From Thermodesulfovibrionales bacterium (GTDB taxonomy: Bacteria; Nitrospirota; Thermodesulfovibrionia; Thermodesulfovibrionales; Dissulfurispiraceae): a stretch of 64,000 nt of DNA. Shown one piece after another: positions 1-64,000 of the stretch. The notes beneath the pieces are model-generated. The model worked only from the letters and a program-made list of their open reading frames with translations, was not told the DNA's origin and did no database searches. The stretch covers positions 1 through 64,000 of the forward strand of contig JAOAHE010000004.1 in NCBI GenBank assembly GCA_026415415.1. The letters run 5' to 3'. A program made the position numbers and the translations under genes. How positions within the stretch are numbered: position 1 is the stretch's first letter; each line of letters begins with the position of its first letter.

Positions 1-414
1 GGTGTATTCTTTGTTATCATCAAGTTTGAGTGCTTTTTTGTTTACTTCATCTATCACAGATTCTTTTAGCTTTATAAGACCTTCTCCTTTGCCTTGTCTT
101 CTTAACCAATCCCCTACTGTAGAGGTCGATGGTATCTTATTCATGCCTGTGAGTTTCCTTAATCCTTCATCTTCTATTGCCTCTCTTAATTCCTCTATAT
201 GCCTGCCTCCTCCGTGAAGCATCAATAATATAGGCTCTATGTATTGCCATGCCTCATAGCCCCTGTTTGAGCCAGGCTCAGGCATGTGGCTCTCTACTAA
301 GTCCTTTATCCTAAAGGTACTTAAAAACTCTGAATAAAAAGCAAGCCCACCTCTCGGTGTGATGACTTCCTTTGATAGCCCTATCTTGAATGGTAAGAGT
401 TTTTGTTTTATCAT
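1..414 (-). mobile_element. IS1380-family transposase, N-terminal part cut by window edge
   Basis: Reading the minus strand from an ATG at 414 gives an open frame of 138 codons that runs off the left edge. The product starts MIKQKLLPFKIGL and contains PRGGLAFYSEFL, PEPGSNRGYEAW, LMLHGGGRHIEELREA, DEGLRKLTG and GDWLRRQG. This succession (PGSNRGY, LMLHGGGR, GDWLRR) is typical of IS1380-type DDE transposases. The DDE catalytic core lies outside the window, so intactness cannot be judged. The outer end of the element should lie between about 415 and 663, and the inverted repeat cannot be fixed without the other end. No cargo gene is visible between it and mfd. Confidence 0.85.
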
Positions 415-663
415 AGAGTAAGCCTCCTGTTTTAATTTTTTTTCACCTACTGGGTGGTATTTTATATCATCCTTAAACCTAATAAAAGAGGAGGCTTTTA
501 CTTTTTTTGAGAGTTGCCTATCGGCAAATTTGGGATTGAGCCTAAATATACAAGTATAATTTGTACGTAAGCTAAATCTTAAGATTCCATCTTTATTATT
601 GTTAGATGAGGTGAAAAAATCTTATTTAATGAAATAAAATATTCTTAGGTTTTTTAAACTTTT

Positions 664-3600
664 ATGACTAAAATTCAGCATATTCTTTCTGAACATATAA
701 AAGAACTCCTTTCAAATCTGCAAACCTCTCCAATAAAGAAGATTAATAATATTTCTTCTTCCCATCATGCTTTATTGCTTTCTTTTTATAACAAACCTTT
801 TATAGTGATTGAAAATTCAGCTAAAAATGCCTCTGAGCTTTACAGAGACTTTTTATTTTTCCAAGGGTTGAAAAATGAACCTAATAAAACCATGACATTT
901 TTATTTCCAACTAACACTAACCCTCAAAATGTAGGGATTAGAGTAAAGACGTTGAATAATGTATGTTTAGGAGAAAATATAAACATAATAACCTCAATTG
1001 ATGCTCTACAGACAGAGTATAATCTTACAGACATCCATGATAGGGTCTTTAATTTACAAAAAGGTGATCATATAAGTAGAGAGAAGTTTAATGAGATATT
1101 ACTTTTTCTTGGCTATAAAGAGGTTAGCATTGTGGTAGAAAGGGGTGATTTTGTCCCTAAAGGATGGATTTTTGATGTTTATCCTGTTACAGAGGAACTC
1201 CCAGTCAGAATTGAGTTTTTTGGTGATGAGGTTGATATTATAAGGTTTTTTGATGTTGAAACTCAAAGATCAATAAGGGAAATTCAAAAAATAACTTTTT
1301 ATCCTGCATCAGAAGCTAAGGATAAGGAAAATAACTTACTTACGGAAATTAAAGATCTGCATTTTTATGATATATTTTGTGAATTTTCGACCTATAAAAC
1401 ATTAACAGAAAAAGGTTTTTTTAAAGATCTAAGTTATATACTCTTTTCACGTCTACCTATTGAAGATCAAGGTGTCTCCTCTGCAGAGGTGAGTATAGCT
1501 GGGGCTGGGCTGAATTATAACGAAAGAAAATCACTTAAAGAGTTCCCAGAAGCTGTGAAGATATTTGATAAGGAGGTATTATTGTTTCTTCTGCCCTCTG
1601 AAGCTCAGGCTCAGAGACTCAAAGAGGTTTTTTACGAAAATAACTTATTAATACCTATAATTGATAAGAAAGATCTCTTTGATTTTGAGGGTGATAAATG
1701 CATAACTATTGGTCTTGTGTCTTCTGGCTTCTCTTTAGCCAAGTTGTGCATATTAACTGATAAGGAAATTTTTGGTAGTAGAGTTGAGTATAAACATATT
1801 AAAAAGTCAAGTATTTCAAATATTCTTGAGCAGTTAGAAGAGTTTAATAATGGAGATTTTGTAGTTCATGAAGATCATGGTATAGGTAAGTTTATAGGGT
1901 TAAGTATCAAGCATATCGAAGATTACAAAGAAGAGCTTGTAATTATTGAATATGCTAATAGTGATAAACTTTATGTACCCACCTATAACATCAATAAAAT
2001 TAAGAAATACTCATCTGTAGATAAGACTGACCCATCTCTTGATAGGTTAGGTAGCAAAAGATGGCAGAAGACCAAGCAAAAAATAAAAAAAGATGTTAAG
2101 GAAATGGCAGAAAACCTTTTAAAACTATATGCTGAAAGAAAAGTTGTAAAGGGATTTAAGTTTAGCGAAGATTCATCATTACATCGTGAGTTTGATGAGT
2201 TTTTCCCTTATGATATGACCGAAGATCAGATAAAGGCATTTGAAGAGATTAAAAAACATATGATGTCTGAAAAGCCAATGGATATGTTACTTTGTGGAGA
2301 TGTGGGGTTTGGCAAAACTGAGGTAGCAATGAGGGCTGCTTTTAGAGCTATATATGATGGGAAACAAGTTGCCGTTGTTGTGCCAACCACACTTCTTGCT
2401 GAACAGCATTACAGAACATTTAGGACGAGGTTTTCACCCTTTGCTGTAAATGTTGATTATATAAGTAGATTTAAAAATAAAAAAGAAATTAAAGAGTGCT
2501 TGAAGGCTCTTGAGAAAGGAAGTATAGATATCATTATAGGTACTCACATGCTTTTGAAAAAGGACATAATATTCAATGACTTAGGTTTATTAATTATAGA
2601 TGAGGAGCACAGATTTGGTGTTATTCACAAAGAAAGGTTGAAAGAGTTAAAAAAAGTAGTGGATGTATTAACATTGACTGCCACTCCTATCCCCCGCACT
2701 CTTCATCTTTCTTTGTCAGGCATAAGAGAGATGACCACTATTGGTACTCCCCCTGAAGATAGGCTTGCTGTTAAAACTTATATTACAAAGTTTGGTGAAA
2801 AGGTAATAAAAGAGGCTATCGAAAGAGAGATAAAGAGAAAAGGGCAGGTATTTTTTGTGCATAATAGAATCAACGATATTGACAAAATGGCTGAGTTTTT
2901 AAAAAAGTTGCTACCCGATATCCGAATCGCTATTGCTCATGGTAGGATGAAAGAAAGACATATTGAATCAATAATGGCTAAATTTATAGATGGAGAAATT
3001 GATGTTCTTCTTTGCACTTCAATTATTGGAGCGGGGCTTGATATAACAAATGCAAACACTTTGATAGTAAATAAAGCTGATACTTTTGGTTTAGCTGACC
3101 TTTATCAACTTAGAGGAAGGGTTGGCAGAAGTTCTGTTGAAGCCTATGCCTATTTTTTAATATCAGATGAGGATATAATATCAACCGATGCTAAAAAAAG
3201 GCTAAAAGCTTTGCATGAGATGAGTTATCTTGGTGCGGGATTGAAACTTGCTCTAAAAGACTTAGAAATTAGAGGAGCGGGAAACATACTCGGGAAGGAA
3301 CAATCTGGACATATAAATAGGGTAGGTTTTGATACCTATTTAGAAATTCTTGAAAAAGCAGTATCAGAATTAAAAGGAGAGATACATATAGAGGAACTTG
3401 AACCTCTGGTAAGGTTCAGAATTTCTGCTTTAGTTCCAGACAGTTATATATCAGATATAACAATAAGATTGGGGTTTTATAGAAGATTAGCAAAAGCAAA
3501 ATCAGTTTTTGAAATAAAGGCATTAAAGGACGAGTTAAAGGATAGATTTGGTCCATTACCTTTTGAGACTAATAATCTTTTAAAAATCATGAGTCTTAAA

Positions 3601-3894
3601 GTGCTGGCAAAAAAACTTTATATTGCTAAAATTTTAGATATGGGTAAGTATATAAAGTTTGTCTTTTCATATGATAAGGAAGAAATTTATAAAATCCCCA
3701 GGTCTTTTTTTAAAGAAGTACTATCAGCTCTTTTTTCTATAGCTGCTGTGACACAAGAAATTAGGCTTTGTCCTGATGGGTTTGAGCTTAAAACTGAAGG
3801 CATGACAATAATTGATGTTATTGAAAGAGCTGAGGAGATTTTGCAAAAAATTTTGATTAAGATAACTACAACAATTAATGATAAAACTAATTAA
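664..3894 (+). CDS. mfd: Transcription-repair coupling factor Mfd
   Basis: This 1076-residue protein has the full Mfd architecture. It removes RNA polymerase stalled at DNA lesions and recruits UvrA for nucleotide excision repair. The UvrB-like N-terminal part is followed by the RNA-polymerase-interaction region near residues 395-450 (FVVHEDHGIGKFIGL). The RecG-like translocase has Walker A GDVGFGKTE near residue 545, the DEEH box near 646, and TATPIPRT and QLRGRVGRS further on. The C-terminal TRCF domain carries RGAGNILG, IEELEPLV and YRRLAKAK. Length is slightly below the E. coli protein (about 1150), which is common. There is no clear Shine-Dalgarno sequence before the ATG. The next gene overlaps its 3' end by 17 bases, so the two are probably co-transcribed. 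Confidence 0.97.
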   Translation: MTKIQHILSEHIKELLSNLQTSPIKKINNISSSHHALLLSFYNKPFIVIENSAKNASELYRDFLFFQGLKNEPNKTMTFLFPTNTNPQNVGIRVKTLNNVCLGENINIITSIDALQTEYNLTDIHDRVFNLQKGDHISREKFNEILLFLGYKEVSIVVERGDFVPKGWIFDVYPVTEELPVRIEFFGDEVDIIRFFDVETQRSIREIQKITFYPASEAKDKENNLLTEIKDLHFYDIFCEFSTYKTLTEKGFFKDLSYILFSRLPIEDQGVSSAEVSIAGAGLNYNERKSLKEFPEAVKIFDKEVLLFLLPSEAQAQRLKEVFYENNLLIPIIDKKDLFDFEGDKCITIGLVSSGFSLAKLCILTDKEIFGSRVEYKHIKKSSISNILEQLEEFNNGDFVVHEDHGIGKFIGLSIKHIEDYKEELVIIEYANSDKLYVPTYNINKIKKYSSVDKTDPSLDRLGSKRWQKTKQKIKKDVKEMAENLLKLYAERKVVKGFKFSEDSSLHREFDEFFPYDMTEDQIKAFEEIKKHMMSEKPMDMLLCGDVGFGKTEVAMRAAFRAIYDGKQVAVVVPTTLLAEQHYRTFRTRFSPFAVNVDYISRFKNKKEIKECLKALEKGSIDIIIGTHMLLKKDIIFNDLGLLIIDEEHRFGVIHKERLKELKKVVDVLTLTATPIPRTLHLSLSGIREMTTIGTPPEDRLAVKTYITKFGEKVIKEAIEREIKRKGQVFFVHNRINDIDKMAEFLKKLLPDIRIAIAHGRMKERHIESIMAKFIDGEIDVLLCTSIIGAGLDITNANTLIVNKADTFGLADLYQLRGRVGRSSVEAYAYFLISDEDIISTDAKKRLKALHEMSYLGAGLKLALKDLEIRGAGNILGKEQSGHINRVGFDTYLEILEKAVSELKGEIHIEELEPLVRFRISALVPDSYISDITIRLGFYRRLAKAKSVFEIKALKDELKDRFGPLPFETNNLLKIMSLKVLAKKLYIAKILDMGKYIKFVFSYDKEEIYKIPRSFFKEVLSALFSIAAVTQEIRLCPDGFELKTEGMTIIDVIERAEEILQKILIKITTTINDKTN

Positions 3895-5173
3895 TAAATA
3901 TTTAAATAAACTTTATGATCATGGTCTCGCTAACAAAAATCATACAACCTTTATTGCCTTTGATACAGAGATAATATCAAATAGAACCTTAAATGATAGA
4001 GTCAAGAAACTAAAAATTTTATTAGATAAAATGAATATTAATTCATTGTTATATGCAGAGCCGACGACTCTTTATAGCGAAATTTTAAGTCATTTAGCTG
4101 AAAATGATTATATAAAAGTTGATTATTCAAGCACGGAAGGTATAAAAAAATATGACTTTATAAAAAAGATTATACCTTTAGATTCTGAAAGTAGAATGTT
4201 CCTTAATGATATACCTATAATATCAAAATTTTCCTTAAATCTAATGGATAAAGCACTTTCAGTTAGAAAATCTGTTATTGTTGGCAAAAGAAAGATTATA
4301 ACCCATGGGTCTTTAACCCCAGAGCAGGCATTTATTAACTTTAGCTCTACTTGTTTTGCTATTTTGGTTAAGTATTTTTTTGATTCCCTTTATTATATTG
4401 AAAAACTCTATAATAAGAATAAAAAACCAGAAAATACTTTTCTTGAAGCATTCAACGTGATAAGAAGTAATTTAGAAAATACCTTTCCTCAAGTCAATCT
4501 TAAGCTGAAGAAGGACAATTTTGAAGAACTCCAAATAAAGAAATTACTGGATCAAAAACTTAAAGATGAAAATGAGATCAGCGATGCTATAAGTTATGTT
4601 GGAAAGGTTTTAGTCAAGCATAGGTTAGTAAACTCTTGTTTTGGTAATTTATCATATGTATTTGGTGATAAAATTTATATTACTCAAACTGGTAGCTCCT
4701 TAGATGAGCTTCACGATAGCATAGAAGCTGTACCTTTAGATGGTTCATCTACTGTTGGTATAACTGCATCCTCTGAGTATTCTACTCATAAAAAAATATA
4801 TTATACTACAGGCAATGTCGCTATCGTTCATGGACATCCTCCTTTTTCTGTTATTATGTCTTTGTATTGCACCAAAAGAGATTGCCCTAATTATTCTAAG
4901 AGGCATTTGTGTAATACCCTTTGTAAAGAACAAAGACAAATAAATGGTATACCAATAGTAATCGGTGAGATTGGAACAGGCATCAAGGGGATTGTTAATA
5001 CTGTTCCAATCTCTATTAAAAAATCAGGCGTAGTATTAGTTTATGGACATGGTGTATTTGCTTCTGCTATGAATTTTAATAAAGCACTATCCTTAATTTT
5101 TAAGGTTGAAGACATGTGTAGGAGAAAATATTTCAGACTTATAGATACTTATTTACAGAGAATTAGTGTTTAA
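3878..5173 (+). CDS. Class II aldolase/adducin-like protein with extra N-terminal domain
   Basis: The 431-residue product has a C-terminal class II aldolase/adducin fold from about residue 225. The likely metal-binding histidines are in AIVHGHPPF and VYGHGVF. This fold binds Zn2+ in fuculose- and ribulose-phosphate aldolases and in MtnB. The first 220 residues are a separate domain that I do not recognise. Between the two histidine motifs is a cysteine-rich insert (CTKRDCPNY then HLCNTLC), so an extra metal site is possible. The substrate is unknown. The 17-base overlap with mfd implies translational coupling. Its 3' end also overlaps by 11 bases with the convergent deacetylase-family gene. 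Confidence 0.8.
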   Translation: MIKLINKYLNKLYDHGLANKNHTTFIAFDTEIISNRTLNDRVKKLKILLDKMNINSLLYAEPTTLYSEILSHLAENDYIKVDYSSTEGIKKYDFIKKIIPLDSESRMFLNDIPIISKFSLNLMDKALSVRKSVIVGKRKIITHGSLTPEQAFINFSSTCFAILVKYFFDSLYYIEKLYNKNKKPENTFLEAFNVIRSNLENTFPQVNLKLKKDNFEELQIKKLLDQKLKDENEISDAISYVGKVLVKHRLVNSCFGNLSYVFGDKIYITQTGSSLDELHDSIEAVPLDGSSTVGITASSEYSTHKKIYYTTGNVAIVHGHPPFSVIMSLYCTKRDCPNYSKRHLCNTLCKEQRQINGIPIVIGEIGTGIKGIVNTVPISIKKSGVVLVYGHGVFASAMNFNKALSLIFKVEDMCRRKYFRLIDTYLQRISV

Positions 5174-6095
5174 GCATTTCTTCTAAAGTTATTTTAATAC
5201 CTTCTGAAAGAGCGGTTAGATCATAACCACCTTCTAAGGTAAAGATAACAGGTTTATCTGTAGCTTTTAAGATAGATGAAACGATTGCTCTTATACCTTC
5301 ATTAGATACGCGCATACCTGCAAGGGGATCTCTCATATGTAGGTCGTATCCAGATGATACAAGGAGTATATCTGGATCAAAGGATTGAATAATAGGTGGT
5401 AGTTGATCTTGATAAATAGAAAAATAGTCTTTATCTCCTGAGCCTGAATGTAAAGGGACATTATAAGTGTATCCAAAACCTTTTCCGATACCTTTTTCTC
5501 TTTCTGAGCCAGTTCCAGGATAATAAGGAGATTGATGTGTGCTGAAGAAAAATACAGTGTCATCGCTTTCGAAGATATGTTGAGTCCCATTTCCATGATG
5601 TACATCAAAATCTATAATAAAGACTTTTTCATAACCTTTATGTTGAGCATACCTTGCACCTACTGCTACGTTATTAAATATGCAAAAGCCCATACCTCTA
5701 TTCACTTCAGCATGGTGTCCTGGAGGTCTAACAGCGCAAAAAGCACGACTGATTGTTTTATCTTTACATCTGTCAATCGCTTCAAGAATAGCACCGACTG
5801 CGTATCTTGCGGCTTCTAAGCTGTTTTTTGATACATAAGTGTCAGGATCAAGGTAGCCCGAACCAATTGACTGAACTTTGTTAATATAAGACATGGTATG
5901 TACAAGGGAGATTTCCTCAAAAGTTGCTAATCTTGGTTTAATATGAATTAACTTGTCCCAAATATCTGAGCTTTTAAGCGTTTTAATAGCCTGTATTAGT
6001 CTTTCCGCATTTTCAGGATGCCATCTGCCGGTATCATGAGTTAAGAAAACATCATCATATATAAAACCAACCTTATTCATGTTGAAATTATACAC
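5163..6095 (-). CDS. Histone-deacetylase-family amidohydrolase (AcuC/acetylpolyamine deacetylase-like)
   Basis: The 310-residue protein carries the Zn-dependent deacetylase signatures in order: RPPGHHAE, GFCIFNNVAVGARYA, FDVHHGNGTQ, FSTHQSPYYPGTG and SSGYDLHMRDPL. Family members remove acetyl groups from lysines, acetyl-CoA synthetase or polyamines. The actual substrate cannot be told from sequence. The catalytic His pair and the Asp-His-Asp zinc ligands are all visible, so it should be active. The frame opens with GTG at 6095, but an ATG at 6080 starts the more usual MNKVGFIYDD, and neither has a good ribosome-binding site. It converges on the aldolase-like gene with an 11-base overlap of 3' ends. 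Confidence 0.92.
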   Translation of the reverse strand: MYNFNMNKVGFIYDDVFLTHDTGRWHPENAERLIQAIKTLKSSDIWDKLIHIKPRLATFEEISLVHTMSYINKVQSIGSGYLDPDTYVSKNSLEAARYAVGAILEAIDRCKDKTISRAFCAVRPPGHHAEVNRGMGFCIFNNVAVGARYAQHKGYEKVFIIDFDVHHGNGTQHIFESDDTVFFFSTHQSPYYPGTGSEREKGIGKGFGYTYNVPLHSGSGDKDYFSIYQDQLPPIIQSFDPDILLVSSGYDLHMRDPLAGMRVSNEGIRAIVSSILKATDKPVIFTLEGGYDLTALSEGIKITLEEMLKH

Positions 6096-6337
6096 AAGTG
6101 GGAGATCATTTGTAAATGATTTTGATAATTTTAAGATATAAAATTTTTATTTTTAAATGACATTATTTACGAAAGTTTTACCCTCAATACTCTGTCTTAA
6201 GCAGTTATTAATTTTAACTGACTTAAAATTACAATTTTAGGTATTATATAGAGTTTTTCTTAAAGGCAAAGGATTTCTGATTGTTTAAGATTTCAAATCA
6301 AATATATAGCTTAATAGAATTTTCAGGTTAAAAAAGA

Positions 6338-6410
<73 letters not shown>

Positions 6411-6518
6411 TATTGAAGTTTGATTAATTAGAGTACTAAAGTTTTAGTATTTTAGTCAAGTAAAACACATGTGGTAAGATAAGGAAATCTTTGAGGTTAA
6501 TAAGTGAAGATTAAGTAA

Positions 6519-6547
6519 GGGAGACTGCTGTTTCTTAGCAATCTCCC
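6519..6547 (-). terminator. Hairpin downstream of the multihaem cytochrome gene
   Basis: GGGAGA and TCTCCC flank a second pairing block TGCT/AGCA with a single C-A mismatch and a 7-base loop. It lies 9 bases after the TAA at 6556. The following minus-strand tract is pyrimidine-rich but not a clean T run, so this is a moderate terminator candidate. Confidence 0.6.
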
Positions 6548-6555
6548 GATGGTTG

Positions 6556-7860
6556 TTATTTCCCGCCCTTTGCTAAATTAATCTGTTTAGTGTATTTTTT
6601 CCACATTATAGAATTATCTGGATCATCTTTTTTGCCATAGGGTAAGTACCAAAGCTCAACATCAACTATGAAATCGTAAGCTATTGGATTGCGAACTATC
6701 TTGTCATCTTTCTTTTCTTCAGTGTAAAGAGGTATCTCAAATTTCTCTACCTTTGTTTTGTTGGGATGCAAACTTGTCTCTCTTATTAAACCACTTTTCT
6801 CATAAGGTCCTCTACCCATTTTATCACCACGTCCGAACTGTTGAGGTATGGGCATATAAATCTTTTCTTTTTTGTAGATCTCTTTACCTTCTAATGTTTT
6901 TACTGATACATACAGTACCAGTCTATTTGGAGTAGGTCAGCCATCAGGTATGACATGACCAGCTTTGTTAGTAAGCTCTACTTTAACATGGGCTGCTGGA
7001 GTAGGTGTGACAACATCTCTCCATAAGTAGGCGTAAGCATCTACTTTCATATCAACAGCTTTTTCATAGAGCTCTTTACTGCGATAACTTTGCATATTAT
7101 GTCCAAGTTTTGATTCTTGGATGTGACATTGTTGACAGGTTTTGGTTCCACCTTCTGAAACATAAGACCAAAGATAGCTACCATATAAAGTAGCACATTG
7201 AGATGGATTGTCAAACTCAAAATTAGGTCCTAAGCCGTGGCACTGTCCACAGAGAATTGATTCTTTCATAACTGAGCTTTTCTTCATCTTTTTGTAAGTA
7301 GAGTCTGGATGATCACCATCTTTAGTACCATAAACTACACCTTTTTGTGGATAACCTTCTGTCCATTTATGAATTATTGCATTTCTATTATGACATACAA
7401 CACAATTGATATTTAGTTGTTGCAGTATAGCTGCTGAGTTTTCATCTCCTTCATCAACAAATTTGTAAATATGTTTGACAATCTCTTGAGCTACGCTATC
7501 TTCAGCCTCTTCCAATTGAGGCAGGTGGCACTTTGTGCATATCATAAGGTGTTTAACTCTTACATCTTCAGGTTTTTTTACACCAGATGCTTGCCAGTCC
7601 TTTAATCCAAGTTCAATAGTAGTTTTAAAAGTAGCTGCTGTCCTTCCTACGTGTTCAGGCCCAAAAATTGATCTTGCATGTAATGACTTTTTCCATTCTT
7701 CATAGATGTCAGAATGGCAGTCTTTACATGAACTTGAATCGTACATTTTTACTAATTCTGCTATTGTTTTTGCTTTTTTCGGTTTGTCCTGACTTTTTGC
7801 AAAAAGAGTCAAAGGTAACACAATAAACAACATGATTAAAAGTATCTTGAAAAACTTCAT
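6556..7860 (-). CDS. Secreted pentahaem c-type cytochrome with in-frame TGA (candidate selenoprotein)
   Basis: The frame from the ATG at 7860 runs 307 codons to a TGA at 6939-6937. It then stays open in the same frame for 126 more codons to a TAA at 6556, for 434 residues if TGA is read as an amino acid. A signal peptide (MKFFKILLIMLFIVLPLTLF) and five CxxCH haem sites (CKDCH, CTKCH, CVVCH, CGQCH, CQQCH) all precede the TGA. This points to a periplasmic electron-transfer protein like cytochrome c554-type multihaem families. The TGA sits in AGHVIPDG-TGA-PTPNRLVL, inside the post-haem domain where such cytochromes carry a conserved GH..P.G.P..R pattern. A SECIS-like hairpin follows (6902-6922). 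A strong GGGGGG-type ribosome site precedes the start. The alternatives are a nonsense mutation or a sequencing error. Confidence 0.8.
6902..6939 (-). promoter_or_regulatory. Candidate bacterial SECIS element and UGA codon
   Basis: The minus-strand RNA reads UGA (6939-6937), then 14 bases, then an 8-base-pair stem ACUGGUAC (6922-6915) with GUAUCAGU (6909-6902) enclosing the loop UGUAU. One pair is G-U. The UGA-to-loop distance is 22 bases, and G is the second loop base. Both fit the bacterial SECIS consensus, in which a short hairpin just downstream of UGA with a G at the start of the apical loop binds SelB. The fold was made by eye. Confidence 0.6.
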
Positions 7861-7862
7861 GA

Positions 7863-7916
7863 TTAATATCCCCCCTTCTTAAAAGTTAAGTTATTGTGCC
7901 TGAAAAATTTACTCAC
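7863..7916 (-). other. Possible 17-codon leader ORF with perfect Shine-Dalgarno sequence
   Basis: The minus strand at 7938-7926 carries an extended ribosome site, AAGGGAGGTGATT. It has no long gene behind it. A GTG at 7916 opens a frame of 17 codons ending in TAA at 7863, three bases before the cytochrome ATG. Spacing from the site to GTG is long (about 14 bases). This may be a leader peptide, a relic, or a chance match within the ppdK-cytochrome spacer. Confidence 0.25.
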
Positions 7917-7950
7917 GATAAAGTTAATCACCTCCCTTGATTCTTTTGTT

Positions 7951-10668
7951 TTACAAGGTTGATTTAGAAAGTTTTAAGCCTTTCTGTTTGAGTACAGCCT
8001 GAGCTGCTGCAAGGCGAGCTACAGGGACTCTGTAGGGCGAGCAGCTTACATAGTGGAGACCTATCTCGTTACAAAACTCAATTGAGGAAGGGTCTCCGCC
8101 GTGCTCTCCACATATACCCAACTTGATATCTTTTTTAACCTTTTTTGCTTTTTCTATAGCTAACTGCATTATTGCCCCAACGCCTTTACGGTCAATAGTA
8201 ACAAAAGGATCCTCATCTAAGATATGTTGATTAATGTAGAAGGGAAGGAACTTGCCTGCATCATCCCTTGAGAGTCCATATACAGTTTGGGTAAGGTCAT
8301 TAGTGCCAAAAGAATAAAAATCAGCATATGTGGCTATCTCATCAGAGGTAATTGCAGCGCGTGGTAATTCAATCATTGTACCTATTGAATAAGAGACATT
8401 TGCTTTATATTTTTCTTTAATCTCTTCAGCTATTTGAATTGTAAGATCTCGTAAGAATTTTAACTCATTTACATGACCTACGAGAGGGATCATAATTTCG
8501 GGGATTACTTTGACTTTTTCAAGCCATAGCTCACAAGCAGCTTCCATAATTGCTCTTACTTGCATAGCATAAATTTCAGGGAATGTAATGCCTAATCTAC
8601 AGCCTCTATGTCCGAGCATAGGGTTAAATTCATGTAATTCTTTATTTTTTGCCTTTAGTCTTTCTACTGAAACCCCCATCTCAGCGGATAATTCAACAAG
8701 TTCTTCTTCAGAATGAGGTAAAAATTCATGTAAAGGTGGATCTAAAAGTCTTATGGTTACGGGTAATCCTTCCATTACCCTAAATATCTCGATGAAATCA
8801 TTCTTCTGCATAGGAAGTATTTTAGCGAGGGCTTTTTCTCTACCCATTTGGTTATCTGAAAAAATCATCTCCCGGACTGCTTTAATCCTGTTTATATCAA
8901 AAAACATATGTTCTGTTCTGCATAAACCTATTCCTTCTGCCCCAAATTCTCTTGCTATTTTTGCATCTTTTGGGGTATCAGCATTGGCTCTAATGCCAAG
9001 TTTTCTTATCTCATCTGCCCATTTCATTAACTTATGAAAGTCTTCAGTTAAGGTTAGCATAACAAGCGGTGCTTCTCCTAAGATTACCTCACCTGTAGAA
9101 CCATTTAAAGTTATATAGTCACCTTCTTTAACGGTGATTTTACCATCAATAACAAAGTATTTTTCTTTTTCATGGATATTGATAGTGCTACAGCCAACTA
9201 CACAACATTTACCCATTCCTCTTCCAACAACTGCTGCATGAGAGGTCATCCCACCTCTTGCTGTCAATATACCTTGGGCAGCTGCCATACCACCAACGTC
9301 TTCTGGTGAGGTTTCAGTCCTAACCAATATAACCTTTTCATTATTTGCTGCTGCTTTCTCTGCATCATGGGCTGTAAAAACAACCTTTCCTACTGCAGCG
9401 CCTGGTGAGGCAGGCAGTCCTTTTGCTACTACATTGACATTTGCTTTTGGGTCAATCATAGGATGGAGCAATTGTTTGATCTGTTCAGGGTCAATTCGCA
9501 TTATAGCGGTTTTTTTGTCTATGAGTTTTTCTTTAACCATATCTACCGCTATTTTAATAGCGGCCATTGCTGTTCTTTTACCTACTCTTGTTTGTAGCAT
9601 GTAGAGTTTACCTTCTTGTATTGTAAACTCTATATCAAGCATATCTTTATAATGCTTTTCAAGTTTAGTATATATCCTTTCAAGCTCTTTGTATGCTTTT
9701 GGAAGTCGTTTTTTAAGTTCGTTGATATGAATAGGAGTTCTTATGCCAGCAACTACATCTTCTCCTTGAGCGTTTATGAGGCATTCAGCAAAGAATTCTT
9801 TATTTCCAGTAGATGGGTCTCTTGTAAAGCCAACTCCTGTGCCTGAGTTTTCTCCCATATTTCCAAAGACCATTGACTGAATATTGCAAGCTGTACCTAA
9901 GTCATCTGGTATCCCTGATAATCTACGATATGTACATGCCCTGTCTCCAAACCAAGAATTGAAAACAGCATTGATAGCAAGCTTTAATTGTTCATAAGGA
10001 TCAGACGGAAAGTCGGTAAGTGTTTCTTCTTTATAAATCTTTTTAAACTCTTTAACTATTGCCTTTAGGTCATCTACATTCAATTCTGTATCATGTTGTA
10101 ATCCGTTTCTTCTTTTTACACTTTCTAACACATCTTCAAACTTACTACGCTCTATTCCCATCACAATATTACTGAACATAGTTATGAATCTTCTATATGC
10201 ATCATAAGCAAATCTTTCGTTCTTTGTCTTTTTTATTAGTCCTAAGAGTGTTGAGTCATTTAGTCCAAGATTTAAAACTGTGTCCATCATACCTGGCATA
10301 GAAAATTTAGCTCCTGAGCGGACAGATACCAGAAGAGGGTTTTCTGGGTCTCCGAACTTCATACCCATTATTTTTTCTACTTTTTTGAGGTTACTTAATA
10401 CTTCATCCCACATGCCCGGTGGATACTGTTTGTTGTTTTTGAAATACTCAGTACAGGCTTCTGTTGTAATAGTAAAACCTGCAGGAACGGGCATACCAAG
10501 ATTTGTCATCTCAGCAAGACCAGCTCCTTTCCCTCCTAAAAGATCTTTCATATTGCCATTACCTTCTGCCTTTCCATCCCCAAAGAAATATACATATTTT
10601 TTCTTATTTGCCGATTCAGTCTTTTTAATTTTTGGTTTGGTAGTGTTGTCTTTTTTTATTTTTGCCAT
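7951..10668 (-). CDS. ppdK: Pyruvate, phosphate dikinase
   Basis: The enzyme interconverts pyruvate, ATP and Pi with PEP, AMP and PPi, and anaerobes use it for gluconeogenesis or PPi-dependent glycolysis. The 905-residue protein shows the ATP-grasp domain (GGKGAGLAEM, SVRSGAKFSMPGMMDTVLNLG) and the phosphohistidine domain with GGMTSHAAVVGRGMG (His near residue 477). The PEP/pyruvate barrel carries GLCRTEHMF and CGEHGGDP. The ATG at 10668 is preferred to the GTG two codons upstream because GGAGGT lies 4 bases before it and overlaps that GTG. A lysine-rich N-terminal extension of about 22 residues precedes the usual start of the family. The cytochrome gene follows 90 bases downstream. Confidence 0.97.
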   Translation of the reverse strand: MAKIKKDNTTKPKIKKTESANKKKYVYFFGDGKAEGNGNMKDLLGGKGAGLAEMTNLGMPVPAGFTITTEACTEYFKNNKQYPPGMWDEVLSNLKKVEKIMGMKFGDPENPLLVSVRSGAKFSMPGMMDTVLNLGLNDSTLLGLIKKTKNERFAYDAYRRFITMFSNIVMGIERSKFEDVLESVKRRNGLQHDTELNVDDLKAIVKEFKKIYKEETLTDFPSDPYEQLKLAINAVFNSWFGDRACTYRRLSGIPDDLGTACNIQSMVFGNMGENSGTGVGFTRDPSTGNKEFFAECLINAQGEDVVAGIRTPIHINELKKRLPKAYKELERIYTKLEKHYKDMLDIEFTIQEGKLYMLQTRVGKRTAMAAIKIAVDMVKEKLIDKKTAIMRIDPEQIKQLLHPMIDPKANVNVVAKGLPASPGAAVGKVVFTAHDAEKAAANNEKVILVRTETSPEDVGGMAAAQGILTARGGMTSHAAVVGRGMGKCCVVGCSTINIHEKEKYFVIDGKITVKEGDYITLNGSTGEVILGEAPLVMLTLTEDFHKLMKWADEIRKLGIRANADTPKDAKIAREFGAEGIGLCRTEHMFFDINRIKAVREMIFSDNQMGREKALAKILPMQKNDFIEIFRVMEGLPVTIRLLDPPLHEFLPHSEEELVELSAEMGVSVERLKAKNKELHEFNPMLGHRGCRLGITFPEIYAMQVRAIMEAACELWLEKVKVIPEIMIPLVGHVNELKFLRDLTIQIAEEIKEKYKANVSYSIGTMIELPRAAITSDEIATYADFYSFGTNDLTQTVYGLSRDDAGKFLPFYINQHILDEDPFVTIDRKGVGAIMQLAIEKAKKVKKDIKLGICGEHGGDPSSIEFCNEIGLHYVSCSPYRVPVARLAAAQAVLKQKGLKLSKSTL

Positions 10669-10892
10669 CGGCACCTCCAGATTTGCTTACAAAGTTAGAT
10701 GGGTTAATATGCTATAGTCTATATTGAAAATATGAAAAAATTCAAGGATTTTCAGTAAAATTAGCCATAAATAAAAATACATTACGATCTTATCCTAATT
10801 AATCTCTATTTACACAGTAAAATGAGATAAAGCTAAAGAGGCAATAAAGATTATAATTTATCTTTTGTTCTTTATAGCTAAAAGCTTATTAT

Positions 10893-12107
10893 TTAAGTAA
10901 TTTGTTTTAGGATACTTGTAAGTTTTTCAATATCATCAGGTGTATGGGTAGCTGTTATAGATAACCTTAATCGTGGTATTTTGACAGTTGGAGGCCTGAT
11001 AGCTGGAGCATAGATATAGTTTGTCTCTAAATATTTTGAGAAGCTCAAGACATTATTGGTGTCATCGGAGGAAAATATTTTTGGAGGTATTAGAGGTATT
11101 ATTGGCGTTTGTGAGTTGAGGGTATTGTATCCTAGTTTAAGGAGACTTTCATAAAGTCTTTGTCTATTTTTCCATAGCTTTTCAACTATATTTTTTTCTT
11201 TTTCTACTATTTCTAATGCTTTTATAGACGCAGCTATTATGCAAGGAGGAAGGGCTGTCGAAAAAATTAGTCCTCTTGATTTATTAATTAACCACTGGAT
11301 TATCTCTGAGTCTGCAGCGATAAAAGCACCAAAAGCGCCTAAAGCCTTTGATAAAGTGCCCATTTGAATAATCCATTGTTTTGGCTCAATATTGAAATGG
11401 GCAAGGGCTCCTTTTCCCTCCCCAAGAACGCCTGTGCCATGAGCATCATCTAAGTAAAGAAGAGCATCAGTCTGTTCACATACTTCATAAATTTCTTTAA
11501 GAGGCGCTATATCACCATCCATGCTGAAAACTGTATCGGTTATTACCAATTTTCTTCTTGCATTGCTATTTTTAATCAACTCATATAAATGTTGAGAATC
11601 ACAGTGTTTATATATAAGCTTTTTTGCTTTACTGAGTCTAATACCATCAATGATGCTTGCATGGTTTAACTCATCACTAAGGATAACATCGTTTTCATCA
11701 ACTAAAGCAGGTATTACACTTGTGTTGGCTGTATATCCTGAGTTAAGAATTAGTGATGACTGAGTTTTTTTAAATTTTGCGATAAGATCTTCTAATTTTT
11801 TGTGTAATTCTGTGCCGCCAGACAATAGTCTTGATGCTCCAGCTCCAAAACCATATCTATAGGTAGCTTCAACAGCAGCTTTAATGATCTCTTCATTGTT
11901 TGATAAACCAAGATAATCATTAGATGAGAAATTGATAAAAGTATTACCATTAATAATTATGCGTGAGGCACCACCGCAATATTCTTGAAAATTTGAGGTT
12001 TGTTGATTAACTTCTGCATTTGAAAGATTGATGTATGTACCTCTATCCCTTATTGTTCTTAGTAAACCTTTTTCTTGTAATAAGTGTAAGAAGTCTTTAA
12101 AAAACAT
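10893..12107 (-). CDS. bioF: 8-amino-7-oxononanoate synthase (BioF-like)
   Basis: This PLP-dependent alpha-oxoamine synthase would condense pimeloyl-ACP or pimeloyl-CoA with L-alanine in biotin synthesis. Motifs are SNDYLGLS, GAGASRLLSGG, LNSGYTANTS, DDAHGTGVLGEGKG, the PLP-lysine box GTLSKALGAFGAF and FSTALPP. STALPP is usual in BioF, while glycine C-acetyltransferases tend to have SNSLPP. The ATG at 12107 is preferred over the TTG at 12137. No other bio gene is adjacent. The window does encode a biotin-dependent decarboxylase (oadA), which needs the cofactor. Kbl-like activity cannot be excluded. Confidence 0.87.
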   Translation of the reverse strand: MFFKDFLHLLQEKGLLRTIRDRGTYINLSNAEVNQQTSNFQEYCGGASRIIINGNTFINFSSNDYLGLSNNEEIIKAAVEATYRYGFGAGASRLLSGGTELHKKLEDLIAKFKKTQSSLILNSGYTANTSVIPALVDENDVILSDELNHASIIDGIRLSKAKKLIYKHCDSQHLYELIKNSNARRKLVITDTVFSMDGDIAPLKEIYEVCEQTDALLYLDDAHGTGVLGEGKGALAHFNIEPKQWIIQMGTLSKALGAFGAFIAADSEIIQWLINKSRGLIFSTALPPCIIAASIKALEIVEKEKNIVEKLWKNRQRLYESLLKLGYNTLNSQTPIIPLIPPKIFSSDDTNNVLSFSKYLETNYIYAPAIRPPTVKIPRLRLSITATHTPDDIEKLTSILKQIT

Positions 12108-12203
12108 TTTCGTTGAATGTTTGTTTGAATTTAACAATATGTAGTAAATAATTTTGTATCAAATACATTATCTTGATTAAGAGTTTAAACAAATAATTTG
12201 CTC

Positions 12204-12232
12204 TTGACATTAAGTTTAATAAATTATATCAT
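12204..12232 (+). promoter_or_regulatory. Sigma-70-type promoter of the dcw cluster
   Basis: A perfect -35 box TTGACA (12204-12209) and a -10-like TATCAT (12227-12232) are separated by 17 bases. Transcription should start near 12239, just at the MraZ boxes and about 60 bases before mraZ. Confidence 0.75.
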
Positions 12233-12239
12233 GTAGTAA

Positions 12240-12269
12240 AAAGTGGTAAAAAGTGGTAAAAAGTGTAAT
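12240..12269 (+). promoter_or_regulatory. MraZ boxes: three 10-bp direct repeats
   Basis: AAAGTGGTAA (12240-12249), AAAGTGGTAA (12250-12259) and AAAGTGTAAT (12260-12269) repeat every 10 bases. This matches the known layout of MraZ operators: short G-containing direct repeats one helical turn apart at the mraZ promoter. They cover the predicted transcription start, which suggests autoregulation. Confidence 0.8.
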
Positions 12270-12298
12270 ACCTCATAATCATTTTAATATAGTTATTT

Positions 12299-12754
12299 AT
12301 GTCATCATTCATAGGTAAATTTTATCATACTTTAGACTCAAAAGGTAGGGTGATGTTGCCTGCACCATTGAGGGAAGCACTTTATAAAAAGTATGACTCT
12401 GATAAATTGTTTATAACAAATGCAGGTTTTGATACTTGTCTTCATTTATTTCCCACACAGGAATGGTACTTATTTTTAGAGAAGATACAAAAACTCCCCT
12501 CTATGGATGAGGCGGTAAAATTTCTGACAAGAAGAGTAGTGGCAGGAGCTGTAGAGGTTAGTATAGATAAACAAGGTAGGATACTGATCCCCTTTGAGCA
12601 TAGGCAAGATGCTAAGATTGCAGCAGAGGTTGTAATAGTTGGGCAATTAAATAAAATTGAGATCTGGGATAAATCAGAGTGGGATGCAGTAACAGATCCA
12701 AAGAATGTTGATAAAAAGAAGTTTGAAATTGCTCTTGCTGGATATGGTCTTTGA
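12299..12754 (+). CDS. mraZ: Transcriptional regulator MraZ
   Basis: The 151-residue protein has the two AbrB-like SpoVT domains of MraZ: residues 1-50 with YHTLDSKGRVMLPAPLRE, and the second half with VEVSIDKQGRILIPFEHR. MraZ binds direct repeats in its own promoter and modulates the division and cell-wall cluster. Three such repeats lie immediately upstream. No Shine-Dalgarno sequence is visible before the ATG. It is the first gene of the dcw operon. Confidence 0.96.
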   Translation: MSSFIGKFYHTLDSKGRVMLPAPLREALYKKYDSDKLFITNAGFDTCLHLFPTQEWYLFLEKIQKLPSMDEAVKFLTRRVVAGAVEVSIDKQGRILIPFEHRQDAKIAAEVVIVGQLNKIEIWDKSEWDAVTDPKNVDKKKFEIALAGYGL

Positions 12755-12775
12755 AAAGTTTAAGGAGTCTGTTGT

Positions 12776-12940
12776 ATGTCAAATCAATATGAGGTATCTG
12801 AAAAAAATAATATGGAAAGTTGTCAACAAGAAAAATTTGATTATCCCTTCTACAAAGTTAATATTGTGTTATTTAAAGAAGCTGTAGAAGATTTAGTATT
12901 GCCAAATATTTGTAAGAGAAATACGAAATCAGAAAATTGA
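12776..12940 (+). CDS. Small 54-residue ORF between mraZ and rsmH
   Basis: An ATG at 12776 with AAGGAG about 10 bases upstream opens a 54-codon frame ending in TGA at 12938-12940. The last third reads VNIVLFKEAVEDLVLP. This looks like the conserved beginning of RsmH (compare AVLVKEAVELL in the next gene), so it could be a duplicated, broken start of rsmH or a small unrelated protein. I do not recognise a family. Its position inside the operon and its ribosome site favour translation, but the evidence is thin. Confidence 0.4.
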   Translation: MSNQYEVSEKNNMESCQQEKFDYPFYKVNIVLFKEAVEDLVLPNICKRNTKSEN

Positions 12941-12981
12941 GATTTTAAGGTAGGGTTGTAATTACAAATCTTTTTCAACAT

Positions 12982-13842
12982 ATGGCTGTTTTGGTAAAGG
13001 AGGCAGTAGAGCTTCTTATTACTTCACAAGAAGGTATTTATATTGATGCGACCATAGGTTTTGGTAGTCATAGTAAAGAGATCTTATCCAGGTTGGGCGA
13101 AAAGGCAAAAGTTATAGGGGTTGATAGGGACGCGCAGGCAATTAAATTTCTTGAGAAAAACTTAATAGATAAAAGACTCATACTCAAAAAAGGCAATTTT
13201 TCTGAACTAAAAAAGTTATTGCAAGAGTTGGATATTATTATAGTTGATGGAGTTCTGTTTGATTTAGGGGTGTCTTTGTATCAGCTAAAAAATTCAGAGA
13301 GAGGTTTCAGTTTTCATTCTGATTCATATCTGGATATGAGGATGGATAAATCAGAGCCACTTACAGCGTGGTATGTAATAAATAAATATCCTCAGAACAA
13401 ACTAGAAAGAATTTTTTTAGAATATGGTGAGGAAAGATTCTCAAAAAAGATTTCTCAAGCTATTGTTAGGCAAAGACAGAGGAAGTCTATAGATACATGT
13501 AGAGAGTTATCAAAAATTATAGAGGAGATATATTTACATAGAGGCAAAATACACCCAGCCACAAAAGTCTTTCAAGCTATAAGAATTGAAGTAAATAAGG
13601 AACTTAAAAATTTACAAGAGGGTCTTGTTTCAGCCTTTGAATTATTAAAACAAGAAGGTAGGTTGTGTGTTATCTCTTATCACTCTCTTGAAGATAGAAT
13701 TGTTAAAGGATTTTTTAAGGAAATGGTTGGTAAAGGTAAGTTAAGAGTCATAACAAAAAAACCTATCACACCATCAGATGAAGAAGTTAAGGTAAACCCA
13801 TCTTCAAGAAGTGCTAAATTGAGAGCTGGCGAAAGATTATGA
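12982..13842 (+). CDS. rsmH: 16S rRNA (cytosine-1402 N4) methyltransferase RsmH
   Basis: This SAM-dependent enzyme methylates C1402 in the 16S rRNA decoding centre. It carries YIDATIGFGSHSKEIL, GVDRDAQAI, GVLFDLGVSLYQLKNSERGFSF, LDMRMD, HPATKVFQAIRIEVNKEL, ISYHSLEDRIVK and PSSRSAKLRAGER. The ATG at 12982 falls inside the usual N-terminal H-x-PVLL motif. The codon just before it is His, and the frame stays open back to 12949 with AGGTAGGG near 12950 but no ATG, GTG or TTG. Translation from an unusual start such as ATT at 12961 is therefore possible. Its stop overlaps the ftsL start. Confidence 0.95.
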   Translation: MAVLVKEAVELLITSQEGIYIDATIGFGSHSKEILSRLGEKAKVIGVDRDAQAIKFLEKNLIDKRLILKKGNFSELKKLLQELDIIIVDGVLFDLGVSLYQLKNSERGFSFHSDSYLDMRMDKSEPLTAWYVINKYPQNKLERIFLEYGEERFSKKISQAIVRQRQRKSIDTCRELSKIIEEIYLHRGKIHPATKVFQAIRIEVNKELKNLQEGLVSAFELLKQEGRLCVISYHSLEDRIVKGFFKEMVGKGKLRVITKKPITPSDEEVKVNPSSRSAKLRAGERL

Positions 13843-14165
13843 GAAAAAGACATAAAAGAATAAGTTTAATATTTAAATCGCTTTCTTTGATCCTTGTGAT
13901 AGTAGTAGTTTTTTTTGTCTTAAAGCATAAAAATACTGTTACTACCCTGGAATACCAGATCAGCCTTCTTGAGAAGAAAAAAATGCAACTTATAAAAGAA
14001 AAAGATCAGTTAAGAGCTGAAAAGTTAAAATTGGCTTCCATAGATAACATTAAAAAATTTGCATCTGCTCATGAAGAGTTTCAATTCCCTGACCGTAAAA
14101 AGGTCATAACGGTTGTAACTACCAAAGAAGCCGAGCCTCGCTCTGCAGCATACAAAAGCAAATGA
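13839..14165 (+). CDS. ftsL: FtsL-like cell division protein
   Basis: The 108-residue single-pass membrane protein has a basic start (MRKRHKR), one transmembrane helix near residues 11-28 and a coiled coil near 35-70 (LEYQISLLEKKKMQLIKEKD). This is the size and layout of FtsL, which bridges FtsB/FtsQ and FtsI/FtsW in the divisome. Sequence conservation in FtsL is low, so the call rests on topology and on its place between rsmH and ftsI. The ATGA overlap with rsmH suggests coupling. Confidence 0.85.
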   Translation: MRKRHKRISLIFKSLSLILVIVVVFFVLKHKNTVTTLEYQISLLEKKKMQLIKEKDQLRAEKLKLASIDNIKKFASAHEEFQFPDRKKVITVVTTKEAEPRSAAYKSK

Positions 14166-14226
14166 GCCCATGATTTTAAAAATGCTCAAATGATCTTAAC
14201 TTAGAACAGAAAGGACATTTGGCATT

Positions 14227-15930
14227 ATGAAAACGAGATTAATAGTTTTAGTCTGTCTCTTGTCTATCTCTTTCGTAGCTATTATTATTAAACTTACATA
14301 CATTATGGTTATAAATCACCAATGGTATGTAGAAAGAGCCAAGATGCAACAGATTAAAGTTGCAGAGATGCCAGCAAAAAGAGGGCTTATTTTTGATAGA
14401 AAAGGTAGAGAGTTAGCTATAAATCTTGATACCGAGTCAATTATATGTAACCCTGCTGACATAGCTGATAATGAAGCTCCAAGGATAGCTAAGGAGCTTT
14501 CTTTAACTTTGGGTAAAGACGTAAAAGCGATCTTAACTAAACTTAATTCAGATTCAAGATTTTGTTGGATTGAGAGAAAAGTATCTTCAGATGTTGCAAA
14601 CGAGATTAAAAACCTAAAATTAAAAGGCATAGGTCTTACAAATGAGATTAAAAGGGTTTATCCAAAGGGTAGTTTAGCAGCTCATATTATAGGTTTTGTT
14701 GATATTGATAATAAGGGGCTTGAAGGATTGGAAAGATTCTATGATAAAGAACTTACAGCCCCACAGGAGAAGTTTCTTACCTATAAAGATGCTAAAGGCT
14801 ACCTTCTTTCTTCAGGACAAATGAAAGAGTTAAAAGGCAACAATATAATTTTGACGATAGATGAAGGATTACAATATATTCTTGAAAAAAATCTTGATGA
14901 AGCTGTCAAGAAATGGAATGCCTCCTATGCAACAGCTATCATGATGGATCCTTTTACTGGAGAGATTATGGCTATGGCTAATAGTCCATCCTTTGACTTA
15001 AATAATCCAGGGGCTATTAAAGATAAAAAGCTAATTAAAAACCGCGCCATAACGGATTGCTATGAACCAGGCTCAACTTTTAAAATAATAGTTGGTGTTG
15101 CTGCTTTAGAAGAAGGGATAGTTAAGCCTAATGCTAAATATGATTGCTCGGCAGGGTATATAGAGGTAGGTGGTAAAAAAATAAAAGATGCTCATAGACA
15201 TGGTGTGCTTACTTTTCAAGAAGTGATTCAGAAATCATCTAATGTAGGTACTATTAAGATAGGGCTATCCTTAGGAAAAGAAAAACTTTATGATTATGCT
15301 AAAAGATTTGGTTTTGGTCAAAAAACAGGTATTGATATAGCAGGTGAGGTATCTGGGGTGGTAAGACCACCAGAGAGATGGTCGGGCATATCAATCGGTG
15401 CTTTCTCAATAGGACAGGAGATTTCAGCTACTCCTCTACAAATTCTTAGGGCATATTCAGCCATCGCAAATGGGGGGTTTTTAGTAAGACCATATTTGGT
15501 ATCAGAAATTCGGTCTCCTGATGGCATAACTATACACAAAACATCCCCTAAGAGTGAAAGGATCATATCTGAGAAGACGGCAAAAGCTTTTAGCATGATA
15601 CTTACGACAGTTACAGAAGTAGGCGGGACTGCGAAGGAGGCGTCTGTAGAAGGTAATCTTGTAGCTGGGAAAACAGGGACGGCTCAGAAATACGATCCTC
15701 TTTTAAAGAGATACTCAAAGTCCAATTATGTTAGTTCTTTTGTTGGGTTTGTTCCTGCAGACAACCCAAGGTTTGCTTTAGTAGTAGTTGTACATGACCC
15801 AAGAGGTCATATTTATGGTGGAGTGGTAGCAGCCCCTGTTTTCAGAAAGATAGCAAGTGATGCACTTTCCTATTTAGATGTACCTCAAGATGAGCAAAGA
15901 AAAAATCATATTTTGGTTACCTCACGATGA
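14227..15930 (+). CDS. ftsI: Septal peptidoglycan transpeptidase FtsI (PBP3)
   Basis: This class B penicillin-binding protein cross-links septal peptidoglycan with FtsW. The 567-residue sequence has an N-terminal membrane anchor (residues 3-25), the pedestal domain (KRGLIFDRKGRELA, RVYPKGSLAAHIIGFVD) and the transpeptidase domain. That domain carries the active Ser in EPGSTFKI, the second motif SSN and the third motif KTGTAQ. No C-terminal PASTA repeats are present. Its stop overlaps the murE ATG by 4 bases. Confidence 0.96.
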   Translation: MKTRLIVLVCLLSISFVAIIIKLTYIMVINHQWYVERAKMQQIKVAEMPAKRGLIFDRKGRELAINLDTESIICNPADIADNEAPRIAKELSLTLGKDVKAILTKLNSDSRFCWIERKVSSDVANEIKNLKLKGIGLTNEIKRVYPKGSLAAHIIGFVDIDNKGLEGLERFYDKELTAPQEKFLTYKDAKGYLLSSGQMKELKGNNIILTIDEGLQYILEKNLDEAVKKWNASYATAIMMDPFTGEIMAMANSPSFDLNNPGAIKDKKLIKNRAITDCYEPGSTFKIIVGVAALEEGIVKPNAKYDCSAGYIEVGGKKIKDAHRHGVLTFQEVIQKSSNVGTIKIGLSLGKEKLYDYAKRFGFGQKTGIDIAGEVSGVVRPPERWSGISIGAFSIGQEISATPLQILRAYSAIANGGFLVRPYLVSEIRSPDGITIHKTSPKSERIISEKTAKAFSMILTTVTEVGGTAKEASVEGNLVAGKTGTAQKYDPLLKRYSKSNYVSSFVGFVPADNPRFALVVVVHDPRGHIYGGVVAAPVFRKIASDALSYLDVPQDEQRKNHILVTSR

Positions 15931-17450
15931 AAATAGGCAGAGATCGTTTTGCTAATTTTAGGTTTTTAAATAACATAGAGTTAGATATTGAGGGTATATC
16001 TTATGATTCAAGGACTGTTAAAGAAAAAAATCTTTTTGTTGCTATAGAAGGAGAAAATTTTGATGGACATACATTCATTAAAGAAGCAATCTTAAAAGGT
16101 GCTACAGCGGTAGTTTTTGAAAAGGGAAAATCCGACCCTAACTTAATACAGAAATACCCTCATATTGCGTGGATTGAAGTAGAAGACAGTAGACTTGCTT
16201 TGGCTCAGCTATCAAGCAGTTTCTACCATTATCCATCACAAAAACTCAACTTAATAGGCATAACAGGGACTAACGGTAAAACAACAACTTCTTACCTTAT
16301 AAGGCATCTCTTAATAAGTAGTGGCAGAAATGTAGGGTTAATAGGAACCCTTGGCTATTATGTTAAAAACTCTTTTTACCCCTCTATACATACAACACCA
16401 GAAGCACCCGATTTTCAAGCTTATCTAAGGAAGATGTTAGATGAAGGATGTGAGTATGTTATTTCTGAGGTTTCTTCTCATGCTCTTGCTCAAAAAAGGG
16501 TTGACTGCTCAAGGTTTAAGATTGCTGTATTTACCAACTTAACACAGGACCATTTGGATTTTCATAAAACCATGGAGGCTTATTATCAGGCTAAGAAAAG
16601 ATTGTTTTCTGATCTATTAATTGATGGTGGTATAGCGGTAATAAATATAGACGATTTCTATGGAAGCAGGTTAATGGATGAGCTCAAAACTGAAAGGGGC
16701 AGTAATCTTCAGTATATAACAATAGGGATTAAAAATCCTAAAGCTACTATACGTGCAAAGGACACAAGAGTGTCTTTTAGCGGGATCTCTTTCAGAATTG
16801 AAAGTAGCTATGAAGAGCCTCAATTAGAGTCTTTATTTTCATCTAAACTAATTGGTATTCCGAATGTTTATAATATTATTTCTGCTATTGCAGTAGGGTT
16901 AAGTTTAGGGTTTAACTTTCAGTATCTGAAAAAAGCTGTTGAGGAGTTTTCACCTGTTGAAGGTAGGTTTCAAAAGGTAGATGTTGGTCAAGATTTTATT
17001 GCTATAGTTGATTATGCTCATACCGAAGACGCTTTGAAGGGGCTTTTAAATACTGCAAGGGAGTTGTTGATTCTTAGCCCTTCAAAGTCAAAAAAGAGTG
17101 CGAAGATTATAACAGTCTTTGGTTGCGGTGGTAACAGAGATAAATCTAAACGCCCTGCAATGGCTAAGGTGGCTACTGAGTTAAGTGATTTTGTAATAAT
17201 AACCTCAGATAATCCAAGGTTTGAAGACCCAATGGATATTATTAGTGATATAGAGAAGGGTGTTACTACAAAAAATTATCTCATTATCCCTGATAGAAAA
17301 CTAGCAATTAATATGGCTGTAAGAGAAGCTTCAAGAGGAGATGTGTTATTGGTAGCAGGTAAGGGGCATGAAAACTATCAAGAAGTTAAGGGGGTTAGGT
17401 TGCCTTTTAGTGATAAATTAGAGCTTGAAAAAGCTATACAGCAAAGATAA
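15927..17450 (+). CDS. murE: UDP-MurNAc-L-Ala-D-Glu : meso-diaminopimelate ligase MurE
   Basis: This Mur ligase adds the third residue of the stem peptide. The 507-residue protein has the MurE N-terminal domain (DSRTVKEKNLFVAIEGENFDG), the ATP site GITGTNGKTTTSYL, TTPEAPDFQ, the EVSSHAL motif and a C-terminal domain. The C-terminal DNPR motif (SDNPRFEDP) selects meso-diaminopimelate rather than lysine, which fits a Gram-negative type wall. It overlaps ftsI by 4 bases, and murF starts 5 bases later. Confidence 0.97.
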   Translation: MKIGRDRFANFRFLNNIELDIEGISYDSRTVKEKNLFVAIEGENFDGHTFIKEAILKGATAVVFEKGKSDPNLIQKYPHIAWIEVEDSRLALAQLSSSFYHYPSQKLNLIGITGTNGKTTTSYLIRHLLISSGRNVGLIGTLGYYVKNSFYPSIHTTPEAPDFQAYLRKMLDEGCEYVISEVSSHALAQKRVDCSRFKIAVFTNLTQDHLDFHKTMEAYYQAKKRLFSDLLIDGGIAVINIDDFYGSRLMDELKTERGSNLQYITIGIKNPKATIRAKDTRVSFSGISFRIESSYEEPQLESLFSSKLIGIPNVYNIISAIAVGLSLGFNFQYLKKAVEEFSPVEGRFQKVDVGQDFIAIVDYAHTEDALKGLLNTARELLILSPSKSKKSAKIITVFGCGGNRDKSKRPAMAKVATELSDFVIITSDNPRFEDPMDIISDIEKGVTTKNYLIIPDRKLAINMAVREASRGDVLLVAGKGHENYQEVKGVRLPFSDKLELEKAIQQR

Positions 17451-17455
17451 CTCTT

Positions 17456-18838
17456 ATGAAAAACTATTTAAACATTAAGGACGTCATAATAGCAGTCAAC
17501 GGGATATCTATGAATGTTGATGAAGGACAATTTACAGGTGTCTCTATTGATTCAAGGACAATAAAAGAAGGAGAATTATTCATAGCTCTTAAAGGGGATA
17601 ATTTTGATGGCCATGATTTCGTTATAGAATCTCTGAAAAAGGGAAAAGGAGCTGTTGTAAGGAAGGAGTGGTTTAATCTTTATAAAGATTCTATACCTAA
17701 TAAGACAATCATAGGTGTTGACGATACACTTAAGGCTTTGCATGATTTAGCTGGCTTTATAAGAAAACAGTTTTATGGTCCTGTAGTAGCAGTTGTAGGC
17801 AGTAATGGTAAAACTACTACTAAGGAACTAATCTATTCTATATTAGAGAGAAAATGGGAGGTCTTAAAGACTTCGGGTAATTTCAATAATCATGTTGGTA
17901 TGCCTTTGTCTATCTGTCATCTAACCTCAAACCATCAAGTTATGCTATTGGAGATGGGTGCTAATAAACCAAATGATATAGAAGAGCTATGTAAGATAGC
18001 AAATCCTGAGATAGGAGTCGTTACAAATATTGGGTTTGAGCATTTAGAGGGTTTTGGTTCAATACAGAAAGTTAGAGAGTCTGAACTTGAAATATTGCCA
18101 TATTTAAAGACAGTAATTGCTAATAGAGATGATGATTTTTTAATGGAAGGAGTTGAAGAAAAACTCAATGGCAAACTTATAACCTTTGGGGTTACCTCTG
18201 AAAAGGCTGATATTAGAGCGAAGAATATAAAGTTTTTTGAAGGTTATACAGATTTTTCTCTTATTGTGAAAGACCTTTCAATAGAGATAAAGACTAAACT
18301 TTCAGGTATTTTTAATGTATATAACTGTCTTGCTTCAGCAGCTACAGCATCTGTTTTAGGTGTTAGGCTTGAAGAAATTAAGCAAGGGTTAGAGTCTTTC
18401 AGTGGTGTAAAATATAGATTTGAACTTAAAAGGTATAAAGGTGTTACATTTATCAATGATGTTTATAATGCTAACCCTTCTTCGATGGAATTATCTATTA
18501 GAGAGTTAGCTCGTCTTTATAACTTAAAGAAAGAAAAGTTTAATAGAGCTATAGCTGTTCTTGGTGATATGTTTGAGTTAGGAGAGTATTCAAAATTAGC
18601 CCATAATGAGATAGGACTGAAACTTTCTGAATCAAAGATAGATTTTTTTATAGCTGTTGGGGAAAGGATGAAAGATGCTATCAAGAGTTTCAAGGGCGAA
18701 TCAATTCATGTCCCTGATTCTTCAAAAGCAGCAGAGGAGCTTAGTCACATTATAAAAGAAGGAGATTTAGTCTTGATCAAAGGTTCACGTGGGATGAAGA
18801 TGGAAAAAGTTTTAGAGTACATAGAAAGGCATTTTTAA
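17456..18838 (+). CDS. murF: UDP-MurNAc-tripeptide : D-Ala-D-Ala ligase MurF
   Basis: It attaches the D-Ala-D-Ala dipeptide, the last cytoplasmic step of stem-peptide assembly. The 460-residue protein has the N-terminal substrate domain (DSRTIKEGELFIALKGDNFDGH), the ATP site VGSNGKTTTKEL, EMGANKPNDI, NDVYNANPSSM and GDMFELGEYS. All are characteristic of MurF. It is tightly packed between murE and mraY. Confidence 0.97.
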   Translation: MKNYLNIKDVIIAVNGISMNVDEGQFTGVSIDSRTIKEGELFIALKGDNFDGHDFVIESLKKGKGAVVRKEWFNLYKDSIPNKTIIGVDDTLKALHDLAGFIRKQFYGPVVAVVGSNGKTTTKELIYSILERKWEVLKTSGNFNNHVGMPLSICHLTSNHQVMLLEMGANKPNDIEELCKIANPEIGVVTNIGFEHLEGFGSIQKVRESELEILPYLKTVIANRDDDFLMEGVEEKLNGKLITFGVTSEKADIRAKNIKFFEGYTDFSLIVKDLSIEIKTKLSGIFNVYNCLASAATASVLGVRLEEIKQGLESFSGVKYRFELKRYKGVTFINDVYNANPSSMELSIRELARLYNLKKEKFNRAIAVLGDMFELGEYSKLAHNEIGLKLSESKIDFFIAVGERMKDAIKSFKGESIHVPDSSKAAEELSHIIKEGDLVLIKGSRGMKMEKVLEYIERHF

Positions 18839-18839
18839 C

Positions 18840-19922
18840 ATGTTTTATGAATTTTTGTATGATCTACATGTCTATTTTTCGCCCTTTAATGTATTTAGAT
18901 ATATTACCTTTAGAACTTCTTTAGCAGCTTTTACCGCCCTTTTTTCTGCCATCATTATAGCTCCCTATCTTATTAGTTGGCTAAAAAGGATTAGTATGAC
19001 TCAGCAGATAAGGGATGATGGACCAAAAAACCATTTTACTAAGGCAGGAACTCCTACAATGGGTGGGATAATAATATTGATAGCTATAACCTTTTCAATG
19101 CTTCTTTGGGGCAATTTTAAAAATGTTTATGTATGCTTAATAATGTTTTCGTTGATCGCCTTTGGTTTAGTGGGTTTTATAGATGATTACTTAAAAGTTA
19201 TCAAAAGAAACTCTAAAGGCTTAAAAGCTAAGTACAAATTTGCTGCTCAGTCCTTAATCGCTATTTTCATTTGCAGCTTTTTATATTTCGTACCTGTAGA
19301 TCCCTATAGTACCGTTTTAAGTGTGCCTTTTTTTAAAAAATGGCTTTTTGATCTTGGGATATTTTATATTTTCTTTGGGGTATTTGTTATAGTAGGTGCT
19401 TCAAATGCTGTTAACCTGACGGATGGTATAGATGGTTTAGCTATAGGACTTGTTGCTATAGCGACCCTTACATACGCAGTTTTTATATATGTATCAGGTC
19501 ATGCAGTTTTTGCAAGGTATTTACAGGTACTTTATCTTCCAGGAGTAGGCGAGTTAACAGTATTTTGTGGTGCTATGCTTGGGGCATCCTTAGGTTTTCT
19601 ATGGTATAATGCTCATCCTGCGGAGATCTTTATGGGTGATGTAGGAGCTCTGAGTCTGGGTGGAGCTTTAGGGACTCTTGCAGTAATGACGAAACATGAG
19701 ATTGTACTTGCAGTAGTAGGTGGAATTTTTGTTATAGAGACTGTATCAGTTGTAGTGCAAGTGTTATATTATAAATGTACTAAGAGAAGAATTTTTCTTA
19801 TGGCACCTCTTCATCATCATTTTGAACTGAAAGGATGGAGAGAGCCTAAGATTATAGTAAGATTTTGGATAATTGGTATTGTCTTAGCGTTGATTAGTTT
19901 ATCAACATTAAAATTGAGGTGA
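18840..19922 (+). CDS. mraY: Phospho-MurNAc-pentapeptide transferase MraY
   Basis: This integral membrane enzyme transfers phospho-MurNAc-pentapeptide to undecaprenyl phosphate to give lipid I. The 360-residue, roughly ten-helix protein carries TPTMGGI, the catalytic-aspartate region FIDDYLKV, NLTDGIDGLAIG, GDVGALSLGG and the HHHFELKGW loop. The start lies one base after the murF stop. Its TGA lies 5 bases before the next gene's ATG. Confidence 0.97.
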   Translation: MFYEFLYDLHVYFSPFNVFRYITFRTSLAAFTALFSAIIIAPYLISWLKRISMTQQIRDDGPKNHFTKAGTPTMGGIIILIAITFSMLLWGNFKNVYVCLIMFSLIAFGLVGFIDDYLKVIKRNSKGLKAKYKFAAQSLIAIFICSFLYFVPVDPYSTVLSVPFFKKWLFDLGIFYIFFGVFVIVGASNAVNLTDGIDGLAIGLVAIATLTYAVFIYVSGHAVFARYLQVLYLPGVGELTVFCGAMLGASLGFLWYNAHPAEIFMGDVGALSLGGALGTLAVMTKHEIVLAVVGGIFVIETVSVVVQVLYYKCTKRRIFLMAPLHHHFELKGWREPKIIVRFWIIGIVLALISLSTLKLR

Positions 19923-19927
19923 GATAC

Positions 19928-20947
19928 ATGATTGTTATACTTAAAGTCTTAAGAGGTAGTTTAATAGTAAAATTTCCTTTTTTTGGTATTAGATATTTGC
20001 TATTAAGTGTGATTTTTCTATGTTATGCCTTTAGTGTAGCTTCTGCTGATAAAATAAGTGCAAAATCCGTAGTTGTTATCGATAGCAACTCAGAGAAGAT
20101 ACTGTTTGCAAAAAACCCTCACTTGCCTCTACCACCAGCAAGCACTACAAAATTAGTTACGGCTATGGTAGCACTTGATAGGTTAGACCCCAATACATTA
20201 GTTAAGATAAGCGAAAAAGCTGCAAATATTCAGTCTGTACCCCCCAGATTAATTCAAGGGGAAACTTATACAGTGAAGGAATTACTATATCTTGCATTAA
20301 TGAGGTCTGTCAATGGAGCTGCCATAGCCTTAGCTGAAGCTGTTGCTGGTAGCGAAGATGCTTTTGTTATGATGATGAATGAAAAGGTCCATTTGATGGG
20401 ATTGCAAAATACTAAATTTATAAACTCTTCAGGACTACCAGGGAGTGGACAATTCACAACATCTTATGAGCTTGCTCTAATAATGAAGGCAGCTTTAAGT
20501 TATCCAACTATAAAAGAAATAGTTAACACAAGAACAAAGGATTTTTTCACTTTAAATGGGAGACACATATATATAAAAAATACCAACTATCTATTATGGA
20601 AAGATGATGAACATATAGGAGGTAAAACAGGATACACAAGAGCAGCAGGACATTGCCTTGTTAGTGCTTCAAATAAGGGAGATTCTACTTTGATAGTGGC
20701 TATCTTAGGTGAGACGGCAAGAGATGAGCTTTGGCAAAATTCTTTTCTTCTTTTTTCAAGAGGGAAGGATATTTTAAGAGTAAATTCTCAACCTTTTATA
20801 TATTTTTCTGATGTAAAGACTAATCATGTAGTAAAGGCTTCCTATTCTAAAAAAGAAGTGACAGCAAAGAAAGTTTTCAAGAGCAAGTCTAAGGTAAAGA
20901 AGTCAAAAAAGGTATTAACTAAAAATAAAAGTAAGAGAAATATCTAA
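19928..20947 (+). CDS. D-alanyl-D-alanine carboxypeptidase (low-molecular-weight PBP)
   Basis: This class C penicillin-binding protein (peptidase S11, DacA/DacF-like) trims the terminal D-Ala of stem peptides in the periplasm. An uncleaved or signal-like hydrophobic segment spans about residues 15-40, ending near ASADKISAKS. The three active-site motifs are PPASTTKLVT (Ser), SVN and GGKTGYTRAAGHC. The C-terminus is a lysine-rich tail of about 30 residues instead of a typical amphipathic anchor. GAGGTGA before the ATG at 19928 makes this start better than the overlapping GTG at 19919. Finding it between mraY and murD is unusual for a dcw cluster. Confidence 0.93.
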   Translation: MIVILKVLRGSLIVKFPFFGIRYLLLSVIFLCYAFSVASADKISAKSVVVIDSNSEKILFAKNPHLPLPPASTTKLVTAMVALDRLDPNTLVKISEKAANIQSVPPRLIQGETYTVKELLYLALMRSVNGAAIALAEAVAGSEDAFVMMMNEKVHLMGLQNTKFINSSGLPGSGQFTTSYELALIMKAALSYPTIKEIVNTRTKDFFTLNGRHIYIKNTNYLLWKDDEHIGGKTGYTRAAGHCLVSASNKGDSTLIVAILGETARDELWQNSFLLFSRGKDILRVNSQPFIYFSDVKTNHVVKASYSKKEVTAKKVFKSKSKVKKSKKVLTKNKSKRNI

Positions 20948-20949
20948 AA

Positions 20950-22422
20950 GTGGATTTAAGAAAAAATCCTATTAAAGATTTTGAGGGCTTAAGAGTAACA
21001 GTAGTTGGTCTTGCAAGAAGTGGGGTTGGTGCTGCTAACTTACTTGCAGAATTAGGAGCTATAGTTACGGTTACTGACAACAAAGATTCAAAGCATTTAG
21101 AGATTTATCTTAGAGAGTTAAGAGATGATATTAATCTTGCTCTTGGAGGGCACCCTCACTCATTGTTTAAAGAGGCTGATTTGATAATCATAAGTCCTGG
21201 TGTCCCTAAGGACATAGAGCCAATCACAGTGGCTATAAAAAATGGTATAAGAGTTATAGGTGAGATAGAACTTGGTTATGAAGTAGTGCAGAGGGTATTT
21301 AAAAATAATAACAAAGTAGCCGATTTCCTTGCTATTACAGGAACAAATGGAAAGTCTACTACTACCTCCCTTTTATACAATATGCTTTTAAGAGATGACT
21401 TAAAAGCTATGGTTGCTGGAAACATTGGTAATGCTTTTACAGAGGAGATAAGTAAGAATTTTAATGATATACTGGATATTAAATTTTATGTTTTAGAGAT
21501 CTCAAGTTTTCAGCTCGAATCAATTAGTGAATTCAGGCCTACTGGATGTTCAATATTGAATATAACCCCCGACCATCTTGATCGTTATAAATCAATATAT
21601 GAATATTTAACCGCTAAGTGTTTTATTTTTTCAAATCAAAGTAAAAAAGATTTTATTGTCTTAAACGCAGATGATGATAGAACGGAAATGGTGTTAGCAA
21701 AGATTGAGTCTCAACGTAAAGCGAAAAACACAGCTCCAACTATTTTCTACTTCAGTAGAAAGAAAGTAGTGGAAGGAGCTTACTATGATGAAGCATCCAA
21801 AAAGATCTTTTTTAATATACCCGAAGAAAAAATTGATCTAATAGCTCATAAAATATCTTACCAAAGGGACTTTTTTCTTGAGCCTAAAACATTTAAGATT
21901 AAAGGTGTACATAATATAGAAAATGCAATGGCTTCATCTTTAATGGCTTTACTTTCAGGATGCTCACCTAAAGCTATATCTGAGACCCTTAGTCATTTTA
22001 GGGGGTTAGAACATAGACTTGAATTTGTAAGAGAGATAGATGGCGTAACATTCATAAATGATTCAAAGGGGACTAATGTTGCAGCTGTTGTTAAATCTCT
22101 TGAGAGCTTTGATCAACCCGTTATCTTAATTGCAGGAGGCAGGGATAAACACGGAGATTTTTCTTTACTTGAGAACTTAATAAGAGAAAAAGTAAAAGCT
22201 TTAATCTTAATCGGTGAAGCAAAGGATAAAATAAACAAAGCTTTAGGACATTTGACTGATACCTCTAAGGCTATAGATCTCAAAGATGCTGTTAGGAAAG
22301 CATACTCAAAAGCAACTTCGGGAGATGTTGTTTTGTTGTCTCCAGCATGTGCAAGTTTTGATATGTTTATTGATTTTGAAGATAGAGGCCGACAGTTTAA
22401 GATGATGGTTATGGAACTATGA
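20950..22422 (+). CDS. murD: UDP-MurNAc-L-alanine : D-glutamate ligase MurD
   Basis: It adds D-glutamate to UDP-MurNAc-L-Ala. The 490-residue protein starts with GTG (MDLRKNPIKDFEG) and shows the Rossmann-like VVGLARSGVGAANLL, SPGVPKD, the ATP site ITGTNGKSTTTSL, NITPDHLDRY, FINDSKGTNVAA and LIAGGRDKHGDF. All are MurD hallmarks. It follows the carboxypeptidase gene by 2 bases and overlaps ftsW by 4 (ATGA). Confidence 0.97.
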   Translation: MDLRKNPIKDFEGLRVTVVGLARSGVGAANLLAELGAIVTVTDNKDSKHLEIYLRELRDDINLALGGHPHSLFKEADLIIISPGVPKDIEPITVAIKNGIRVIGEIELGYEVVQRVFKNNNKVADFLAITGTNGKSTTTSLLYNMLLRDDLKAMVAGNIGNAFTEEISKNFNDILDIKFYVLEISSFQLESISEFRPTGCSILNITPDHLDRYKSIYEYLTAKCFIFSNQSKKDFIVLNADDDRTEMVLAKIESQRKAKNTAPTIFYFSRKKVVEGAYYDEASKKIFFNIPEEKIDLIAHKISYQRDFFLEPKTFKIKGVHNIENAMASSLMALLSGCSPKAISETLSHFRGLEHRLEFVREIDGVTFINDSKGTNVAAVVKSLESFDQPVILIAGGRDKHGDFSLLENLIREKVKALILIGEAKDKINKALGHLTDTSKAIDLKDAVRKAYSKATSGDVVLLSPACASFDMFIDFEDRGRQFKMMVMEL

Positions 22423-23681
22423 TTGATTATCACGATAAACATATACTTTTAATTGTTTTTGCTTTGATAACAATAGGTCTATTAGCTGTATATAGTTCTA
22501 CCTCTGTGGTTATACCTTCAGATAATATAGAAAAAGACACAATTAAAAGCCCTTCCTTAGTCTATTTTAAAAAACAGTTAGTAGCTGTGGTTATAGGTAG
22601 TATTTTTTTATTTTTATTGAGTAAGATTAATTTGAACCTAATTAAATTATCTGCTGTGCCTCTCTTAGTTTTATCCTTGATCTTGCTTCTGTTAGTATTT
22701 ACTGGGCTTGGGGTCACTAAAAAAGGTGCAACAAGATGGATTAACTTAGAAATTTTTCACTTTCAGCCATCAGAGTTTGTAAAGCTTGCCATGATAGTTT
22801 TTCTTGCTTGGTATATGAGCAGAGATAGTTTTAAAAAGGATGATTTGAAGTGTTTCCTTATACCTATTGGGATAATGGCTATTTTTCAGTTAATTTTTTT
22901 ACTACAACCTGACTTTGGTGCAACAGTAAGCCTTTCTATCCTTACTATATCTATGCTTTTGCTGGGTGGTGTAAGGTTGAGGTATATCGGCAGTCTGTCT
23001 TTAGTAGTTTTAGTATGTTTTGTTTTTCTTCTTATTACAAAACCTTATAGAGTAAAGAGGTTGACAGCCTTTTTAAACCCTTGGGAAGATCCTTTGGGCA
23101 GTGGGTTTCAGTTAATTCAGTCTTATATAGCCTTAGGAAGTGGCGGACTTACAGGTTTAGGAATCGGTGAAAGCAAGCAAAAATTAGCTTTTTTACCAGA
23201 GATTCATACAGATTTCATCTTTTCTCTAATAGGTGAGGAGACAGGGTTAATAGGTGCATTGGTGGTTGTAACATTATTTTGTCTTCTATTTTATAAAGGA
23301 GTAGTTATTGCTTGGCAGATTAAGGATCCATTTGCTTATTATATTGCCTGTGGAACTATTTTAATGATAACTACTCAAGCTATTATTAATTTTAGTGTTG
23401 TTACAGGTCTCGCACCAACAAAAGGGTTACCTCTTCCATTTATAAGTTATGGGGGCTCTTCCCTGCTTGTCGGGTTAATGGCAGTTGGCTTACTTATTAA
23501 TGCTTCTCGTTGTAATGGGGAAAATTCCGCAGAAAAAAAGATTGCCGATGATCTCTGTTATGATTCTTATGGTATGAGCAAAGAGAGCACTAAGAAGGTA
23601 AAAAATTGGAGAAAAGGTCTTGGCTATTTTGAGTGTAAAGCTTTACTTGCAAAAAAGCAATTACCAGAGAATTCATCATGA
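22419..23681 (+). CDS. ftsW: Septal peptidoglycan glycosyltransferase FtsW
   Basis: This SEDS-family polytopic membrane protein polymerises lipid II at the septum together with FtsI. The 420-residue sequence has about ten transmembrane helices and the family motifs GATRWINL, FQPSEFVKLAM, QPDFGATV, NPWEDPLGSGFQLIQS, EIHTDFIFSLIGEE and GLPLPFISYGGSSLL. The cytoplasmic C-terminal tail of about 60 residues is longer than usual and lysine-rich. It overlaps both murD and murG by 4 bases. Confidence 0.95.
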   Translation: MIDYHDKHILLIVFALITIGLLAVYSSTSVVIPSDNIEKDTIKSPSLVYFKKQLVAVVIGSIFLFLLSKINLNLIKLSAVPLLVLSLILLLLVFTGLGVTKKGATRWINLEIFHFQPSEFVKLAMIVFLAWYMSRDSFKKDDLKCFLIPIGIMAIFQLIFLLQPDFGATVSLSILTISMLLLGGVRLRYIGSLSLVVLVCFVFLLITKPYRVKRLTAFLNPWEDPLGSGFQLIQSYIALGSGGLTGLGIGESKQKLAFLPEIHTDFIFSLIGEETGLIGALVVVTLFCLLFYKGVVIAWQIKDPFAYYIACGTILMITTQAIINFSVVTGLAPTKGLPLPFISYGGSSLLVGLMAVGLLINASRCNGENSAEKKIADDLCYDSYGMSKESTKKVKNWRKGLGYFECKALLAKKQLPENSS

Positions 23682-24784
23682 AAGTTTTAATTGCAGGTGG
23701 TGGCACCGGAGGTCACCTATTCCCTGGCATTGCTTTAGCTGAAGAGTTAATTTACAAGGGAGTCTCTTCAAAGAAGGAAATAGTCTTTGTTGGCACCCCC
23801 TATGGTATTGAGGCACAAATTATCCCACGCCATTCATATCAATTAAGGTTTATTAATGCATCTGGTTTTGTGGGAAAATCATTTTTTAATAAGATTAAAG
23901 CCCTTTTAAATCTTTTTTTAGGTTTTTTTGAGTCCATGAAGATAATTAATGAAATCAAGCCCCAAGTTGTAGTTGGTATAGGTGGCTATGGTTCAATTGC
24001 TACAGTTTTATCTGCTAAACTTAAAGGTCTACCAACTGTAATCCTTGAACAAAATTCTGTTCCAGGTTTATCTAATAGGTTATTGGGTAATATAGTTGAT
24101 GCTATTGCTGTAACCTTTCAAGACAGTATTTCCTATTTCCCAGAACATAAGACTTATTTGACAGGTAACCCGATAAGAAGAGAGATTGTCAAAAAGGACA
24201 AAAGAGCTTCTTGTCTGACCTTTTCACTTGATCCAGAAAGATTTACCATCTTCGTTTTTGGTGGAAGTGCTGGGGCATCAAGCATTAATAAGGCAGTGTT
24301 AGAATCACTAAATCTAATTAATGATTTGAGTTATAATATTCAGTTTATACACCAAACAGGAAAAAGAGATTTTAAAGCACTCATGGAGGCTTATAAGGCT
24401 TCAGATTTTAAAGCATATGTTGCTCCCTTTATATACGAGATGGCAGAAGCATACAGTGCAGCTGATATAATTATTTGCAGAGCAGGTGCAACTACTCTTG
24501 CTGAGCTCACAGCAATAGGTAGACCAGCCATATTGATCCCTTACCCTTATGCTGCTGGTGGTCATCAAGCAGTAAATGCTCAGAGGTTAGTAGATATGGG
24601 AGCTGCATTGATTATAAATGATGAAGATTTAAATGGGACTGTTCTTGCTAAAAATTTAAGAGAGCTATATAATAACGATGATCTAAGAAGCAAGATGCAA
24701 AAGATGTCTATGGCTTTAGGGAAAGTGGATGCATCTGAGAGGATTGTTAATATAGTTCTTAATTTAGTTAGAGAAGTTGGATAG
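23678..24784 (+). CDS. murG: Lipid II synthase MurG
   Basis: This GT28 glycosyltransferase adds GlcNAc to lipid I on the inner face of the membrane. The 368-residue protein has the glycine-rich loop GGGTGGHLFPG, VGIGGYGS, LEQNSVPG, TGNPIRREI, FGGSAGASSIN, the donor-site segment CRAGATTLAEL and PYPYAAGGHQ. It lies between ftsW (4-base overlap) and murC (4-base gap). Confidence 0.97.
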   Translation: MKVLIAGGGTGGHLFPGIALAEELIYKGVSSKKEIVFVGTPYGIEAQIIPRHSYQLRFINASGFVGKSFFNKIKALLNLFLGFFESMKIINEIKPQVVVGIGGYGSIATVLSAKLKGLPTVILEQNSVPGLSNRLLGNIVDAIAVTFQDSISYFPEHKTYLTGNPIRREIVKKDKRASCLTFSLDPERFTIFVFGGSAGASSINKAVLESLNLINDLSYNIQFIHQTGKRDFKALMEAYKASDFKAYVAPFIYEMAEAYSAADIIICRAGATTLAELTAIGRPAILIPYPYAAGGHQAVNAQRLVDMGAALIINDEDLNGTVLAKNLRELYNNDDLRSKMQKMSMALGKVDASERIVNIVLNLVREVG

Positions 24785-24788
24785 TTAA

Positions 24789-26180
24789 ATGTTTGAAAGA
24801 TATAGAACTATTCATTTTGTTGGAATTGGTGGAATAGGGATGAGCGGGATCGCTGAGATATTGCATAATCTAAATTATAATATTACAGGATCTGACATCA
24901 AAGAGTCCGACACAACTAAAAGATTAAGACAGATGGGTATTCAAATATCTATAGGACACAGTGAATCAAACATAACTCAACCTCATGTAGTAGTGGTCTC
25001 TTCTGCGGTCTCTCCTGATAACCCCGAGATTGTTGCAGCAAGAAAAAAATTAATCCCTGTTATCCCAAGAGCTGAGATGCTTGCTGAATTAGGAAGGTTG
25101 AAATATAGCATCTTGGTTGCTGGTGCACACGGTAAAACCACGACTACTTCCTTATTAGCTACAATACTTGCTGAAGGCGGTTTAGATCCCACTATTGTCA
25201 TAGGAGGTAAGTTAAAGGCTATAGGTAGTAATGCTAAACTTGGAAAGGGAGATTTCATAGTAGCAGAGGCAGATGAAAGTGATGGGTCTTTCCTAAAGTT
25301 GAGTCCAACTGTTGCTATAATTACAAATATAGATAGAGAACATTTAGATTACTTTCGGGATATAGGCGCTTTGAAGAAGGCTTTCCTTGAGTTTGCTAAT
25401 AAAGTTCCTTTTTATGGTTTTACGGTTGTCTGTCTGGAGAATGAACATACAGTAGAAATTATTCCACAGATAAAGAGAAAGGTAATTACCTATGGATATA
25501 CTCCAAAGGCTGATTTTTACCCAAGAAATATAAAAAATATAGGCAGAAAAATGTATTTTGAAGCTTTCAGGGGTGAAGAGTTACTGGGAGAGTTTATTAT
25601 CCCCATTCCAGGTAACCATAATGTTTTAAATAGTCTTGCTGCGATAGCTGTTTCTTTGGAATTGCAAATACCTTTGAAGACAGTAATTAATTCTTTAGAA
25701 AATTTCAGTGGAATTCAAAGGAGGTTTGAGTTAAAAGGACAGTTCAATAATATTAAAGTTTTTGATGACTATGGACATCATCCAACAGAGATAAAAGCTA
25801 CTCTTGATGCTGCAAGGCAGTGTTTTAAGCAAGATAAAATTATAGTTATTTTCCAACCTCATCGCTATACTCGAACTAAAGACCTCATGGATGATTTTGT
25901 GGAATCTTTTGATCAAGTAGATTTACTCTATTTAATGGATATTTACTCAGCTGGAGAGCTTCCTATAGAAGATGTTAACTCAGAGATTCTTTTTCATAAA
26001 ATTAAGAAACGACTTAAGGATAAGGTATTTTATATTAAGGACTCTGACCAAATACTCAGAGATCTCCAAAGAAAGGTATCAAAGGGAGATATAGTTATAA
26101 CTCTTGGAGCGGGTGATGTCTACAGAGTGGGTGAAAAGTTTTTGAAGATTGCTGCTAATGATTTCAAAGATATTAACTGA
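24789..26180 (+). CDS. murC: UDP-N-acetylmuramate : L-alanine ligase MurC
   Basis: It adds the first amino acid, L-alanine, to UDP-MurNAc. The 463-residue protein shows HFVGIGGIGMSGIAEIL, the ATP site VAGAHGKTTTTSLLA, EADESDGSFL, NIDREHLDYF, IPGNHNVLN, FDDYGHHPTEIKATL and FQPHRYTRT. All are diagnostic for MurC. The murB coding region starts 23 bases before its stop in another frame. Confidence 0.97.
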   Translation: MFERYRTIHFVGIGGIGMSGIAEILHNLNYNITGSDIKESDTTKRLRQMGIQISIGHSESNITQPHVVVVSSAVSPDNPEIVAARKKLIPVIPRAEMLAELGRLKYSILVAGAHGKTTTTSLLATILAEGGLDPTIVIGGKLKAIGSNAKLGKGDFIVAEADESDGSFLKLSPTVAIITNIDREHLDYFRDIGALKKAFLEFANKVPFYGFTVVCLENEHTVEIIPQIKRKVITYGYTPKADFYPRNIKNIGRKMYFEAFRGEELLGEFIIPIPGNHNVLNSLAAIAVSLELQIPLKTVINSLENFSGIQRRFELKGQFNNIKVFDDYGHHPTEIKATLDAARQCFKQDKIIVIFQPHRYTRTKDLMDDFVESFDQVDLLYLMDIYSAGELPIEDVNSEILFHKIKKRLKDKVFYIKDSDQILRDLQRKVSKGDIVITLGAGDVYRVGEKFLKIAANDFKDIN

Positions 26181-27066
26181 GTTTTGCAGGCAATATAATA
26201 TTGAGATGTCATTTAATGTGCCGATGGCTCCTTACACCTCTTTAAAGATCGGTGGAAAAGCTGAGATAGCTCTCTTTCCTGAGGAGGAGAAGTTGCCATC
26301 ATTAATAAAATTTTTGTCTGAGCAGAAGGTTCCTTTTATTTTTTTAGGTTTTGGCACGAATGTGCTTGTTTTAGACAGTGGGATTGAAGGAGCTGTAATT
26401 TTCACAAATAAACTTAATAAGATACTAAATATTACAAAAGAAGGACAACTTGAAGCACAATCAGGATGCTCTTTAACAAAGCTTATTAATACAGCAGCTA
26501 AGTTTGGTTTTTCCGGCATGGAAGGACTTGTTGGCATACCAGGCTCCTTAGGTGGAGCTATAGCAGGAAATGCTGGTTCTTTTAGCTATGAGATCGCTAA
26601 TGTTATTGATAGTATTACAATACTTACAGCAGATGGTATTAATAAAACCTTAAAGAAAAAGGATTTGTATTTCCAATACCGAAGATCCTCTTTAAGTCCT
26701 GATTCCTTAATTTTAAGGGCAACTTTGTCTTTTACGGTTGAAGACTCTTATGCAGTAAAGAAACGGATTTCAGAGTTCTATAAAGAAAAAAGACAAAAAC
26801 AGCCTCTTGACAAACATTCAGCAGGATGTGTATTTAAAAATCCAAAAGATTCTTATGCAGGAAAATTGATCGAGGAAGCAGGCTGTAAAGGTATGAGGGT
26901 TGGGGGAGTTGAGGTTAGCAGTCTACATGCAAATTATTTTATTAATGCTAATAATGGGACATCAGAGGATTTTTTAAGTTTAATGGAGATAACTCAAAAA
27001 AGGGTTAGCGATTTTTTTGGAATAGAGCTTGAACCAGAGATAAAGATTATAGGGAAGAATATATAA
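26158..27066 (+). CDS. murB: UDP-N-acetylenolpyruvoylglucosamine reductase MurB
   Basis: This FAD enzyme reduces UDP-GlcNAc-enolpyruvate to UDP-MurNAc. The sequence contains NVPMAPYTSLKIGGKAE, FLGFGTNVLV, GMEGLVGIPGSLGGAIAGNAGS, YRRSS, the catalytic-serine region HSAGCVFKNP, GKLIEEAGCKGMRVGG and a C-terminal glutamate in ELEPEIKIIG. The open frame begins with a TTG at 26149, but the ATG at 26158 is the more likely start. Overlap with murC implies coupling. Confidence 0.96.
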   Translation: MISKILTEFCRQYNIEMSFNVPMAPYTSLKIGGKAEIALFPEEEKLPSLIKFLSEQKVPFIFLGFGTNVLVLDSGIEGAVIFTNKLNKILNITKEGQLEAQSGCSLTKLINTAAKFGFSGMEGLVGIPGSLGGAIAGNAGSFSYEIANVIDSITILTADGINKTLKKKDLYFQYRRSSLSPDSLILRATLSFTVEDSYAVKKRISEFYKEKRQKQPLDKHSAGCVFKNPKDSYAGKLIEEAGCKGMRVGGVEVSSLHANYFINANNGTSEDFLSLMEITQKRVSDFFGIELEPEIKIIGKNI

Positions 27067-27072
27067 AGTATA

Positions 27073-27729
27073 ATGGCAATTAAGTTAGTAATATTTGATC
27101 TTGATGGCACTTTAGTAGATTCAAGTATTGATATAACAAACGCTATTAATTATGCGATTGAGCCCTTTAGTATCCCGCCACTTACCCCTTCACAGACAAT
27201 TAAACTGGTTGGCGAAGGTATAACAAGACTGATGGAGAAAATAGTAAATGAGTCATTAGGAAGGAGTGCACATATCATAGATAGAGATTTATTAGTAAAT
27301 AGTTTTTTGCAATATTACTCAGAACATTTACTTGACAATACAAAAGCTTATCCCAAAGTAGAGGAGGTTCTACAAAGGTTAAATAACCTTAAAAAAGCTG
27401 TCATATCCAATAAAAGAGAGTATCTTACAACAGAAATACTTAAGGGTCTTAAGCTTTTACAGTATATAGATTTAGTTGTTGGTAGTGATACAACTCCTGA
27501 GAGAAAGCCTTCAGCTGTGCCAATTTTATATGTTTTATCACAACTTAATATCCCTTCAAATCAAGCAGTTATTGTTGGTGATAGTAGTTTTGATATTATA
27601 GCTGGTAAGAGAGCTAATATTAAGACAATCGGTGTAACATATGGTTACAGACCAGCTGAAACGTTAAAAGATGCTGATTTTTTAATAGCTTCTTTTGATG
27701 AATTACCTAACATCCTAATGCTGATCTAA
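27073..27729 (+). CDS. gph: HAD-family phosphatase, phosphoglycolate phosphatase-like
   Basis: The 218-residue protein carries the four HAD motifs: FDLDGTLVDS (nucleophile Asp), AVISNKRE, the lysine region SDTTPERKPSAVP, and VGDSSFDI. The inserted helical cap is the type found in phosphoglycolate phosphatases. HAD specificity cannot be read reliably from sequence, so the substrate is uncertain. It starts 6 bases after murB and is the last gene of the cluster, with a terminator overlapping its stop codon. Confidence 0.85.
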   Translation: MAIKLVIFDLDGTLVDSSIDITNAINYAIEPFSIPPLTPSQTIKLVGEGITRLMEKIVNESLGRSAHIIDRDLLVNSFLQYYSEHLLDNTKAYPKVEEVLQRLNNLKKAVISNKREYLTTEILKGLKLLQYIDLVVGSDTTPERKPSAVPILYVLSQLNIPSNQAVIVGDSSFDIIAGKRANIKTIGVTYGYRPAETLKDADFLIASFDELPNILMLI

Positions 27730-27755
27730 GTGCCTTAGATCTTTCTTAATTTTAT
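27723..27755 (+). terminator. Terminator at the end of the dcw-gph operon
   Basis: GATCTAAG (27723-27730) and CTTAGATC (27734-27741) form a perfect 8-bp stem with a 3-base loop, followed by a T-rich tract. The 5' arm overlaps the gph stop codon. Confidence 0.75.
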
Positions 27756-28096
27756 TGTTCATATAGCAAAATATATTTAAGATATAAAAGTCTATTAAAA
27801 ATTTGTTTGTATTAAAAAAAACCAGGTTTTTTAGTTTCCATGGTATTTTATAATGTTTTATTTTGGCTCATAGCTATCTTTAAAACTTATTATTAAACCT
27901 TTTTATTACTTTCATAAGTCTAATGTTAAAAGAGGAATTAGGTCTTACAGCTTAAATTAAGCTTTGGTGAAAACTTTTTAAGTGAGTTTTTTATACTTTA
28001 GTTTCTTTTTTAAAAGATGAGAATCGTGCTAAGTTTTTATAGAAAATCTCTAAATTGTGAATCATCATAACTTCAGCATTAAATTATAAAAAGTAT
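27756..28096. other. Gene-free spacer between the dcw operon and clpX
   Basis: About 340 AT-rich bases separate two convergent operons. I see no open frame with a ribosome site, no repeat and no clear terminator for clpX. Confidence 0.6.
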
Positions 28097-29350
28097 TTAG
28101 GCAGATTCAGCCTTTGGTTGCACTTGATTTTCATAAATAAGAATAGGTTTTTCTTTTTTAGTCACCGTATCTTCAGTAATTATGCATTCTGCTACACCCT
28201 TTGTTGAGGGTATATCATACATCACATCTAACATTATGTCTTCTACTATTGCTCTTAGTCCTCGTGCACCAACCTTTTTTTTGATTGATTGTTTAGCTAT
28301 TGCTTTTAGAGCTTCTTCTGTAAAAGAGAGCTTTACGTTGTCAAGGGATAGTAATTGCTGATATTGTTTAACAAGAGCATTCTTGGGCTCTGTGAGGATT
28401 TTAATTAGAGCTTTTTCATCTAAATCATCAAGGGTTGCTATGACTGGTAATCTACCTATAAATTCGGGTATGAGGCCATATTTTAATAAATCCTCTGGTT
28501 CTACATGGCTAAGAATGTTGCTAAGCTTTGTGGGGCTGGTATTATCAGATTTTAAATTGAACCCAATGTTTCTCTTACCTTTTCTGCTTTCAATTATTTT
28601 ATCAAGACCAACAAAGGCTCCACCGCAAATAAAAAGAATATTTGTAGTGTCAAGTTGTATGTATTCTTGCTGTGGATGTTTTCTACCACCCTGGGGTGGG
28701 ATGTTTGCAACAGTGCCTTCGATTATCTTTAGCAAGGCTTGTTGGACTCCTTCACCTGATACATCTCTGGTAATTGATGGATTGTCTGACTTTTTGCTAA
28801 TTTTGTCTATCTCATCTATATAAACAATACCTATCTGAGCTTTATCTACTTTGTAATTAGCTGCTTGAAGTAACTTAAGAAGGACATTTTCAACATCTTC
28901 GCCTACATACCCAGCCTCAGTTAGAGTTGTAGCATCAGCAATTGCGAAAGGCACTTCAAGGAACTTAGCAAGGGTTTGAGCAAGTAAGGTTTTTCCGGTG
29001 CCTGTAGGTCCAATCAATAAGATATTACTTTTCTGTAATTCTACATCAGAAATTGTTCCACTGAAGATCCTCTTGTAATGGTTGTAAACGGCAACTGAGA
29101 GTATTTTTTTGGCTTTCTCTTGCCCTATTACATAGTTATCAAGGAATTTATGGATCTCAGCTGGTAAAGGTATTTTTTTAGAGAAGTTACTACTACTTAT
29201 TTGAGAGTCTTGTTTGATTATTTGATTACAAAGCTCTACACACTCATCACATATATATACCATTGGACCAGCTATGAGTTTATTTACATCAGACTGAGTT
29301 CTTCCACAGAAAGAACACATTTCTTGCTGTTTTTTTTCTTTTTTTTGCAT
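28097..29350 (-). CDS. clpX: ATP-dependent Clp protease ATP-binding subunit ClpX
   Basis: This AAA+ unfoldase feeds substrates to ClpP. The 417-residue protein has the N-terminal zinc-binding domain CSFCGRT ... CDECVELC, Walker [13 protein letters not shown], the pore loop [10 protein letters not shown], Walker [11 protein letters not shown], the RKH loop region and the ClpP-binding loop IGF (NIGFN). The C-terminal domain includes [10 protein letters not shown] good ribosome site (TGGAGG) precedes the ATG. It is the third gene of tig-clpP-clpX, with a hairpin in the 95-base gap after clpP. Confidence 0.97.
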
Positions 29351-29374
29351 TTATCCTCCATTTCTTCCAATAAA

Positions 29375-29419
29375 ATTGAATAGCGGAAAAGATTGAAACA
29401 CCTTTTCCGCCTTTTCAAT
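29375..29419 (-). promoter_or_regulatory. Hairpin between clpP and clpX
   Basis: GCGGAAAAG (29383-29391) pairs perfectly with CTTTTCCGC (29402-29410), and ATTGAA/TTCAAT form an outer stem. On the minus strand the following sequence is A/T-rich without a clean T run. It could be an attenuator or an RNA-processing or stability element that sets the clpX level relative to clpP. Confidence 0.5.
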
Positions 29420-29445
29420 GGATCTTCGAAATTTTTAAATGATTA

Positions 29446-30045
29446 TTAATGAGTTTTGATTTCCTTTATAGTAGAGATAACTTCGTCAACTATGCCATAA
29501 TTTTTTGCATCTTCGCTTGACATAAAGAAATCTCTTTCTGTATCTGTTTGTATTTTCTCATATGGTTGCCCTGTATGGCGAGAAAGTATGTTATTTAGAG
29601 TTTCTTTCATTTTTAATATTTCCCGAGCATGTATTTCAATATCTGTGGCTTGGCCATAAAAGCCCCCCATTGGCTGATGTATCATAACTCGGGAATGGGG
29701 TAAAGCAAATCTTTTGCCCTTTGTTCCTGCAGCCAGCAACAAAGCCCCCATACTTGCTGCTTGACCGATGCAGTAAGTTGCAATATCTGGCTTGATGTAT
29801 TGCATGGTATCATAAATAGCTAAACCCGCTGATACAGAACCCCCTGGACTATTGATGTATAAATGGATGTCTTTATCAGGTTCTTCAGTTTGAAGAAATA
29901 ATAGCTGGGCTATAACAACGTTTGCTACGCTGTCATTAATTGCAGTGCCAATAAATATAATTCTATCCTTTAATAACCTTGAGTAAATATCATATACTCT
30001 TTCGGTTCTTCCTGTTTGTTCAATTACAATTGGTACTATACTCAT
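29446..30045 (-). CDS. clpP: ATP-dependent Clp protease proteolytic subunit ClpP
   Basis: This self-compartmentalised serine protease partners with ClpX. The 199-residue sequence has the catalytic triad in canonical positions: Ser98 in [11 protein letters not shown], His123 in VMIHQP and Asp172 in ERDFFM. The hydrophobic-pocket segment is [18 protein letters not shown]. Length is typical. AGGAGA precedes the ATG, which overlaps the trigger factor stop by 4 bases. Confidence 0.98.
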
Positions 30046-31289
30046 GCCTGTTCTCCTTCAACTACTTGAGCTTTATTTATAAGAAGTTCTAATACTTTGT
30101 CTTCAAATATAGAATACTCTATGAAATTTAACGATCCATCTCTGGCAATGTAATATTTTATAACATCATCTGGTGAGAGATTATTTTTCTTGGATATTTC
30201 AATTATCTTTGATTTCATATCTTCTTCACTAACAGTGATTTGCTCTTTTTCTCCAATTATCTTTAAAATGATAAAACTTCTAACTGCCCTTTCAGCAAAG
30301 GGAAGTACCTCTTTCCTTAATTCTTCTTCTGAGCGATTATCATTTTTAAGTGCTCTTAACTCAGCAATAAAATCATTAACTTTTGTATTTAGCATACTTT
30401 CTGGAATCTCAAATTTAGTTTCCTCAATGAGTTTATCAATAATTTGGTTGCCTTTATAATTTTTTGACTTTTGTATTTTTGCCTTCTGGAGAGATTCTCT
30501 GATTTTTTCTCTTAATTTATTAAGGTTTTCAAACCCAAGGTCTATAGCAAAGTCTTCATCTATTTTTGGGATATTTCGCCTCTTAACATCTTTTATAGTA
30601 ATTGTGAACTTTACTGTTTTACCAGCATATTGGGATTGATTATCCTCTGGGAAAAAAACTTCAGTCTGAAAACTATCATCTTTCTTTTTACCAACAAGTG
30701 AATCATGAAATTCCTGTGGGTATGGTCCGCTTCCTACTTTAATTAATACATCTTTGTTTGTTTTATCATCTATATTGGTATCAAAATCTACTGTAATTAA
30801 GTCTCCGATGGCAATAGGTTCTTCAATGCTTTCATAAGTTGCTTTCTCTTCTGCTAAGGATGTTAAAGTAGCGTTAATCTCTTCTTCATTTACATCAGTG
30901 GGGAGCTCTTTTACCTTAATTCCCTCATACTTGATATCTTTTATATCGGGCATTACTTCTACAACGAAGGTCATCGAGATAGGTATTTTTCTTTCAAATG
31001 ATGTAGCATCTTCAATAACTGCCTGTGAAACTGGCTTTATACCTGCTTCTGTTAGGGCTTTTTGGTAGTATTCATTGACAAGTTTTTCCATTACATCGGA
31101 TTCAACACTTTTGCCATATTTTTTTTCAATTATTGAGAGAGGTACCTTGCCTGGTCTAAACCCTGGTAAATGTGATTTTTTTTGCAACTCTAAAAGAGAG
31201 TGTTGAATTTGCCTTTCAATAACATCAGCAGGTATTTCAATGGTAATTCTTTTTTTTGTCTCCGAGATCCCCTCAACTGATTTTAGCAA
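30042..31289 (-). CDS. tig: Trigger factor (ribosome-associated chaperone, PPIase)
   Basis: The 415-residue protein shows the ribosome-binding domain with the signature [17 protein letters not shown], a central FKBP-like prolyl isomerase domain ([26 protein letters not shown]) and the helical C-terminal chaperone domain. It captures nascent chains at the ribosome exit. Translation begins at a TTG with GGAGG 7 bases upstream. Co-transcription with clpP and clpX is a widespread arrangement. Confidence 0.96.
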
Positions 31290-31831
31290 AATAGCCTCCT
31301 CTTTCTTAAATAAAGTTTGGTAATAGTACTTGATTTATGAGTAAATAATTTAATTAAGTGTAAAATTTATTACAGAAATTTGTCAATTTAGCTGTTACTA
31401 ATGAAATCTTATTGAAAGAAAAAAATAACTCAATCATTTTTAAAAAGGTCTATAAGCTTTTTTAATTATATTTTTTGTAGAGGATGTATCATTTTAGGAA
31501 AATTAGTAAAATGAACAGATGCCTTTAAAGAATTTAGTGACAAGCTTTTCTAATTTATATTTTAATGTCAATTTTAGTGGTTTAATTATTTAATGGTGTT
31601 TATAGAAAATGTTTCGATATTGATTAATTTTAGATTTCATTCTTTTTACATCTATTTTGAAAGTTGAATCTTTCTTTTAAAATGATAAATTGTTATTTTT
31701 TACTTTCGTATAGGCTTTTTAGCAAGTCTTATTTTAGTTTGCTGTCATACACTGTAGCAGCTTTCAATTGTGAAGACTTTCATACTAACCCTTGAGCATT
31801 ATATATTATTTACGATAAAATCTTCTTATAT
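31290..31831. other. Divergent intergenic region tig / sensor kinase
   Basis: This 542-base AT-rich spacer lies between divergent operons. Near the kinase gene TTGAGC (31792-31797) and TAAAAT (31816-31821) are 18 bases apart and could be its promoter. I see no RNA gene, long repeat or supported ORF in the remainder. Confidence 0.5.
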
Positions 31832-33562
31832 ATGAAAAAAGTAATTTTAAAATATCCCTTAATGTTTTTTTGTGTATTTTTAATTTCTATTTCACCTCTG
31901 TCAGACTTATCTGCCAATGAGTTGATGACAAAAAGGGTTATTGTAGTTGGCGGAAATAGTGCCTACCCACCCTATGAATTTATTAATAAAAATGGAGAGC
32001 CTGATGGTTTTGTTGTTGAATTAACAAAAGCAATCGCAGCAGAGCAAGGGTTTGAGATAATTATAAACCTTGGCGATTCTTGGAGTGATATGAGAAGGGC
32101 TCTTGAAAATGGCGAGGTAGATATCTTGCAGGGTATTTCTTATAGCCAAGAAAGGGAAAAGATTCTTGATTTTTCACCACCACACTCGTTTGTATCTCAT
32201 TCAATATTTGGACATTATAACTCTCCACCTGTACACTCTTTGGAAGAGCTGAAAGGTAAGGATGTTATCCTTCTTGGAAGGGGTATTATGCATGATTATT
32301 TTATACAAGCAAATATAGGAGCAAATATAATACCTGCTAAAACCTTGTGGGATGCTGTTAACTTGCTCTCTACAGGACTTCATGACTATGCTGTTCTTGC
32401 TACAAAGCCTGCTTTATACCTTATATCTACACATGAGTTAAACGATATAAAAATAATAACAAAGGATATAGAGACAAAAAAGTATTGCTACGCCGTAATG
32501 AAAGGCAATAGAGAAATACTTAATCTTTTCAATGAAGGTTTTGCAAAATTAAAGGCTTCTGGCAAATATAAGATTCTACATGACAAGTGGTTAGCAAAGC
32601 CAGAATTACCTTTATGGCTTACTCGTTATGCCACTTTTACTCTTATAATACTTGCCTCGGGTTTGGCTTTTTCTTTAGTATGGTCACACTCTCTTAAAAG
32701 ACTTGTAAAGATTAAAACACATGCTTTAGAACTTGAGATTGAGAGACGTAGAAAAGCAGCGGAAGAGCTTAAACGGCAACAACAACAACTTATACAAGCT
32801 GATAAAATGGCTGCACTGGGAATTTTAGTGTCTGGTGTAGCACACGAGATTAATAACCCAATAGGTTTAATCTTGTTAAATTTGCCCACATTGTCTACTG
32901 TTTACAGTGATCTTCAACCTTTGTTAGAAGAACATTATCAGAGAAATGGTGATTTTATGATTGCTGGTCTACCATATTCTCAAATGCGTACGGAGATGCC
33001 TCTGATGTTAGAGGAGATGCAAGAAGCTGCTAAAAGAATAAAAAGGATTGTGGAAGATTTAAAGCATTTCTCACGCCGGGGTGATGTTAAACATGATGAC
33101 GAAGTTGATATAAATGCTGTTGTGCAGACCTCTATGCGTCTTGTTGAAAATGCTGTTAAGAAAGCAACAAATCATTTTAAAACATATCTTTGTACTAACA
33201 TTCCAACAATAAAAGGTAATGCACAAAGACTTGAACAAGTTGTAGTGAATTTAATTTTAAACGCCGCTCAAGCTCTTCCGGATACTGAAAGGGGGATTTT
33301 CGTAACTACCTTCTTTGAGGCATCTACAAAATCAGTTATTATCCAAGTTTGCGATGAGGGGGTAGGTATACCACCTGAGGACATGCAACATTTAACAGAT
33401 CCTTTTTTTACTACAAAGAGAGAGACTGGCGGGACAGGTCTTGGGCTTGCCATCTCAGATGGTATAGTCAGAGAGCATGGCGGAAGTATACATTTTGAAT
33501 CAGTTGTTGGTGAGGGAACAACTGTAATTGTTAGGTTACCTGTTTTAGAAGATCAGAAGTGA
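31832..33562 (+). CDS. Sensor histidine kinase with periplasmic solute-binding-protein domain
   Basis: The 576-residue membrane kinase has a signal-anchor (residues 5-28), then a family 3 extracellular solute-binding domain (about 32-260, YPPYEFINKNGEPDGFVVEL). A second transmembrane helix lies near 265-285, followed by a coiled linker, the dimerisation/phosphorylation domain with His338 in VAHEINNPIG, and an HATPase_c domain (NLILNAAQALP, CDEGVGIPPE, TTKRETGGTGLGLAI). It should sense a small ligand outside the membrane and phosphorylate the next gene's product. The 4-base overlap with the regulator makes a clear two-component pair. Genes downstream suggest a carboxylate ligand; this is inference. 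Confidence 0.95.
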   Translation: MKKVILKYPLMFFCVFLISISPLSDLSANELMTKRVIVVGGNSAYPPYEFINKNGEPDGFVVELTKAIAAEQGFEIIINLGDSWSDMRRALENGEVDILQGISYSQEREKILDFSPPHSFVSHSIFGHYNSPPVHSLEELKGKDVILLGRGIMHDYFIQANIGANIIPAKTLWDAVNLLSTGLHDYAVLATKPALYLISTHELNDIKIITKDIETKKYCYAVMKGNREILNLFNEGFAKLKASGKYKILHDKWLAKPELPLWLTRYATFTLIILASGLAFSLVWSHSLKRLVKIKTHALELEIERRRKAAEELKRQQQQLIQADKMAALGILVSGVAHEINNPIGLILLNLPTLSTVYSDLQPLLEEHYQRNGDFMIAGLPYSQMRTEMPLMLEEMQEAAKRIKRIVEDLKHFSRRGDVKHDDEVDINAVVQTSMRLVENAVKKATNHFKTYLCTNIPTIKGNAQRLEQVVVNLILNAAQALPDTERGIFVTTFFEASTKSVIIQVCDEGVGIPPEDMQHLTDPFFTTKRETGGTGLGLAISDGIVREHGGSIHFESVVGEGTTVIVRLPVLEDQK

Positions 33563-34983
33563 AAGAGGATTTATATCCATCTTTTAAAATACTTATTGTT
33601 GATGATGAACAAGCATGGCTTCGTTCACTGCGAATCTCTTTGGCTCGTTTAGCAGGTATTACAAATGTAATTACCTGTCAAGACAGTAGACAGGTAATTG
33701 ATATTCTCAATAGAAATGATGTTGGGGTAGTTCTTCTTGATTTAACAATGCCTTATTTATCTGGCGATAAATTGCTTCAACTTATAAATGAACAATTCCC
33801 TGAGGTTGTTACAGTAGTAGTTAGCGGGATGAATCAGGTGGATACCGCTGTTAAATGTATGAAACAAGGTGCTTTTGATTATCTTGTTAAGACTTCTGAA
33901 GAGGAAAGAATCATAACAGTGGTTCTTCATGCCATTAGAATGATAGAAATGCAGCGTGAAAATATCGAGATTAGTCGCCGTTTTTTCTCTGAAGAGTTAT
34001 CTACTCCTGATGCTTTTTCTAAGATAGTGACAGCAAGCCAGTCGATGCACTCAATTTTTAAATATCTTGAAGCTGTCTCTAAAAGTTCTCAACCCTTACT
34101 GATTACAGGTGAAAGTGGTGTAGGTAAAGGGCTTATCGCTCAAGCTGTTCATAAATTAAGCAATTGTAAGGGTGAACTCGTAGCTGTTAATGTAGGAGGA
34201 CTTGATGACAACATCTTTTCAGACACTCTCTTTGGTCATGTAAAGGGGGCTTTCACAGGTGCTGACGCACCAAGAAGTGGGATGGTAGAGAAAGCAGCAC
34301 AAGGTACGCTCTTTTTAGATGAGATAGGTGATTTAACGATAGCTTCACAAATAAAACTTCTAAGGCTTTTACAGGAAGGTGATTATTATCCCTTAGGCAG
34401 TGATCAGCCTAAGAGGTTAAGAGCCAGAGTGATAGCATCTACTAATCAGGATCTTGAAAGAAAACTTCAAAAAGGTGAATTTAGGCGAGATTTATACTAT
34501 AGATTAAAGTCTCATCATGTTCACATACCACCATTACGAGAACGTAGAGAGGATATATTTGTTTTATTTAATCATTTTATTAACGAGGCATGCCAAGATA
34601 TGGGTAGGCAAAAGCCTCATATTAGCGAAAATATTCTTTCTTTGCTTCAGGTATATAATTTCCCAGGGAATGTTCGTGAACTAAAAGCAATGACCTTTGA
34701 TGCTATAGCTCGTTGTCAAGGAGACACTCTTACTATTGACCATTTTAATGATATTAATAAGAATATTTTACCTCACTCTGGACAAAAATTCTTCTCTGCC
34801 TCAGAGATATTTGATTCCCTTGATGAACTGCCTACTATAAACCAAGCTGTACGCCTACTTATATATAGTGCGATGAAAAGAGCAAAAGGGAATCAGTCTA
34901 TAGCAGCAAAACTTCTTGGCATCTCTCAGCCAGCTTTGAGCAAAAGGATGAAGCAAATGGATGGAAATTTCTTAGATTTTTAA
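33559..34983 (+). CDS. NtrC-family sigma-54-dependent response regulator
   Basis: The 474-residue protein has an N-terminal receiver domain (ILIVDDEQ, phospho-acceptor Asp61 in VVLLDLTMP, later VVSGM). A sigma-54 AAA+ domain follows, with Walker A GESGVGKG, the sigma-54 contact loop GAFTGA, Walker B GTLFLDEIGDL and the R-finger region RRDLYYRL. A C-terminal Fis-type helix-turn-helix is present (NQSIAAKLLGISQPALSKRM). It should activate a sigma-54 promoter when phosphorylated by the upstream kinase. A fitting -24/-12 element lies at 35103 in front of oadG. Confidence 0.96.
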   Translation: MKEDLYPSFKILIVDDEQAWLRSLRISLARLAGITNVITCQDSRQVIDILNRNDVGVVLLDLTMPYLSGDKLLQLINEQFPEVVTVVVSGMNQVDTAVKCMKQGAFDYLVKTSEEERIITVVLHAIRMIEMQRENIEISRRFFSEELSTPDAFSKIVTASQSMHSIFKYLEAVSKSSQPLLITGESGVGKGLIAQAVHKLSNCKGELVAVNVGGLDDNIFSDTLFGHVKGAFTGADAPRSGMVEKAAQGTLFLDEIGDLTIASQIKLLRLLQEGDYYPLGSDQPKRLRARVIASTNQDLERKLQKGEFRRDLYYRLKSHHVHIPPLRERREDIFVLFNHFINEACQDMGRQKPHISENILSLLQVYNFPGNVRELKAMTFDAIARCQGDTLTIDHFNDINKNILPHSGQKFFSASEIFDSLDELPTINQAVRLLIYSAMKRAKGNQSIAAKLLGISQPALSKRMKQMDGNFLDF

Positions 34984-34986
34984 TAA

Positions 34987-35040
34987 TTGTTATAGCTAAG
35001 ATTATTCATTTAGTTATAGGTTATAACAAAAGTTATAATT
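34987..35040 (+). promoter_or_regulatory. GTTATA repeat cluster, possible enhancer sites
   Basis: Four GTTATA units occur in 54 bases: TTGTTATAGC, TAGTTATAGG, GGTTATAACA and AAGTTATAAT. Two of them include the palindrome-like GTTATAA(C/T). They lie about 65-115 bases upstream of the sigma-54-like promoter, the usual place for activator binding sites. The region is AT-rich, so the call is tentative. Confidence 0.4.
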
Positions 35041-35102
35041 AATTTTATCTTCTTCAATCCCTAAACTTTTTATTCCTCAACCTCAGAAGCCTGATACTTT
35101 GA

Positions 35103-35118
35103 TGGAATATTTTTTGCT
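35103..35118 (+). promoter_or_regulatory. Sigma-54-like -24/-12 promoter upstream of oadG
   Basis: TGGAATATTTTTTGCT has GG at positions 2-3 and GC at 14-15 with the correct spacing. It keeps TTGCT of the consensus TGGCACG-N4-TTGCW. It directly follows the gene of a sigma-54 activator and precedes oadG by about 75 bases. Confidence 0.6.
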
Positions 35119-35190
35119 TAATAAATCTTACTCCGATATTTTTAATTATCTATTAATTTATTGCATTGAAGATTTGAAAATGGGGGGTTT

Positions 35191-35457
35191 ATGGACTGGA
35201 TTTATGACCTAAAACAAGCTGTGATTATTATGGTTCTTGGTATGGGGATAACCTTTTTGTTTCTTGGCATTTTGATTCTCATGATCCAGATGACCTCTTG
35301 GTTTATTTCTAAGTTTATTTCACCACAAGTTCCAGCTACCCAAGTAATAGCATCTTTTTCTGAAAACAAAAATGATGCTGCTTTGGTAGCTGCCATTTCT
35401 ATAGCAGTTAGGAAGTACCATCAAAATAAAATGTTAAGAAAGATGCAGGAGACATAA
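35191..35457 (+). CDS. oadG: Oxaloacetate decarboxylase gamma-chain-like subunit
   Basis: The 88-residue protein has one N-terminal transmembrane helix (about residues 10-36) preceded by a short acidic stretch and followed by a small cytoplasmic tail. This is the layout of OadG, which anchors and assembles the Na+-pumping decarboxylase. GGGGGG lies 5 bases before the ATG, and the stop overlaps the oadA start by one base. Sequence conservation is low in this family, so the call leans on topology and position before oadA and oadB. Confidence 0.85.
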   Translation: MDWIYDLKQAVIIMVLGMGITFLFLGILILMIQMTSWFISKFISPQVPATQVIASFSENKNDAALVAAISIAVRKYHQNKMLRKMQET

Positions 35458-37217
35458 TGAAAAAGCTCAAGATAAGTGAACTTGTATTAAGAGATGCTCA
35501 TCAATCATTATTTGCAACTCGTATGCTTACAAGCGATATGCTTCCCATTGCTGATAAGCTTGATAGTGTAGGTTACTGGTCAATTGAGTCTTGGGGTGGT
35601 GCCACTTTTGATACTTGTATTCGTTTTCTTAATGAGGACCCTTGGGAAAGAATTCGTGTTTTAAAAAGGTCAATGCCTATTACACCTCAACAGATGCTGT
35701 TAAGAGGTCAAAGTATACTTGGTTATCGCAATTATGCTGATGATGTGGTGGAGAAATGTGTTGAAAGAATGGCAATTAATGGAGTAGATGTATTTAGGAT
35801 TTTTGATGCTTTAAACGACCCGCGAAATCTAATAGTACCGATAAAAGCTGTTAAAAAAATGGGTAAACATGCTCAAGCTGCAATCAGTTATACAATTTCA
35901 CCAGTTCACACAATAGAAGGATATGTAGAACTGGCTAAGGAGTTTGCTAACATGGGAGCTGACAGTATATGTATCAAGGATATGGCAGCTTTACTTAAAC
36001 CATATGATGCATTTAATCTTGTTCGGGCATTAAAAAAAGCAATAGATCTCCCTATTCACGTCCACTCTCATGCCACAACTGGGATGTCAGTTGCGACTTT
36101 GGTTAAGTCCGTTGAGGCTGGTGCAGACATTGTTGATACAGTAATATCGTCTATGTCAATGGGAACAAGTCACTCACCGACTGAGGCAATAGTAGAGATA
36201 TTCCGTGACACTGAATTTGATACTGGTCTTGATATAAATCTATTACTTGAGATTGCAGATTACTTTAGAGCAATTCGTCCAAAGTATAAAAAGTTTGAGA
36301 GCTCTTTTGTAGGAGCAGATGCTCGCATATTGGCAGCTCAGATACCAGGTGGGATGCTCTCTAATTTAGAAAATCAACTCAAAGAACAGAACGCTCTTCA
36401 TAAAATGCCTGAAGTCTTAAAGGAAAATGCAAGGGTGCAGAAAGATTTTGGATATCCACCATTGGTTACACCTACTTCACAGATAGTGGGAACTCAGGCA
36501 GTCTTAAATGTGTTATTAGGCAGATATAGTAAGCTTACTGCAGAATCTATGAACCTGCTTGTTGGTAAATATGGTAGAACCCCAGCAAAACCAGACCCAG
36601 AGTTGGTTAAAATGGCTCTTAAAGGGTTAAATATGGATAAACCTATTGACTGTCGGCCTGCTGACTTAATTCCAAATGAGTTAGAAAGTATTGAAAAAGA
36701 ACTTAAACAAAAACTTGGTCAAGAGTCAGTTCCTATTGATGATGTGCTTACTTACGCTATGTTTCCTCAAATAGCTCTTAAATTTTTCCAAAATAGACAT
36801 AAAGGACCTGTCTCTTTTGAAGAACCTGCTTCTGCAAAGGCTTCTCCAACATCTGAGAGGTCAGCTTCTAACGGTCATGCTGTGTATATCGTCAATGTTG
36901 ACAATAAAGAGTATAGGGTAACTGTTCGTGAAGAAGGAAGTGTACAAGTATCACCATCAAAGCAGACGATGAATACAGCTGTCGATAAAAATATAACTAC
37001 AAAGAAAGCTGAAGTAGTTGAAGCACCTATAGCAGGGATAGTTTTAAAATTAACAAAAAATAATGGAGATCCAGTCAATGCAGAAGATACAGTTTTAGTT
37101 ATTGAATCTATGAAAATGGAGTTAGACATTAAGGCTCAATCATCTGGGAAAATAACTTATTTAGTAGATGCTGGAGCCTCAGTGGAGGCTGGACAAGTAC
37201 TTGCAAATATAAGTTAA
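35457..37217 (+). CDS. oadA: Oxaloacetate decarboxylase alpha subunit (carboxyltransferase plus biotin carrier)
   Basis: The 586-residue protein begins with an HMGL-like carboxyltransferase barrel (LVLRDAHQSLFATRM, ESWGGATFD, the metal-site HVHSHATTGM). The conserved PYC_OADA domain follows, then a linker rich in A, S and T, and a C-terminal biotinyl domain with Lys553 in ESMKMEL. It transfers the carboxyl of oxaloacetate (or the reverse with pyruvate) to biotin for decarboxylation by OadB. As a pyruvate carboxylase B subunit it would need a separate biotin carboxylase, and the adjacent oadG and oadB argue for the Na+ pump. Confidence 0.94.
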   Translation: MKKLKISELVLRDAHQSLFATRMLTSDMLPIADKLDSVGYWSIESWGGATFDTCIRFLNEDPWERIRVLKRSMPITPQQMLLRGQSILGYRNYADDVVEKCVERMAINGVDVFRIFDALNDPRNLIVPIKAVKKMGKHAQAAISYTISPVHTIEGYVELAKEFANMGADSICIKDMAALLKPYDAFNLVRALKKAIDLPIHVHSHATTGMSVATLVKSVEAGADIVDTVISSMSMGTSHSPTEAIVEIFRDTEFDTGLDINLLLEIADYFRAIRPKYKKFESSFVGADARILAAQIPGGMLSNLENQLKEQNALHKMPEVLKENARVQKDFGYPPLVTPTSQIVGTQAVLNVLLGRYSKLTAESMNLLVGKYGRTPAKPDPELVKMALKGLNMDKPIDCRPADLIPNELESIEKELKQKLGQESVPIDDVLTYAMFPQIALKFFQNRHKGPVSFEEPASAKASPTSERSASNGHAVYIVNVDNKEYRVTVREEGSVQVSPSKQTMNTAVDKNITTKKAEVVEAPIAGIVLKLTKNNGDPVNAEDTVLVIESMKMELDIKAQSSGKITYLVDAGASVEAGQVLANIS

Positions 37218-37226
37218 GGTCAGCTT

Positions 37227-38543
37227 ATGAGATATCCAAGTGAAAAAATATTTTTTATAATAGTTTTAGTAGTTATATTAGGAGGCTTGTTACTTTTTTT
37301 ATTAAATAATATTGTTTTTGCTGTTCAAGATGAGCATGCTGTTGAGCCTATCTCGATTTATGTTTTGTTGAACAATATATTTAAAAATTCTGGAATATAC
37401 GCTTTTATCTTTTCTGAAGAGAAGTCAGTTTTTCGTGGAATGGAAGTAACTGTCTATGGTTGGCATAAATTAATAATGCTGATAGTAGGTGGTACTTTAC
37501 TTTATTTAGGTTCAGTTAAAAAATTTGAACCTCTTCTTTTGATACCAATTGGTTTTGGGACTATATTGGTGAATATACCCTTTGCAGGCATCGGGGATGA
37601 TGGTGGATTTCTAAAGCTTATCTTTGATTTTGGTATTGGTAACGAGATATTCCCTCTTATTATTTTCATGGGTATAGGTGCATTAACCGATTTTGGTCCT
37701 TTAATAGCAAACCCCAAAACAGCTCTTTTAGGTGCTGCAGCTCAATTTGGAGTGTTTGGTACACTGCTTGGTGCAGTTGCGCTGAATGCTATTCCTGGAA
37801 TATCTTATACACTAAAAGAGGCTTGCTCTATCTCTATTATTGGTGGTGCGGATGGACCTACTTCTATATATCTTTCAGCAAAGCTTGCTCCTGATTTGAT
37901 GGGTTCTATTGCAGTTGCTGCATACTCTTATATGGCTTTAGTTCCACTAATTCAACCCCCTATAATGCGAGCTTTAACGACGCCAGAGGAACGCAAAATT
38001 CGTATGAGGCAGTTAAGACAAGTAAGTAAAACAGAAAAAATTATTTTTCCTCTTTTACTTCTTGGTGTTACCTTATTATTACTGCCAGCAGCTGCACCAT
38101 TAATAGGTAGTTTTACTTTTGGGAATTTTATAAGGGAGATAGGGATAGTTGAGAGATTAAATAAGACCCTACAAAATGAGCTACTCAATATAGTTACAAT
38201 CTTTCTTGGTCTTGGTATAGGTACTCAGATGGTGGCATCTAAATTTATTCAACCAGAGACAATTGGTATAGTTGTGTTAGGATTAATAGCATTTTCTTTT
38301 GGTACAGCCTCTGGGGTGGCTGTAGCAAAGATTATGAATAAGTTTGTAAAGGACAAAATTAATCCACTCATTGGTTCAGCAGGGGTTTCAGCCGTTCCGA
38401 TGGCAGCGAGGGTATCTAATAAACTTGGATTAGAAGCAGATTCAAGCAACTTTCTTATAATGCATGCTATGGGACCTAATGTTGCAGGAGTTATAGGAAC
38501 AGCTGTAGCAGCAGGTGTTATGATAGCTGTTTTTGCAAATTGA
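37227..38543 (+). CDS. oadB: Na+-transporting decarboxylase beta subunit
   Basis: This integral membrane subunit couples carboxybiotin decarboxylation to Na+ export. The 438-residue protein has about ten transmembrane helices and the family signatures [56 protein letters not shown] and, near the C-terminus, [13 protein letters not shown] and [13 protein letters not shown]. An N-terminal segment with a periplasmic loop (residues 30-75) is longer than in the shortest homologues. It lies 9 bases after oadA. Confidence 0.95.
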
Positions 38544-38571
38544 GTAATATAACAAAAGAATCAATGGCTTT

Positions 38572-38591
38572 TACTACTAATGAAAGTAGTA
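38572..38591 (+). promoter_or_regulatory. Hairpin in the oadB-TAXI gap
   Basis: TACTACT and AGTAGTA form a 7-bp stem with a 6-base loop, followed by an A-rich tract before the ribosome site of the receptor gene. No T run follows, so it is more likely an mRNA-stability or processing element than a terminator. Differential expression of receptor and decarboxylase would be a reasonable role. Confidence 0.35.
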
Positions 38592-38617
38592 GATTAAAAA
38601 AAACATAGGAGGATGAA

Positions 38618-39613
38618 GTGAAAAGATTAATTTTTTTATTGGCGGTACTAATACTTCCTTTGGTGCTATCTCAGATAGCAGAGGCAAAAAAGGTTTATCT
38701 GAAGTGGGGAGCTACGAGTGTTCGTTCAGGGCTGTATGCAAACACAGTCTCAATGGCAGGGATAGTTAATAAAGCCTATCCTGGGGAGATAGAAATAACT
38801 GTAGTGGAGACGGGAGGTTTTACAGAGAACTTAGTGAGACTACAGAAAAAATCTATCCATTTAGGACCTGCAGATGCTGCAGCTGCTTATGCTAACTATG
38901 AAGGAATAATAGACTATAAAGGTAAAGCTAATAAGGATCTTAGGGCGTTGTGGGGTGGATATATTACTCCAATACATATAGTATCAACTAAGAAGAGTGG
39001 TGCTGATACTCTACAGAAGTTTAACGGACTGCCCTTTGCAATGAACCCAGGCACTACCTCTGGTAGGGCAATTGAGATGTTTTTTGATGCAAATGGAATT
39101 AAGCCGGATTATAAAATGATGGGAATAGGTGCAAGCGTTGATGCACTTAAATCTGGTGTAGCACAGGGTTGGTTTAAGGCAGGATATAAAGACTCAGCTA
39201 TCTTAGATTTAGAGTCAGCAATGGATATTAATGTGTTAGCAATAGATAAGAAATGGATAGATAAGACAAATGAAAAATATCCAGGTCAAGCAAAAAGCAT
39301 GATGATACCTGCTAACTTATTTAAAGCAGTCAAGAAAGACCAATTAAGTTTTGCATATGTAGTTTCAGATTTTGTTCACAAAGATATACCTGATGATGTT
39401 GTATATAAAATAGTAAAAGCCATCTACGAAAAGAGGAAAGACTTAGTTAATTCGTTAGCTACATTAAGGGAAGGCAATTTTGATGACTTATACGGCAACG
39501 CAGAGAAATATATACAAGTTCCTCTGCATCCTGGAGCTGTAAAGTTTTATCAAGAAGTATTAAAAGTGAAAGTACCCGATAGGTTATTACCACCTGAGAT
39601 GAAGAAAAAATAA
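38618..39613 (+). CDS. TAXI-family TRAP transporter solute receptor
   Basis: The 331-residue periplasmic protein has a signal peptide (MKRLIFLLAVLILPLVLSQ, cleavage near AEA-KK). It has the TAXI-receptor layout: WGATSVRSGLYANTVSMAGIVNK near the start, a central NPGTTSGRAIEMF loop and ALKSGVAQGWFKAGYKDS. It starts with GTG behind AGGAGG. It should deliver an organic anion to the fused permease encoded two genes on. The ligand is unknown; the linkage to oxaloacetate decarboxylase suggests a C4-dicarboxylate or a related keto-acid. Confidence 0.92.
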   Translation: MKRLIFLLAVLILPLVLSQIAEAKKVYLKWGATSVRSGLYANTVSMAGIVNKAYPGEIEITVVETGGFTENLVRLQKKSIHLGPADAAAAYANYEGIIDYKGKANKDLRALWGGYITPIHIVSTKKSGADTLQKFNGLPFAMNPGTTSGRAIEMFFDANGIKPDYKMMGIGASVDALKSGVAQGWFKAGYKDSAILDLESAMDINVLAIDKKWIDKTNEKYPGQAKSMMIPANLFKAVKKDQLSFAYVVSDFVHKDIPDDVVYKIVKAIYEKRKDLVNSLATLREGNFDDLYGNAEKYIQVPLHPGAVKFYQEVLKVKVPDRLLPPEMKKK

Positions 39614-39628
39614 CATGGGAGGGAGTCT

Positions 39629-40003
39629 ATGAAATATAAATCAGAATTTATTGTAATTGCTACTTTATTAGTGCTTTGCGTTACATTTCCCTCGTTATTA
39701 ATAGCTCAAGGAGCAGTAGTTGAGATAAGCCCTTCAAGTGGTATTCCTGAGACAGCAATAAAGATATCCGGTAAAGGATTTGCACCAGAAGAAGAGATAG
39801 ATATATTAATGACAATTGATGAGGGTATGAAGATAGGACTTGGGACAGAGAAAGTTGAGATAATCCAGGCTGATGCTACTGGCACTTTCACGGCAAACTC
39901 AGCTATACCAAGGATGGCTAAGCCAGGACAGTACAAGATAGAGGTTATAGGCAACAAGGGTTCACAGGTTGTTCTTTTCCTTGAGGTAATACCTAAAAAA
40001 TAG
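39629..40003 (+). CDS. Small secreted IPT/TIG-like protein in the TRAP operon
   Basis: The 124-residue protein has a signal peptide (residues 1-26, ending LIAQG). A single beta-sandwich-like domain follows, beginning AVVEISPSSGIPETAIKISG and ending in a strand-rich QVVLFLEVIPKK. The SP-SG-P-T-I-I-GKGF pattern resembles IPT/TIG folds. No enzyme motif is seen. It lies 15 bases after the receptor gene and 43 bases before the permease gene, so it may be an extra periplasmic component of this TAXI transporter. Confidence 0.7.
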   Translation: MKYKSEFIVIATLLVLCVTFPSLLIAQGAVVEISPSSGIPETAIKISGKGFAPEEEIDILMTIDEGMKIGLGTEKVEIIQADATGTFTANSAIPRMAKPGQYKIEVIGNKGSQVVLFLEVIPKK

Positions 40004-40046
40004 AAATTTGCTCTTTACTATAAAATGTCTATAAAGGATAGGTGAT

Positions 40047-42023
40047 ATGAGGAAATTAAGTGGATTTTGGAAAGTATTAACAGGTATAGTTGCAGGTATA
40101 TGGGGTATCTTTATAATTTATACCTCTCTAACAGTTGCCCTTCATCCATTGTTACAAGGTGGTATATCTCTTAGTTTTGGGTTAATATTGGTTTTTATAG
40201 CATATCCCATAACAAAGAAGACTCTTGCAGAAGGACATCCTGGACACAAAGGGATACTCAAATACCTCATCTTTGGATCTAAAACTTCCCCATCAATACT
40301 TGACATAGTGTTAATAATTATTAGCCTTATCCCATGTTTTTACATAATGTTATACTGGGAGCAGATTGTAAGAAACCCTGGTGAGTATGAAACTTTTCAG
40401 TTAATACTTGGTGGGATACTGATAATATGTCTTTTAGAAGGAACTAGGAGATCCTTAGGTATAGTAATACCATTGGTAGTAATTGGGTTTGTGATATATG
40501 CTCTTTATGGTACAGTAATGCCTGGATCCTTTGGGCATGCTGGATTCACTTTTGAAGAGCTACTATACCAGCTCTACCTTATGACAGAAGGAATATGGGG
40601 ATTACTTACAGATATGACAAGTAGAATTATTGCTCCTTTTGTTATATTTGGACCTGTTCTTTTTGCCACAGGAGTTGGTAAGGTGTTTATGGACATAGCC
40701 CAAGCATGGGGTGGTCGTCTAAGAGGAGGTCCTGGCCATGTAGCAGTTATATCAAGCTCATTCTTTGGAATGCTTTCTGGTTCATCTGTTGCTAATGTGG
40801 CTACTACAGGAGCATTCACTATCCCTACCATGAAGAGACTTGGCTTCCCTCGTGAGCTTGCAGCAGCTGTTGAGGCCTCTGCATCATCAGGGGGTCAGAT
40901 AATGCCACCTATTATGGGAGCAGGATGTTTTATCATGGCAGAGTTCCTCAATATTCCTTATACAAACATAATGATAGCAGGGCTCATTCCCGCTATCATT
41001 TATTTTGTTGGTATATCTGCTGGGGTTTGGATCGAGGCAGGTAGATATGGTATGGGAAAACTGCCAAAAGAACTCATACCTTCTCTTAAAGAGGTCTTAA
41101 GGCCAAGGGTTTTTCTAAATTTTATCCTACCAATAGGTACTCTGACAGCATTATTGTTTTCCTTTTTCCCTCCACAAGTTTGTGCAGTCTGGGCATTATT
41201 GATCTCAATAGTCACCTTCTTATTAATTGGTGGCGGGTTGACTGCTAAGGAGATATGGCAAAGGATAAAGATAATATGGGGTGGATACTTAGATGGTATA
41301 ATGACCGCCCTTGCATGGTTGATGGTCATGATGAGCTGCGTGCAAGTAGCCGTTACAGTAATTTCTTTAACTGGTTTTGGTGTAAAAGTATCGGAAATTA
41401 TTATCGGCCTGTCAGGACATAACGTCTGGCTTGCACTTATCGCAGCAATGCTTACTGCAATAATCCTTGGTATGGGTATGACCACAACAGCTGCTTATGT
41501 TATTGCTGCTGCAGTTTTAGTGCCTGCTATGGAAGGTATGGGATTGGATCCCCTTGCAAGTCACTTATTTATTTTCTATTTTGCTATCAAATCTGGACTT
41601 ACACCACCTGTCTGTATTGCTGTTTTTACTGCTACGGCAATATCAGGAGGTAATTGGCTTAAAGCAGCATGGGATTCAATGAGGTTAGGAATAGGTGGCT
41701 ATATAATGCCTTTCTATTTCCTATTTGTACCAGCTTTTTTAATGAAAGGTAGCTTTTTTGATATCGCTTTTTTATTCGTTGGTGCTGTAGTAGCAATGTT
41801 TGCAATAGAAGCTGGGTTGATGGGTTTTCTGACTAAGCCCTCAACATTGCTTGAGAGGATTTTATATTTTGTTGGGGGACTGGTAATGATGGGTCCTGGT
41901 TATTATACATTTATAGGCTTAGCAATATTTGGACTTGGCTATCTATGTGAAAGATTCAGCCCTCCAATACCTATTATTGGTAAAAGACCGCAAATGAATG
42001 TATTTAAACATTCAACAAATTAA
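40047..42023 (+). CDS. TRAP transporter fused permease (DctQM type)
   Basis: The 658-residue membrane protein fuses the small DctQ-like part (first four or so helices to about residue 150) with the large DctM-like part. Typical DctM segments are MLSGSSVANVATTGAFTIP, EASASSGGQIMPPIMGAG, LGMGMTTTAAYVIAA and FIFYFAIKSGLTPPVCIA. It imports the solute using the Na+ or H+ gradient, and a Na+ gradient made by OadB could power it. The ATG follows GGATAGGTGAT. A hairpin terminator lies just after the stop. Confidence 0.95.
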   Translation: MRKLSGFWKVLTGIVAGIWGIFIIYTSLTVALHPLLQGGISLSFGLILVFIAYPITKKTLAEGHPGHKGILKYLIFGSKTSPSILDIVLIIISLIPCFYIMLYWEQIVRNPGEYETFQLILGGILIICLLEGTRRSLGIVIPLVVIGFVIYALYGTVMPGSFGHAGFTFEELLYQLYLMTEGIWGLLTDMTSRIIAPFVIFGPVLFATGVGKVFMDIAQAWGGRLRGGPGHVAVISSSFFGMLSGSSVANVATTGAFTIPTMKRLGFPRELAAAVEASASSGGQIMPPIMGAGCFIMAEFLNIPYTNIMIAGLIPAIIYFVGISAGVWIEAGRYGMGKLPKELIPSLKEVLRPRVFLNFILPIGTLTALLFSFFPPQVCAVWALLISIVTFLLIGGGLTAKEIWQRIKIIWGGYLDGIMTALAWLMVMMSCVQVAVTVISLTGFGVKVSEIIIGLSGHNVWLALIAAMLTAIILGMGMTTTAAYVIAAAVLVPAMEGMGLDPLASHLFIFYFAIKSGLTPPVCIAVFTATAISGGNWLKAAWDSMRLGIGGYIMPFYFLFVPAFLMKGSFFDIAFLFVGAVVAMFAIEAGLMGFLTKPSTLLERILYFVGGLVMMGPGYYTFIGLAIFGLGYLCERFSPPIPIIGKRPQMNVFKHSTN

Positions 42024-42030
42024 TAATTTT

Positions 42031-42062
42031 ATGGGCAGGTAGGACATAGACTACTTGCCCAT
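42031..42062 (+). terminator. Terminator after the TRAP permease gene
   Basis: ATGGGCAGGTAG pairs with CTACTTGCCCAT (12 bp with one G-U pair) around an 8-base loop, 7 bases after the TAA. The downstream T tract is weak. Confidence 0.6.
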
Positions 42063-42198
42063 AAAGTTTGATATTTAAAGATATTAAAGTCCTGAAAAAT
42101 TAATTTTATTTTAAGAATTAATAGATTTCTTATCATTCAAACTAAGCTGATATTAAAGTTTAAATCTTTTTTATTTAAGTCTTAATTTTTGGTTGGCT

Positions 42199-42204
42199 TA
42201 TAAT
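42199..42204 (+). promoter_or_regulatory. -10 box TATAAT in front of the candidate sRNA
   Basis: A perfect TATAAT lies 7 bases upstream of the predicted RNA start. No good -35 hexamer is seen at 17 bases, so promoter strength is uncertain. Confidence 0.4.
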
Positions 42205-42210
42205 TAAAAC

Positions 42211-42281
42211 CACAGACCTCCTTTCATAGACATACTCCTCCTCCATAGCCCTCCTCTTTTTAATGAAGAGGAGGGCTTTTT
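42211..42281 (+). ncRNA. Candidate orphan sRNA with repeated CCUCC motifs
   Basis: No protein-coding frame accounts for the strong intrinsic terminator at 42247-42281 (AGCCCTCCTCTT paired with AAGAGGAGGGCT, then TTTT). It lies 185 bases after the previous operon's own terminator. A TATAAT upstream would give an RNA of about 71 bases. Its single-stranded 5' part is pyrimidine-rich with ACCTCCTTTCAT and CTCCTCCTCCAT, which are complementary to ribosome-binding sites plus start codons. This resembles C-rich regulatory RNAs that mask Shine-Dalgarno sequences. It was identified from sequence pattern alone. Confidence 0.45.
42247..42281 (+). terminator. Strong intrinsic terminator of the candidate sRNA
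   Basis: A perfect 12-bp stem (42247-42258 with 42266-42277) carries a 7-base loop and is followed by a T run. It is directional for the plus strand, because the minus-strand side lacks a T run. Confidence 0.85.
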
Positions 42282-42607
42282 AGTTTAATACCTGTTTAGG
42301 TAAAGTTTTATCTTTATGCTTGAATCGCTATGATATAGTTCTAACCTTTATGGCTAAAGATTTTTATTAAACCTTAAGTTCCATAAATTTCTTTCATTAA
42401 TGAGCTTGTAATAAAAAGGGAATAATTTTTCCTAAGCTAAGTCAATGTTTAATAATTAAAAATTAAGGAAACTTTAAAAAACCCCTATTTCCATTAACAA
42501 AAAATTAATACTCCTTTAATACTCATGTAAAGATAAATCTTTATTATTTCTGCAAGATGAGAGGCAAAGAAGAAATTATATAAGTAAAATTTGGAGGTAC
42601 TAAGTGG
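42282..42607. other. Gene-free spacer before the PHP gene
   Basis: About 325 AT-rich bases. I see only the ribosome site GGAGG (42593-42597) of the next gene and no other supported element. Confidence 0.5.
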
Positions 42608-43309
42608 TTGATAGACTATATGCTTCTGTGTGATTTTCATATTCATACTAAGTATTCTGATGGTTCTGTGGAGCTCAGAAAAGTAATTGATATATTTGGG
42701 CAGGCAGGTTTTGATGTAATAGCTATAACTGATCATGTTGTAAATGGAGATAATGCTATCGGTAAACTTGCCCATCGTTTTAAATTCTCTATAAATGAAA
42801 AAAATTTTGAGGAATATCTATTTAACATAAAGATAGAAGCAGAAAGAGCTTGGGATAAGTATGAGATGCTTGTTATTGCTGGTGTCGAAATCAGCAAAAA
42901 CCATATCTCTCCTGAGAAGTCAGCTCACATCTTAATTATTGATATAAAGGAATTTATTCCAGCTTGTATGAATTATGAAAAGATTTTTTTGTCTGCAAAA
43001 CAGCAAGACGCTCTTATTATAGCCTGCCATCCACATCATATGTCTGATTTAGGTAGAGACACCCTTTTTCTGTGGAACAATAGGGACAAATATGCTAAAT
43101 ACATTGATGCTTGGGAGATTGCAAACAGAGACGATATTTTCAATGTTATAAGCCTTAAGAAATATCCTTATATCGCAAATAGTGATTTTCACAGGGTAAG
43201 ACATCTTTACTCATGGAAAACACTCCTTAATTGTCAGAAAGATATAAATTCTGTGAAGAGATGCATAAAGCAAAATAAAGGTGTTGCTATCACCCTTTTT
43301 AGAAAATAA
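42608..43309 (+). CDS. PHP-domain metal-dependent phosphoesterase
   Basis: The 233-residue protein has the PHP fold signature DFHIHTKYSDGSVELRKV, AITDHV, a later GVEIS and ACHPHH, and C-terminal NSDFHR. These are the metal-binding His, Asp and Glu positions used for phosphoester hydrolysis (RNase AM/TrpH-like or histidinol-phosphatase-like). The substrate is unknown. A TTG at 42608 with GGAGG 10 bases upstream fits as start; an ATG at 42620 is the alternative. Confidence 0.88.
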   Translation: MIDYMLLCDFHIHTKYSDGSVELRKVIDIFGQAGFDVIAITDHVVNGDNAIGKLAHRFKFSINEKNFEEYLFNIKIEAERAWDKYEMLVIAGVEISKNHISPEKSAHILIIDIKEFIPACMNYEKIFLSAKQQDALIIACHPHHMSDLGRDTLFLWNNRDKYAKYIDAWEIANRDDIFNVISLKKYPYIANSDFHRVRHLYSWKTLLNCQKDINSVKRCIKQNKGVAITLFRK

Positions 43310-43404
43310 GTGATTAAGAGAATTATATGATGGATAAGGCATGGATAGATAACCATAAATATAAAAGATATAGAAGAGTGGATTAAATAAGGAGGATATG
43401 TAGA

Positions 43405-44646
43405 ATGGAGATTTTCTATCTATTTGCAGTGCTTTCTATTATTGGACTTTTTGCATATGTTTTACAGGTTTTAGCAGTAAGATCTTTATTTAAAGGCAAA
43501 ATTTTACAAGCAACCCCAGAGAAGTTAAAAACTTTTTCTTATATACCTAAGACGGAGACTTATATATTGCCACCTATATCAATTCTAAAACCCCTTAAAG
43601 GACTTGATGATAACCTTTTTGATAATCTTGTTAGTTTCTGCACACAAGATTATCCTCAGTACGAGATAATATTTTCTCTTCAAGATAATAACGATCCAGC
43701 TTTTAAGGTAGCTAAAAAAGTCAAAGATAAATATCCCGATAAAGATATTTTTATAGTGGTGGATAATTGCCATATAGGTCTTAACCCAAAAGTTAATAAT
43801 TTAATAACAGCTTATAAAGTATCTCGATATGATTTCATATTGATAAGTGATAGTAATGTTATGGTCGGAAAGGATTACTTAAGAGAGACTGTTAAGAACA
43901 TGCGAGACCCTGAAGTAGGGCTTGTAAGTAATGTTATCAAAGGCACTGGTGGTAGCACCTTAGGTTCAATATTTGAAAACTTGCATCTGAACACTTTTAT
44001 TGTAGGAAGTGTCTGTTTTTTAGACAAATTTTTAAAGAAACCTTGCGTCATTGGTAAGTCTATGCTTATGAGAAGACAAGACTTAGAAGCTATCGGTGGT
44101 TTTAAAGCGGTTAAAGATTTTCTTGCTGAAGACTATGTAATAGGTGAGAGAATTCATAAAAGGGGTAGGAAAGTAATTCTTTCAAACTATGTAATTAATA
44201 ACATTAATGAGTACTGGGGGTTAAAAAAATTTCTTAATAGACATATAAGATGGGGTAAATTACGATGGAAGCTTGGTGGTATTAAGTATCTCTGTGAATT
44301 AATAGCAAACCCAGTTTTTATGTCTTTTTTACCATTGCTACTATGGGAGATATCAATCTTAACCATTTTCTTTGCCCTTTTTGTAGCTTTGTTTAAGATC
44401 ACAGGAGATCTTTATATCGCTAAGATAATTGGCGTTAGATCCAATCCTTATGTTTATCTTTTATCTCCCTTTAAGGACTTAATTGTGGGTGTGATCTGGT
44501 TTATCCCTTTATTTAGTAAGGTAGTTATATGGAGAGGCAACAAGTATATAATTGGTAAAGATTCTATTTTATCAACACATACAGATACAGGATTCTACTC
44601 GCTGGGATATAAGATATTTTATGCAATAAAGGCAAGAATTGCCTAA
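43405..44646 (+). CDS. Family 2 glycosyltransferase, HpnI/ceramide-glucosyltransferase-like
   Basis: The 413-residue membrane glycosyltransferase starts with a transmembrane helix (residues 3-25). The GT2 domain carries PPISILKPLKGLDDNLFDNL, then SFCTQDYPQYEIIFSLQD, LISDSNVMV (metal-binding DSN), FLAEDYVIGE and the (Q/R)xxRW-type RHIRWGKLRW. About three C-terminal transmembrane helices follow. This is the layout of ceramide glucosyltransferase homologues, including hopanoid-linked HpnI. No hopanoid genes are adjacent, so the lipid acceptor is uncertain. A good ribosome site (AAGGAGG) is present. Confidence 0.88.
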   Translation: MEIFYLFAVLSIIGLFAYVLQVLAVRSLFKGKILQATPEKLKTFSYIPKTETYILPPISILKPLKGLDDNLFDNLVSFCTQDYPQYEIIFSLQDNNDPAFKVAKKVKDKYPDKDIFIVVDNCHIGLNPKVNNLITAYKVSRYDFILISDSNVMVGKDYLRETVKNMRDPEVGLVSNVIKGTGGSTLGSIFENLHLNTFIVGSVCFLDKFLKKPCVIGKSMLMRRQDLEAIGGFKAVKDFLAEDYVIGERIHKRGRKVILSNYVINNINEYWGLKKFLNRHIRWGKLRWKLGGIKYLCELIANPVFMSFLPLLLWEISILTIFFALFVALFKITGDLYIAKIIGVRSNPYVYLLSPFKDLIVGVIWFIPLFSKVVIWRGNKYIIGKDSILSTHTDTGFYSLGYKIFYAIKARIA

Positions 44647-44669
44647 AAATTATTAAAGGAGGATAAGTT

Positions 44670-44852
44670 ATGTGGGAATATGGGTTTATGAATGAGAACT
44701 TTGAGATAGTTATAAAGTCAAGAAAAGATCTATATGGTGATTTATCAATGCTTCAAGAATTGTTAAAGTCAATTGAGTATCTTACCTCTGAAATTAAAAA
44801 AAGAAGTTTGGTCATTGAAAGCGAAAATAGAAGTAGCCGAGTGAGTTTATAA
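44670..44852 (+). CDS. Small conserved-looking protein, unknown function
   Basis: A 60-codon ORF begins at an ATG 7 bases behind an excellent AAAGGAGG site, 23 bases after the glycosyltransferase gene. The product is mostly helical and charged (residues 14-45 look like a coiled coil). It has no cysteine, signal peptide or membrane segment. I do not recognise it. It probably belongs to the same transcript as its neighbours. Confidence 0.6.
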   Translation: MWEYGFMNENFEIVIKSRKDLYGDLSMLQELLKSIEYLTSEIKKRSLVIESENRSSRVSL

Positions 44853-44899
44853 GATAAAAAACTTTTTAAATGTAAAAAGACTTTTTTAGGAGGCAATAT

Positions 44900-46192
44900 T
44901 TGAAGAAAATTTTTGTTCTTGATACGAATGTTTTAATCCATGATCCTGACTGTATTTTTAAATTTGAAGAAAATGACGTAGTCATTCCTATAGCAGTAAT
45001 TGAAGAGCTTGATAAATTTAAGAAATGGCACTTTGAAATAGCTTATTCAGCAAGACAAGCGTTAAAGAATATTGATTCACTTAGGGAGAATGGAAACTTA
45101 GCGATGGGCGTTCCACTTAAAAGAGGAGGGTCTTTAACTGTGATGCCTCTACCTTATTTTAGTGATGATGTGTCAACTGATAATAAGATCATAAAGACTG
45201 CCCTACATGTGATGAATAATGCAAATAAAAATGGCTACCGACAGGTTATTCTTATATCAAAGGATACAGCGGTCAGGATAAAGTCTGAGTCTTTAGGTTT
45301 ATATACAGAGGATTACAAAAACGATAAAACTACACATTTTATAAAATATGGCAGTATTTTGAGTGAACAGGATTATGCCAACGGAATACACTCTGTAAGA
45401 TATGTACAAAAAGGAGAAAGTATTTACAGGCTTCAAGGTGAAGATAAGCAAGTGAAAATTAAACGAGGGAAAACCTTAGATAACATTGTAGCTAAAAATA
45501 TAGAGCAAGAATGTGCCATTGATGCTTTAACTAGTCCTGATATAGAGATTGTTGTATTGACAGGACCTGCTGGAACAGGCAAAACAGCTCTTTCATTAGC
45601 TGCGGGGTTACATCAGACAACTAAAAAATCTCCCCTTTATGAGCAGGTGCTTGTTGCAAGACCGATTATCCCCTTAGGTAATGATCTTGGTTATTTGCCT
45701 GGCGACATAGAAGATAAGCTTGCTCCTTGGATGCAGCCTATTTTTGATAATCTCCAGATAATTGTCAATAATCCATCAACTCATATAAGAGAAGCTCATG
45801 CAGGATCTAAATATAAAAGTTACCAATATCTGATAGAAAGCGGGATTTTACATATCGAAGCTTTAGCATACTTAAGAGGACGTAGCCTTCCTTATAGATA
45901 TTTTATAGTGGATGAAGCACAAAATTTAAGACCATTGGATATTAAAACTATCATAACAAGGTGTGGAGAAGGTACTAAGATAGTTTTTACTGGCGATTTA
46001 AATCAGATTGATACGCCATATCTGGATGCTATGAGCAATGGCCTTTCTTATCTTATAAGTAGATTTATTAATGAAGAGAATTTTTGCTACTTGAATATGA
46101 AGACAAGCGTAAGATCAAGGCTTGCTGAACAGGGTGCAAGGTTACTTCAAAGTTTTTCCAGAGAGTCTGTAATTCTGTCATCTTATGAATAA
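44900..46192 (+). CDS. PhoH-family ATPase with N-terminal PIN domain (PhoH2 type)
   Basis: The 430-residue protein fuses a PIN-type RNase domain (residues 1-140: FVLDTNVLIHDPDCIFKF, IPIAVIEELDKFK, LISKDTAVRIK) to a PhoH ATPase/helicase domain. The PhoH domain has Walker A GPAGTGKTALSLAA, VARPIIPLGNDLGYLPG, RGRSLPYRYFIVDEAQN (Walker B) and FTGDLNQID. PhoH2 proteins unwind and cleave RNA. It starts with TTG behind AGGAGG. YTGTAAY boxes begin within its last codons. Confidence 0.93.
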   Translation: MKKIFVLDTNVLIHDPDCIFKFEENDVVIPIAVIEELDKFKKWHFEIAYSARQALKNIDSLRENGNLAMGVPLKRGGSLTVMPLPYFSDDVSTDNKIIKTALHVMNNANKNGYRQVILISKDTAVRIKSESLGLYTEDYKNDKTTHFIKYGSILSEQDYANGIHSVRYVQKGESIYRLQGEDKQVKIKRGKTLDNIVAKNIEQECAIDALTSPDIEIVVLTGPAGTGKTALSLAAGLHQTTKKSPLYEQVLVARPIIPLGNDLGYLPGDIEDKLAPWMQPIFDNLQIIVNNPSTHIREAHAGSKYKSYQYLIESGILHIEALAYLRGRSLPYRYFIVDEAQNLRPLDIKTIITRCGEGTKIVFTGDLNQIDTPYLDAMSNGLSYLISRFINEENFCYLNMKTSVRSRLAEQGARLLQSFSRESVILSSYE

Positions 46193-46264
46193 GTTGTAAT
46201 AGATTTTTAATCTCTTTGTAATAATTCTGTAACAAAATTGTTGTTACAGTATATTTACTGTAAT
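46167..46264 (+). promoter_or_regulatory. Cluster of YTGTAAY boxes upstream of the small cysteine protein
   Basis: Heptamers CTGTAAT (46167), CTGTCAT (46175), TTGTAAT (46194), TTGTAAT (46216), CTGTAAC (46227), the inverted GTTACAG (46243) and CTGTAAT (46258) crowd this 98-base stretch. The pair at 46216 and 46227 has the 7+4 spacing of an 11-bp direct-repeat operator, as in Pho boxes (CTGTCAT-N4-CTGTCAT). TTGTTG and TAATAG, 17 bases apart, may be the promoter. Confidence 0.5.
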
Positions 46265-46288
46265 AGTTTAATTATATAAGGAGTTGAG

Positions 46289-46558
46289 ATGTTGAATACT
46301 ATGTTATTTAGATGTCCTTTTTTAAGAGGAAGCAACGAAGGTGCACGTTGTGATGCTTATTTATCGAGGTCAAAAGATAATCTTATTAAAGAAATGGAAG
46401 ATGTAAATATAAAATTATGCATCAATAATAAAAGGCGATTTGAGGTATGTCATATTTATTATGAGTTCCTTAGAAAAATTGCTAATGAAAAACGATTTAT
46501 AGATATTGATACTTACAAAAATAAAATTGACCAACCATTGATGATATGTAAGATTTAA
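46289..46558 (+). CDS. Small cysteine-containing protein, unknown function
   Basis: The 89-residue protein contains four main cysteines in an early CPF ... RC pair and a later LC ... FEVC pair, followed by HIYYEF. Spacing of this kind suggests a metal or Fe-S site. There is no membrane segment or signal peptide. AAGGAG precedes the ATG. The gene is flanked on both sides by YTGTAAY boxes and may be controlled together with the zinc-ribbon gene that follows. I do not recognise a named family. Confidence 0.7.
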   Translation: MLNTMLFRCPFLRGSNEGARCDAYLSRSKDNLIKEMEDVNIKLCINNKRRFEVCHIYYEFLRKIANEKRFIDIDTYKNKIDQPLMICKI

Positions 46559-46563
46559 TAAAA

Positions 46564-46608
46564 CTGTAACAGTTCCTTAATATGCCTGTAACCATTGAAT
46601 TATATAAT
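46564..46608 (+). promoter_or_regulatory. Second CTGTAAC operator-promoter block
   Basis: CTGTAAC occurs at 46564 and 46586, 22 bases (two helical turns) apart. The second copy is followed after 12 bases by AATTATATAAT (46598). The block at 46258 has the same arrangement (CTGTAAT, then AATTATATAAG 12 bases on), so both promoters look alike. Confidence 0.5.
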
Positions 46609-46619
46609 CAGACAAGACT

Positions 46620-46913
46620 ATGTTAGAGCTAAAAATTGATTCAATGGTTAGCTGTCCCTATTGTAACTCTGAAGCCTTTTATAAATATGGTAAAACAAAG
46701 ACACAAAAACAAAGGTTCCGCTGCCTTATTTGTAATCGCCAGTTCAGCTTAGGAGGCAATAAACTTCAAGTACAAGGGAAACCTTGTTGTCCTATCTGTG
46801 GTAAGGCTATGCATTTATATAGAATTGAATTAGATATTGTGAGGTTTAGATGCTCTAACTATCCTGGGTGCAAGACTTTTAGAAAGTTTAAGATACAAGA
46901 GGAGGAGTCATGA
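46620..46913 (+). CDS. Double zinc-ribbon protein related to IS1 InsA
   Basis: The 97-residue protein consists of two zinc ribbons: CPYCNSEAFYKYGKTKTQKQ with RCLICNRQFS, and CPICGKAMHL with RCSNYPGC. The first resembles the InsA zinc-ribbon domain that binds DNA in IS1-type transposition. No transposase catalytic gene or terminal repeat is seen here, so it is more likely a domesticated DNA- or RNA-binding protein. Its last bases overlap the start of the HMA_2 gene (ATGA), which argues for a functional link. Confidence 0.8.
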   Translation: MLELKIDSMVSCPYCNSEAFYKYGKTKTQKQRFRCLICNRQFSLGGNKLQVQGKPCCPICGKAMHLYRIELDIVRFRCSNYPGCKTFRKFKIQEEES

Positions 46914-47281
46914 GCTATTATATTCATAATGTGCCTGGTAGATTGAGAATAAAAAGTCCTTTTTTGAAAAACAATAAAAATGCTGCAAATGATGTAGTAA
47001 GTAGTTTAAATAATCTATCAGGTGTAGACAGCATTGATGTTAATCTTACAACAGGTAGCCTTTTAATAAACTATGACTTAAGAGAGATAAAACACACAGT
47101 AATAGTTGAGCTTCTTGAAGGCAAAGGTTATTTTAACTCTTCTGAGGCAGAGACAAATGATGACTATTTACATAAGACTGCAACTAAGGTTGGAACCTTT
47201 ATTGGCAAAACCTTGTTTAGCACCTTTGCTGGTATGGCTTTAGAAAGGACGCCTTTTTCTTTTCTTTCCCTCCTTATATAG
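46910..47281 (+). CDS. HMA_2-like domain protein with C-terminal membrane segment
   Basis: The 123-residue protein has a ferredoxin-like heavy-metal-associated domain of the HMA_2 type (residues 1-75: HNVPGRLRIKSP, LSGVDSIDVNLTTGSLLINYD). It lacks the usual CxxC metal ligands. The last 30 residues (GTFIGKTLFSTFAGMALE onwards) are hydrophobic and may insert in a membrane. It is one of four such domains in this region. A strong bidirectional terminator lies just downstream. Confidence 0.82.
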   Translation: MSYYIHNVPGRLRIKSPFLKNNKNAANDVVSSLNNLSGVDSIDVNLTTGSLLINYDLREIKHTVIVELLEGKGYFNSSEAETNDDYLHKTATKVGTFIGKTLFSTFAGMALERTPFSFLSLLI

Positions 47282-47312
47282 ACCTCAATCTTTAAAGCTA
47301 TCATCTCTCTCT

Positions 47313-47352
47313 AATTTCATGATGGGAAATTCCCCATCATGAAATTTTTTTT
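47313..47352. terminator. Bidirectional terminator between the HMA_2 gene and metK paralogue
   Basis: AATTTCATGATGGG and CCCATCATGAAATT form a 14-bp stem with a 6-base loop, followed by a T run on the plus side and AT-rich sequence on the other. It separates convergent genes and ends about at the metK-like stop. Confidence 0.85.
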
Positions 47353-48544
47353 AAGGGTGTTTAAGAAAATCAACTTTGTCAGTTAGCTCCCATGGTAATC
47401 CTATATCCATTCTCCCAACATGGCCATAAGAGGCAAGTTTCCTATAAAAGCCACCCTTTATTATAGATGGGAGATATCGCAAGTTAAATTTTTTTATTAT
47501 TCCAGCTAATCTAAAATCAAAAGTATTTTTAATCCTTTCTGCTATTTCTTCATCTGAAATTATACCTGTATTAAAAGTTTCAACTTGAATACTAACTGGC
47601 CTTGAAAGACCTATTGTATAGCTTAATTGTATCTCACACTCCTCGGCTAATCCAGCTGCGACAACATTTTTAGCTGCATAACGAGCTGCATAAGCTCCAA
47701 CTCTATCAATTCTCATAGGATCTTTTCCGCTTAGTGCTGCTCCACTGTGGCGAGAGTATTCACCATAAGTATCTATTGCGTTTTTTCTTCCGGTTAACCC
47801 TGAGTGTAATGCAGGTCCACCCATAATATATGGACCGTCTGGATTTATAAAAATTCTTGTTTTTGAGTCAGTTTTTATCTCTTCATCATTAAAGACGGGT
47901 TTAATAACTACTTCTTTTATGTCTTCTCTTAGTTTTTTAATATTGGGCTCTGAGGGACTGTTTTGAGAAGCTACTATAGTTATGCTATGAATCCTGAATG
48001 GTTTGCGGTCTCTATATTCAATCCCTACTTGGGTTTTACAATCTGGGGAAAGATAGGGTAGAATTTTTTGTAACCTTACAGCCGTTAATCGTCTTGCAAT
48101 TTTATGCGATAGCCAGATGGGTAAAGGCATAAAAGCTGAGGTCTGTTTGCATGCAAAGCCAAAGACTGTTACTTGATTTTTAGCAGGTATCTTCTCAATC
48201 TCCTCATCCGTAAGCACTCTTTCATCAAAATAACAAAGATCTTTTTCAGATAACTCTTTTAAACTGGTTAGCACGCTACATGTATTACTGTTAAAAGAAT
48301 CTTGAGCATAACCGATCTGGTTTATAACCTTTCTGGCTATGTTAGAGAAATCTATGTTGAGTCCTGGGGCAAACCTGGCAGCTATAAATACAATAGATGT
48401 TGAAACTGCGCACTCAGCAATTATCCTTGAGAAAGGATCTCTTTGTAAAAAATGATCAACTATCGCATCGCTAATTTGATCACATAATTTGTCTGGATGT
48501 CCCTCTGTTACAGATTCAGAGGTGAACATGAAATCTTTTTTCAT
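47351..48544 (-). CDS. Divergent methionine adenosyltransferase (MetK paralogue)
   Basis: The 397-residue protein follows MetK over its whole length: FTSESVTEGHPDKLCDQISDAI, FINPDGPYIMGGP, SGLTGRK, SGKDPMRIDRVGAYAARY and GHVGRMDIGLPWE. Some highly conserved positions differ. The usual GDQG(I/L)MFGYA is KNQVTVFGFA (an aspartate equivalent to E. coli D118 is lost), the GD before the C/AGLTGRK motif is LH, and the KVDR lysine is arginine. It may have reduced or altered activity, or make SAM for a local purpose. It lies downstream of the P-type ATPase gene on the same strand with a 36-base gap. Confidence 0.85.
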   Translation of the reverse strand: MKKDFMFTSESVTEGHPDKLCDQISDAIVDHFLQRDPFSRIIAECAVSTSIVFIAARFAPGLNIDFSNIARKVINQIGYAQDSFNSNTCSVLTSLKELSEKDLCYFDERVLTDEEIEKIPAKNQVTVFGFACKQTSAFMPLPIWLSHKIARRLTAVRLQKILPYLSPDCKTQVGIEYRDRKPFRIHSITIVASQNSPSEPNIKKLREDIKEVVIKPVFNDEEIKTDSKTRIFINPDGPYIMGGPALHSGLTGRKNAIDTYGEYSRHSGAALSGKDPMRIDRVGAYAARYAAKNVVAAGLAEECEIQLSYTIGLSRPVSIQVETFNTGIISDEEIAERIKNTFDFRLAGIIKKFNLRYLPSIIKGGFYRKLASYGHVGRMDIGLPWELTDKVDFLKHP

Positions 48545-48580
48545 TTTTTATTTTACCTCAAGACGAAATTTATTAAGAGA

Positions 48581-51500
48581 TTAAATGATTAAACTATTCT
48601 TAGATGCCTCATTTATTAAAAGTGGTGTAATTGCAGAGCAACCAATAACTGAAAAATCAATAAAACTAACCGCAGAGATACCTAACAGACTTTTAAGCCC
48701 TGGTATGGTCAGTGCTAATACTTGAAAAGCTAAAGAGCCCAATACAGAAGCCTTTAAGTAGTTATTTTGAAAAGTTTTTTCCTTAGAGAAGATGCTTGTT
48801 TTTCTTGAACGACAGCTAATTGAGTGAAGTATCTGGCCTGTAGAAAGGCTTAAGAAAGCTATTGTGCTCGCTTTTTGGCTGATGCCATATCTGGCTATTC
48901 CATAACAGTAGGCAGTAAGAGCACTTGCAGAAAGTATAGCTGACTCAAAAGAAATTCTCTTAAAATCTGTTGTATTTATTATTGGTTCATTAGGATCACG
49001 AGGAGGTGAAATTAGAACATCAGGTTCTGGTGGTTCAAGAGAAAGGGCAAGTCCTGGGGTAATGTCTGATATCAAGTTTATCCATAAAAGCTGCATAGCA
49101 CTTAATGGTTGACCTAAGCCTAAAGCCATTGCACTGAACATTAACATTATCTCACTGAGGTTTGTTGAAAGTAGGAAGTGGACGGATTTCCTAATATTGT
49201 TATAGATAGTTCTTCCTTGTTTGATAGCTATGATCATAGTCTCCATGTTGTCGTCCTCAAGTATAATGTCAGCTACTTCTCGAGCAACGTCTGTGCCTTT
49301 TTGCCCCATAGCGATTCCTATGTTAGCAGCTTTTAAAGCTGGGCCATCATTGATTCCGTCACCAGTCATTGCTACCACTTTACCTGTAGCCTGAAGGGCT
49401 TGGACAATCTGTAATTTATGGGCTGGGCTTGCTCTTGAAAAAACCTTGACTCTGTTACACATTGCCATCATAAACTCAGGTTTTATCTCGCTAAGATAAG
49501 TAGAATCAAGAATTTCAAGGGGATTATGATTACTTAAGTTGAGTTTTTTACCTATAGCATAGGCAGTAGGTCCTTGATCACCTGTTATCATAATTGTATC
49601 GATTCCTGCTTTGTGAAATTCCTCTATTAGTTCTTTTACACCTTCTTTTATAGGGTCTGATATACAGATAAGTCCAAGCCAAGTAATTTCTTTTGAGACA
49701 CTTAACAACCAAGAGATAAATTCAACATCAGACCCATTACCTTTTAATCCAAAGAAATTGATCCCATCGAGCATTTTTTCGTCTATGAAGGAATATGCAA
49801 CACCAAGAACTCTTAGAGCTTCTGCAGCCATTTTTTCATTTTCTATCTCAATTTTTAATCGTTCATAATCTGACAGATAGACTTTTTTACCATCAATTAA
49901 GTAATAATTACATAATGACAATACTTCTAAAGGACTACCTTTAATTGCTAATATTTTTGGACTCTTCCCATTGCTCTGTACTATTCTCATATCATGAATA
50001 GTAATCATATAATTAGATCTTTCAGTGCGATGCTTTATGCCTAAAAGAGGAAAATTCTTTCTAAGAGAGATGACATCAATACCTGATTTGACAGCAAGGT
50101 CTATTAATGCATTTTCTGTAGGAGAGCCAGTGACTACTAATTTATCGTAGTTTTGTTTTACCTCACTTTCACTACATAAGGCACAAATTTTAATAAGTTT
50201 TAGCAATTCGTCAGATTGAAGGAGATTATATTTCACTGTAGCTTCACTTTTAATATTTTGAATGAAGGAATCAACTATCTCAAACCTACCTTCAGAGACC
50301 CTTATTTTTTTCATACCAGTATGAATAAGTACAACTGACATCTTATTCATAGTTAAGGTGCCTGTTTTGTCAAGACAGATGGTTTGAACACAGCCAAGGG
50401 TTTCTACAGCGTTTAGGTGTCTAATTAAAACGTTATGACGACGCATATTTCTGATACCAAGGGAAAGGGTAGTTGTAGCTATAGTAGGCAATCCTTCAGG
50501 AACTGCAGCAACAGCAAGAGATATAGATGTTTTAAGCATCTGTAAAAGACCATATCCCCTTGTAATTCCTATGAAGAAGATCGCAAGACATACAAAACTG
50601 CTAATCATTACAAGTTGTGTTCCTAACTCACTTAATTGCTTTTCCATCGGTGTTTTTTGGGGTTTTGTGTGTTCTATAAGAGTTTGAATTTTGCCTATCT
50701 CGGTAAATCTTCCTGTGGCAGTCACAATAGCTATGCCCTGACCGCCGGTAACGATAGTGCCCATGTATACCATGTTATATCTCTCTGCAAGTGGTATATC
50801 CGGCATGTTGGGATTAGATTTGAGAGAAGACGCGTTTTTTAAAACTGGCATGCTTTCTCCTGTCAATAATGATTCATCAATACTTAAATGCTGAGCTTCT
50901 ATTAGGCGAGCATCGGCTGCTACATAACTACCTGGTCTTAATATTAAAATATCACCTAAAACTACATTTTCTGCGCCAATATGTAATAATTTATTATCTC
51001 TTAGAACAAAAGCAGTTGGTCTTACAAGATTTTTTAATGAATGGATAGTTTTTTCAGCATGGCTTTCTGTAATGTAGCCAATTAAAGCATTTATAATAAC
51101 TACTGCAATTATAATGAGGGCATCAGCTAAACCTCCTGTTAAGAGAGAAATTACTGCTCCTATACTTAATAAAGCGACAGGTATAGATCTAAATTGTTCA
51201 ATAAAGATGCTGAATCCTGAACGTGGAAATGATTCAGGTAAGACATTTAGACCATATTTTTTGAGGTTTTTAGAGGCAATTTCAGAAGTAAGACCACAAT
51301 TTTTATCAACTCCAAAGTTATTTAAAATATCCTCTATATCCATTAAATGCCACTTTTGCATGATTTGATCTGAAGAGTTTATAACTGATTTTTTAAGTTT
51401 TCTTCTGCTGATAGAGTTTCTTTGGTAAGTTGAGCTTAAGATAGCCTTTTTTTTAATTGGTTGTGTTTTAGTATCTTTTTTTCCTTCAATGATATCTAAT

Positions 51501-51889
51501 TTTAAAAAAGATGGTGATGAAGGAAGTGAGTTAATATTATTTTGGTAATTTGGTGTATGTAGAATATTTTTAAGTGAAAATGAAGAAACTACTTTGGTTA
51601 GTTTTTCTTCAAGTTTTTTTGGTTTTGTAAGGATACATTTTTCTGTATCTTCAGAGAATTGATACTCTTTAAGGCAATTTTGAATAGCACGTCCAATTGC
51701 TTGAGCATCTAAATGTAAATCATAGAAGATAAGAAGATTTCCTGTAAGGGTATTTACTTGAAAACTTTTTATGCCTTCTATTTGAATGATTCTCTTTTCA
51801 AGAAATTCTCTGAGAGATTCAGATCGGTATAGTCCTTTAACCTTAAACCTGGCTCGTCCTTTAACTGAGTTATGTATTAATTGAGTCAC
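48581..51889 (-). CDS. Large P-type cation-transporting ATPase with N-terminal HMA_2-like domain
   Basis: The 1102-residue protein begins with an HMA_2-like domain without CxxC (residues 1-80). A basic, probably disordered linker reaches to about 180. A complete P-type ATPase core follows, with the actuator motif LTGES, the phosphorylation site Asp507 in CLDKTGTLT, TGDGINDGPAL and a C-terminal set of transmembrane helices. The M4 motif AVPEGLP is the P2A (Ca2+-ATPase-like) form, not the CPC/SPC form of P1B heavy-metal pumps. HMA plus P2 core resembles mycobacterial CtpH/CtpI-type proteins. The ion is not predictable. It starts with GTG, 4 bases after the repeat-protein gene. Confidence 0.92.
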   Translation of the reverse strand: MTQLIHNSVKGRARFKVKGLYRSESLREFLEKRIIQIEGIKSFQVNTLTGNLLIFYDLHLDAQAIGRAIQNCLKEYQFSEDTEKCILTKPKKLEEKLTKVVSSFSLKNILHTPNYQNNINSLPSSPSFLKLDIIEGKKDTKTQPIKKKAILSSTYQRNSISRRKLKKSVINSSDQIMQKWHLMDIEDILNNFGVDKNCGLTSEIASKNLKKYGLNVLPESFPRSGFSIFIEQFRSIPVALLSIGAVISLLTGGLADALIIIAVVIINALIGYITESHAEKTIHSLKNLVRPTAFVLRDNKLLHIGAENVVLGDILILRPGSYVAADARLIEAQHLSIDESLLTGESMPVLKNASSLKSNPNMPDIPLAERYNMVYMGTIVTGGQGIAIVTATGRFTEIGKIQTLIEHTKPQKTPMEKQLSELGTQLVMISSFVCLAIFFIGITRGYGLLQMLKTSISLAVAAVPEGLPTIATTTLSLGIRNMRRHNVLIRHLNAVETLGCVQTICLDKTGTLTMNKMSVVLIHTGMKKIRVSEGRFEIVDSFIQNIKSEATVKYNLLQSDELLKLIKICALCSESEVKQNYDKLVVTGSPTENALIDLAVKSGIDVISLRKNFPLLGIKHRTERSNYMITIHDMRIVQSNGKSPKILAIKGSPLEVLSLCNYYLIDGKKVYLSDYERLKIEIENEKMAAEALRVLGVAYSFIDEKMLDGINFFGLKGNGSDVEFISWLLSVSKEITWLGLICISDPIKEGVKELIEEFHKAGIDTIMITGDQGPTAYAIGKKLNLSNHNPLEILDSTYLSEIKPEFMMAMCNRVKVFSRASPAHKLQIVQALQATGKVVAMTGDGINDGPALKAANIGIAMGQKGTDVAREVADIILEDDNMETMIIAIKQGRTIYNNIRKSVHFLLSTNLSEIMLMFSAMALGLGQPLSAMQLLWINLISDITPGLALSLEPPEPDVLISPPRDPNEPIINTTDFKRISFESAILSASALTAYCYGIARYGISQKASTIAFLSLSTGQILHSISCRSRKTSIFSKEKTFQNNYLKASVLGSLAFQVLALTIPGLKSLLGISAVSFIDFSVIGCSAITPLLINEASKNSLII

Positions 51890-51893
51890 ACTT

Positions 51894-52580
51894 CTAATCG
51901 CTCCTTCGTGATCTACTTTTTGTTGTGATCTCTGGTGTTTCTGATGTTTCTTGCTTGTTATTGAGTACAGAATTTAAGTTTTTTTGTTTTGGTAATGCAG
52001 TATTTGCAACTTCTTTAACACCTTCCACCACACCCACTAGCATATCTTTGACAGTCTTAACAGCTGTATTACCAATAGTACCTGCTGTCTCTATGGCTCC
52101 ACTTACTGCAACTTTAGCAACTTCCTCTACATTGCCTCCAATCTCTTTGGTTGCCTCTATAATTCCATCTACTGATCTTCTTGCGACTAAGCCTACATCT
52201 GCTCCGATTTCTGCAGCACCTTTTACCGCGCCTTTGACTGTCTGACTTGATGCTGAAATTATATCACCCCCTACATCTGCAACCCCCATTACGATGCCTT
52301 TTGCCACATTTTTAATACTTAGAATAAGACCTGTGCCAACCTCTTCTGTGGCTTGGATAGCCCCTTTGACTACATCCTTAGTGATGTCTAAGCTTTCATT
52401 TGCGACAGCTCCTGTTGCTCTTAGGGTGTTTGAAACAGTATTTTTTACAAGGCTTACAATTTCTGCTTCTATCTCATTGATACCTTTTAGGCTACTAATA
52501 ACACCGTCTTTAATAGTAGAGCCAGTTTTACCTATAGTTTCTGATTTAATGCCACTATTATCAAATTTTTCCTCTGTCAT
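51894..52580 (-). CDS. Protein of 22-residue amphipathic tandem repeats
   Basis: The 228-residue protein is built of seven consecutive 22-residue repeats: 26-47, 48-69, 70-91, 92-113, 114-135, 136-157 and 158-179, plus a partial eighth. The pattern is roughly xVxGAIxAxxEIGxxIxxVxK. Periods of 11 or 22 mark amphipathic helices that lie on membranes or lipid surfaces (apolipoproteins, perilipins, alpha-synuclein) and phasin-like proteins. The C-terminal 35 residues are polar and end in basic SRSRRSD. There is no signal peptide or transmembrane helix. AGGAG precedes the ATG. The ATPase gene follows after 4 bases, so the two are surely co-expressed. Confidence 0.8.
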   Translation of the reverse strand: MTEEKFDNSGIKSETIGKTGSTIKDGVISSLKGINEIEAEIVSLVKNTVSNTLRATGAVANESLDITKDVVKGAIQATEEVGTGLILSIKNVAKGIVMGVADVGGDIISASSQTVKGAVKGAAEIGADVGLVARRSVDGIIEATKEIGGNVEEVAKVAVSGAIETAGTIGNTAVKTVKDMLVGVVEGVKEVANTALPKQKNLNSVLNNKQETSETPEITTKSRSRRSD

Positions 52581-52900
52581 TTAGAATCTCCTGTTAAATA
52601 AAATTTTTTAAGGTTTTTGACCTATAGAGGTTTTTGTCTTCCAATGTTACTTTTTAAGTAAAAGTTACCAACTCTTTCATGAAAAATTTTTTTAGAAGAA
52701 CGCATTTTTAATCTAAAGGGTTTTTGTATGGAAACATAAAAATTTTGTTTATTAATAAAATCATGAAACTTTAGGACAAAGTTTTTTGTAGCTAAAAAAT
52801 TTTTATTGTTTGAATAAAAAATTCACCCATTAGATATCATCATAAAGTATCAATATTACTGTTGCTTTAAAATCAGGTTAAAATTCGGTTAAATTTTTTC
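52581..52900. other. Intergenic region upstream of the repeat-protein/ATPase operon
   Basis: These 320 AT-rich bases must hold the minus-strand promoter of the repeat protein-ATPase-metK operon or be part of a longer transcript from 53707. I see no convincing promoter pair, hairpin or repeat. Confidence 0.4.
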
Positions 52901-53374
52901 TTACTTTTTAGAGGATTTAAAAAAAATACCCAAAGCATACCAGAAAGCAGTATACCAAGCTGGAGCTGTAATATTACCTCTACTTATCTGATAGAAGCCG
53001 ATGCCTAAGAGAGATAAAAAAACTATGTCAGCGATATCAAAATTACCGCCAGTCATCTTCTGAAAATGTGTATTAAGATCAGTGAAGGTTTTTGATATTC
53101 TGCTATGTAAGTTTAAAGGTTGGGGTTGAAGGCTTTTTAAATTGAAGATCTCATGTTTTTTTGCAAACTCTGAGATCTTAACAATATCTATTGTATGTTG
53201 AATTAGAATACTGCCAACTTCTGGTTTGACTTTTATATGAGCCAATCCACAACATTCTAAAAATTTTTTCTCTACAAATTTAAAATAATCTGTGTTTCCT
53301 TTTTTTGAAGGAACTTTTAACCTGATTCTATTTTTTACACAGTGGGTCAATACTGCTTCTGGGATTTGAGACAC
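52901..53374 (-). CDS. HMA_2-like domain protein with two C-terminal transmembrane helices
   Basis: The 157-residue protein has an N-terminal HMA_2-like domain (CVKNRIRLKVPS, GLAHIKVKPEVGSILIQHT) with no CxxC pair. It ends in two transmembrane helices near 112-130 and 136-153 (FLSLLGIGFYQISRG, WYTAFWYALGIFF). It is encoded 30 bases after the DUF5132-type gene, starts with GTG, and probably acts with it and the ATPase at the membrane. Function unknown. Confidence 0.78.
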   Translation of the reverse strand: MSQIPEAVLTHCVKNRIRLKVPSKKGNTDYFKFVEKKFLECCGLAHIKVKPEVGSILIQHTIDIVKISEFAKKHEIFNLKSLQPQPLNLHSRISKTFTDLNTHFQKMTGGNFDIADIVFLSLLGIGFYQISRGNITAPAWYTAFWYALGIFFKSSKK

Positions 53375-53404
53375 TCTTGACTCCGTTTTTGCTATTTAAA
53401 GAGA

Positions 53405-53707
53405 TTATGCTTCTTTTGTAGCATTAATATCAGCAATGCCAGAATTTACCTCTTGTGGCTCAATATGGGACTCTGACATCTCAGCTTTTGCCTCAGCAAC
53501 AATATCTTCAAACATCTCACTAACTTCTGCAACGGTCTCTTTCCCTCTTTCATAGAGCATAATACCGCTCTTAATTGCAGCCTTTGCTATAGGCTTAAAG
53601 GCACTTGCTAAGATAGGTAAAACAATAGGAGCCACTATTGTAGCACCTATTCCAATTGCAAGACCACTAAGTAAATTTCCTTTAAGTCCATTATTAAAGA
53701 TTGACAT
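53405..53707 (-). CDS. DUF5132-type small membrane protein
   Basis: The 100-residue protein has a glycine-rich hydrophobic helix near residues 10-35 (LLSGLAIGIGATIVAPIVLPIL). The conserved AKAAIKSGIMLYERGKET and an acidic helix EMFEDIVAEAKAEM follow, matching the DUF5132 pattern as I recall it. Its polar tail is variable. AAGGAGG lies 6 bases before the ATG. Such proteins tend to occur beside HMA_2 and P-type ATPase genes; their role is unknown. Confidence 0.72.
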   Translation of the reverse strand: MSIFNNGLKGNLLSGLAIGIGATIVAPIVLPILASAFKPIAKAAIKSGIMLYERGKETVAEVSEMFEDIVAEAKAEMSESHIEPQEVNSGIADINATKEA

Positions 53708-54079
53708 TTGATCCTCCTTAATACTGAAATAAAGTATTTTTGGATATTAATTAAAACTTTTAAGTTTTTGGGTTACTGATTTTCAGAACGATTCTTCTAC
53801 GGACAACTTAAGCTATTTGAATAAAGATGCTGTACTTTAATTTTCTCTCTCAAAAAGATTAAATATAAATATATAGAGAATAGTAATAATCCTATTATTT
53901 TCTATATCTTGTTCTTTAAAAGTAATAATAAAAGTTATCACATAGTATTTTAGTGTGTCTATAAAATCTTTAATTACTTACCTATTAGTTTTAAAGAAAA
54001 ATTAATATTTCTTTAATAATATTGAAAATAACTTTATTTAAAATCTTAATTAGTAATTGCATCTTTAAGGTTAATTGAG
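53708..54079. other. Divergent intergenic region of the HMA_2 locus
   Basis: These 372 strongly AT-rich bases separate the DUF5132 gene (minus) and an HMA_2 gene (plus), so they should carry two divergent promoters. No clear operator or YTGTAAY box cluster is visible by eye. Confidence 0.5.
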
Positions 54080-54340
54080 ATGATCCTCTATAAAATAGTC
54101 CATCATACCCCTGATCATATTAGGATTGAAGTTTCATTTAAGGAGCATTCTTTGGCAAGACTGCATGAAATTAGGAAGAAAATATCATTATTTCCAAAGC
54201 CAGATGGCATTGAGTATATAAAGCCAAGTCTCATATCTGGGTGTATCCTAATAAAGTATAAGCGTGAAAAGATAGATATTGTAGAATACCTGAAGAACCT
54301 TGCCTCTCCGGCAGAAATTCAAAATCTATTAGATATTTAA
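54080..54340 (+). CDS. Stand-alone HMA_2-like domain protein
   Basis: The 86-residue protein is a single ferredoxin-like HMA_2-type domain: HHTPDHIRIEVSF at the start, then IEYIKPSLISGCILIKYKRE. There is no CxxC pair and no membrane segment. The motif H-x-x-P-x-x-(I/L)-R-(I/F)-x is shared with the domains at 46910, 51889 and 53374. The EAL gene follows after 5 bases, which links this domain to c-di-GMP turnover. Confidence 0.78.
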   Translation: MILYKIVHHTPDHIRIEVSFKEHSLARLHEIRKKISLFPKPDGIEYIKPSLISGCILIKYKREKIDIVEYLKNLASPAEIQNLLDI

Positions 54341-54345
54341 AAGTA

Positions 54346-55134
54346 TTGAAAGTCTTAATGGAACTCTATCCAAATAAATTTTTGCAATATCTATTAGGGA
54401 TTGAGGAAAAATCTCCTTTTGTCCAACTCACAAATCTTTGTGCTGAGTTAACGGTAAACTTTCAACCAATTTTTCATGCTAAAACGGGTGATATCTTTGG
54501 ATATGAAGCTCTTACAAGACATATATCAAAAAAAATCAATATAAAAAAACTTTTTTTAGATTCAAAACAAAATGGAACAGAAATTCTTCTTGACATGATG
54601 TGTAGGCGAAATGCTATAAAATATGCTTCTAAGCAGGCAATTGATTCTTATTTGTTAATAAATACTTGTGCAGAGACTTTATTGCATTTTGATTACACTA
54701 TTGATATGACTGATAAGTTAATCGAGGAGTATAATATATCCAAGGAAAGAATTATTTTTGAAATAACAGAGGAAACAGCAATTGACAATTATGACATCTT
54801 CATTAGATCTATACTTTTTTATAAGAAAAGAGGTTATAAAATAGCTATTGATGATTTTGGAGCTGGCTTTGGCGGTCCTAAACTTATGAGTCTTATAGAG
54901 CCTGATATAGTAAAGATAGACAAGCATTTCATAGCTAATGTATTAAATAATCATTATTGTAAAGCCTTTATAGAATTTACTTTATCAGAATGTCATAAAC
55001 GAGATATTAAGGTGGTTGCCGAAGGAATAGAAACTTATTTGCAGATGAGAGAGATGATATCTATAGGTATTGATTTTCTGCAAGGACACTATCTTGGGAA
55101 GCCATCTGCTGAAATACAGTCGTTGAGAGCATGA
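54346..55134 (+). CDS. EAL-domain c-di-GMP phosphodiesterase
   Basis: The 262-residue protein is almost entirely an EAL domain. The catalytic residues are all visible: EALTR, the Asn in LINTCAE, EITEE, IDDFGAG, VKIDKHFI, VVAEGIET and LQGHYLGKP. It should linearise c-di-GMP. No separate sensor domain is present beyond a 45-residue N-terminus. The frame begins at a TTG and an ATG at 54358 is an alternative. Its stop overlaps the start of the CBS-GGDEF gene. Confidence 0.9.
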   Translation: MKVLMELYPNKFLQYLLGIEEKSPFVQLTNLCAELTVNFQPIFHAKTGDIFGYEALTRHISKKINIKKLFLDSKQNGTEILLDMMCRRNAIKYASKQAIDSYLLINTCAETLLHFDYTIDMTDKLIEEYNISKERIIFEITEETAIDNYDIFIRSILFYKKRGYKIAIDDFGAGFGGPKLMSLIEPDIVKIDKHFIANVLNNHYCKAFIEFTLSECHKRDIKVVAEGIETYLQMREMISIGIDFLQGHYLGKPSAEIQSLRA

Positions 55135-56162
55135 AAGTAAATTTAGACTTATTCGGCTCTACCAGAACTTTTAGTTTATCAATACTTGACTCATCAATAG
55201 GTGATATAGCATTAGAGACACCATCTATTAGTTATAATTCCACCATTAATGAGCCCTTTAAGAGATTTATGAGAGAAGAAAGTTTAACACTCATACCTGT
55301 AGTTAAGGAAGATTTTGTCATTGGTCAACTTCACAGAAACAGGTTTCTTGAAAATATCGTGCTGGGCAAGTTTGGATATGGTATTCATTTAAACTCACGA
55401 AAATCTGTCTCCGAAGTAATGGAAAAACCAAGTTTTATGCTTGACTATTCAATCACCTTAGAGCAAGCAGCGCATATGATTCAGTCTCGCCAGATAAAAA
55501 ATCTTTACGATGACATTATAGTCACTAAAAAAGAGAGATACTATGGGCTTGTTCCTATTAATATTCTTCTTGAGGCAATAACTCAAAAGTCAATCGTACT
55601 TGCAAAAGATGCAAATCCTTTAACTGGAATGCCAGGTAATTGGGCTATACAGAGGGAGGTTGAAAAGCGAATAAAGGATCAAATCTCATTTGATGTGAGC
55701 TATATTGATATCAATAATTTTAAACCTTATAATGATGTTTATGGTTTTAATATGGGCGATAAAGCTATAATTTACCTAGGGATAGCTATTTTAGAGACCA
55801 TCACAGGAGTAAAAAATGCTTTTGCAGGACATATTGGGGGAGATGATTTTATAATTATTACAAATCCACAAGATTCGTTCAAAATAGCAGAAAATGCTAT
55901 ACAAATTTTTGAATCCTATTTACCTGATTTACACGGTGAAGATTTTTTAAAAGGCTACTATACTTCTAAAAACAGGAAAGGTGAAGAGGAAGTATTTGAA
56001 CTACTGACAATAGCTTGTGCGATTGTTAGTAATGAAAATCTTACAATAAAATCTTATGGGCAGCTTGCTTCTATTTCTGCAGATGCCAAATCAGAAGCTA
56101 AAAAAAGGTCTAAATTTTATAAAAAGTCTTATATCTTCAAAGAAAGAAGAAAAGTTTTTTAA
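55131..56162 (+). CDS. CBS-pair protein with GGDEF domain
   Basis: Residues 1-155 look like a CBS-domain pair (TPSISYNSTINEPFKRF, LIPVVKEDFVIGQLHR, KPSFMLDYSITLEQAAHMI). A GGDEF domain follows (NPLTGMPGN, FDVSYIDINNFKPYNDVYGF, signature GHIGGDDF). GGDDF differs from GGDEF at one position, so cyclase activity is uncertain. CBS pairs often bind adenosyl ligands, which is notable beside a MetK paralogue. A 4-base overlap with the EAL gene suggests the two proteins work as a pair. Confidence 0.88.
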   Translation: MKVNLDLFGSTRTFSLSILDSSIGDIALETPSISYNSTINEPFKRFMREESLTLIPVVKEDFVIGQLHRNRFLENIVLGKFGYGIHLNSRKSVSEVMEKPSFMLDYSITLEQAAHMIQSRQIKNLYDDIIVTKKERYYGLVPINILLEAITQKSIVLAKDANPLTGMPGNWAIQREVEKRIKDQISFDVSYIDINNFKPYNDVYGFNMGDKAIIYLGIAILETITGVKNAFAGHIGGDDFIIITNPQDSFKIAENAIQIFESYLPDLHGEDFLKGYYTSKNRKGEEEVFELLTIACAIVSNENLTIKSYGQLASISADAKSEAKKRSKFYKKSYIFKERRKVF

Positions 56163-56711
56163 AAAGAAAAAAACTTTTTAATTAGTTACTTACTTTATTT
56201 AATGTTTCAGATGTAACCTACTGATTAAAGCTTGTTAGAAAAGAAATTGTTATTGTAATACAGGTCTTCCAGATTGCGTTCTTTTTTATTTATTCAGTTC
56301 TATGCCAGCTTTGATTAAAAGTATGCCAAAATAATCTTTCTATAGAATTCTTAATGATTCAATTGCAAGGCTAAAAACCTTGAAGCCTTCCTTTGTTTAT
56401 AAAGTCTATTTTGTAAAAAGGCTTCTTTTATGTACCTTGTAAAGGTTTAAAGTTGTAAGTAACCGAATACATCACCCCTTTACCAAGAGCCCTAATTGAA
56501 AAAAAGTGATGTTTTATAATTTTGAAAAATATTTAACATTCTCAAAAATATAATTTTTTCTTTTTTCCTTTCCTTGAAGAGTTTTGTTAAATTTATTTGT
56601 GAGTTTGAGATATTTTTTTATCAAATTACTAATTTTTAATAATTTTGGGGTTAATCTTAATAAAGATATTTATTTTCCCTAACATGATGAAATTAAGTAA
56701 TAAAAGCAAGG
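56163..56711. other. Gene-free region between the GGDEF gene and trpA
   Basis: These 549 bases hold no supported ORF. Weak inverted repeats are present: GAAGCCTT/AAGGCTTC with a long loop near 56380-56425, and ACATCAC/GTGATGT near 56470-56515 followed by T-rich sequence. The latter could be a terminator or part of an RNA gene. I recognise no known RNA family. Confidence 0.4.
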
Positions 56712-57494
56712 TTAAAGCCTTTTGATTGCATCACTTAAGCTTAAAATAAAGTCTTTTGCATCTTGTGGTTTTTCATAGAATTTTTTGACTATTGCACTGC
56801 CAATGATGACGCCGTCTGCAAGGCAAGAGACGGTATGTGCCTCATCAGGTGTTGAGACACCAAAGCCTACGGCAACAGGCTTCTTTGTGAGGCTTTTAAT
56901 TTGAGCAAGATGCTCTTTAAATGTCTCATGTAAGGTCAATTTAGCACCTGTAACACCAGTTATGGAGACATAATAGATAAAACCACTGCTTGCCTTGATT
57001 ATGGTTTTTAATCTTCTTTCAGTGGTTGTAGGTGCTACGAGAAAGATGGTAGCAAGATTTACACTATGGGAAAGCTCAATGAGGCTAACTGCCTCATCAG
57101 GAGGTAAATCGGGAACTATTACTCCATCAACCCCGGCTTCAACTGCATCTTTGACAAATCTTTCTTCTCCATATTTAAAGATTGGGTTGTAATAGGTCAT
57201 AAGCACAATCGGGATATTTGAGAATGTCCTGATTTGACTTACAAGATTTATTACTTTTTTAAGGGTTACCCCAGCTGCCAAAGCCCTTTCAGCAGCTCTC
57301 TGGATTGTAGGACCATCGGCAAGGGGGTCTGAAAAAGGCACACCAAGCTCAACAATATCAGCACCACATTCCGCTAAAACCTTAAAATTGCCAAGCGTCT
57401 TTTCTAATGAAGGATCCCCTGCCATTATATAGGGAATAAAGGCTTTTTTGTTTTCTTTCTTTAATTTTTTAAATGTCTTGTCTATTCTGTTCAT
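56712..57494 (-). CDS. trpA: Tryptophan synthase alpha subunit
   Basis: It cleaves indole-3-glycerol phosphate to indole and glyceraldehyde 3-phosphate. The 260-residue TIM barrel has FIPYIMAGDPS, the catalytic-glutamate segment IVELGVPFSDPLADGPTIQRA, the catalytic-aspartate segment DGVIVPDLPPDEA, YYVSITGVTGAK, VGFGVSTPDEA and GVIIGSAIVK. The partner trpB lies nearly 2 kb upstream on the same strand, separated by four accessory genes. Confidence 0.97.
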   Translation of the reverse strand: MNRIDKTFKKLKKENKKAFIPYIMAGDPSLEKTLGNFKVLAECGADIVELGVPFSDPLADGPTIQRAAERALAAGVTLKKVINLVSQIRTFSNIPIVLMTYYNPIFKYGEERFVKDAVEAGVDGVIVPDLPPDEAVSLIELSHSVNLATIFLVAPTTTERRLKTIIKASSGFIYYVSITGVTGAKLTLHETFKEHLAQIKSLTKKPVAVGFGVSTPDEAHTVSCLADGVIIGSAIVKKFYEKPQDAKDFILSLSDAIKRL

Positions 57495-57588
57495 AGGTTT
57501 TTTAAAATCTCTCTTTACAAAAAATTCTTCTTAACTGCCTATTTAGCCAAGTTTAAACCAGTAACAGAGGGTATACATGTCTTAATTT

Positions 57589-58329
57589 TCATAATTTTAC
57601 ATTAAAACTTTCTTCTAATTTAGTAAGTTCAAAGGTTTTTGTATGCCAATGAGATAAATTCTCATAGCTTATGAATTGAGTCCTTCTTAAAATAGGTTTA
57701 AAGGCATCAAGAAATAGCCTTGTTTCGAACTCATTTTTTCTTACTAAATCAGCTACAACATAAAATCTCACATAAAAATCTTGTAGTTCTAAAAACTTTA
57801 GAAGAGAATTTTGAAATTGTGTGGAATGCTCAACCTCAAAAAAGGCATGCGGCATGTTTCTTGAGTTAAACCAAACTACATCTATTGTTTGAGCTTTTTT
57901 CAGCAAAGTATCATAGGAAAATTTGTAAATTTTATTTAAAGTGGCTATTTCTGCAAGTTTTTTATTGCAATAAATCTTATTTCTGTCTTTGTAAGGGACA
58001 AAGGTTTGAAATTTTTTTAGATTTCCTATCTCTACAAGTAGCCCCTGATAATAGGTGTGATTATACTCTTCTTGTTTTGTTTTTGAAATTTCTTTTGTAG
58101 GAAAAATGTTTGAAGGTAACTTATTCTTGTAAGATTTCAAAGCCCAAAGACCTGGTTTTATCTTAAAAAAGAATCTTTGATCTTGAACTATCCTTCTTAT
58201 GCTTGCAAAGGGTGTCTTTGTTTTCCATAGACATTCCTTGTTTTTCAAAACCTCCTGGTACAAAAAACCAAGGGTAGCATAACCACCATTTTTTTCCATC
58301 GCTTCTATTACAGCTTCGTATTGCTTCAT
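57589..58329 (-). CDS. Probable restriction endonuclease with N-terminal winged-helix domain
   Basis: The 246-residue protein has an N-terminal HARE-HTH-like winged helix (residues 1-65: AVIEAMEKNGGYATLGFLYQ, TPFASIRRIVQ, FKIKPGLWALK). Its C-terminal domain contains IDVVWFNSRNMPHAFFEVEH followed by SLLKFLELQDF and RFYVVADL. The D ... EVE arrangement is consistent with a PD-(D/E)xK nuclease. The adjacent methyltransferase remnant supports a restriction-modification origin. Activity and target site are unknown. Confidence 0.65.
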   Translation of the reverse strand: MKQYEAVIEAMEKNGGYATLGFLYQEVLKNKECLWKTKTPFASIRRIVQDQRFFFKIKPGLWALKSYKNKLPSNIFPTKEISKTKQEEYNHTYYQGLLVEIGNLKKFQTFVPYKDRNKIYCNKKLAEIATLNKIYKFSYDTLLKKAQTIDVVWFNSRNMPHAFFEVEHSTQFQNSLLKFLELQDFYVRFYVVADLVRKNEFETRLFLDAFKPILRRTQFISYENLSHWHTKTFELTKLEESFNVKL

Positions 58330-58351
58330 TTTTTGTTAAAGTTATAATTTA

Positions 58352-58675
58352 TTATATTGACCAGTTGCCTCTGTATTCACCGCTATGGGTTGCCCAGTTT
58401 CCTCTATTTTTAAAACTCCATACAGTTGTAGTCTCCTCTTTAAAATCCTTTGGATATAAGGTCTTTATCTTTTTTTCAGCCTTTATAGAACTAACATTTA
58501 CACCAACAGATTTTCTAATTATCTTCTCTAACTGCCGATAGGTAATCTTATATTTTCTACCAAGCTCGGCATCAGTAAGACCCTGTTCTTTATCTTTTAA
58601 TATCTCTTTCTCAATTGAATCGGTAATCATATTAATTAGATTAATTTTTTGCTTCTCTAAAAAGATTAAGCTCAT
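58352..58675 (-). pseudogene. Truncated DNA methyltransferase (N-terminal remnant)
   Basis: The 107-residue product has a helix-turn-helix segment (LTDAELGRKYKITYRQLEKI). It ends with TTVWSFKNRGNWATHSGEYR and GNWSI. That stretch is the beginning of the catalytic domain in a class of N4/N6 DNA methyltransferases, where it normally continues into PRNLI and the SAM-binding and catalytic motifs. Here two TAA codons follow directly and the endonuclease gene starts 22 bases later, so the methyltransferase body is missing. The likely start is the ATG at 58630 or 58675. Confidence 0.7.
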
Positions 58676-59006
58676 CCTTTAAAACTATACCTTCTTCATT
58701 AAGAAGCTTCCCAAAAGGTTTATCTATAATTGCCCTAAACTCTTCAATAGTAAATCCCTTTGGCTCGATAAGTCCTTCTGAAAAATCATATAAGAAGTCT
58801 AACCTTTCCATCGGATCTATTGGTAGATCATCTGAGATGATCAAGATATCTATATCACTCCAATCTTTAAAATCACCCCTTGCAGTGGAACCATATAAGA
58901 TAGCTGAAAATTGCCCAATATAGGATGAAAGCCTTTGAACATAGGCGAGGGCAATCTTAAATCTTTCCTCTTGCTCTTTCTTTCTTTCTTTAATTATCTT
59001 TAACAT
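58641..59006 (-). CDS. MNT-type minimal nucleotidyltransferase
   Basis: The protein has the pol-beta-like nucleotidyltransferase signature LYGSTARGDFKDWSDIDILI (GS-x-RG ... SDxD), followed by a helical C-terminus. Such MNT proteins pair with HEPN proteins, in some systems as toxin-antitoxin modules where MNT modifies HEPN. The ATG at 59006 is preferred over a TTG two codons upstream. The gene overlaps the HEPN gene by 17 bases and the methyltransferase remnant by about 35. Confidence 0.9.
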   Translation of the reverse strand: MLKIIKERKKEQEERFKIALAYVQRLSSYIGQFSAILYGSTARGDFKDWSDIDILIISDDLPIDPMERLDFLYDFSEGLIEPKGFTIEEFRAIIDKPFGKLLNEEGIVLKDELNLFREAKN

Positions 59007-59406
59007 TTTCAAACTCTTTTTTAACGAAAAGCAGTATTGCTTCCGAGCATCGTAATGCTACTTCAAAGTCTTCAGAATCAAAACTCTCAAAGGGACTTCC
59101 TAATCCTATAGCATCAGGATATCTTGTAGGGATATAAAATTTGTCCAGCTTTCTGGCACATTTTAATAGTTCTTCTGTGGTAGCAAAGCCAAAAAGCTCA
59201 AGAGTCTTTAACAGATCAAAAATAGAATGTCCTTTAACAATCTTGCCTAAGCAGACAATTAATGCTTTAACAGCCATTTCAGCTGCCTGCTGTGCCTTAA
59301 AACATGCCCAATCAAAGGAGTCGTCTTGAGCATCAGATTTGGCAGATCTTAAATTGTGTTCTGCTTGCTTAAACCATCTGAAGAACTCTTTTTCGTCTAT
59401 CATCAC
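58990..59406 (-). CDS. HEPN-domain protein
   Basis: The 138-residue helical protein matches HEPN domains linked to MNT genes: [49 protein letters not shown] and IPTRYPDA. The R-x4-6-H RNase motif of toxic HEPN proteins is not evident, so RNase activity is doubtful. The GTG start overlaps the trpB stop by 4 bases, which couples its translation to trpB. Confidence 0.88.
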
Positions 59407-60614
59407 AACTCTGTCCCCATTATCCTTGCTACATGCTGAACATCCTTATCGCCTCTGCCTGAGAGGTTTACGATAATAATTTCATCCCTTTGCATTTGAG
59501 GAGCTACCTTTATAGCCTCTGCGATTGCATGGGCAGACTCTAAGGCTGGTATGATACCTTCAGTCTTAGATAAAAGCTCAAAGGCTTCAAGAGCTTCACT
59601 ATCTGTTGCATAGGTGTATTCAATGCGACCTAAATCTTTGAAAAAGGCATGTTCTGGTCCTACTGAGGCATAATCAAGACCTGCTGAGACGGAATGGGTG
59701 CCAAGGACATTGCCGTCTTCATCCTGAAGAAGATAGCTTTTGCATCCTTGAAAGACTCCTACTGAACCACCTGCAAATCTTGCTGCATGCTCACCTGATT
59801 CAATACCTTTACCACCTGCCTCAACTCCAATCATTCTTATATCATCATCAAGAAACTCGTAGAATAACCCCATAGCGTTACTTCCGCCTCCAACACAGGC
59901 AATCAGGCAATGGGGTAGTCTTTTTTCCATTGAGAGTATCTGTTTTTTTGCCTCTTTGCCTATTACAGATTGAAAATCTCTAACCATTGATGGAAAAGGA
60001 TGGGGTCCAAAAACAGTGCCAAGCACATAGTGGGTAGTCCTTACATTAGTAGTCCAGTCTCTTAAGGCTTCATTAATAGCATCTTTGAGGGTTTTTGAGC
60101 CTACCGAAACTTCTATTACCTGAGCTCCCAACAATCTCATTCTGAAGACATTTAAAGCCTGTCTTTTCATATCTTCAGAGCCCATATAGATATCACACTT
60201 AAGCCCTACCAGAGCAGCACCTGTAGCCGTTGCAACCCCATGTTGTCCTGCACCTGTCTCAGCAATAAGTCTTTGCTTATTCATCTTTTTTGCAAGCAAA
60301 GCCTGACCTATTGCGTTATTGATCTTATGGGCTCCTGTGTGGGCGAGGTCTTCTCTTTTAAGATAAATCTTTGCCCCGCCAAGTTTTTGGGTAAGCCTAT
60401 TTGCAAAATAAAGTGGAGTTGGTCTGCCAATGTATGTTTTTTGAAGTGCTTCAAGTTCTTTTTGGAAAGAAATGTCTTTTTTAATTTTAAAATAGTAATA
60501 TTCAAGTTCTTCCAGGGCCGGCATAAGGGTTTCGGGGGCAAATCTACCACCGTATATGCCAAAATAGCCTTTTCCCCTTTTATCTGTTATGTTTCTGATT
60601 GGTGTCCTCCACAT
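59403..60614 (-). CDS. trpB: Tryptophan synthase beta subunit
   Basis: This PLP enzyme condenses indole and serine to tryptophan. The 403-residue protein shows [30 protein letters not shown] (Lys97 for PLP), [13 protein letters not shown], the PLP-phosphate loop [22 protein letters not shown] and LSGRGDKD. The only start upstream is ATG at 60614 (MWRTPIRN), which lacks a ribosome site. A TATAAT at 60637-60632 would leave a leader of about 11 bases. It belongs to the common TrpB1 group. Confidence 0.97.
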
Positions 60615-60939
60615 ATTGTTCTAAAAACCATATTATATCACAAGAGAAAGTTTTTGAGTTGTCTTCTTACTAAATTTTAAATTTTAAGTTGAAGTGGATA
60701 TATAGTTTTTTATTAGCTATTAAGTTTTGCGTTCTATTTGTTTTAAATCATAACTTTAGAAATAAGTATTAATTTGCTTTTTACAATAAAGTTTTAAACC
60801 ATAAAGATATTTTTTATGTTTCCTTAGCTGTCTTATATTTCATTTCAGCTAAACTCAGTACTTCCAGTTTTCAGATTATTTGGACTTGTCACAGAAGGAC
60901 AATATAACATATAATCAATTACCTTATTTTTAGTTACTT
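60615..60939. other. Divergent region trpB / symporter
   Basis: The minus-strand TATAAT (60637-60632) is a candidate -10 for trpB, but there is no good -35. There is no trp-leader-like ORF with Trp codons and no T-box-like structure that I can see. The rest is AT-rich without features. Confidence 0.4.
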
Positions 60940-61887
60940 ATGCTTAGCTTAATAAAAAAATATTGGTTTTTTATAGGTATCTTTTTTGCCATTATCTTTG
61001 CCTTTACATTACCTAAATTAGGTCAATTTGTAAGGGAATATAATATCCTTAATATTGGCATTTTTATCGCTTTTTTTATCACGGGGCTTAGTTTGGAAAC
61101 CTATGGAATAGGAAGTCAAATTAAAAATTACAAAGTTTTAGTTGTAGCTATGATCTCCTCCTTACTTATTTTTCCTTTATTAGCGAAAGTGCTATCAAGC
61201 TATTTGCTTTCTGAAGAATTTATGATAGGTGTTTGCATAATAGCAACAGCTCCTGTAACTGTTGCTTCAGGTGTTGTGATGACGGCAATTGGGAGAGGAA
61301 ATGTACCGCTTGCCCTTATCATATGCGTTGTAGGTAATGTATTAGCTATATTTACAATGCCTATATCTTTAAAGCTTCTTATAAGCCATGATGTTGCTGT
61401 TGAGCTGCCTGTCTTAAAGATGTTGTTTGGACTGTTAATAACTGTCTTGATACCTGTTGCAGTAGGACAGATTCTTAGACCATTTCTTAAAGATAAGATT
61501 TTATCTATGAAAAAGTTTTTTAGTATCTTTCAACAAGGCATTGTTCTTTTGATAATTTTTAACGCTGTTGCAAGTTCTACTGATAAGATCGTTACTGCTG
61601 GAATGACTATCATTTTTTTAGCCTTTTTTATGGTTTTATTGCATTTGTTGTTTCTACTAATCAATTTTGGTCTATCAAAAACTATAAGGTTAGACTTGCC
61701 CTCTACCACCGCTTTCACTATCCAGGTATCACAAAAAACTTTAACTGTATCTTATGTTGTATGGGCAGGTTTTTTTGCCTTTCTATATCCTCTTGCGATG
61801 ATACCTGGCATACTCTATCACTTAAGTCAGATGATTATTGACTCTCTTGTTGCTGAAAGATTTCGTCGTATAGCTACCTTGTCCTAA
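60940..61887 (+). CDS. Bile acid:sodium symporter-family transporter
   Basis: The 315-residue protein has about nine to ten transmembrane helices and resembles the SLC10A7/YfeH branch of the SBF family. Recognisable segments are FFITGLSLETYGI, IATAPVTVASGVVMT, AIGRGNVPLALIICVVGN and TIQVSQKTLTVSY. Members move organic anions or Na+-coupled solutes, and here the substrate is unknown. It converges with the aminotransferase gene, 7 bases apart, without an obvious terminator. Confidence 0.85.
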   Translation: MLSLIKKYWFFIGIFFAIIFAFTLPKLGQFVREYNILNIGIFIAFFITGLSLETYGIGSQIKNYKVLVVAMISSLLIFPLLAKVLSSYLLSEEFMIGVCIIATAPVTVASGVVMTAIGRGNVPLALIICVVGNVLAIFTMPISLKLLISHDVAVELPVLKMLFGLLITVLIPVAVGQILRPFLKDKILSMKKFFSIFQQGIVLLIIFNAVASSTDKIVTAGMTIIFLAFFMVLLHLLFLLINFGLSKTIRLDLPSTTAFTIQVSQKTLTVSYVVWAGFFAFLYPLAMIPGILYHLSQMIIDSLVAERFRRIATLS

Positions 61888-61894
61888 TACAAAG

Positions 61895-63091
61895 TTAAAT
61901 AGTAAGGTTGTGAATAGCCTCTTTGATTCTATCTAAACCTTTATTTATATTTTCCATAGAAGTAGCATAGGAAATTCTAATATGGTTATCACTTCCAAAG
62001 GCACCACCATGAACAAGGGCTACCTTACCAAATTCCAATAAATAAATTGCCATCTCTAAGGATGAATTTATTACTTTGCCATCAGGGGTTTTTCTCCCGT
62101 ATAGTTTAGATATATTTGGGAAAGCATAGAAAGCTCCAGTGGGTGTAAGGCAACTTACCCCCTCTATTGAGTTGAGTCTTTTAACAAGATTTATTCTTCT
62201 CTTATCAAATTCTTCGATCATCTTTTTAATAAAGTCCTGAGGTCCAGTTAATGCGGCGACAGCAGCTTTTTGGGCAACAGAATTAGGGTTTGATGTTGAT
62301 TGACTTTGGATATTTGTCATTACTTGAATAACTTCTTTGTCACCTGCAGCATAGCCTATTCTCCAACCTGTCATAGAGTAAGACTTTGATAAGCCATTTA
62401 CTATAATTGTTTTCTTTTTTATCTCTTCACCAAGAGAGGCTATACTTACATGTTCAACACCATCATAGACAAGCTTCTCATATATCTCATCTGATATAAC
62501 ATAAATATTATGACGAATAACTATTTCTGCTATTGCTTCAAGAGTTTTTCTATCATATGTAAGACCTGTAGGGTTTGATGGAGAATTAAGTATAAGGGCC
62601 TTCGTTTTATTAGAGATCTTAGATTTAAGTTCATCAGGATCAAGGAGAAAATTATCTTTTTCAGATGTTTCTATAAATACAGGTTTTGCATCGTTCAGTA
62701 AAACTTGGTCTGGATAAGAAACCCAATAAGGGGAAGGAATCAAAACTTCATCACCAGGATTATAAAGTGCCTGTGCGATATTGTAGAGACTGTGTTTAGC
62801 ACCGCATGAGACTAAGATGTTTTCTCTACTGTATTTGAGGTTATTATCTATCTCAAATTTTTGAATTATGGCATCTTTTAGTTCAATAATACCTCCTACA
62901 GGTGTATATTTAGTGAAACCTTCTTTTAAAGCTTTTATAGCTGCATCTTTAATAAACTCAGGTGTATCAAAATCAGGCTCTCCTACACCGAAGTTAACAA
63001 TGTCAATACCTTTAGATGCCATCTCCTTGGCTTTTGCATCCATTGAAAGTGTAGGTGAAGGTTTAATGTTTTTAGACCTTGTAGAGATCAT
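61895..63091 (-). CDS. aspC: Aspartate aminotransferase (class I/II, subgroup I-gamma)
   Basis: The 398-residue PLP enzyme starts MISTRSKNIKPSPTLSMDAK. It carries NFGVGEPDFDTPEFI, KYTPVGGI, PSPYWVSYPDQ, LNSPSNPTG, SDEIYEKL, the PLP-lysine motif NGLSKSYSMTGWRIGYAAG and IRISYATSMENI. These match bacterial Asp aminotransferases that link oxaloacetate and glutamate. Some homologues also act on prephenate or other substrates. AGGAGG lies 6 bases before the ATG. Confidence 0.95.
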   Translation of the reverse strand: MISTRSKNIKPSPTLSMDAKAKEMASKGIDIVNFGVGEPDFDTPEFIKDAAIKALKEGFTKYTPVGGIIELKDAIIQKFEIDNNLKYSRENILVSCGAKHSLYNIAQALYNPGDEVLIPSPYWVSYPDQVLLNDAKPVFIETSEKDNFLLDPDELKSKISNKTKALILNSPSNPTGLTYDRKTLEAIAEIVIRHNIYVISDEIYEKLVYDGVEHVSIASLGEEIKKKTIIVNGLSKSYSMTGWRIGYAAGDKEVIQVMTNIQSQSTSNPNSVAQKAAVAALTGPQDFIKKMIEEFDKRRINLVKRLNSIEGVSCLTPTGAFYAFPNISKLYGRKTPDGKVINSSLEMAIYLLEFGKVALVHGGAFGSDNHIRISYATSMENINKGLDRIKEAIHNLTI

Positions 63092-63400
63092 TCTTATCCT
63101 CCTGAATACTAAATATTTAAAGCAAACTTAGTTAAATGATAATGATAACAAAAATTAACAAAAAATTGGCAGAGTTTACATGCTTTTTATTCAAAATAAT
63201 AGTTATGTCTACTGTTTATGTTTAAAGAAAAGAATTGTTTATTTATTTTTCATGATGCAATTAAGTATTATGGAAAATATAATTTTAAGGTATGAGATTT
63301 TAATTAAAATAATTGATTTAAAGGCTTAATAATTTAATGTTAAAAAGATATTTTGTACATATTATTGTTTTTATAAATGAATTTCTGTTAAATTTAGATT
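63092..63400. other. Divergent region aspC / M16 peptidase
   Basis: These 309 bases separate divergent genes and contain presumably both promoters. GATAATGATAAC (63138-63149) resembles part of a Fur box, but the third hexamer is missing. Nothing else stands out. Confidence 0.4.
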
Positions 63401-64000
63401 ATGAAAAAATTTGTTGTCTTTTTAATTGTCTTTTTCCTGCCTTCCTTATGCAATGCACAAGATGAGGTTTATCTTGACAATGGCCTTAAAGTAATATTCA
63501 TTGAGGATAATAAATCTCCTATAGTAACCTTTCAGATATGGTATAAAGTCGGTTCAAGGAATGAACCACTTGGTAAAACTGGGATAAGTCATTTATTAGA
63601 ACACATGATGTTTAAAGGCACAAAAAATAATCCTTCAAAAAAATTCTCCAATATTATTCAAAAAAATGGCGGTATAGATAATGCTTTTACAACACGCGAT
63701 TATACAATGTATTTCCAGACTCTTCCCTCAAATAAGATAAACCTCTCTATTGAGCTTGAAGCAGACAGAATGAGAAACTTGCTTTTAAAAAAGGAAGATG
63801 TGGAGTCTGAAAAAATGGTAGTAATGGAAGAAAGAAGGCTCAGATATGAGGATGACCCTCAGAGTTCATTGTTGGAAGAGGTTATAGCAACAGCCATTAA
63901 ATTTCAACCTTACAGATGGCCTATAATTGGATGGATGTCAGATATCTCTTCTATAACTAAAGAAGACCTTTATGAACATTATAGAAAACATTACTGCCCT
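63401..64000 (+). CDS. M16-family zinc peptidase, N-terminal part cut by window edge
   Basis: The open frame from the ATG at 63401 runs 200 codons to the window end without a stop. It has a signal peptide (FVVFLIVFFLPSLCNA, cleavage near AQD). The pitrilysin-type zinc motif HLLEHMMFKGTK (HxxEH) comes next, preceded by SPIVTFQIWYKVGSRNE, with the downstream Glu region EERRL. This is a processing-peptidase-like periplasmic enzyme. Its C-terminal half is not visible. Confidence 0.93.
   Translation, partial: MKKFVVFLIVFFLPSLCNAQDEVYLDNGLKVIFIEDNKSPIVTFQIWYKVGSRNEPLGKTGISHLLEHMMFKGTKNNPSKKFSNIIQKNGGIDNAFTTRDYTMYFQTLPSNKINLSIELEADRMRNLLLKKEDVESEKMVVMEERRLRYEDDPQSSLLEEVIATAIKFQPYRWPIIGWMSDISSITKEDLYEHYRKHYCP

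Follow-up and report, generated by a model that had tools for sequence, protein, structure and literature searches.

A multihaem cytochrome with an in-frame TGA codon was first predicted in Geobacter. In a survey of stop codons published in 2007, GSU2937 and GSU2936 were listed together as one TGA-containing cytochrome c family protein and as a selenoprotein candidate (PMC1914089). A study on ExtI from 2018 subsequently described extKL as the cytochrome-like selenoprotein of the ext cluster and as a candidate for selenite reduction; there, the measurements of the selenite phenotype concerned extI, and extKL was proposed from preliminary work (PMC5877670). In a mutant lacking extHIJKL, growth on Fe(III) citrate drops to about 66% of the wild-type value (PMC6148476), and the ExtKL family is listed in a 2026 review of the selenoproteome (PMC13188914). 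The original prediction for the locus studied here, a TGA-interrupted cytochrome gene in a window of 64,000 nucleotides from a Thermodesulfovibrionales bacterium, implied that such a protein would be new. This does not hold, given that the family was predicted in 2007 (PMC1914089), is curated as NF040886 and is present in the PDB as MccSep. The selenoprotein family is already known; the selenocysteine (Sec) reading is right, but not new.

Reading frame and domain organisation

The features of the locus, all on the minus strand, are as follows.

6556..7860, minus strand: extKL-type gene for a 434-residue pentahaem c-type cytochrome selenoprotein (NF040886, MccSep in the PDB, homologue column)
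7870..7879, minus strand: Shine-Dalgarno-like AGAAGGGGGG, 9 nt upstream of the ATG (sequence reading)
7792..7860, minus strand: signal-peptide-like hydrophobic N-terminal segment, approximately residues 1-23 (read from the sequence; helix 2-23 in the AlphaFold model)
7123..7728, minus strand: haem region with five CxxCH motifs (residues 45, 108, 153, 204 and 242) and the non-haem Cys222 (sequence, alignment)
6937..6939, minus strand: in-frame TGA, Sec308 (homologue column, alignment with U325 of MccSep)
6902..6922, minus strand: bacterial SECIS-like hairpin of 8 bp, ACUGGUAC-UGUAU-GUAUCAGU (folding, homologue comparison)
6559..6936, minus strand: C-terminal beta (immunoglobulin-like) extension of 126 residues (sequence, PDB alignment, homologue alignment, model)

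Translation from 7860 to 6556 yields 434 codons followed by a TAA at 6558-6556, and the frame contains a single TGA at codon 308 (6939-6937; context AGHVIPDG-U-PTPNRLVL). The original prediction had left the strand unstated; a plus-strand reading of 6556..7860 was rejected, as translation there yields no frame. The frame was nevertheless described correctly as running for 126 codons past a lone TGA, which at the G+C content of the window (34%) would occur by chance with a probability of about 8e-5. Likewise, the predicted lack of a frameshift is borne out by one NCBIfam match spanning residues 5-429 and one PDB match spanning residues 26-434, and all five CxxCH motifs indeed lie upstream of the TGA. 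The C-terminal extension is made only upon UGA read-through.

According to the homologue alignment and the model, residue 308 belongs to a loop within the post-haem beta domain rather than taking the place of a haem cysteine, as had been proposed. Next to it, G301, H302 and D306 are invariant in an alignment of 24 sequences. Outside the haem motifs, only columns 222 and 308 are universally occupied by Cys or Sec, each in 41 of 41 loci. Since Cys222 is the only other universal non-haem cysteine, it is a candidate redox partner of the selenocysteine, and a Sec308-Cys222 redox pair appears possible from this conservation.

Relation to ExtKL, MccSep and cytochrome c552

The protein matches the NCBIfam equivalog NF040886, 'multiheme c-type cytochrome (seleno)protein ExtKL', with 591 bits (cut-off 250), residues 5-429 being aligned to positions 6-422/423 of the profile; Pfam provides generic multihaem domains only. 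A sequence search of the PDB retrieved five entries named 'Multiheme cytochrome c selenoprotein (MccSep)' (9wt8-9wtc), aligned over residues 26-434 with an E-value of about 1e-162. A U325A mutant is among the MccSep entries, and the position of U325, given as X in one chain and as A in the mutant, coincides with residue 308. The Sec column is identical in the window protein and MccSep (9wt8/9wta/9wtb and 9wt9/9wtc), which otherwise differ by sequence changes and small gaps only. MccSep was recovered by this sequence search alone and is absent from the PDB matches of Foldseek, where the best fold match is the pentahaem cytochrome c552 of Thermochromatium tepidum (PDB 5ze8; E 2e-12, TM 0.53-0.58), with 17% identity to the window protein. 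A link between the ExtKL family and pentahaem cytochrome c552 was also drawn elsewhere (PMC11976967).

With ExtKL of Geobacter sulfurreducens (GSU2937-GSU2936) the window protein has in common the five CxxCH motifs, the single in-frame UGA, the C-terminal domain and the length class. The differences are modest and include the solitary position of the gene outside an ext cluster. On the basis of these sequence comparisons, the window gene is almost certainly an ortholog of ExtKL/MccSep whose UGA is predicted to be recoded as selenocysteine.

Conservation of the Sec column

Sixty related genomes were searched, of which 38 contain a match above the family cut-off. The Sec column could be read in 41 loci and thus, after removal of the window itself and of one duplicate genome, in 39 homologues with identities to the window protein ranging from 91% (same genus) down to 32%. 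Comparison with homologues had been proposed as a check on the Sec assignment, and the column contains TGA in 32 and a Cys codon (TGC/TGT) in seven of them, with no unrelated residue in any.

The closest named record is the Thermodesulfovibrionales metagenome-assembled genome JAOAEO010000017.1, in which the gene shows about 91% identity past a frameshift in the haem region; a scan of contigs for related loci returned this congener as the only locus. The same-genus copy (L071:3263-4566) retains the TGA, and its frameshift is probably an assembly error. Two other relatives carry copies with an in-frame TAG in addition to the TGA (L027:1501-2568 and G027:C12:272-1378), which suggests decay or sequencing error in these copies.

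A SECIS-like hairpin downstream of the UGA

In the window, the loop UGUAU of the hairpin is located 23-27 nt past the UGA. Its folding energy of -9.8 kcal/mol compares with -3.5 ± 1.9 kcal/mol in synonymous recodings, only 0.3% of which are as low. Of 33 distinct UGA sequences, 31 share five inner pairs (nt 19-23 with 32-36, counted from the U of the UGA as 0), and none of the seven Cys sequences forms them. The two exceptions are the window and its congener, in which the hairpin is formed with the register shifted by about one base. The register derived from the window alone was dropped as the family register, as it leaves 50% of cells paired in the relatives compared to 90% in the shared register. 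The third codon positions 20, 23, 26, 32 and 35 show almost no variation in UGA genes but are free in Cys genes, and in the UGA genes the third positions flanking the hairpin on both sides vary freely.

These data bear on whether the TGA is a true stop, so that the cytochrome would end after 307 residues and the frame beyond would be a remnant or a separate gene, i.e. a split into extK and extL. Older annotations of Geobacter divided the gene in this way (PMC6148476), and the five haem motifs are complete ahead of the TGA. However, the codon specifies Cys in seven relatives, only UGA genes show the hairpin and the near-invariant synonymous sites, and a Sec-containing protein of this family is in the PDB, which together render a genuine stop very improbable. 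Recoding of the UGA as selenocysteine is thus clearly preferred.

Sec decoding machinery

The same genome had been proposed for a search for selA, selB and selD, and all three genes were found above their curated cut-offs: selA at C63:68079-69437, 4 kb past the window (627 bits), selB on contig C28 (389 bits) and selD on contig C57 (L037:1396-2454; 377 bits). The selD gene itself contains an in-frame TGA (AGUASK).

A full-length tRNA-Sec(UCA) was not found in the assembly, neither by an Rfam search nor by a pattern search for an intact anticodon arm. Using the gene of a relative as query, the first 26 nt of a tRNA-Sec were located at C71:10106-10131; the contig stops 18 bases further on. Its final 19 bases (region L070:1500-1544, corresponding to G000:C71:10105-10149) read CTGTCTCTTATACACATCT, which we take to be a Nextera transposase adapter. 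Because adapter sequence ends the contig, the tRNA-Sec gene was presumably truncated during library preparation or assembly rather than being absent, and because this sequence fills the contig past the 26 nt, the anticodon is out of view in the window genome. An annotation pipeline would wrongly call tRNA-Sec missing from it. Among the relatives, 50 of 60 show a tRNA-Sec match above the cut-off, with a UCA anticodon where it could be read.

The fragmented assembly and the adapter at a contig end could also invite the view that the TGA reflects a sequencing error or a mutation in a pseudogene, but with the same TGA recurring in 32 further loci across many genera and no other lesion in the frame of the window, the probability of this is negligible. 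The assignment of the TGA as a selenocysteine codon, as originally put forward, is supported by NF040886, by U325 of MccSep, by the TGA/Cys column, by the hairpin and by the presence of selA, selB and selD.

A selC*-type tRNA-Cys in the same genome

The sole Rfam tRNA-Sec match above the cut-off in the window genome, at C58:9938, was rejected as tRNA-Sec due to its loop CUGCAAA (anticodon GCA) and its U73-CCA end. This tRNA is a selC*-type tRNA-Cys (L001:1501-1632, i.e. G000:C58:9938-10069) with GCA anticodon, U73 and encoded CCA. It measures 128 nt owing to an unusually long variable arm, compared to 94 nt for the tRNA-Sec of the relatives, and lies directly upstream of a TsuA/YeeE-like transporter gene and a double-cubane-cluster reductase gene. 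Similar selC*-like tRNAs occur in relatives, some of them adjoining a similar reductase. In one relative, the selC*-like tRNA (L110:52-143; G017:C88:5391-5482) has a GUA anticodon, normally used for tyrosine codons, in the loop CUGUAAA, keeps U73-CCA and is located upstream of a TusA-like gene.

Some selC* tRNA-Cys with UCA anticodons have been described (PMC7609411), and with a tRNA-Cys of tRNA-Sec shape present in the window genome, one could imagine that the UGA is read as cysteine. Yet the tRNA-Cys found here decodes UGC/UGU rather than UGA, close relatives possess tRNA-Sec(UCA), the window genome has the beginning of a tRNA-Sec gene, and the hairpin points to SelB, which makes a cysteine reading extremely unlikely compared to insertion of selenocysteine.

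Gene neighbourhood

Neighbours in the window are mfd, an aldolase-like gene, a deacetylase-like gene, tRNA-Lys, ppdK (pyruvate phosphate dikinase), a bioF-type gene and mraZ. Whereas Geobacter extKL is part of extHIJKLMNOPQS (PMC5877670), the window gene stands alone between ppdK and tRNA-Lys with no ext cluster around it. In the congener, the extKL-type gene likewise follows ppdK; in several other close relatives it is unlinked and has unrelated neighbours. One more distant relative, which carries the Cys version, has a Rieske protein, an ExtP-like cytochrome b and an ExtQ-like region nearby. An ExtP-like cytochrome b at C24 was rejected as evidence for an ext system, as it scores below the cut-off and adjoins a Rieske protein. 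The ext cluster is taken as typical of Geobacter, but not as defining for the ExtKL protein family.

Proteins of 95-96 amino acids with signal-like starts are encoded near the extKL homologues of three relatives (L095:9820-10110, L096:9118-9405 and L097:7447-7734). They gave no NCBIfam match and are possibly ExtJ-like.

Proposed function

The gene product would be an exported pentahaem c-type cytochrome with one selenocysteine in the GHxIPDGU loop of its C-terminal beta domain. SelB and tRNA-Sec(UCA) would recode the UGA, aided by the hairpin just 3' of it. The five haems would probably serve periplasmic electron transfer towards or away from the Sec site, where a small oxidised substrate may be reduced. 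That this substrate is a selenium or tellurium oxyanion is a tentative proposal which we consider somewhat less probable than not; selenite or tellurite is suggested by analogy with the work on the Geobacter ext cluster only. Since the window gene lies outside an ext cluster, the role in selenite reduction is not transferable from Geobacter by context. One could further speculate that the stand-alone form in Thermodesulfovibrionales is a self-contained periplasmic reductase, in which a Sec308-Cys222 selenenylsulfide would be fed by the haems independently of the Ext outer-membrane conduit, but we regard this as rather unlikely.

Conclusion

In conclusion, the comparison confirms the prediction of a selenocysteine inside a multihaem electron-transfer protein and shows this known family in bacteria related to Thermodesulfovibrionales, outside the Geobacter gene cluster. 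As a further detail, it adds the invariant non-haem Cys222, which may partner the selenocysteine.
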